A DNA stretch of 21,408 nucleotides from a virus: positions 1-21,408 of the IMG/VR virus record IMGVR_UViG_3300012920_000337. One strand, 5' to 3'. Shown in pieces: positions 1 through 21,408 of this stretch. The notes under the pieces are model-generated. The model saw nothing but the letters and a program-made list of their open reading frames with translations. It searched no databases and was not told the origin of the DNA. Position 1 is the stretch's first letter. Every line of letters begins with the position of its first letter. The translations under genes were made by a program, and so were the position numbers.

Positions 1-121
1 ATAGAGAAGCATAGTTTCCAAGACTCGTATTACCGAATCCACTTCCACTAATACCTTTTCCTTTCATTTGAACTTTGGTTAATGCTTTTTCTAATTGTTC
101 ACTATCTATTGTAAATTTCAT
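1..121 (-). CDS. N-terminal fragment of a possible DNA sliding clamp (partial)
   Basis: Only the first 40 codons are present; the gene runs off the left edge. It begins at an ATG that overlaps the stop of the previous gene (ATGA), with a GGGAG site about nine bases upstream. The protein starts MKFTIDSEQLEKALTKV, which resembles the first strand and helix of sliding clamps (MKFxI...L..AL..V, as in beta clamps; archaeal PCNA begins similarly). After that comes a Gly/Ser-rich stretch that I do not recognise. The context supports a clamp: two clamp-loader-like genes and an SSB lie just upstream in the same transcription unit, and one loader protein carries a clamp-binding motif. Forty residues are too few for a firm call, and it could be an unrelated protein. 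Confidence 0.4.
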   Translation of the reverse strand, partial: MKFTIDSEQLEKALTKVQMKGKGISGSGFGNTSLGNYASL

Positions 122-729
122 TGCAATTTCTCCCTTAGTTTGTTTATTTTTAATTGAAGTTTATTTATTTCTTTTAATGTTTCAATATTTTTATATCTCT
201 TTATAGACAAATTAAGAACATCGGGCCAAATTTTGGGATATTCTTTGTGAAGAACAATCGCTATTGTTCTTAGTTTTTCTATGTCAGTTTCTTCTATAAG
301 GTCTTTATGAGGGACATAATTAGTTTCTTCCAGTTGTTGAATAATAGGAAACGAAGTGTTAAATTCTGCTTCTTTAGGCTTATGATTATGACAATACAAT
401 TTGCCCTCATGGGAATATGCGCCATGCAAAGAACAACGAACATAATGGTCTGTTGTAGTTAATGTAGAAATACATCTTTCATCTTTTTTAGAGATATTAA
501 AAACATGATACCCGCGTCCTTGTTTTATTTGATAATCTAACGCTTGTAGAACAGGCTTCTTATTTTTTCGCCTAATATGATAATTAGATTTTTCTGAAGA
601 AAATGTGTCTTTTGCTTCGTCAATAGGGCAATTGACTTTTTTTGCATAAGTCTCAATAACACTTTGTAGATATGGGGTTTTCCCAGACTTTAGAAACTCT
701 TCATAAATTCTATAGAATAAAGTTGTCAA
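118..729 (-). CDS. Unknown protein with a Cys/His zinc-binding-like cluster
   Basis: This 203-residue protein has no family I recognise. It starts at TTG: the start overlaps the preceding stop as TTGA, and a strong GGGAGGG site sits about seven bases upstream, so TTG is the supported start. Residues 86-116 hold C86, C99, H102, C113, H114 and H116 around a short Gly-rich turn, which looks like a small zinc-binding knuckle. The N-terminal half is rich in Lys and Arg, which fits nucleic-acid contact. Residues 150-203 are predicted to be helical, ending in a Lys/Leu-rich amphipathic segment that could form a coiled coil. It lies between the RecA-like ATPase and the possible clamp, so a replication or recombination accessory role is plausible, but this is inferred from position only. 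Confidence 0.75.
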   Translation of the reverse strand: MTTLFYRIYEEFLKSGKTPYLQSVIETYAKKVNCPIDEAKDTFSSEKSNYHIRRKNKKPVLQALDYQIKQGRGYHVFNISKKDERCISTLTTTDHYVRCSLHGAYSHEGKLYCHNHKPKEAEFNTSFPIIQQLEETNYVPHKDLIEETDIEKLRTIAIVLHKEYPKIWPDVLNLSIKRYKNIETLKEINKLQLKINKLREKLQ

Positions 730-1544
730 ATCTTACCCTCCCGCATTTCAGGAATACCGTCCCAAGAAACATTTCCGCCACCAACGGTTAATGATTCCCA
801 AGACTTTCCAACAAGCGATGTATTGGTTTTACTGCTGAGTAATTCAGCCTTATACACAACATCGTTCTTTTTGCGGGTTCGTCGGGTTGAAATAATTTGA
901 TGGAGGTAATCTCCCCAGTTATGCCAGTTTGGTTTAGAACCAATAACTTCTCCTGTTGCGCCATAATCAGCCTTTGAGTGGGTGATGTAGATTTGGTCGC
1001 AGTTAAGATTCTTACACATCATCAAAAGAGAATAAAAGGGGGCGTTTCGCTTTCCCCATTCAAACTTCATCTTTTGTGGCTTTCCAATCTTTGAAGACCC
1101 AGTTACATGCAAAGTGCAACAATCAAGCCATTTATCCACACCATCAAAAACGAATAGAACATTTTCGCCCTCTTCAATCTTTGATTTAACATACAAAACA
1201 AAGTCTTCGGAATTTGCTTCCGACCTTTGAATATCCAATTCACCATTTTTGTTTCGCACTTCAGGATTCCAAAGTGTAATCCTATCGGTCATTTCGTGAT
1301 TTTGTCGCCATGTTGGTTCACAACCATCATCCCAGTCAAGAACATAAATTTGCTTATCTGGGAAATCAAGAGCCAAACCGCTTTTAACAGTCTTTGGTTC
1401 TCCCCAAATACCACAAATAAGACGATTGTTTCTAGCCAATCTTCCTTCTGTTTGTTTTGCTAACTTATCCTTGAATGCGAGGACTCTTGCATTGTTCACC
1501 ATTCCTTCATCAACTTCAATCTTTTTTCCACTAGTTAATCCCAT
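726..1544 (-). CDS. RecA-fold ATPase, Sak4/RadA-like (AAA_24 type)
   Basis: A 272-residue single-domain P-loop ATPase resembling the short RecA-family recombinases of viruses (Sak4-like, AAA_24). The Walker A site is GEPKTVKS at 48-55, the hydrophobic Walker B strand with a terminal Asp is at 128-134 (NVLFVFD), and a conserved-looking THSK motif lies at 188-191. Proteins of this type act with single-strand-binding protein in annealing or strand exchange, and the SSB gene lies just upstream here. The glycine normally preceding the Walker A lysine is valine (V53), which is unusual. There are no N-terminal DNA-binding repeats as in full RadA. The ATG start has a GGTGA site about seven bases upstream. 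The C-terminus overlaps the next gene by four bases. The RecA-like fold is clear, but the exact activity is inferred. Confidence 0.75.
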   Translation of the reverse strand: MGLTSGKKIEVDEGMVNNARVLAFKDKLAKQTEGRLARNNRLICGIWGEPKTVKSGLALDFPDKQIYVLDWDDGCEPTWRQNHEMTDRITLWNPEVRNKNGELDIQRSEANSEDFVLYVKSKIEEGENVLFVFDGVDKWLDCCTLHVTGSSKIGKPQKMKFEWGKRNAPFYSLLMMCKNLNCDQIYITHSKADYGATGEVIGSKPNWHNWGDYLHQIISTRRTRKKNDVVYKAELLSSKTNTSLVGKSWESLTVGGGNVSWDGIPEMREGKI

Positions 1545-1548
1545 ATTA

Positions 1549-1800
1549 TCACCAAATTAAATCTTCTTCTTCAATTTCAATTTCTTCTCCCCTTAGACGA
1601 GTCCATGATTTAATCAAATCATGTAATTCTTCTAAAGAAGAACAGACATATCGGGCTTCTTTCGTTCCAATGTGAAGTTTAACCCAATAGGTTCCTGTCT
1701 CATTTTCGTTTTCTTTCCAAGTAATAAAATCAACATTGAATAAATCAATCATATAACTATTACTTTTAATTAAATATCTTTTATTGTATAAATTTTCCAT
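1549..1800 (-). CDS. Unknown small acidic protein
   Basis: This 83-residue protein is not recognised. I place the start at the ATG at 1800 because GGGGGT sits seven bases upstream; an upstream in-frame extension to 1857 would run through a hairpin and lacks an SD. The protein is compact, with alternating strands (around residues 8-35 and 38-52), a helix near 53-68 and a very acidic tail (EEIEIEEED). Such a tail could mimic nucleic acid or bind a basic partner. It sits between SSB and the RecA-like ATPase, so a recombination accessory role is possible. The 84-base leader upstream contains two small hairpins, which sets this gene apart from its tightly packed neighbours. Confidence 0.65.
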   Translation of the reverse strand: MENLYNKRYLIKSNSYMIDLFNVDFITWKENENETGTYWVKLHIGTKEARYVCSSLEELHDLIKSWTRLRGEEIEIEEEDLIW

Positions 1801-1819
1801 AATTTTACCCCCATAAGGG

Positions 1820-1836
1820 AGAGGCTTCGCACCTCT
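1820..1836 (-). promoter_or_regulatory. Small hairpin in the leader of the 83-residue gene
   Basis: A 5-bp inverted repeat (AGAGG/CCTCT) with a 7-base loop lies 20 bases upstream of the start codon, just before the GGGGG SD. It could modulate ribosome access. It is short and AT-flanked, so chance is possible. Confidence 0.25.
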
Positions 1837-1869
1837 TTTGGCCGTCATTGTCGCCAACGACTACACAAA

Positions 1870-1884
1870 TTGAGTAAAACTCAA
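1870..1884 (-). terminator. Weak hairpin directly after the SSB stop codon
   Basis: On the minus strand TTGAG-TTTTA-CTCAA follows the TGA stop of the SSB gene immediately. The 5-bp stem has an AT-rich loop and no following T-run, so it is a poor intrinsic terminator. It may instead be an mRNA 3'-end or processing element in one of the few real gaps in this gene array. Confidence 0.25.
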
Positions 1885-3090
1885 TCAAAACCAGTCAAAG
1901 TCTTCCTCAACAGGTTGTGCGACTTCAATAGCAGAACCATGACGAATCACACAATATAGACCTGCTACATTGATTGTGATTGGTTCAACACCTTCATCAG
2001 TTGTTCGTTGGCTTGTTCGGCCAATAACGATAACAGACGAACCAATGCCGAAATCAAGAGTCAGATGCTCAGGAATCCAGCAAGTAGTGATTGCATCATC
2101 ATCATAAGAGATTTCAGCATTCAAATCCGTTAGGTTAATGATTCGGTTTCCGTTCTTTGTTGGAGTCATGTTCATATTGCACACTGTTCCATCAGTAATG
2201 ACGAAACGCTCTTTTGAAGCAAGTTGCTGTAGTTCAATGTGCGCCCTTTCCAATTCAACAAGCGGATAAAGATGCTTGTCAAAGTTGTTTCGCAGACAAT
2301 CTTCAAAGTCAAAAGAAGACATATCACGATACAAATCGTTTTCCTTATCCATTTCAGCATTCATGGTAAGACTGCTAAAAGTCAAATCTTTTGCACCATA
2401 AAGAGAAGTTTCATCACTTGAAAGAACACAAAGGAAATGACACCATTCAAAGGTGTTTGGTGAGAAATCAACCCCTCCTTGGTTCTTGTAAGAAAAGAAG
2501 TATGGCTTCATTTCACCATTCCCGATTTGACCAAAGAAAATACCAGTTCGTCGGAACTGTTCCTTTGGAAGCGGCTTACCGAAAAATTCGTTCTTGCCTC
2601 CATTCATGTAAGTTTCTGTTGAATCAAGAGGAATATAGATTCGTCCATCTTCAAGAATTTCTGCACCATCTGGCAGACTTGAAACAATCTTTTCTTCATA
2701 GGTTCCCTTGTGGAATCGGGAAACTGTGAATTTGCCGAGAGCATTTTCAATTGCTACTGCAACAATACCCTTTTCAAGAGCATTATCCGAATCACGCATA
2801 AATTCTTCCTTTGCTTGGTTTCGGTTCCAACTCATCATATCTCTTGGCGCATCAAGAGAAACAAAGAACCCAAAAGCACTCTTATAGAAAGAATCATTTG
2901 ACTTTTCTTCATTACCAGACTTCTGCGCTCGTCGGGTATTTGCGACAAAGTTTCTCCAAAGACCCAATGCAATTGGGTTAGAAGTTTCAATGCCGTTTTC
3001 GGAACAAATCTCTTCCAATTTGTTCGTCGCTTCTTCAACGCTCAAGCCGATGACTTTTGCGCCTTCTTCAATTTGGTTTTTCATATCCAT
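1885..3090 (-). CDS. Single-stranded-DNA-binding protein, OB-fold, acidic C-terminal tail
   Basis: A 401-residue protein that I read as the viral SSB. I set the start at the ATG at 3090 because AGGTGA lies seven bases upstream; an in-frame extension to 3141 has no SD and would overlap the RFC gene. The C-terminal 110 residues have the strand pattern of an OB-fold (a conserved-looking run ending SSVIVIGRTSQR and ITINVAGLYCVIR). The protein ends in an acidic, aromatic tail (VEEDFDWF), as SSB proteins do to recruit partners. The N-terminal 70 residues are helical. The neighbours fit: RFC small subunit 26 bases upstream and a RecA/Sak4-like ATPase downstream. The family link rests on fold pattern, tail and context rather than on a signature motif, so another OB-fold or RPA-like role is possible. 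Confidence 0.6.
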   Translation of the reverse strand: MDMKNQIEEGAKVIGLSVEEATNKLEEICSENGIETSNPIALGLWRNFVANTRRAQKSGNEEKSNDSFYKSAFGFFVSLDAPRDMMSWNRNQAKEEFMRDSDNALEKGIVAVAIENALGKFTVSRFHKGTYEEKIVSSLPDGAEILEDGRIYIPLDSTETYMNGGKNEFFGKPLPKEQFRRTGIFFGQIGNGEMKPYFFSYKNQGGVDFSPNTFEWCHFLCVLSSDETSLYGAKDLTFSSLTMNAEMDKENDLYRDMSSFDFEDCLRNNFDKHLYPLVELERAHIELQQLASKERFVITDGTVCNMNMTPTKNGNRIINLTDLNAEISYDDDAITTCWIPEHLTLDFGIGSSVIVIGRTSQRTTDEGVEPITINVAGLYCVIRHGSAIEVAQPVEEDFDWF

Positions 3091-3116
3091 TTTTTTCACC
3101 TTTTGTTTTTTTGTTT

Positions 3117-4028
3117 TTATAGTAATTGACCCATCATCCATGATACTAACACTTTCGGGGTCATTGTGTTAGAACGCCATTCACTTTCGCCTAATGTCCG
3201 TAGGAATTTAAATTTTATTGCTGAATCCAGATTCTCTGCATTAATAACTGCGTCATGCAAACCAATACAAATATCTCTTACTGACTTACCATCATACAAG
3301 AAATCGTGGGCTTTGCTGAGAGCATTTGCATTTTTATTTGTAATTAAAATTAACAATTCGTTATATTCAGTCAAACCGATTTCAAGTTGTTTTGAAAGAG
3401 GGGAATTGCTCGCCTTAGCCGCTTGCAGTTCGGTTATCCCTCGTCTTAAATCTCCATGAAGAGAGTATATAAAGGGCTTCATTTCATCTGCGGTAAATCG
3501 GGTTATTTCTTCACGCTTGAGTATTGATTGTAATACATCAAGCATGACCTCATTAGATAGAGGTTTGAAATGATAATTTGCACATCTGCTTTGAAGAGCA
3601 AAGATAATTTTGTTTCTATCATTACAAGTAATAATGAAACGAATATTACTTGCATATCGCTCCATAATCCGCTTCAAGGCATTTTGAGCATCAGTAGTCA
3701 TACCATCCATTTCATCAAGAAGAATCATCCTAAATGGAACATCACCAATAGTTCCACTTTGGGCATAATTCTTAATAGTTGTTCGCACAGTTTCTAAACG
3801 CCTATCATCGGAAGCATTGACTTCAATAAAATTATCATTGAAGTTTTCTCCCAATACTTCTCTTGCTATAACCATTCCTGCTCCTGTTTTACCAGTTCCG
3901 GGATTTCCGTATAATAGAAGATTAGGGACATCTTTTTCTTCAATCCAACTTCTAGCATCCATTACAAAATGTTCTTGTCCTTTAATTTCTTTAATTGTTT
4001 TCGGTCTATATTTTTCTGTCCATAGCAT
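3117..4028 (-). CDS. rfcS: Replication factor C small subunit (clamp loader ATPase)
   Basis: A 303-residue AAA+ ATPase that opens the sliding clamp and loads it on primer ends. The start MLWTEKYRPKT is typical of RFC small subunits. It is chosen over two upstream in-frame ATGs because GGAGG lies exactly seven bases before it. Walker A is GNPGTGKT, Walker B is MILLDEMD (the usual DEAD-like box is DEMD here), sensor 1 is IITCND, and the SRC motif appears as LQSRC. A collar-like helical C-terminus follows. The length is slightly below the usual 315-330. The gene overlaps the small winged-helix-like gene before it, and SSB follows after 26 bases. The RFC-large-like ATPase two genes upstream would complete the loader. 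Identification is secure. Confidence 0.95.
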   Translation of the reverse strand: MLWTEKYRPKTIKEIKGQEHFVMDARSWIEEKDVPNLLLYGNPGTGKTGAGMVIAREVLGENFNDNFIEVNASDDRRLETVRTTIKNYAQSGTIGDVPFRMILLDEMDGMTTDAQNALKRIMERYASNIRFIITCNDRNKIIFALQSRCANYHFKPLSNEVMLDVLQSILKREEITRFTADEMKPFIYSLHGDLRRGITELQAAKASNSPLSKQLEIGLTEYNELLILITNKNANALSKAHDFLYDGKSVRDICIGLHDAVINAENLDSAIKFKFLRTLGESEWRSNTMTPKVLVSWMMGQLL

Positions 4029-4030
4029 TT

Positions 4031-4291
4031 TCATTCCTCCTTTAATTTCCATAGAGCAGGGTGCTGTTTCTTATCATTCACTCTAATACAACCATATTTA
4101 CCATTAGCCAACATACCAACTAATACAGTATAATTAGGTATAACTACTCTTTTTTTAGTTCTATGAGGCCTATTAGACCCACTGTTCTCAAAAGAAGGAA
4201 GGTCAATAATTGCATCATGAATCTGTCTTGATGACATAATTTTTCCTCCTTCTAATACTTTGTGAATTAACCTTTTATATTGTTTTCTCAT
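4031..4291 (-). CDS. Small basic winged-helix-like protein
   Basis: An 86-residue basic protein. Residues 15-32 (GGKIMSSRQIHDAIIDL) look like the first two helices of a winged-helix fold. Residues 53-66 (NYTVLVGMLANGKY) look like the recognition helix, and 67-82 like the wing. It probably binds DNA, but the family is not recognised. It sits between the two clamp-loader genes and is coupled to both: its ATG overlaps the previous stop, with GGAGG seven bases before. Its own last codons (AAG GAG GAA TGA) contain the SD of the RFC small-subunit gene, giving the KEE C-terminus. It may be a replication accessory factor, or a regulator of the cluster. Confidence 0.6.
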   Translation of the reverse strand: MRKQYKRLIHKVLEGGKIMSSRQIHDAIIDLPSFENSGSNRPHRTKKRVVIPNYTVLVGMLANGKYGCIRVNDKKQHPALWKLKEE

Positions 4292-5130
4292 ATATATTCC
4301 TCCAATGTTTGTTGTTGAACCTCAATTGGGTCTGTTTTCTTTCTTTTTCTCTTTTCACCGATTTTAAGAAGTCGGCATTCTGCGTGTGTCAATTTTTTCT
4401 TTGCCCATTCTTTAAATTCTGGGTCTTTTAATAACTGATTCAATATAACAGGATTTTTGACACCTAACTTGCGAGAAAGAAATGGTATTTTAGAATACTG
4501 TCTCCTTCTCGGCATATTTAACCGACCTACCATGTTTCCTTGATGTGAATACGCCAGCATTTCATAGAAGTATCGCTGACTCCAACGCCTTTTGACTACA
4601 CCATCAACAAAAATTAGCCTGTTTGGGTGCATATTTTCCGCCAACCAAGATAGAATCTGCGTATCGGCTGGTTTATTGAACAAAAGCAAGTCTTTAATCA
4701 AATCACGATTACTCTCCTTCAAATATTCATAACAAAGAGAATAAGTGTCCCTTTCGTAAGAGAAGGGAGGCTCTGAATGTGGAGCCATAGTTTGCACTTG
4801 ATTACGAAGAAAGTTGTTGCTTCCTGCTCTTTTGATTTTACACATCGCTATGATATTTTTCGGCACAGATTTTTGGTCAATAGAAGTTAAAACTATTTGA
4901 CCTCTGTATCTGCGAAGAATATCAAGAATTGCTTCTTTATCAGGTTTGTAATGAACATCTTCAATGATGATGCCCCTTTCAATCGGAAAGGAACCTACAT
5001 CAAAGTCAATATCATTTGCATACATCACGATAGGGTCATTTACAAAAGTCTTTGCTTTTGTTGATTTACCTGTTCCGTGTTTTCCTGTAAGTAGTATTGG
5101 TCTTTCTTTATTGTAATTGGTTAATCCCAT
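4288..5130 (-). CDS. P-loop ATPase with C-terminal PIP box; minimal RFC large-subunit-like
   Basis: A 280-residue AAA+-like protein. Walker A is GKHGTGKST at 16-24, Walker B is GIIIEDVH at 53-60, and a sensor-1-like strand is IVLTSID at 79-85. The C-terminal region is basic (EKRKRKK at 259-265). The last residues, QQTLEEYI at 273-280, fit a PCNA-interacting peptide (Q-x-x-L-x-x-Y-[hydrophobic]). Archaeal RFC large subunits have the same arrangement: AAA+ core, basic linker and terminal PIP box. They are about 400-500 residues, so this would be a reduced version. The RFC small-subunit gene two positions downstream supports a two-gene clamp loader. It ends by overlapping the next gene, and part of LEE is also the SD of that gene, so those codons have two jobs. 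An alternative is a helicase-loader-type ATPase. Confidence 0.6.
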   Translation of the reverse strand: MGLTNYNKERPILLTGKHGTGKSTKAKTFVNDPIVMYANDIDFDVGSFPIERGIIIEDVHYKPDKEAILDILRRYRGQIVLTSIDQKSVPKNIIAMCKIKRAGSNNFLRNQVQTMAPHSEPPFSYERDTYSLCYEYLKESNRDLIKDLLLFNKPADTQILSWLAENMHPNRLIFVDGVVKRRWSQRYFYEMLAYSHQGNMVGRLNMPRRRQYSKIPFLSRKLGVKNPVILNQLLKDPEFKEWAKKKLTHAECRLLKIGEKRKRKKTDPIEVQQQTLEEYI

Positions 5131-5525
5131 TAAATTACCCCTTTTAATTCAAATATTCTTTCTAATCCTTCTGCATTACGGTGTTCTCCATGAGAAACCA
5201 AATGCACTACTTCCCTAAATACTGTCCATTCGTCTTTTGCATCTGGAAGATTCGGTGTCATTTCAACTATCTTGTATAGATTCTTTATCCCACCTATTTT
5301 AAGAATAGGTCTTGGTCGTGTTTTACTTTCCTTTTCTTTGTAAGAAGAGGTAATTTCATGTTGTAATAGGCTTCTCTTAACACCGAGTAGGAACTTTTCA
5401 TCTGCTCTTAGAGATAAACTCAATCTGACAATATATCCCATTTTAGAGGCAGAACTTCTTTCTAAAATAAAATCCATTTTAGAAAGACCAAGAAGAATAC
5501 CAATGAGCATATCTTTACTATACAT
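5130..5525 (-). CDS. LAGLIDADG-like protein (degenerate single-motif homing endonuclease fold)
   Basis: A 131-residue protein with the layout of a single-motif LAGLIDADG protein. A first helix (GILLGLSKMDFIL, residues 9-21) sits where LAGLIDADG lies. It is followed by the strands YIVRLSLSLRADEKFLLGV, a KESKTRPRPILKIGG segment and a helical C-terminus. Asp18 occupies the place of the metal-binding acid, but the preceding Asp is replaced by Lys and the last Gly by Phe, so nuclease activity is doubtful. It is not inserted in an intron or intein. It is co-translated with replication genes, with an 8-base overlap and an AAGGAG site nine bases before the ATG. A domesticated DNA-binding role is an alternative to homing. 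Fold assignment is moderate. Confidence 0.55.
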   Translation of the reverse strand: MYSKDMLIGILLGLSKMDFILERSSASKMGYIVRLSLSLRADEKFLLGVKRSLLQHEITSSYKEKESKTRPRPILKIGGIKNLYKIVEMTPNLPDAKDEWTVFREVVHLVSHGEHRNAEGLERIFELKGVI

Positions 5526-5892
5526 GAGAAACGCTCCTTGTTATTCCTTGAAAGTCTGCTTTGTATCTTAGATATTTTAATCCATCTAATATCGTTTCTT
5601 CAACTAGAGTTAAAATTTCTTTTTCAACCTCAACAGAAGAAGCATAAATAACATTTAGGCTTGTTCCTTGGAATGTTCCATGAAGAACCGCAGTTTCTTC
5701 AGAGATTGGGTCAAACAACAATATTGCCTCTCCATGTTGTGAGGTTGTCAATTGAGATGAAATCATAACAATTAACCCTTTAGTTAAAAGAGAGGCTTCT
5801 TCATCTTTCAAATCTCCATATACAAGAAAATTAAGATTAAACACATGGTCATATTTATTAACCAGTTCTTGCAACACTGGGTCATTGACCAT
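5518..5892 (-). CDS. Unknown protein between the histone-fold and LAGLIDADG-like genes
   Basis: A 124-residue protein that I do not recognise. I prefer the ATG at 5892: a GAGTGA site lies about seven bases upstream and the start follows the previous stop by one base. An in-frame ATG at 5907 lies inside the preceding gene without a good SD. Predicted structure is mixed: helix (4-20), strands rich in Ile/Leu/Val (LIVMISSQL, EAILLFDP, TAVLHGTF, SLNVIYAS), then a helix (EKEILTLVEETILDGLKYL). This alternation suggests a compact alpha/beta domain. There are no obvious catalytic motifs, cysteines or membrane segments. Its position in the replication block is the only functional hint. Confidence 0.7.
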   Translation of the reverse strand: MVNDPVLQELVNKYDHVFNLNFLVYGDLKDEEASLLTKGLIVMISSQLTTSQHGEAILLFDPISEETAVLHGTFQGTSLNVIYASSVEVEKEILTLVEETILDGLKYLRYKADFQGITRSVSHV

Positions 5893-5893
5893 T

Positions 5894-6340
5894 TTATTCA
5901 CTCTCATTCATGTATTCTTTGTTTTCAGGCCAATAACCATTAGGTGCGGTATTTGTCTCAAGCCAAAAGAAGTGTGCGGCAGTAAGGCGAGAGTGTCCCA
6001 TCATTAAAGCATTTTCCTCAGCGTTGCTAACCATATTAGATATAGCCGTTTCAACCCATTCACTAATAAAATACTTTGCATCATTAGATACAGTTAAATC
6101 AGTTGTGTCTTTAATAAGTTGAGTCACATTTATTTTAGTTGTTCGTGGAATTGGTTTTGGTTTTGGCTTCTCTGGAACAATAACCTTTCCATCTAAAATA
6201 TAAGGACAGTATTTCTGCTCAACAATCTTTGGTCTGCCTTGTTCATGCAGAATGTTCTTCAAGTGAGCCATACCGTCTTCAATTTTCAAACAACGGTAAG
6301 TTGTTGTCCCAATAATTGTCATATCTCCCTGTTGAATCAT
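5894..6340 (-). CDS. Histone-fold protein with an N-terminal extension
   Basis: A 148-residue protein whose residues 70-129 match the archaeal histone pattern. A short helix (VTQLIKDTTDL) is followed by the VSNDA turn, a long helix (residues 85-113, with the spacing E..E..A typical of histones), then a G-H-S-R-L-T loop and a final helix. The loop and last helix parallel the GRKTVKAEDI segment of archaeal histones. A Pro/Lys-rich linker (57-66) joins this to an N-terminal domain of about 56 residues, probably beta-rich, of unknown function. Archaeal histones are normally about 67 residues with no such extension. Likely roles are packaging viral DNA or competing with host chromatin. The start at 6340 has AGGTG eight bases upstream and an ATGA overlap. 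An alternative is a TAF/CBF-like histone-fold regulator. Confidence 0.6.
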   Translation of the reverse strand: MIQQGDMTIIGTTTYRCLKIEDGMAHLKNILHEQGRPKIVEQKYCPYILDGKVIVPEKPKPKPIPRTTKINVTQLIKDTTDLTVSNDAKYFISEWVETAISNMVSNAEENALMMGHSRLTAAHFFWLETNTAPNGYWPENKEYMNESE

Positions 6341-6702
6341 TCTTCCATCACCTGCCGCAAAATTGCTTCAATCACGGGAAGGTCAGCCTTACCGCTATCA
6401 AACATATTAAGACATAACAAAATCAATTGTTTATACCTCTGTTCATTTTCAGGTTTTATGTTTTTGATACCAATCCACTCTGCTATCTTGCGTTGATTCT
6501 TTCTAGGCTCAATAGGCTCTCCCATCAATTGCGACCTTCGCTCATACAAATGAATGAGTATTTTACTGTCCCATTTAATTCTTCTAGAAATAGTAGATAG
6601 ATGATTATTTACCTGTTTCAAACTCATGTCTGTAATTTTTCTAACTTTACCCGTTTGGTCTGCAATATGGTTTGCTCTTGCTTTTGCATCTGATTTACTC
6701 AT
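6337..6702 (-). CDS. Unknown basic helical protein
   Basis: A 121-residue Lys/Arg-rich protein, mostly helical by composition. Residues 1-50 are strongly basic (MSKSDAKARANHIADQ, then SLKQVNNHLSTISRRIKW), suggesting nucleic-acid binding. I do not recognise the family. It is embedded in a chain of ATGA-overlapping genes: its start has AGGTG eight bases upstream inside the previous gene's Glu codons, and its own end (GTG ATG GAA GAA TGA) supplies the SD of the histone-fold gene, yielding the MEE C-terminus. Tight coupling to the histone-fold gene suggests a shared role, but nothing in the sequence proves it. Confidence 0.7.
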   Translation of the reverse strand: MSKSDAKARANHIADQTGKVRKITDMSLKQVNNHLSTISRRIKWDSKILIHLYERRSQLMGEPIEPRKNQRKIAEWIGIKNIKPENEQRYKQLILLCLNMFDSGKADLPVIEAILRQVMEE

Positions 6703-7121
6703 TCTTCTTCACCTCTTCTAATAGGCCACCCGTCTGGACGGAAATGTTTTAACATAAGACGAATAAATTTTTGAGTCTTTTCAAAATTCATTCTCCGAGA
6801 GAAAACGATTTCCGAAATCATTTGAAGCACATCTGGGAATTTTTCCCCATAGTTTTTCCAAAAAATAGAATTGTTAATGTTTTCCTCAAGTTCTTCAAAC
6901 CTTTGGTTTTCATATTCCCGCTTAAACTCACGCCAAGAAAGAAAAAGACCTTTATCCATGCGAAGAATAAAGTCTTCTAATTCGTATTCTCTCCAACCAT
7001 TAGTGGTTGATTTTCCTTTCCAAAGTTGGCGAGGGTGAGTGTTTTTGAAACGAGGCCATTTCTTTCGCAAGTCTGCAAGAATTTGTTCTTGTTCTTCATC
7101 AGTTAATTTATCCCATTTCAT
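6699..7121 (-). CDS. Unknown charged helical protein
   Basis: A 140-residue protein rich in Trp, Arg, Lys and Glu, probably all helical; no family recognised. The first 30 residues (MKWDKLTDEEQEQILADL) look like an amphipathic helix. The middle carries ELEENINNSIFW and the C-terminus is basic before the terminal GEEE. The start overlaps the end of the ligase gene (ATGA), with GGAGAGATTGGA upstream as SD. The last codons (GGT GAA GAA GAA TGA) are the SD for the next gene, which explains the Glu tail. Position next to DNA ligase suggests a DNA-transaction accessory, which is inference only. Confidence 0.7.
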   Translation of the reverse strand: MKWDKLTDEEQEQILADLRKKWPRFKNTHPRQLWKGKSTTNGWREYELEDFILRMDKGLFLSWREFKREYENQRFEELEENINNSIFWKNYGEKFPDVLQMISEIVFSRRMNFEKTQKFIRLMLKHFRPDGWPIRRGEEE

Positions 7122-8659
7122 TCCAATCTCTCCACATCTTCTAAGGTATTGATATCCGCAACAAACTTATCATCACGAATACGAATACATCTTGGGAATC
7201 TAAGCCCAATATCGTTATTAAAATCTCTACTAACCAAATCTGCCTTAACTTCAAGAACAACAACAGGCGAAACAAAGAATCGCCCGTTATCAAAGGATTC
7301 AACATTACGCCGTAGCGTATTGGTGAGGTTGATTAAATCGCTATCCGAGAAGCCTGTTCCACACCATCCGACGCTGTGATAACCATTATTAGCCCTCACG
7401 CCTAATTCGTAAGTGCCGAAAACATTTGACCGCTTACCTTCCCCGTATTTTGCGGAGAGGATAACAACATCAAGATTAATCTGCGGAGGTTTATATTTAG
7501 CCCAGAAAACGGAGCGTTTTCCTGATTGGTAAGATTGGCTTGCATCTTTAACGATGATTCCTTCAAACCCTTCGTTGATTGCTTCATGGTAAAAGGCCAT
7601 AATGTCGCCCTCAGTGATTCGGTGTGCTTGATTCGGCAGGTCTTTCATCTTCTCCAATCGTTCCGTATATGACAAATCCATGACTGTTTCGTTGTTCAAC
7701 ATGAGACAATCAAAAATGACCCATTCAACCTTGACTCGTTCCATAGCCTCTTGAATATTCTTTGAATGAACCCTTGTTCCCATTTGCTTATGAGGTGCAG
7801 GTGCGCCATTTTCCAAGATAGGATAGATTTCACCATCAAGAATAGCGTTTTCAATATCATAGTCTTGAACCAATTCAACAACATCGGGGAATTGCCGGGT
7901 TACAATTTTACCTTTACGATTAAAAATCATAGTTTTGTCGCCATCAATATGAATCTGGTATCGGTTTCCATCGTATTTGTAATCAACAACAAAATTAGTC
8001 GGCCACTTATCCATCGGAACTTCCTTAGCAAGCATTGGTTTTATGAATTTTCCATAAGTTAGATTGCATGGAGGATTAGAACCGGCATTATAGTGATAAC
8101 AAACCACCTCAATAGAATTGAAGTTCAAATGTTTCTTTACATCTGCTTGCTTCTTATTGTAATGCTTGGCGATAATCTTCGCAACTGTTCCTTCATTGAT
8201 TCCGTTTCGTGGCGTTCTAAGCATATACCGAATGAACCAGCGTCGTGCGTTTGCAGACATAGCCAAAATTGATTCCTCAATCATTTCAAATTCATTAGAA
8301 TCAATCTTTCCACAATTCATGTTCAGTAGTCGGTGAACATACTGGACAGAAAAGTTTCGTTGTTTTTCTGCTGATGAATCAAGATGATAAATTGCTTCGC
8401 CCAAATCGTCGTGTGCATGCATCAATCCATCAATTTCATCATCAAAGATACCAAAAATCTTAGCCATCCATTTTTTTGCCTTTGCTAATCCAAGACTGTT
8501 TGCTTCAAGTTTATCTTTGTCAAGAATCTGCAAAACCAAAGAAGGACTACTTTTCTCCGTCGTAAATGTTTCCAAGTCCCGTGAAATACGACTTATCTGT
8601 TGAGTCGGTGTCAATTGGTCTGTTGCTTGCAGCATTCTGCTCATATTCTCCCATGTCAT
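7118..8659 (-). CDS. lig: ATP-dependent DNA ligase
   Basis: A ligase of about 513 residues, sealing nicks by adenylate transfer. Counting from an upstream TTG two codons earlier, the nucleotidyl lysine is K230 in motif I (DYKYDGNR, 228-235). Motif III is ILDGEI (275-280), motif IV EGIIVKD (368-374) and motif V WAKYKPP (388-394). The N-terminal 200 residues match the helical DNA-binding domain, including a DDLGEA element, and an OB-fold follows the catalytic domain. Length is just below the 550-600 of archaeal LigB/DNA ligase I types. The start is uncertain: ATG at 8659 (GGAG ten bases upstream) or TTG at 8665 (GGAG four bases upstream). Either way it overlaps the preceding gene by more than 110 bases, far more than other junctions here. 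The family call is secure. Confidence 0.95.
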   Translation of the reverse strand: MTWENMSRMLQATDQLTPTQQISRISRDLETFTTEKSSPSLVLQILDKDKLEANSLGLAKAKKWMAKIFGIFDDEIDGLMHAHDDLGEAIYHLDSSAEKQRNFSVQYVHRLLNMNCGKIDSNEFEMIEESILAMSANARRWFIRYMLRTPRNGINEGTVAKIIAKHYNKKQADVKKHLNFNSIEVVCYHYNAGSNPPCNLTYGKFIKPMLAKEVPMDKWPTNFVVDYKYDGNRYQIHIDGDKTMIFNRKGKIVTRQFPDVVELVQDYDIENAILDGEIYPILENGAPAPHKQMGTRVHSKNIQEAMERVKVEWVIFDCLMLNNETVMDLSYTERLEKMKDLPNQAHRITEGDIMAFYHEAINEGFEGIIVKDASQSYQSGKRSVFWAKYKPPQINLDVVILSAKYGEGKRSNVFGTYELGVRANNGYHSVGWCGTGFSDSDLINLTNTLRRNVESFDNGRFFVSPVVVLEVKADLVSRDFNNDIGLRFPRCIRIRDDKFVADINTLEDVERLE

Positions 8660-8789
8660 TTTCAATCATCTCCATATTGTTGTGTATTAATTTTATCAGT
8701 TCTTTTAGAAGGCGACTGATTTTACCTTCGTTTTTTTCTGAATATTCCCACATGGCTTTCGCCAGATAGTTCCATTCACTCTTCTTCAT
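8547..8789 (-). CDS. Unknown small protein overlapping the ligase gene
   Basis: An 80-residue protein, not recognised. I start it at the ATG at 8789 because GGTG sits about seven bases before it; the start lies 14 bases inside the end of the previous gene. The first 38 residues, outside the ligase overlap, form a Lys-rich amphipathic helix pair (MKKSEWNYLAKAMWEYSEK, then KISRLLKELIKLI). The second half is read from the same DNA as the ligase N-terminus in another frame and is polar and Asp/Ser/Thr-rich, probably disordered. It uses a TAG stop. If both genes are real, the overlap is about 113 bases. Confidence 0.6.
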   Translation of the reverse strand: MKKSEWNYLAKAMWEYSEKNEGKISRLLKELIKLIHNNMEMIENDMGEYEQNAASNRPIDTDSTDKSYFTGLGNIYDGEK

Positions 8790-9132
8790 TATTTGCACCG
8801 CCCAGTGCTTGAAGAAGCCGCAAGAAATTAATCATAAGTTGTGAAACGACTTGCGCTTCTTCAATTTGCTCTTGTTCAATAAAACGGTGCATCATGTGAA
8901 TAAGGGTTGCTTGAGTAATTGCTGGTGCTAATCTAGCAAGGCTGTTGTTCATTGAGATTTCCCAATAACAAACAAAACTGGCTCTTGCTAAATAATTAGC
9001 CCCTTCTGCTAATTCAGCGTATCCTTGATTAAAGTGGTCAAGATTCAAATCATTAGGAATTAACCCCTTCATCTCTTTCGCCCATTCTTCAAATGCTTTA
9101 TCATCAACGGTTGTGTTGTATAGTTCATTCAT
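8776..9132 (-). CDS. Unknown all-helical protein
   Basis: A 118-residue Ala/Leu/Glu-rich protein, predicted as a helical bundle (for example YAELAEGANYLARASFVC and LIHMMHRFIEQEQIEEA). No motif or family recognised, and no membrane segment is convincing. Translation start is the ATG of an ATGA overlap, with GGAGG seven bases upstream inside the previous gene. It ends NNEEE. Part of a run of four small genes (9992-8547) between the PC4-like gene and ligase, none with a known function. Confidence 0.7.
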   Translation of the reverse strand: MNELYNTTVDDKAFEEWAKEMKGLIPNDLNLDHFNQGYAELAEGANYLARASFVCYWEISMNNSLARLAPAITQATLIHMMHRFIEQEQIEEAQVVSQLMINFLRLLQALGGANNEEE

Positions 9133-9488
9133 TCTTCTTCCTCCAATTCTTCAAATTCTCTCTTCCATTGACCCCAATAATTACCACTACCTCTAAAGAT
9201 TCTTCCGCCTCTTTCATGCAACAAAGCACGAATGGCGGGCATCTTATCTTCATAAGGTAAATCCTTTTCATGGCTGATTAAATCAATGGCACTTACAATA
9301 TGTTGTGGGGTATCTGGGAATGTTTCCTTATACCTAGTAAGACAGTATTCAAGCATTCTATTATCTTTAGAAGCCTTCTTTTTGTGTTCTGCACTTTGTT
9401 CTTTACAGAAGACAACCCAATCGTTAAAAACTTCTTTATCTCTTTCATAGAGCCATTTCATCAGTCTGTCATAATCATGGTTAATCAT
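9129..9488 (-). CDS. Unknown charged protein with Glu tail
   Basis: A 119-residue protein, not recognised. It is rich in Asp, Glu, Lys and Trp, mostly helical, with a short Gly-rich stretch (GGRIFRGSGNYWGQW, around residues 93-107) that might be a flexible loop or nucleic-acid contact. The ATG overlaps the prior stop, with GGAGAGGAAGAAGA upstream. It ends ELEEEE, and those codons hold the GGAGG of the following gene. Gene boundaries are well supported by the junctions at both ends; function is unknown. Confidence 0.7.
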   Translation of the reverse strand: MINHDYDRLMKWLYERDKEVFNDWVVFCKEQSAEHKKKASKDNRMLEYCLTRYKETFPDTPQHIVSAIDLISHEKDLPYEDKMPAIRALLHERGGRIFRGSGNYWGQWKREFEELEEEE

Positions 9489-9787
9489 TCTTCTTCCTCT
9501 CCTTTCTTCGCACTAAGTTCATCATCCATAAATTGTCTCATAGCCTGATACATTCTTCCAAACGCCATTTCAACATGAGGCAATTGCACACGGCAACCTC
9601 TTCCACTATTCGGTGGAACAGGCATTCTTTGTTCAATGTATAAAGCAAATAAATCTACCAATTCTCCAGCCTTTGCTCTAAACTTTGTTAGAGACTGACC
9701 ATGAGAGTTGCCCCATTGTCTTTCAGGGTTGGCTTTTCTTACTGCTTTCTTTGCTTGTAATTCACTTATCTTAGTTCTCTCCGTCAT
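9485..9787 (-). CDS. Unknown basic protein
   Basis: A 100-residue protein, not recognised. The N-terminal 40 residues are basic (KKAVRKANPERQWG). A helix (AKAGELVDLFALYIEQR, about 39-55), a Pro/Gly-rich turn with one Cys (C65) and a second helix (EMAFGRMYQAMRQFMDDEL) follow. It could be a small DNA-associated protein. The start codon has AAGGAGGG upstream inside the PC4-like gene, with which it overlaps by 17 bases. Its end (GGA GAG GAA GAA GAA TGA) gives the GEEEE tail. Confidence 0.7.
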   Translation of the reverse strand: MTERTKISELQAKKAVRKANPERQWGNSHGQSLTKFRAKAGELVDLFALYIEQRMPVPPNSGRGCRVQLPHVEMAFGRMYQAMRQFMDDELSAKKGEEEE

Positions 9788-9983
9788 TGAGTTCCCTCCT
9801 TAAAATATCTAATAATGTTTTTGCTTCTTTTCTATTTAGGCGTATGCCTTTGTTTGTGGGCTTATCGCTGTTATACCAACGAATGTCCACTACTTCTATG
9901 TTCCAATACTTACCCATCTTGATTTTACAATCTTGGTTTGCGTTCCGAACAATTGTTCCTTTTACTTCTAATTCATCTGTCAA
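9771..9983 (-). CDS. PC4-like (transcriptional coactivator p15 / YdbC type) ssDNA-binding protein
   Basis: A 70-residue protein resembling the PC4/YdbC domain, which binds single-stranded DNA and in eukaryotes assists transcription. The pattern is a strand pair around KMGKYWNIEVVDIRWY, a loop with KPTNKGIRL (the family has KGI-hydrophobic-L at this place) and a final helix (RKEAKTLLDILRREL). I choose the TTG start at 9983: GGTGG lies about five bases upstream and it overlaps the previous stop as TTGA. A GTG three codons earlier has no SD spacing. A viral TFB in the same window makes a transcription role attractive; replication or repair is equally possible. The assignment rests on pattern and length. 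Confidence 0.5.
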   Translation of the reverse strand: MTDELEVKGTIVRNANQDCKIKMGKYWNIEVVDIRWYNSDKPTNKGIRLNRKEAKTLLDILRRELNDGEN

Positions 9984-10375
9984 TTCATCCACCCCTGTTT
10001 GAATCTGTCTAATTCTTGCTTTGATGTGAAATATCTTGGAGTATCTAACTCATCAAGACGATTAACAATCCAACAAACACCACCAAGAGAAGATACTTGA
10101 ACAACTTCATATTGACCATCATTCAATTCTAGCACTTCAACAGTATTAACTTCAGGGTTTAATCCATACTTTTTAGTTAATTCATTTGCTACTGTTTGGA
10201 TATTCTCAGCAATATACTTGATGATGTGCGTTCTTTGAATAGGGATTCTTGGTTCAACATCAATCTTTAATGAACCTGTAAAATTACAGACTCTACATTT
10301 ATTTCCTTCACAGACAGGGCATCTGATTTGAGCCTTATGTGGTGCAGGTAAAACGACAGTTATCGCTTTCTTCAC
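9980..10375 (-). CDS. Unknown protein with DnaJ-like double-CxxC zinc finger
   Basis: A 131-residue protein. C19-x2-C22 and C27-x2-C30 (CPVCEGNKCRVC) form a compact zinc knuckle resembling one half of a DnaJ-type cysteine-rich repeat. The remaining 100 residues hold a helix (IIKYIAENIQTVANELTKKYG), then strands (TVEVLELNDGQYEVVQVSS) and a short helix; the family is not recognised. The start is GTG at 10375, overlapping the previous stop as GTGA, with GGGGG seven bases upstream. Proximity to GroES/GroEL makes a chaperone link tempting, but only the zinc knuckle supports it and no J-domain is present. One of many small zinc proteins in this window. Confidence 0.65.
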   Translation of the reverse strand: MKKAITVVLPAPHKAQIRCPVCEGNKCRVCNFTGSLKIDVEPRIPIQRTHIIKYIAENIQTVANELTKKYGLNPEVNTVEVLELNDGQYEVVQVSSLGGVCWIVNRLDELDTPRYFTSKQELDRFKQGWMN

Positions 10376-10488
10376 TTCTTAGCCCCCTTATTTTTAGTTT
10401 CCCAACAATCTTGACACATACCGTATCTTCGGATATGATACCCACCAAAATGAGGAATGATATTTCTTTTACAGTTAGGGCATTCCAT
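10372..10488 (-). CDS. Tiny zinc-ribbon protein, 38 residues
   Basis: The peptide begins MECPNCKRN and has two CxxC pairs, C3-x2-C6 and C25-x2-C28, separated by an 18-residue basic/aromatic loop (HFGGYHIRRYG), which is a complete minimal zinc ribbon. It is preceded by AAGGAGG within the previous gene. The previous stop shares a base with its start (TGATG), and its own stop overlaps the next GTG start. It probably binds nucleic acid or protein; it is not a known family. The coding call is supported by motif, SD and junctions. Confidence 0.7.
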   Translation of the reverse strand: MECPNCKRNIIPHFGGYHIRRYGMCQDCWETKNKGAKK

Positions 10489-10619
10489 CAACGGTTCCTC
10501 CTTTCTACACTAAATGTTCCATTTTTTTGTCTAATTAAAATATCTAGTGTACCATCAGCATAAACAACAGTCATTCTTACAATTTCATTATCTAATAAAA
10601 GATTTAAAGCGTCCACCAT
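10488..10619 (-). CDS. Small unknown protein, 43 residues
   Basis: The ATG is two bases after the GroEL stop, with GGAGG seven bases upstream, overlapping the end of groEL. The peptide is short and beta-rich (IVRMTVVYADGTLDILIRQ, then GTFSVERR), resembling a two-hairpin barrel fragment. No family recognised. Its end carries the SD of the next gene (AGAAAGGAGG), giving the ERRN tail. The placement right after GroEL suggests co-expression only. Confidence 0.6.
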   Translation of the reverse strand: MVDALNLLLDNEIVRMTVVYADGTLDILIRQKNGTFSVERRNR

Positions 10620-10621
10620 AT

Positions 10622-12145
10622 TTATTCCTCCACTAATACTGCAACATCTGTTGAGTAAAACAACTGAGCAATTGACAATGCCGCTAAGAAACTGTTCTTA
10701 GAAACCTTAACAGGGTCAAAGACTCCAGCCTTAAACAAATCTTCATGCTGACATGAAACAGCATTGAATCCCCAATTAGGATTCGTTCCATCAACTGTCT
10801 TTTCAATTTCAAAAGCAACAACACGGGTCTGTTCAGTATAATTTGCATTATCTAAAAGAACACGATAAGGCTTAACGACAGACTTTCTAAACCAATCTGG
10901 TGCATCAATAACATGAGCAAGACGAATGAATGGAACTCCACCACCAACAACAATACCTTCTTCAAGAGCCGCTTTTGTTGCATTAAGGGCATCATCAAGT
11001 CGCTCTTTCTTTTCTCGCATTTCAATTGATGAAGAAGCACCAACTTTGATTGTAGCAACACCGCCCTTAAGACGGGTAATACGAGACTTAATTCGTGCCG
11101 CATCATATCCTTTCATTTCGCTCAATGTTTCTTTAAGAGTAGCAATTCTTTCATCAGCGTTTCCTTCTCCACCCACAAAGGTAGTATTCTCTTTGCTGAT
11201 TATAACCTTCTCACAGGTTCCAAAGTCAGAAACAACAAACTGTTGAGGATTGTCTTTGCTTTCATGGTTGAATACCTTTCCACCAACAATTGCTTGAATA
11301 TCAGCCAATTCATCAATTTGTGCATCACCGAAGTTAGGTGCAAGAATAGCCGCACACTCCACAGTCTTATTGATTAGATTCATCAATAGGTTGTTTAATG
11401 CTGAACTTTCCATACCTTTACAAAGAATCAACAGAGGTCTTCCGTTCTGCGAAGAATACTCAAGCATTGGCAACAAATCCTTAAAAGAACGGAAAGGAAT
11501 ATTGGATAAGAAAATCAATGGATTTTCAAATTCAACCTTGCCGCTTTCGGTGTTGCACATTAAATGACTGATATATCCTTCGGGAACTTCCATTCCCTCT
11601 CGGAGAATCAATTTTGTAGTATAGTTGTTAGATTCTTCAACGGTGATAACACCATCACGACCAACCGTATTAAACGCTTCTTGAATCAAATGACCAAGAG
11701 AAGCGTCATTGTTTGCCGCAATTGTAGCAACATTTAGAATATCTGAATCTTCAACAGTCATGGAAATATTATCCAAGAAATTAATCGTTTGTTGGCGAAG
11801 GTTCTCCATTAACAGGTTAAAGTCATGTGCTGTCATATTATCTTCACTATTAAACAATTCATTACAAAAAGCCTGTGCAAGAATACAAGCCGTTGTAGTC
11901 CCATCACCTGAACCTTCTTGGGCTTTACTTGCTAGATTTTGAACCAATTGAACTCCCATTTGAACATAAGGGTCTTCATGGGAAACATACTTGGTAATCG
12001 TTACGCCGTCATTAATCACAACTGGAGGATTACCTTGTAAAATAACTGTTTTCGCCTGTGGCCCCAATGTTGGTTTAACTGTATCAGCAACTAAATTAAT
12101 TCCTTGTAGTAGTTTTTCTTTTACTTCTTTTCCTTGAATAATCAT
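10622..12145 (-). CDS. groL: Group I chaperonin, GroEL/Hsp60-like
   Basis: A 507-residue bacterial-type (group I) chaperonin subunit that would fold proteins in a double-ring ATPase cage. Visible signatures are TLGP at 26-29, NDGVTI at 45-50 and GDGTTTA from 80, with the catalytic Asp region RLDDALNATKAA and the GIVVGGGV segment. The apical domain keeps the GxI/Y and LEYSSQNGRPLLI elements. Group II thermosomes differ in these segments, so this is group I, although the virus otherwise uses archaeal-type machinery. It lacks the usual C-terminal Gly-Met repeats and is about 40 residues short. Start: ATG with GGGGGT seven bases upstream. A GroES-like gene lies one tiny gene upstream. It likely folds viral structural proteins. 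Confidence 0.95.
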   Translation of the reverse strand: MIIQGKEVKEKLLQGINLVADTVKPTLGPQAKTVILQGNPPVVINDGVTITKYVSHEDPYVQMGVQLVQNLASKAQEGSGDGTTTACILAQAFCNELFNSEDNMTAHDFNLLMENLRQQTINFLDNISMTVEDSDILNVATIAANNDASLGHLIQEAFNTVGRDGVITVEESNNYTTKLILREGMEVPEGYISHLMCNTESGKVEFENPLIFLSNIPFRSFKDLLPMLEYSSQNGRPLLILCKGMESSALNNLLMNLINKTVECAAILAPNFGDAQIDELADIQAIVGGKVFNHESKDNPQQFVVSDFGTCEKVIISKENTTFVGGEGNADERIATLKETLSEMKGYDAARIKSRITRLKGGVATIKVGASSSIEMREKKERLDDALNATKAALEEGIVVGGGVPFIRLAHVIDAPDWFRKSVVKPYRVLLDNANYTEQTRVVAFEIEKTVDGTNPNWGFNAVSCQHEDLFKAGVFDPVKVSKNSFLAALSIAQLFYSTDVAVLVEE

Positions 12146-12147
12146 TT

Positions 12148-12261
12148 TTAGACCCCCGTAAGATGCGCCATATTTGCTTCACATTGAGAACAATAAACTT
12201 CTTTGGTAAAACGCTCACAGTTTTCAGTCTCACATTTTGTTGAAATAGCACCACACATCAT
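12148..12261 (-). CDS. Tiny zinc-binding protein between GroES-like and GroEL genes, 37 residues
   Basis: The peptide begins MMCGAISTKCETENC. Its cysteines are C3, C10, C15, C24 and C27, with C24-x2-C27 a CxxC pair, so a minimal zinc site is likely. Two ATGs in tandem follow GGAGG (at 4 or 7 bases); the first overlaps the previous stop. Its stop is two bases before the groEL ATG, and its codons include the SD for groEL. Sandwiched between co-chaperonin and chaperonin genes, it could be a chaperonin accessory, but no such function is known. Confidence 0.7.
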   Translation of the reverse strand: MMCGAISTKCETENCERFTKEVYCSQCEANMAHLTGV

Positions 12262-12479
12262 TCTTCCTCCAAACACAGTAAAAGGTGATTCTTATGAATA
12301 ATCACATTATCTTCATACTCATGGTATTTTTGGTCTGAATCAAACATAACTCTCTTTCCTTCAATATGTGGAAGACTTGGTGCAGAAATGCAAATACCAT
12401 ATCCGTCATTCTTTACATGAATCCCCGAAATAACTGTAGGCGGGATATTAATCAAAACATAATCACCAATAGCAATCAT
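12258..12479 (-). CDS. groS: Miniature GroES-like co-chaperonin
   Basis: A 73-residue protein that fits the GroES (Cpn10) fold. It opens with IGDYVLIN (the GroES LHDRVIV strand). A shortened mobile-loop region follows with SGIHV (GroES has GGIVL at this place), then GYGICISAP (GEVLAVG-like strand), EGKRVMFDS (VGDIVIF-like) and a terminal YEDNVIIHKNHLLLCLE, matching the (G)EEYLIVRESDILAVLE ending. Typical GroES is about 95 residues; the missing part lies in the loops. The start is the ATG of an ATGA overlap at 12479, with GGGGG seven bases upstream; an in-frame extension to 12512 is less likely. groEL follows after one tiny gene. Viral co-chaperonins such as T4 gp31 give precedent. Confidence 0.7.
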   Translation of the reverse strand: MIAIGDYVLINIPPTVISGIHVKNDGYGICISAPSLPHIEGKRVMFDSDQKYHEYEDNVIIHKNHLLLCLEEE

Positions 12480-12796
12480 TCTTCTTCCCCCATTGGTGGA
12501 ATAGCGACCCATGCTCGCCTATCGTGAGAAACCCAAGTATAAACATGAGTTTTGTAAAACTCTTCAAGACGCTTCTCTCGCTCGGTTCGCTTTTCGTTCT
12601 TCTTTCGCCATTGAACGCCTTTATTTTCTCTTGGTTTATTTTTATCATTAGGATGAGCATTTGCGTGTCGTTCTGCTCTATCCAACAAAGAAATCTTTTC
12701 GGGTTCTTGCATTGGCCTGTCTGGATATTTAGCGGCTGTGCTTAGACCACTTTTGATTGATTTAAAATTTTGTCCAGTTGAAATATTATTCTTCAT
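12476..12796 (-). CDS. Unknown highly basic, probably disordered protein
   Basis: A 106-residue protein, very rich in Lys, Arg, Asn and Glu, with few hydrophobic residues between 20 and 75, so mostly disordered. A helix (KRTEREKRLEEFYKTHVY) precedes a short aromatic C-terminal patch (YTWVSHDRRAWVAIPP). Unrecognised. ATG overlaps the JAMM gene's stop, with GGGGTGAAGAAGA as SD; its own GGGGAAGAAGAATGA end serves the GroES-like gene. It could bind nucleic acid, or be a client or substrate of the neighbouring systems. Confidence 0.65.
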   Translation of the reverse strand: MKNNISTGQNFKSIKSGLSTAAKYPDRPMQEPEKISLLDRAERHANAHPNDKNKPRENKGVQWRKKNEKRTEREKRLEEFYKTHVYTWVSHDRRAWVAIPPMGEEE

Positions 12797-13374
12797 TCTT
12801 CTTCACCCCATGTTTGGATTTTATGCTCTTCATTATTCACATAGATTTCTAATTGTTTAGGATTAGATTCGTTCTCCCAAAAACCATACTGATTGTCTCC
12901 AAGAACATAGGCACATTCCATATTTGGCTCCCAAATAGAAACAGTCCGAATGTCCGTTCCGCTAAAGTATGCGGCTCCAAACGGATGAGTATGAATCCAG
13001 CAACGAATAGGAAGACTCATACCAATTGGAGGCTCAAAGAAATCAACAAAACCCGGACCTCCTGTTGAAACGAAACAATTGTTCTTTGCATCAATTACAA
13101 CCTGCACTTCAAGATTAGGCAAGGTTTCCGTAGATGCTCGCCAAATACTTTCGTGAAATTCTAAATGATGCATAGCAACACCTTCTAGTTTTTCTCTTGG
13201 GCCAGCACAAGAACGCAACTGTTGATTCAAAAGAATCTCATAGTGAGTCTTAATATCATTCATCGCCTTCTGTCGGAAATACTCCAGTTCTGCTTGTTCA
13301 ATTTGATAATGGTCATAAATATCATCACCATCATCATTACCATCTTTAATCATTTTATCTTTAATTCTTCCCAT
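12793..13374 (-). CDS. JAMM (JAB/MPN+) metalloprotease, candidate deubiquitinase-like isopeptidase
   Basis: A 193-residue protein with a complete JAMM zinc motif: H128-T-H130, then seven residues to S138, and D141 (HTHPFGAAYFSGTD). A Glu upstream (E72 or E75, in LEFHESIW) is positioned to be the catalytic acid. JAMM enzymes cleave after a C-terminal Gly-Gly of ubiquitin-like modifiers or trim them, and they are encoded with E1-like enzymes in archaeal and bacterial ubiquitin-like pathways. Here the E1-like gene is two genes upstream and a candidate modifier ending VGGNY is 8 kb upstream. The first 60 residues form a charged helix of unknown role. RadC-type DNA-related JAB proteins are the alternative, but the HTHPxG...S..D context favours isopeptidase. 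Confidence 0.85.
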   Translation of the reverse strand: MGRIKDKMIKDGNDDGDDIYDHYQIEQAELEYFRQKAMNDIKTHYEILLNQQLRSCAGPREKLEGVAMHHLEFHESIWRASTETLPNLEVQVVIDAKNNCFVSTGGPGFVDFFEPPIGMSLPIRCWIHTHPFGAAYFSGTDIRTVSIWEPNMECAYVLGDNQYGFWENESNPKQLEIYVNNEEHKIQTWGEEE

Positions 13375-13376
13375 GT

Positions 13377-14531
13377 TTATTCACCTCGTAGTCGGTTCAA
13401 CTTTCGTTCCATTTTGGCCTCAAGGCGAGCAACCTTAGCGGCTCGCTTATTGGCCTTCTTCGCCGCCCTGCGCTCTTTTCTTGAGGGCTTTTGGGGCTTC
13501 TCGGTTCGTGGACTCTTACGCTTCAAAACAATGTCCGAAGCCTCCATAAGCATAGCAATATGCTCTGGTTCTGTGGAGTCAAAGAGCATTTCAAGCCTTT
13601 GAGCCACTACCCAGAAAGGTCGTGCAAATGCTTCTCTAACTTCATCAATTGACATTTCATAGAAATTCACCAAGATGTTCATATCTTGAGAATGAGTCCA
13701 AGAAGTCTCGTAAGACTCTTCTTCTTTCTTTCTATCAAGTTCATTTTGAATCGTGTTCTTTAACTTTTCATCAATCTTAAGAAGCATTTTCTTCTCATCT
13801 TTTGTGATGTGGCGTGTTCGTGGGTTTCCATGCTTTTCAACAAAGACTTCAATTTCGGTTGGTTTTTCCTTTTCCTCAAGAGAAACCTTCGCTTGAGCAA
13901 TTTGCATATCTTCCCAAACTCCATCTCTTACCATTTGTGCTTTCTTTTGAATACAAGCCGTTTCACTTCTACCTAAAACCTCAGCAACCTGCTTCCACTT
14001 CTTTCCAGAAGTAAAAAGTTGAAACAAAAGAATAGTTTGTGCGGGAGTCCAATAATTAGAACTCTTCCTAACGAAGCGTTCATCCTTCTTTGGCCTTTGT
14101 TTATTGTTTTTCTTCGTTTCAGCCTTCTTTGACTTTGGTTTCTTGGGCTTTTCTTTGTTCATATTGATTTGAATCAAATCAGATGCTTCGCCTTTAGTCA
14201 TTCCCTTCTGTTCAAAAGAATCTGCTAAAATCATTCTTTCTCCAAGAGTTGCTTCGGGAGAAGTAAGAGCCGCCAAAGTTCTCAATTGACGACGGGTAGC
14301 ATTTTCGCTACGCCAGTTCTTTTCGCTATTAATTGTTTGGACTCTCAAGTTTTGACTGACCTTATTCTTATCTTCCGACGAAATAATAGAATTGTATTTC
14401 GCACTCAAGGTTTCGGGCTTTCGGTCATTACCAAACTTTGCGGCAAGAACCTCGTTAATTTCTTTATAACTGCTACCTCCACTTCTCATTACAACAAGCG
14501 TGGCTACTTCTTCTGGTGTATATTTTGGCAT
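13377..14531 (-). CDS. Triple Myb/SANT-like DNA-binding protein with basic tail
   Basis: A 384-residue protein with three segments that look like Myb/SANT three-helix units. These are residues 4-50 (YTPEEVATLVVMRSGGSSY), 160-203 (YWTPAQTILLFQLFTSGKKW, ending in GRSETACIQKKAQM) and 278-316 (SWTHSQDMNILVNFYEMS). Each starts with an aromatic-Thr-x-x-(E/Q/D) opening and has a recognition helix of the type 'x-R-x-x-x-A/V-x-x-K/R'. Linkers are Lys-rich (128-150), and the last 45 residues are extremely basic, like histone H1 tails. It probably binds DNA sequence-specifically and may regulate or compact the viral genome. It separates the E1-like and JAMM genes. SD GGAGG seven to eight bases before ATG. 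The repeats are seen by eye and are divergent. Confidence 0.6.
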   Translation of the reverse strand: MPKYTPEEVATLVVMRSGGSSYKEINEVLAAKFGNDRKPETLSAKYNSIISSEDKNKVSQNLRVQTINSEKNWRSENATRRQLRTLAALTSPEATLGERMILADSFEQKGMTKGEASDLIQINMNKEKPKKPKSKKAETKKNNKQRPKKDERFVRKSSNYWTPAQTILLFQLFTSGKKWKQVAEVLGRSETACIQKKAQMVRDGVWEDMQIAQAKVSLEEKEKPTEIEVFVEKHGNPRTRHITKDEKKMLLKIDEKLKNTIQNELDRKKEEESYETSWTHSQDMNILVNFYEMSIDEVREAFARPFWVVAQRLEMLFDSTEPEHIAMLMEASDIVLKRKSPRTEKPQKPSRKERRAAKKANKRAAKVARLEAKMERKLNRLRGE

Positions 14532-14544
14532 TATTTATTCCTCC

Positions 14545-15102
14545 TTACATATTTAATACGGTGTATTCTTTTACTTCTTCTCCGTTGAAGAACCTTTGCG
14601 TCCATTGTGCTCCTAATCCTGCAATTGCGACTTGCATAAAATGAACTCCTTTATTTGTTCCATCCCATGAATCTCCTTGACAACTGAATGAACCTTCTTC
14701 ACCTGCTAAGAGCATATCATACATTTTTGGGTCGGCCTTGTGCGACACAAGGGCGGCATTTCTACCCTGCGCTCGTAGGTCTAACCATTTAATACTTGTG
14801 TTGTATAAGGTTCGCCTCACACTCAAGTTATCAACACAACAAATCACAAGGTCATACCCTTGCATTTGCTTCTTGGTCAAAATAGGGTATTCACTACCAA
14901 CACTGATAGAATCATAGTTTTCCGCCATAATTGCTGCTTTATTACGACTTACATGGCCTAGATTAAAGTTTTGATAAGGTATATTCTTACCTTCAACTGA
15001 ATCTGGGTCAGCCACAGTTATATCATAAAGCCCTACTTTATCTAAAAGTGGAATTAGAAAACTTCCAATTCCACCTGCTCCAATTACTAATACTTTTCTC
15101 AT
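14545..15102 (-). CDS. Small E1/ThiF-like adenylating enzyme
   Basis: A 185-residue ThiF/MoeB/E1-family protein that would adenylate the C-terminal glycine of a ubiquitin-like protein. It has the nucleotide-binding loop GAGGIGS at 8-14, DPD at 32-34 followed by the conserved Asn (N40) and Gln (Q44), and R53/K55. D91 in the CVDN segment matches the Mg-binding Asp of the family, and C141 (FSCQG) sits where the catalytic cysteine region lies. It lacks the CxxC zinc pairs of MoeB and is shorter than the usual 230-250. Together with JAMM and the GG-ending protein it suggests a modifier pathway. Start ATG overlaps the previous stop, with GGAGG about seven bases upstream. Unusual in an archaeal virus. 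Confidence 0.85.
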   Translation of the reverse strand: MRKVLVIGAGGIGSFLIPLLDKVGLYDITVADPDSVEGKNIPYQNFNLGHVSRNKAAIMAENYDSISVGSEYPILTKKQMQGYDLVICCVDNLSVRRTLYNTSIKWLDLRAQGRNAALVSHKADPKMYDMLLAGEEGSFSCQGDSWDGTNKGVHFMQVAIAGLGAQWTQRFFNGEEVKEYTVLNM

Positions 15103-15512
15103 TCATATTCCTCCTTAATCTTTTTCCAATCAATTTCTAGAGAACAAAACTCACAATTTTCATCCCCACAATCTTCCACTCCAACCTTCTTTTCAAGAGT
15201 ATAGTTTAGATATGCGTCATATTCAGAATGCCAGACAACTAAATGCCCCATATTCTCATACTTCTCAACTTCGGCTTCCTCTTTAGAAAGAGGAAGAATA
15301 TCGTTAGGTTTTACATTTTTCTCACAAACAGGACAATCCCAATTAAAGGTTAGAATATAATCCAATGCCGCAACAGGGTCGGACATTGACATAATCATTA
15401 AATCAGACTCTTGCATAAATTCTTTGACCTTTTCTACACAAAAAGGACAATCTGTTCGTAATTCTTCAAGAGTTTTACGATTAGCCTCTTCTAATTCTTT
15501 TTTATATTCCAT
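15099..15512 (-). CDS. Multi-zinc-binding protein
   Basis: A 137-residue acidic protein with three cysteine pairs or clusters: C22-x2-C25, C60-x2-C63 and C115-x4-C120-x2-C123, plus H90 and H95. Two zinc ions could be bound. The spacing between the first two pairs is long (34 residues), so a cross-brace (RING-like) arrangement is conceivable but not evident from the order of ligands. Directly upstream of the E1-like gene and overlapping it by four bases, it is a candidate partner, adaptor or E3-like factor in that pathway, which is inference. GGAGG lies seven bases before the ATG; its terminal AAG GAG GAA codons carry the E1 gene's SD. Confidence 0.65.
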   Translation of the reverse strand: MEYKKELEEANRKTLEELRTDCPFCVEKVKEFMQESDLMIMSMSDPVAALDYILTFNWDCPVCEKNVKPNDILPLSKEEAEVEKYENMGHLVVWHSEYDAYLNYTLEKKVGVEDCGDENCEFCSLEIDWKKIKEEYE

Positions 15513-15514
15513 AT

Positions 15515-15652
15515 TTATTCCTCCTTAATTGCCCCACATTTTGTGCAAGTGTATTCAATTACTAATTCTTCAAATTTTACAGCATCAACGCCATATCCTT
15601 CCCAAAAGGTATCAGCATAACTGTCTGTCTGTTTCCAATCGTGTTCACACAT
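15515..15652 (-). CDS. Small zinc-knuckle protein, 45 residues
   Basis: The protein starts MCEHDWKQTD and has C2-x-H4 and C36-x2-C39 (TCTKCG), a possible single zinc site. It starts at an ATG after GGTGA, and its final codons AAG GAG GAA TAA supply the SD of the next gene. No known family, but its C-E-H-x-W opening and CxxCG end resemble small zinc peptides common in viruses. The aromatic mid-part (SYADTFWEGYG) may pack on the metal site. Confidence 0.6.
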   Translation of the reverse strand: MCEHDWKQTDSYADTFWEGYGVDAVKFEELVIEYTCTKCGAIKEE

Positions 15653-15662
15653 CTTATTCACC

Positions 15663-15989
15663 TTAAAATGTTTTACCATGCATAAATTCACGGCTTTCGT
15701 TATATTCTATTTTTGCTAGAATTGCTCCTGCAATATCTAAATCTTTACCAAACGCATAATCCATAATACGAATTACTGCATCGGCTAATTCTTCTTCAAG
15801 GTTGCTAAACTCCATAATTTTTGATGAAGAAGGATTACCTTCACGCAAGGCTTCAAGTGCTTCGCTAATTTCAGCATGAATCAAAGCCATGCGTTCTCCG
15901 TCATTTGGTTCTTCTTTCCAGAAACCATGATTGACGGCGTTCTTATAGACCTTTTTCGCAACGCTATTCCATTCCTTGATAAATGTCAT
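15663..15989 (-). CDS. MazG-like nucleoside triphosphate pyrophosphohydrolase
   Basis: A 108-residue MazG-like NTP pyrophosphatase that would hydrolyse (d)NTPs, or alarmones, to monophosphates. The metal-binding pattern is E40-x2-E43 with E67-x2-D70 (LIHAEISEALEAL and LEEELADAVIRIMDYA), as in the all-alpha MazG fold. The length fits single-domain viral MazG. Viral MazG proteins can clear aberrant dNTPs or lower host stress alarmones. Here the class II ribonucleotide reductase is upstream in the same transcription direction, so nucleotide-pool tuning is likely. GAGGTGA lies five to eight bases before the ATG, inside the previous gene (ATGA overlap). Family assignment is good; substrate is inferred. 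Confidence 0.85.
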   Translation of the reverse strand: MTFIKEWNSVAKKVYKNAVNHGFWKEEPNDGERMALIHAEISEALEALREGNPSSSKIMEFSNLEEELADAVIRIMDYAFGKDLDIAGAILAKIEYNESREFMHGKTF

Positions 15990-16177
15990 TGTTTCACCTC
16001 AACATATCCTCGTTCAAGTTTAACCTTTCGGGGCAAACAGTTTTGGTGCATAGCATACACTTCACCATTATTTACCCAAAGCCTTGATTCTTTGCGAGTC
16101 ATGTCTCTTCCACATTTATCGCACTTAGTTACTGCACGATTTATTTCCCAATTATATTCTTTTTTGTTTTTTACCAT
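15986..16177 (-). CDS. Small zinc-binding protein, CxxC...HxxC
   Basis: A 63-residue basic protein with C19-x2-C22 (CDKCGR) and H44-x2-C47, a likely single treble-clef zinc site. It starts at an ATG seven bases into the end of the TFB gene (ATGGTAA), with GGGGG eight bases upstream. The Lys/Arg-rich ends fit RNA or DNA binding. The arrangement resembles small viral zinc fingers of the CxxC-HxxC class, but I cannot name the family. Its position between TFB and MazG gives no function. Confidence 0.7.
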   Translation of the reverse strand: MVKNKKEYNWEINRAVTKCDKCGRDMTRKESRLWVNNGEVYAMHQNCLPRKVKLERGYVEVKQ

Positions 16178-17037
16178 AATTTTTTCCCCCTAATTTCTTT
16201 GACTTTAGTCATATTGAGATAGGATAACAGGGTTTTAGTGTTTTTCATTAAACTATCTCTTTTTCTGTTTGTCTTTTCACAAATGTATTTTTGTGAGATT
16301 TCTGTATGCGAAAGAATCGCATTTGCGGTAATCCAACAAATACATTCATAGTGATTAACTGTTTTGTTATAGTCATTTGCTTCAAGAATAGTTTCAAAAT
16401 ATTCCATCGTCTTGACCGCTTCCTTGTTGAAGTCGTTTCCAGCATTTAACTTAGAAAGAACTCTATCTAAAAGAAAGTGTTGGTTCTCACGCACAGGTCT
16501 AAACCCTACATGTTTCTTTATCTTCTTTACAACCTTTTTTGCTTTCGGTATTTCTGAAGATAAATCTAAAGCAACCTCTTCAAAGGTATGCGGCATACCT
16601 TGATTCAATAGCATAAAATACACAATAGATACTGCCCTTGTTTCATAGGTGTCGCTTGTTGAAAATATGCCTTTATTAAATAAATCAAGGTAAAGTTTAT
16701 GCATTTCTTCTTGATTTAGAAGATGACTAAACGGTGCAAAAACCATATTGCAGTTATGCAAACCATCCATAACATATGTAGGTAGAACAGAATTAACTGT
16801 TTTCTTTACTACATGAGACCTAATATTTTTGATATTACCACCAATTGATGAGCCTAATCCACGATTAAACAATCCCAGATTGGCGGTATGGGTGGCTTCA
16901 CCACCTTTAATGCCTAAAGTAGTCTGTTCAAAGATTTCAACATCAAGAACAAGACCACAATTAGAACAGACGGTTTCTCCAAGAGATTCGTCAAATTCGT
17001 TATCTCGGCTTCCACATTCTTCACATTTCAATTTCAT
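16171..17037 (-). CDS. tfb: Transcription initiation factor B (archaeal TFB / TFIIB homolog)
   Basis: A TFB of about 288 residues, the archaeal factor that joins TBP at promoters and recruits RNA polymerase. The N-terminus is the zinc ribbon (C5-x2-C8 and C24-x2-C27, with the typical E-x-V-C-x-N-C-G-L-V-L). A linker follows, then two cyclin-like helical repeats (roughly residues 95-185 and 190-280). I start at the ATG at 17037; GGAT lies nine bases upstream and the gene overlaps the end of the previous one by 17 bases. An in-frame extension to 17073 is less likely. The length matches TFB (about 300). A viral TFB would redirect host polymerase to viral promoters such as the one at 21248. Confidence 0.92.
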   Translation of the reverse strand: MKLKCEECGSRDNEFDESLGETVCSNCGLVLDVEIFEQTTLGIKGGEATHTANLGLFNRGLGSSIGGNIKNIRSHVVKKTVNSVLPTYVMDGLHNCNMVFAPFSHLLNQEEMHKLYLDLFNKGIFSTSDTYETRAVSIVYFMLLNQGMPHTFEEVALDLSSEIPKAKKVVKKIKKHVGFRPVRENQHFLLDRVLSKLNAGNDFNKEAVKTMEYFETILEANDYNKTVNHYECICWITANAILSHTEISQKYICEKTNRKRDSLMKNTKTLLSYLNMTKVKEIRGKKLW

Positions 17038-18151
17038 TAAAATCAATCCTATTTTCATTCTTATCTCCGACAAGGTAGCGTCGGATAGTGCTTACAATTT
17101 GTGTGGTAAAAGAGTCATTTAATAAGGCTAACGCTCTTGCGGCGAATTGGTCGCCAAGCGAAGAACCTTTCGCCATGTTATCAATACAGATTGGCCCTCT
17201 CCAATCTAAGTTATCTGGCTCACTTTTTGAAATTGGTTGCCAGACATAGGTTGAAACCATCTGAACTTCAGACTTGAACTTAGTGTCAGTAATCTTCCAA
17301 TCATAGTCTTGACCCTTCACATAAAGAGAAGAAAGGTCGCCGTTTGGCTCATAGGTGGCCTTAAGTCTATCAGGATATTGGTTTAGAAGTTCTTGAACTA
17401 ACTCAATTGCTCGTTGCTCAACAATATCCTGTGTTCGGTTTTGTGCAAGGAAGGCTCTCATCACCTTCATACTTGACTCCGAAGCATCTTCATCCATTAA
17501 ACGATAATAAAGTTCATCAGGACTAATATTTACCCAAGAACCCACTTTCTTTCCATGCAAATAGAAATTACAGAAAGTATTTAATTCTCGGACAGTCATT
17601 GTTCCCCAAATACCATCACTAATCTCAACTGCGATTTCTTTATCGCCAATCTGCTGACAGTTAAGACGAACCTCAATTCTTTCACGACTCTCATTGAAAT
17701 CATAAAAGAAATAAGGAATACGATTTTCAAGACAATACTTTACATCGGCAGGAAGATTCAGCGTTGCATACAAAGTGAGCAACAACTTAGCAGGGTCTTT
17801 TTCAAAACAAGATTTATATGTCAAACGAGCCAATGCAGAAATAATATCTGCCAAATTAGCAACTTTACCATTAATCTCATAACGAATACCTGAACGAGAA
17901 AGTAAGACAGGACAGGAACCAATTTTAACTAAATGGTTAAATGTAGGTTGAAAGCCAGTCCTTTTGTAATATCTTGTTCTTTTGGGAGAGAGATAATTTC
18001 TCCAAAAACCTTCAATACCTGCTAGAATAGGGTCTTTCTTTGACCTATCTGGGCTAATATTCGTATCTTTAAAGTTAAAAGTCTCACAATGAATCTCAGT
18101 TCTATTATATGAACGGCTATCATCGGGTTTTGAAATTTGAATTTTCGCCAT
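17021..18151 (-). CDS. Large unknown protein upstream of TFB
   Basis: A 376-residue soluble protein that I cannot assign. It is mixed alpha/beta with scattered cysteines (C22, C79, C115, C139 and others) and no clear CxxC pair, P-loop or nuclease motif. Residues 35-75 are basic and aromatic (FWRNYLSPKRTRYYKRTGF). Residues 150-200 (FFYDFNESRERIEVRLN to GTMTVRELNTFC) look like beta strands plus helix. The C-terminus is helical with a basic patch. It could be a nucleic-acid enzyme or a structural protein. The start codon has only a weak GATGTGA. No transmembrane segment is seen. It is the largest uncharacterised protein here, between RNR-linked genes and TFB. Confidence 0.75.
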   Translation of the reverse strand: MAKIQISKPDDSRSYNRTEIHCETFNFKDTNISPDRSKKDPILAGIEGFWRNYLSPKRTRYYKRTGFQPTFNHLVKIGSCPVLLSRSGIRYEINGKVANLADIISALARLTYKSCFEKDPAKLLLTLYATLNLPADVKYCLENRIPYFFYDFNESRERIEVRLNCQQIGDKEIAVEISDGIWGTMTVRELNTFCNFYLHGKKVGSWVNISPDELYYRLMDEDASESSMKVMRAFLAQNRTQDIVEQRAIELVQELLNQYPDRLKATYEPNGDLSSLYVKGQDYDWKITDTKFKSEVQMVSTYVWQPISKSEPDNLDWRGPICIDNMAKGSSLGDQFAARALALLNDSFTTQIVSTIRRYLVGDKNENRIDFNEIEM

Positions 18152-18155
18152 ATTT

Positions 18156-18317
18156 TCACATCACATACATATTTTTATTATCATTATCACAATAATTGTG
18201 AATTTCTTTTTCTATTTCTTCTGCTAGTAGCAACTGATTTCCACAGACTCTACACCGAGTAGCAACCTGTTTATTTTTTCTCTTATTGAGAATATATTTT
18301 GGGTCTTTTTCTTTCAT
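18156..18317 (-). CDS. Small zinc-binding protein, 53 residues
   Basis: This 53-residue protein starts at an ATG 35 bases before the end of the previous gene, with GGTGA upstream. It has C22-x2-C25 (TRCRVCGN) and H40-x2-C43 (IHNYC), matching a CxxC...HxxC zinc finger of the same class as the 63-residue protein at 16177. The Lys-rich N-terminus (MKEKDPKYILNKRKNK) suggests nucleic-acid binding. Its stop is four bases before the start of the 376-residue gene. Not a named family. Confidence 0.65.
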   Translation of the reverse strand: MKEKDPKYILNKRKNKQVATRCRVCGNQLLLAEEIEKEIHNYCDNDNKNMYVM

Positions 18318-18654
18318 ATATTTTCACCATCTTTTCTTTGATATTTTTTTCGTGAATGCACACTTTACAATTATGTTTAGGGCATTCTTTTTCATGATAA
18401 TCTAACATTTGTTTTATTTTTTCTGCTTCTTCTTTAAAATACTTATGAAAACCTGTGCGTATGGCTTCGTCGTTATTCCAGAGAGTCTTGAGAAAGGTTT
18501 GAGAAAGTCTCCATATTTTTTCTTTATCATCTTGAAGAGATTGACAGACATTAATAGCCATAGTCAATTTATCAAGATTAATATTATCATTATAATTGCA
18601 CATTTGGATAATTACACTTTCACATTCCTTATAGGAATTAAAAAGCGTTGTCAT
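18283..18654 (-). CDS. Unknown helical protein with a C-terminal Cys/His cluster
   Basis: A 123-residue protein, helical through residues 1-90, then a compact metal-like cluster: H87, C91, H94, C96, C99, H101 (ECPKHNCKVCIHEK). The tail is strongly basic (KMVKIYERKRPK). Gene order puts it eight bases after RNR, with GGTGGGA upstream of its ATG, and it overlaps the following gene by 35 bases. No known family; the cluster could bind zinc or an Fe-S centre. Given the neighbour, a redox partner for RNR's C-terminal cysteines is one guess, but not supported by any motif. Confidence 0.65.
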   Translation of the reverse strand: MTTLFNSYKECESVIIQMCNYNDNINLDKLTMAINVCQSLQDDKEKIWRLSQTFLKTLWNNDEAIRTGFHKYFKEEAEKIKQMLDYHEKECPKHNCKVCIHEKNIKEKMVKIYERKRPKIYSQ

Positions 18655-18662
18655 ATTCCCAC

Positions 18663-20528
18663 CTAGATTTCACAAGCACCACCAGCACAGGCTAATTCAC
18701 CTGAAAGGTCAGTATTGTCTTGAGTTTCAACAACTTTAGACAAATCAACTTGAGTTAAAGTTCTGCTAAGTTCTTTAAACATTTCAGCATCACAGTCTTC
18801 AAATGGTGCTTGAGTATAAGAACCACCATCATAAGGTAAAACTGATAAACCGTTGTAGTAATGCCGATTAATCCACATCCATTCCGCAACCTTTTCCCAT
18901 TCATCTTCTTTGATAGAAATAGTCGCTGAAACATTGTGAGTGTTTAAACCATCATTATGACCAGCACCGACCCAACGAATACTAAAGTTCTTGACTCGCT
19001 CTAACAAATCAAATACTGATTCGTGGCGTGTGATTGCTCCTTCGGGAGCCTTTTGAGGAATACTGATAACTGCCTGTTCAATTGGATTAAAGAATTCATC
19101 TTCAACCAATTCAGGATGATTACGAACCAAATAGTCATAAATGGCTTCATTTTTACCTACTCTAATTCTGCGAATATAGTAATCGTTGTGCCAAGCATGA
19201 ATACCACTTGATGTTCCAAGAACGAGAGAAGTAGTTCCAGCAGGTTTAACGCAGGTTGTTCGTGAAGCAGGATTAATACCAATCAATTTAGCAACACGCT
19301 CATTCTCCTTTTTAACTTCATAAGCGGCCATCTCTAAATCTAAATGCTCAACAATATTTGAAGCGATACCAGTCATAGAAACGCCAAGCAAAGCATCCTT
19401 TTCTGTATTCTTTCGCCAAACCTCACGAAGATAATGGAAGTCCGTATATCCTGCTTGAAGTGTTCCGAGGAAAGCGGCGGCTGAAACTCTTGATTCTAAA
19501 TCGGCTTGGTCAATTACATTTGAAGCATTTACTTCAGTAAGATTACAAAACTGATAAGGGCGCAAAGCAATTTCACAACACGGGTTTGTTCCCCAATCTT
19601 TATCATTATTGAAATAAATTCCGGGTTCTCCAGAACCAGATGCCTTAATTCTGTTCCACAAATCCATAAAGAAGGGTTTTTTAACCCGGTGTCGTAGCAA
19701 TACTGCTGAATTGTTTGCTCTACCTCTTTGAGCATTATTTTCCCACCAATTACCAGATTTACAAGCAATCATTTCATGGTCGTCTGCTGAAAATAGGCTA
19801 ATCATAGCCGCACGACGAATGCCTCCACTAAGAACTGCATCGGCAATATGACACATAATATCGTGTGCTTGAATTGGCTTCAACATAGAGCCATTAGGAA
19901 TGTTTTGAAGCATACCTTCAATTTTAACAAGACATTCTCTCAATGGTTGTGGGCCGGGTGCTTTTCCACCAGAAGTTTTCAAAAGAGAACCTTTTGGCCT
20001 AATATCTGAATAATCAAAAGTAGGAGTAGATGTTCTAATACCAGTATAACATTCCATTAGAATTTTAACTGCATCAGCCCAACCTTCTATTGAATCATTA
20101 ACTAAATAGCGTCTTTGGCGATTTGGGTTAGGTTGCTGAATAGGAGACATCAACTCTACATGATGTCGCTGAACAGAATATCCGACTCCTGTTCCTCCTA
20201 ACAACAGAAACATAGCCTCACTAAAAGCAACATGAGTATCAATTGGCATATAAGCACAATTATACACACGGTTTGGGCTAATCTCAATAGGCTTACCACC
20301 AAATTGCATTGAACGCATAGAGGGCAATACTTTCTTTGTTTTTACAAAGTGAGTATAAACATCTATAATTTCTTCTTTTAGTTGTGGATAAGTCTTAATG
20401 TGCATTTGCATATTTCTTTCAACGATTTCATCCCAAGTCTCTCGTCTGGATTTTTCCTCGCTAAATTTAGCGTATTTCATATGCACCGTAATATCTGATA
20501 GAATCTTAATGTTTTGTTCTTGTTTCAT
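18663..20528 (-). CDS. nrdJ: Adenosylcobalamin-dependent (class II) ribonucleotide reductase, monomeric RTPR-like
   Basis: A 621-residue enzyme reducing ribonucleotides to deoxyribonucleotides with a B12-derived radical. All five cysteines of the Lactobacillus leichmannii RTPR have equivalents. C91 corresponds to the active-site cysteine C119. C317 in the motif N-P-C-C-E-I is the thiyl-radical cysteine C408, with N315 and E319. C328 lies eleven residues on (C419). C614 and C619 form the C-terminal redox pair with the same five-residue spacing (ELACAGGACEI). Loop signatures MTGIAS and PAGTTS are present. At 621 residues it is much shorter than RTPR (739); most of the shortening lies between C91 and C317. 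Start: ATG with AGGTG eight bases upstream. It supplies dNTPs for viral replication. Confidence 0.92.
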   Translation of the reverse strand: MKQEQNIKILSDITVHMKYAKFSEEKSRRETWDEIVERNMQMHIKTYPQLKEEIIDVYTHFVKTKKVLPSMRSMQFGGKPIEISPNRVYNCAYMPIDTHVAFSEAMFLLLGGTGVGYSVQRHHVELMSPIQQPNPNRQRRYLVNDSIEGWADAVKILMECYTGIRTSTPTFDYSDIRPKGSLLKTSGGKAPGPQPLRECLVKIEGMLQNIPNGSMLKPIQAHDIMCHIADAVLSGGIRRAAMISLFSADDHEMIACKSGNWWENNAQRGRANNSAVLLRHRVKKPFFMDLWNRIKASGSGEPGIYFNNDKDWGTNPCCEIALRPYQFCNLTEVNASNVIDQADLESRVSAAAFLGTLQAGYTDFHYLREVWRKNTEKDALLGVSMTGIASNIVEHLDLEMAAYEVKKENERVAKLIGINPASRTTCVKPAGTTSLVLGTSSGIHAWHNDYYIRRIRVGKNEAIYDYLVRNHPELVEDEFFNPIEQAVISIPQKAPEGAITRHESVFDLLERVKNFSIRWVGAGHNDGLNTHNVSATISIKEDEWEKVAEWMWINRHYYNGLSVLPYDGGSYTQAPFEDCDAEMFKELSRTLTQVDLSKVVETQDNTDLSGELACAGGACEI

Positions 20529-20531
20529 TTT

Positions 20532-20918
20532 TCAACACCTGTATTTTGTCCTTTTTGGCAAGGCATCTAAAGTTGTAAAACTAAAGATAAACGGTGTTTG
20601 ACCATCTGTTAAGACCCATTCTTTTTCTTCCACAAAAGACCAATTCTTAAAATCAAGAATCGCTTCTTTTCCGTGTGTTGTGAATAAATCTTCAACAGAA
20701 ACAAACACTTGCCCTGCGTAGTCAATCCGAGTTTGTCCCTCGGCATAAATGTAGCCCTTCCGACCCGTCGCAAGGATATGACGGGGTGGGTAAAAATCGG
20801 GCTTCACAACTGCTAAACCGTTAAGCAGTATTGCGTTTTTGGCGTATCGCCAGCCCTTCAAATCAAGCATTAATTTGAGGGCATCTTCGTGAATAAAATT
20901 GAGTAAATCGGCTTCCAT
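20532..20918 (-). CDS. Unknown protein, first gene of the RNR transcription unit
   Basis: A 128-residue protein, not recognised. It is largely beta-like with aromatic content (KPDFYPPRHILATGRKGYIY, then RIDYAGQVFVSVEDLF), starting with an acidic helix (MEADLLNFIHEDALKLMLDL). I place the start at the ATG at 20918 (a GTG precedes it by one codon). No proper SD is present: GAGTG abuts the ATG. This contrasts with nearly every other gene here and fits a leaderless mRNA from the TATA-like element about 25 bases upstream. Its stop is three bases before the RNR start, so it is co-transcribed with RNR. Its bases look more GC-rich than the neighbours. Confidence 0.65.
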   Translation of the reverse strand: MEADLLNFIHEDALKLMLDLKGWRYAKNAILLNGLAVVKPDFYPPRHILATGRKGYIYAEGQTRIDYAGQVFVSVEDLFTTHGKEAILDFKNWSFVEEKEWVLTDGQTPFIFSFTTLDALPKRTKYRC

Positions 20919-20923
20919 CACTC

Positions 20924-20966
20924 AAAAAAGGGGAAGCCGCCAGTTAATATAACTAGCGACTCCCCC
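20924..20966 (-). terminator. Strong terminator-like hairpin with T-run, containing a TATA-like loop
   Basis: On the minus strand a 16-bp stem (GGGGGAGTCGCTAGTT pairing with AACTGGCGGCTTCCCC, including three G-T wobbles) with the 5-base loop ATATT is followed immediately by TTTTTT. This is a textbook intrinsic terminator shape and would end the transcript of the 68-residue gene. The apex also reads TTATATTAA, a possible TATA box for the gene starting at 20918. So the element may be terminator, promoter or both. Confidence 0.7.
20943..20951 (-). promoter_or_regulatory. Possible TATA box for the 20918 gene
   Basis: TTATATTAA at the hairpin apex lies about 25-30 bases before the start codon at 20918, the distance at which archaeal transcription begins. 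The gene has no normal SD, consistent with a leaderless message. It overlaps the terminator-like hairpin, so its use is uncertain. Confidence 0.35.
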
Positions 20967-20976
20967 GATTGTGGGC

Positions 20977-20988
20977 GATTGAGAACAG
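20977..20988. repeat. Inverted-repeat copy 1 (GATTGAGAACAG), downstream of the 68-residue gene
   Basis: GATTGAGAACAG on the plus strand here is the reverse complement of the copy at 21235-21246, giving a perfect 12-bp inverted repeat that brackets the 68-residue gene. Similarity continues imperfectly (AAAGG against GAAAG). It may be a protein-binding site pair or form a long-range RNA stem. Confidence 0.6.
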
Positions 20989-20991
20989 AAA

Positions 20992-21012
20992 GGAATTACT
21001 TTCAGTAATTCC
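20992..21012 (-). terminator. Perfect 9-bp hairpin at the stop codon of the 68-residue gene
   Basis: GGAATTACT and AGTAATTCC pair with a 3-base loop; the TGA stop lies at the apex. Minus-strand sequence after it is TTTCTG, only a short T-run. It may stabilise the 3' end, slow termination of translation, or help end transcription together with the stronger hairpin 26 bases downstream. Confidence 0.5.
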
Positions 21013-21208
21013 CTCCAACAATTGCGGGGGTCAAGTCCACCGATTGAACGGTGTCCCAGTTGATTCCTGCAATACTTTCTCTAGCAACCATTTCTCCATC
21101 AATAAAAACCCAATGGGTCGGATGGTCGCCAATTTGCTCAATCACTTCAGATGAAGCGAGCATTAAATCTGTATGGCCTGTTTCATTCAAAATTCGTAGT
21201 CTAATCAT
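21002..21208 (-). CDS. Candidate ubiquitin-like modifier protein ending in Gly-Gly-Asn-Tyr
   Basis: A 68-residue protein starting at the ATG at 21208 (GGAG eight bases upstream; an in-frame extension to 21244 would read through the leader). Its pattern follows a beta-grasp: strand MIRLRILNETG, strand TDLMLASSE, helix VIEQIG, strand HWVFIDGEMV, then a turn and final strand QSVDLTPAIVGG. The length and the strand-turn-strand-helix-strand order match ubiquitin (76 residues). The C-terminus is VGG followed by two residues (NY), like precursor modifiers that a protease trims to expose Gly-Gly. A JAMM protease and an E1-like enzyme are encoded downstream. It has its own promoter and is flanked by hairpins. 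No sequence-level match can be tested here; the fold is inferred from pattern. MoaD/ThiS-type sulfur carriers share this fold and are the alternative. Confidence 0.5.
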   Translation of the reverse strand: MIRLRILNETGHTDLMLASSEVIEQIGDHPTHWVFIDGEMVARESIAGINWDTVQSVDLTPAIVGGNY

Positions 21209-21234
21209 TGTATCAACTCCTGTTGTATTCTTTC

Positions 21235-21246
21235 CTGTTCTCAATC
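21235..21246. repeat. Inverted-repeat copy 2, between TATA box and start of the 68-residue gene
   Basis: CTGTTCTCAATC on the plus strand, reverse complement of the copy at 20977-20988. It lies between the TATA box (21248-21255) and the expected transcription start, the classic place for a repressor operator in archaea. Confidence 0.6.
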
Positions 21247-21247
21247 A

Positions 21248-21255
21248 TATATAAA
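21248..21255 (-). promoter_or_regulatory. Archaeal TATA box for the ubiquitin-like gene
   Basis: Minus-strand TTTATATA matches the archaeal TATA-box consensus and lies about 40 bases before the ATG at 21208. This predicts a transcription start near 21225 and a leader of about 17 bases that would still contain the GGAG. A GC-rich stretch (AAGCCC) precedes it. It is the clearest promoter in the window. Confidence 0.6.
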
Positions 21256-21263
21256 GGGCTTCA

Positions 21264-21407
21264 TCATTCGGGGTGGACTCCACCCTGCTGTTTCTTGGCC
21301 TTTAATTTGCTAATTAATTCACTTGCCTCCATTTTGGTTTTCACCTTCTCATCGTATCCAAGGTCTTTTAGATACTTGAGTTGTTTTTCCGTGGGTTTTA
21401 CTTCCTT
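21264..21407 (-). CDS. C-terminal fragment of an unknown gene (partial at right edge)
   Basis: The last 47 codons of a gene entering from the right. The peptide contains PTEKQLKYLKDLGYDEKVK, then a segment TKMEASELISKLKAKKQ. This T-x-K-Q-x-x-Y-L-x-x-L-G...E-A-S-x-L-I pattern recurs as a small helical module at the C-terminus of many phage and bacterial proteins; its function is not known to me. The tail QQGGVHPE is encoded over a palindrome (21271-21285). The stop is nine bases before the TATA box of the next gene. Confidence 0.6.
   Translation of the reverse strand, partial: KEVKPTEKQLKYLKDLGYDEKVKTKMEASELISKLKAKKQQGGVHPE
21271..21285 (-). terminator. GC-rich hairpin at the end of the upstream gene
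   Basis: GGGTGG and CCACCC pair around a 3-base loop, six GC-rich base pairs, within the last codons of the partial gene. No T-run follows on the minus strand, so termination is doubtful. It separates that gene from the promoter at 21248. Confidence 0.35.
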
Positions 21408-21408
21408 A

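What the first reader, a model, noticed from the sequence alone, without database searches (positions are those of the whole stretch)
21002..21208. Candidate viral ubiquitin-like modifier with a Gly-Gly-Asn-Tyr precursor end
The 68-residue protein has the strand/strand/helix/strand order of a beta-grasp and ends VGGNY. Seen: two residues follow Gly-Gly, as in precursors needing protease trimming, and a JAMM protease and an E1-like gene are in the same window. The GG codons (GGA GGG) are not explained as a downstream SD, since no start codon follows at proper spacing and the next gene begins more than 80 bases away. Inference: this is the modifier of a viral conjugation or sulfur-transfer pathway.
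Basis: partly seen in the sequence, partly recalled or inferred. Interest (0 to 1): 0.88.

Follow-up and report, generated by a model that had tools for sequence, protein, structure and literature searches.

The report
Archaeal virus with ubiquitin-like tagging kit
A group of marine archaeal viruses, apparently magroviruses, carries as conserved genes a tiny ubiquitin-like protein ending in Gly-Gly, an enzyme that would activate it and a protease that would release it, so these viruses probably bring their own protein-tagging (or sulfur-carrier) system.

Summary
Confirmed and strengthened. The 68-aa ORF lies on the minus strand (21208 to 21002) and ends IVGGNY. AlphaFold gives the ubiquitin strand/helix order with a disordered GG tail. 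Foldseek hits are individually weak but mostly ubiquitin-like or ThiS. In 62 of 62 relatives found with a query lacking the tail, the protein ends in GG plus 0-2 residues. The residues before GG drift, the trailing residues are hypervariable, and 14 of 16 possible Gly-Gly codon pairs occur, so the constraint is on the protein. A ThiF/E1-like protein (14545-15102) and a JAMM protein (12793-13374) accompany it. All 60 E1-anchored loci with enough upstream sequence carry the modifier on the same strand; 59 of 60 also carry the JAMM. The JAMM catalytic residues and E1 nucleotide-binding motifs are essentially invariant. No sulfur-relay enzyme was found in 30 records, which favours conjugation over sulfur transfer without excluding the latter. 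The E1 is non-canonical (no zinc cysteines, no N-terminal helix). I call this a new variant of a known kind. No biochemistry has been done.

The parts
21002..21208 (-). ubiquitin-like modifier, 68 aa, beta-grasp, ends ...LTPAIVGG-NY
   Evidence: ORF and translation; 80 viral homologs; tail-free search with 62 of 62 ending GG+0-2; AF2 model pLDDT 81.7; Foldseek
21005..21016 (-). codons for the last four residues Gly-Gly-Asn-Tyr; GG invariant, Asn-Tyr hypervariable
   Evidence: alignment of 80 loci and codon count
21217..21221 (-). Shine-Dalgarno AGGAG of the modifier gene
   Evidence: sequence
21248..21255 (-). archaeal TATA box TTTATATA, 47 bases before the start codon; TATA-like motif conserved upstream of the modifier in 49 of 68 distinct loci against 3 of 67 for E1
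20930..20966 (-). 17-bp terminator-like hairpin followed by six U, after the modifier gene
   Evidence: fold -30.1 kcal/mol, z -4.97
14545..15102 (-). minimal E1/ThiF-like activating enzyme, 185 aa
   Evidence: PF00899 E=3e-15; PDB profile hits UBA5, Cap2, MoeB, ThiF; AF2 model pLDDT 91.3 with Foldseek to UBA5 TM 0.74 and ThiF TM 0.76
12793..13374 (-). JAMM metalloprotease, 193 aa; E89, H128, H130, S138, D141 invariant or nearly so
   Evidence: Prok-JAB E=0.0012, below the cut-off; PDB profile AMSH E=1e-4 over the catalytic motif; alignment

Best explanation
The gene encodes a virus-specific ubiquitin-like modifier, the tag of a compact three-part conjugation system conserved in magrovirus-like archaeal viruses. 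Proposed mechanism: (1) the modifier is transcribed from its own TATA promoter with its own terminator; (2) where extra residues follow Gly-Gly, they are removed, probably by the viral JAMM enzyme; (3) the viral minimal E1 adenylates the C-terminal glycine and transfers it, possibly through its single conserved loop cysteine C141 (thioester); (4) without a recognisable viral E2, as in the archaeal SAMP and Urm1 systems, the glycine is joined to amines of host or viral proteins; (5) the JAMM enzyme removes it again. Shown by sequence and models: the three components, their co-conservation, the intact JAMM site and E1 nucleotide-site motifs, and the invariant GG end. Inferred: adenylation, thioester, conjugation, targets and deconjugation.
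For: Beta-grasp model with the ubiquitin order of elements. GG+0-2 end in every homolog, including 62 found without using the tail. Hypervariable trailing residues and mixed glycine codons. The E1-like protein has an E1 fold, 1e-11 to UBA5 and TM 0.76 to ThiF, with GxGGIG, D32/D34, K39-N40, K55, C-x-D91-N92, R96 and C141 invariant. JAMM E89, HTHP, S138, D141 invariant or nearly so in 68 distinct sequences. The modifier is upstream of E1 on the same strand in 60 of 80 E1-anchored loci; the other 20 end within about 5 kb upstream of E1. JAMM kept in 17 of 17 loci whose modifier already ends at GG. No rhodanese, cysteine desulfurase, TtuA-type PP-loop or PAPS reductase in 30 records. The modifier ranks 4th-6th most conserved of 63-73 shared proteins.
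Against: No experiment. Foldseek E-values for the modifier are all above 0.05 except one BFVD hit at 0.007, and no PDB TM-score in the list exceeds 0.54. No Pfam, NCBIfam or PHROG family hits the modifier above cut-off. The E1 lacks the N-terminal helix and zinc cysteines of canonical E1s and has Tyr where an ATP-contacting Arg is usual (own knowledge), so its chemistry may differ. No E2 was found, but that search had no working positive control.
Confidence: 0.55

Rival explanations
1. Sulfur carrier: the JAMM enzyme exposes Gly-Gly, the E1-like enzyme adenylates it, host enzymes turn it into a thiocarboxylate, and the sulfur goes into a tRNA base, cofactor or metabolite needed during infection, as in the thioquinolobactin QbsE/QbsD/QbsC, CysO/Mec+ or Urm1/TtuB pathways (comparisons from own knowledge).
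For: The best PDB TM-scores of the modifier are to ThiS (0.54, 0.48). The best NCBIfam hits of the E1 are ThiF and the best-fitting folds include ThiF. Trimming two residues by a JAMM is precedented in such pathways. No E2 was seen.
Against: No viral sulfur-relay or sulfur-acceptor enzyme in 30 records, with working controls. JAMM stays in all 17 loci that need no trimming, although CysO-type pathways also use a JAMM after activation. Host enzymes could supply the missing steps.
Confidence: 0.27
2. The modifier is conjugated by the host's own SAMP machinery, while the viral E1-like and JAMM proteins serve to divert or strip host SAMP, i.e. counter-defence against host tagging.
For: Borg elements of archaea carry many deSAMPylases thought to counter host tagging (PMC12660748); bacteria tag phages through a ubiquitin-like system (cited there).
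Against: A virus that only strips tags needs no modifier or E1 of its own, yet all three are inherited together. The modifier is virus-specific: the only genome hits are viral-looking contigs in one MAG.
Confidence: 0.1
3. Small non-modifier protein that happens to have a beta-grasp-like fold and a structural GG tail, unrelated to the E1 and JAMM genes.
For: Weak individual fold scores; a sub-threshold Pfam match of many members to the PinA protease inhibitor (best E 1.4e-4; 17 bits or less against a 27-bit cut-off in the members looked at).
Against: Absolute GG constraint at a free C-terminus with drifting flanks and complete co-inheritance with E1 and JAMM are hard to explain this way. No PinA chain appears in the PDB profile search.
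Confidence: 0.06

Closest known systems
SAMP / UbaA / HvJAMM1 of haloarchaea (archaeal sampylation)
   Same: Beta-grasp modifier with C-terminal GG, one E1, JAMM deconjugase, no E2
   Different: Viral genes; extra residues after GG in most members; no sequence match to the ThiS/MoaD Pfam family; the E1 is 185 aa against the 270-position UbaA model and lacks zinc cysteines
Borg SAMP and deSAMPylases (PMC12660748)
   Same: Archaeal mobile elements carrying JAMM proteins and, in one Borg, a SAMP
   Different: In Borgs the paper places the E1 in the host genome and the JAMM genes are multicopy; here one modifier, one E1 and one JAMM are conserved together
Bil, E1-E2-JAB and CBASS Cap2/Cap3 systems of bacteria
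   Same: E1 and JAMM-type protease in defence-related tagging; Cap2 is among the nearest solved folds of the E1
   Different: Those systems contain an E2 domain and defend the host; here no E2 is seen and the owner is a virus
JAB-E1 cassettes of crAss-like phages (DAC15, bajarodcaudo virus)
   Same: Virus-encoded Prok-JAB next to a ThiF/E1 gene
   Different: E1 of 284-336 aa only 27-30% identical; JAB gene 365-401 aa; no homolog of this modifier in the phage collection
Lambda TAPI (beta-grasp) with TAPK (JAB)
   Same: Phage beta-grasp protein with conserved Gly paired with a JAB domain (PMC1779556)
   Different: Tail-assembly genes, no E1, extra C-terminal domain

Membership tests
Ubiquitin-like (beta-grasp) modifiers | beta-grasp fold | tested here: met
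   AF2 pLDDT 81.7, b-b-a-b-b-a-b; Foldseek list dominated by ubiquitin-like entries, but no E below 0.1 in PDB
Ubiquitin-like (beta-grasp) modifiers | C-terminal Gly-Gly, exposed or after a short removable extension | tested here: met
   80 of 80 and 62 of 62 homologs
Ubiquitin-like (beta-grasp) modifiers | cognate E1 encoded with it | tested here: met
Ubiquitin-like (beta-grasp) modifiers | covalent attachment to targets | not testable with these tools
   needs biochemistry
ThiS/MoaD/SAMP sequence family (PF02597) | matches the family profile | tested here: not met
   no hit for any of 43 members
Sulfur-carrier pathway | sulfur-relay partner genes in the same genome | tested here: not met
   host partners not excluded
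ThiF/E1 superfamily | PF00899 match and E1 fold | tested here: met
   3e-15; UBA5 TM 0.74, ThiF TM 0.76
ThiF/E1 superfamily | zinc-binding cysteine pairs and N-terminal helix of canonical E1s | tested here: not met
   alignment A2 has C141 and C89 as its only invariant cysteines; the protein begins 7 residues before GxGG
JAMM/MPN+ metalloproteases | catalytic Glu, HxHP, S-x-x-D | tested here: met
   E89, H128-T-H-P131, S138, D141 at 0.99-1.00 of 68 sequences
Bil / E1-E2-JAB systems | an E2 (UBC) protein | tested here: inconclusive
   PF00179 absent in 30 records, but the control search was empty too
PRTRC cassette | Prok_Ub (PF14454) protein C | tested here: not met
   no match

The most novel reading that the evidence does not exclude
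Magroviruses carry a complete, E2-less ubiquitin-like conjugation cycle of their own (modifier, minimal E1, deconjugase) as a conserved part of infection, tagging host or virion proteins in one of the most abundant groups of ocean archaea.
Probability: 0.5. Interest if true: 0.9.

Novelty: new variant of a known kind. Interest (0 to 1): 0.78.

Why it matters
Viruses often hijack or oppose ubiquitin-like tagging, but a prokaryotic virus that carries modifier, activating enzyme and deconjugase together as conserved genes is, as far as the searched literature shows, undescribed. It would provide a minimal tagging system in three small proteins (68, 185 and 193 aa) that can be rebuilt in a test tube. 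It would also raise the question of what an archaeal virus gains by tagging proteins, and give the uncultured Poseidoniales viruses a concrete, testable biochemical activity.

Tried and rejected
The GG codons as a ribosome-binding site for a following gene: rejected by codon variety, the 80-base gap and the hairpin. By contrast the JAMM's terminal Glu-Glu-Glu lies where such a site would sit. JAMM as a pure trimming enzyme: rejected by the 17 GG-ending members that keep it. Search bias from using the conserved tail as a seed: checked with a 56-residue query without the tail, same result. PRTRC and lambda-type systems: no match. PinA-like protease inhibitor: sub-threshold Pfam matches only. Modifier profile against PDB sequences: nothing useful. 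Attempt to reach a reference magrovirus record (ON649702): not held. The 2017 magrovirus paper is not held either, so prior mention there cannot be excluded.

Full report
Observation. The 68-residue protein is real and lies on the minus strand, start codon at 21208, stop at 21002-21004. It has a Shine-Dalgarno sequence, an archaeal TATA box 47 bases upstream and a 17-bp hairpin followed by six U downstream. A TATA-like motif is present upstream of the modifier gene in 49 of 68 distinct loci, against 3 of 67 for the E1-like gene. The modifier therefore looks like a separately transcribed unit.

Context. The window has RFC small subunit, ATP-dependent DNA ligase, TFB zinc ribbon, a GroEL-like chaperonin and a class II ribonucleotide reductase. 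Its nearest relatives are contigs of about 90-100 kb with family B DNA polymerase. This matches the published description of Magrovirales, tailed viruses of Poseidoniales archaea (PMC10768690). The assignment is inference from gene content; no reference magrovirus record was held.

The GG end is a protein-level constraint. All 80 loci found first end in AIVGG plus 0, 1 or 2 residues. Because the scan could have been seeded on the conserved tail, I repeated it with the first 56 residues only: 62 of 62 relatives, down to 55% identity, end in GG plus 0-2 residues. The residues before GG drift (LTPAIV, LIPAMV, LVPAVV, LQEAVV, LQEAVI). The residues after it are hypervariable (NY, SL, CY, NL, Y, C, IR, WA, none). 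The two glycines are written with 14 of 16 possible codon pairs. This is the pattern of a ubiquitin-like precursor.

Fold. AlphaFold2 on 43 homologs gives mean pLDDT 81.7 and the order strand-strand-helix-strand-strand-short helix-strand with the last four residues disordered. That is the order of ubiquitin (own knowledge). Foldseek against PDB returns mainly ubiquitin-like domains, SUMO-like domains, the archaeal protein Mth1743 and ThiS, but no single match is significant (E at least 0.1; best TM in the list 0.54 to ThiS). The viral library gives one phage protein at probability 1.00 and several ubiquitin-like proteins of giant viruses. The fold is well supported as a class but not tied to one family. 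No Pfam, NCBIfam or PHROG model recognises the protein above its cut-off.

The E1-like partner. The 185-aa protein at 14545-15102 matches ThiF at 3e-15. Its profile hits UBA5, Cap2, NEDD8-E1, MoeB and ThiF. Its model (pLDDT 91.3) matches UBA5 (TM 0.74) and ThiF (TM 0.76) with E of about 1e-11 to 1e-9. Nucleotide-site motifs are invariant, and one cysteine, C141, is invariant inside the least confident loop of the model. It is non-canonical: no zinc cysteine pairs and no N-terminal helix.

The JAMM partner. The 193-aa protein at 12793-13374 is below the Pfam cut-off (0.0012). Its profile finds AMSH deubiquitinases at 1e-4, exactly over the catalytic stretch WIHTHPFGxAYFSGxD. The putative catalytic Glu89, both His, Ser138 and Asp141 are conserved in 99-100% of 68 distinct sequences.

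Co-inheritance. Starting from the modifier, E1 is present in 77 of 80 loci and JAMM in 76 of 80. The few loci that miss either gene carry little or no sequence downstream of the place where it would lie. Starting independently from E1, the modifier is found in 60 of 80 loci, and the other 20 end within about 5 kb upstream of E1. All 59 loci with the three genes have them on one strand. In one 84.5-kb genome TFB, E1 and JAMM overlap by four bases each, downstream of the modifier. Compared between genomes, the modifier ranks 4th-6th of 63-73 shared proteins in identity.

What the JAMM is for. In 17 of 80 loci the modifier already ends at GG, and all 17 keep E1 and JAMM. On an E1 tree the presence of trailing residues changes at least four times by parsimony, although well-supported branches alone force only one change. 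Trimming cannot be the JAMM's only role; removal of the modifier from its products is the natural alternative.

Conjugation or sulfur transfer. Rhodanese, cysteine desulfurase, PP-loop thiolases and PAPS reductase are absent from 30 virus records, with working controls. No E2 was found, but that search lacked a positive control. I favour E2-less conjugation (0.55) over sulfur transfer with host enzymes (0.27). The probability that the three genes form one ubiquitin-like pathway of either kind I put near 0.9.

Known or new. No paper in the library contains both magrovirus and ubiquitin; the original 2017 paper is not held. The closest precedents are archaeal sampylation, Borg deSAMPylases, bacterial E1-E2-JAB defence systems, lambda TAPI/TAPK and the JAB-E1 cassettes of crAss-like phages seen here. 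None combines a free GG modifier, an E1 and a JAMM as conserved genes of an archaeal virus, so I call it a new variant of a known kind.

Noticed in passing
L013 and L050 (contig IMGVR_UViG_3300021958_000021, 184,733 bp): One contig carries two different modifier loci about 93 kb apart, each with its own E1 and JAMM: two virus genomes joined in assembly, or an unusual double-length genome.
   Followed up: no
L097, L098 (GenBank NZTP01000027.1 and NZTP01000030.1): A bacterial MAG labelled Altibacter contains contigs with 81-85% identical modifiers, almost certainly misbinned virus contigs.
   Followed up: partly
window 15099-15512 (-): A 137-aa protein with several CxxC motifs overlaps the E1 start by 4 bases; weak TusA and RING matches, found in only 6 related loci. 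Possibly an accessory or E3-like part in some viruses.
   Followed up: partly
window 12793, 8776, 9129, 12258 and other gene ends: Many proteins end in Glu-Glu-Glu, probably because a purine-rich ribosome-binding site of the overlapping next gene is read in frame.
   Followed up: no
L099, L100 and other crAss-like phages: Prok-JAB gene next to a ThiF/E1 gene and a conserved 249-255 aa unknown protein in crAss-like phages, annotated as thiamine biosynthesis or hypothetical; a possible second viral tagging system.
   Followed up: partly
window 17021-18151 (-): A 376-aa protein with no Pfam or NCBIfam match is found in 79 of 80 modifier loci, between the modifier and E1 genes; a candidate target or partner.
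   Followed up: no
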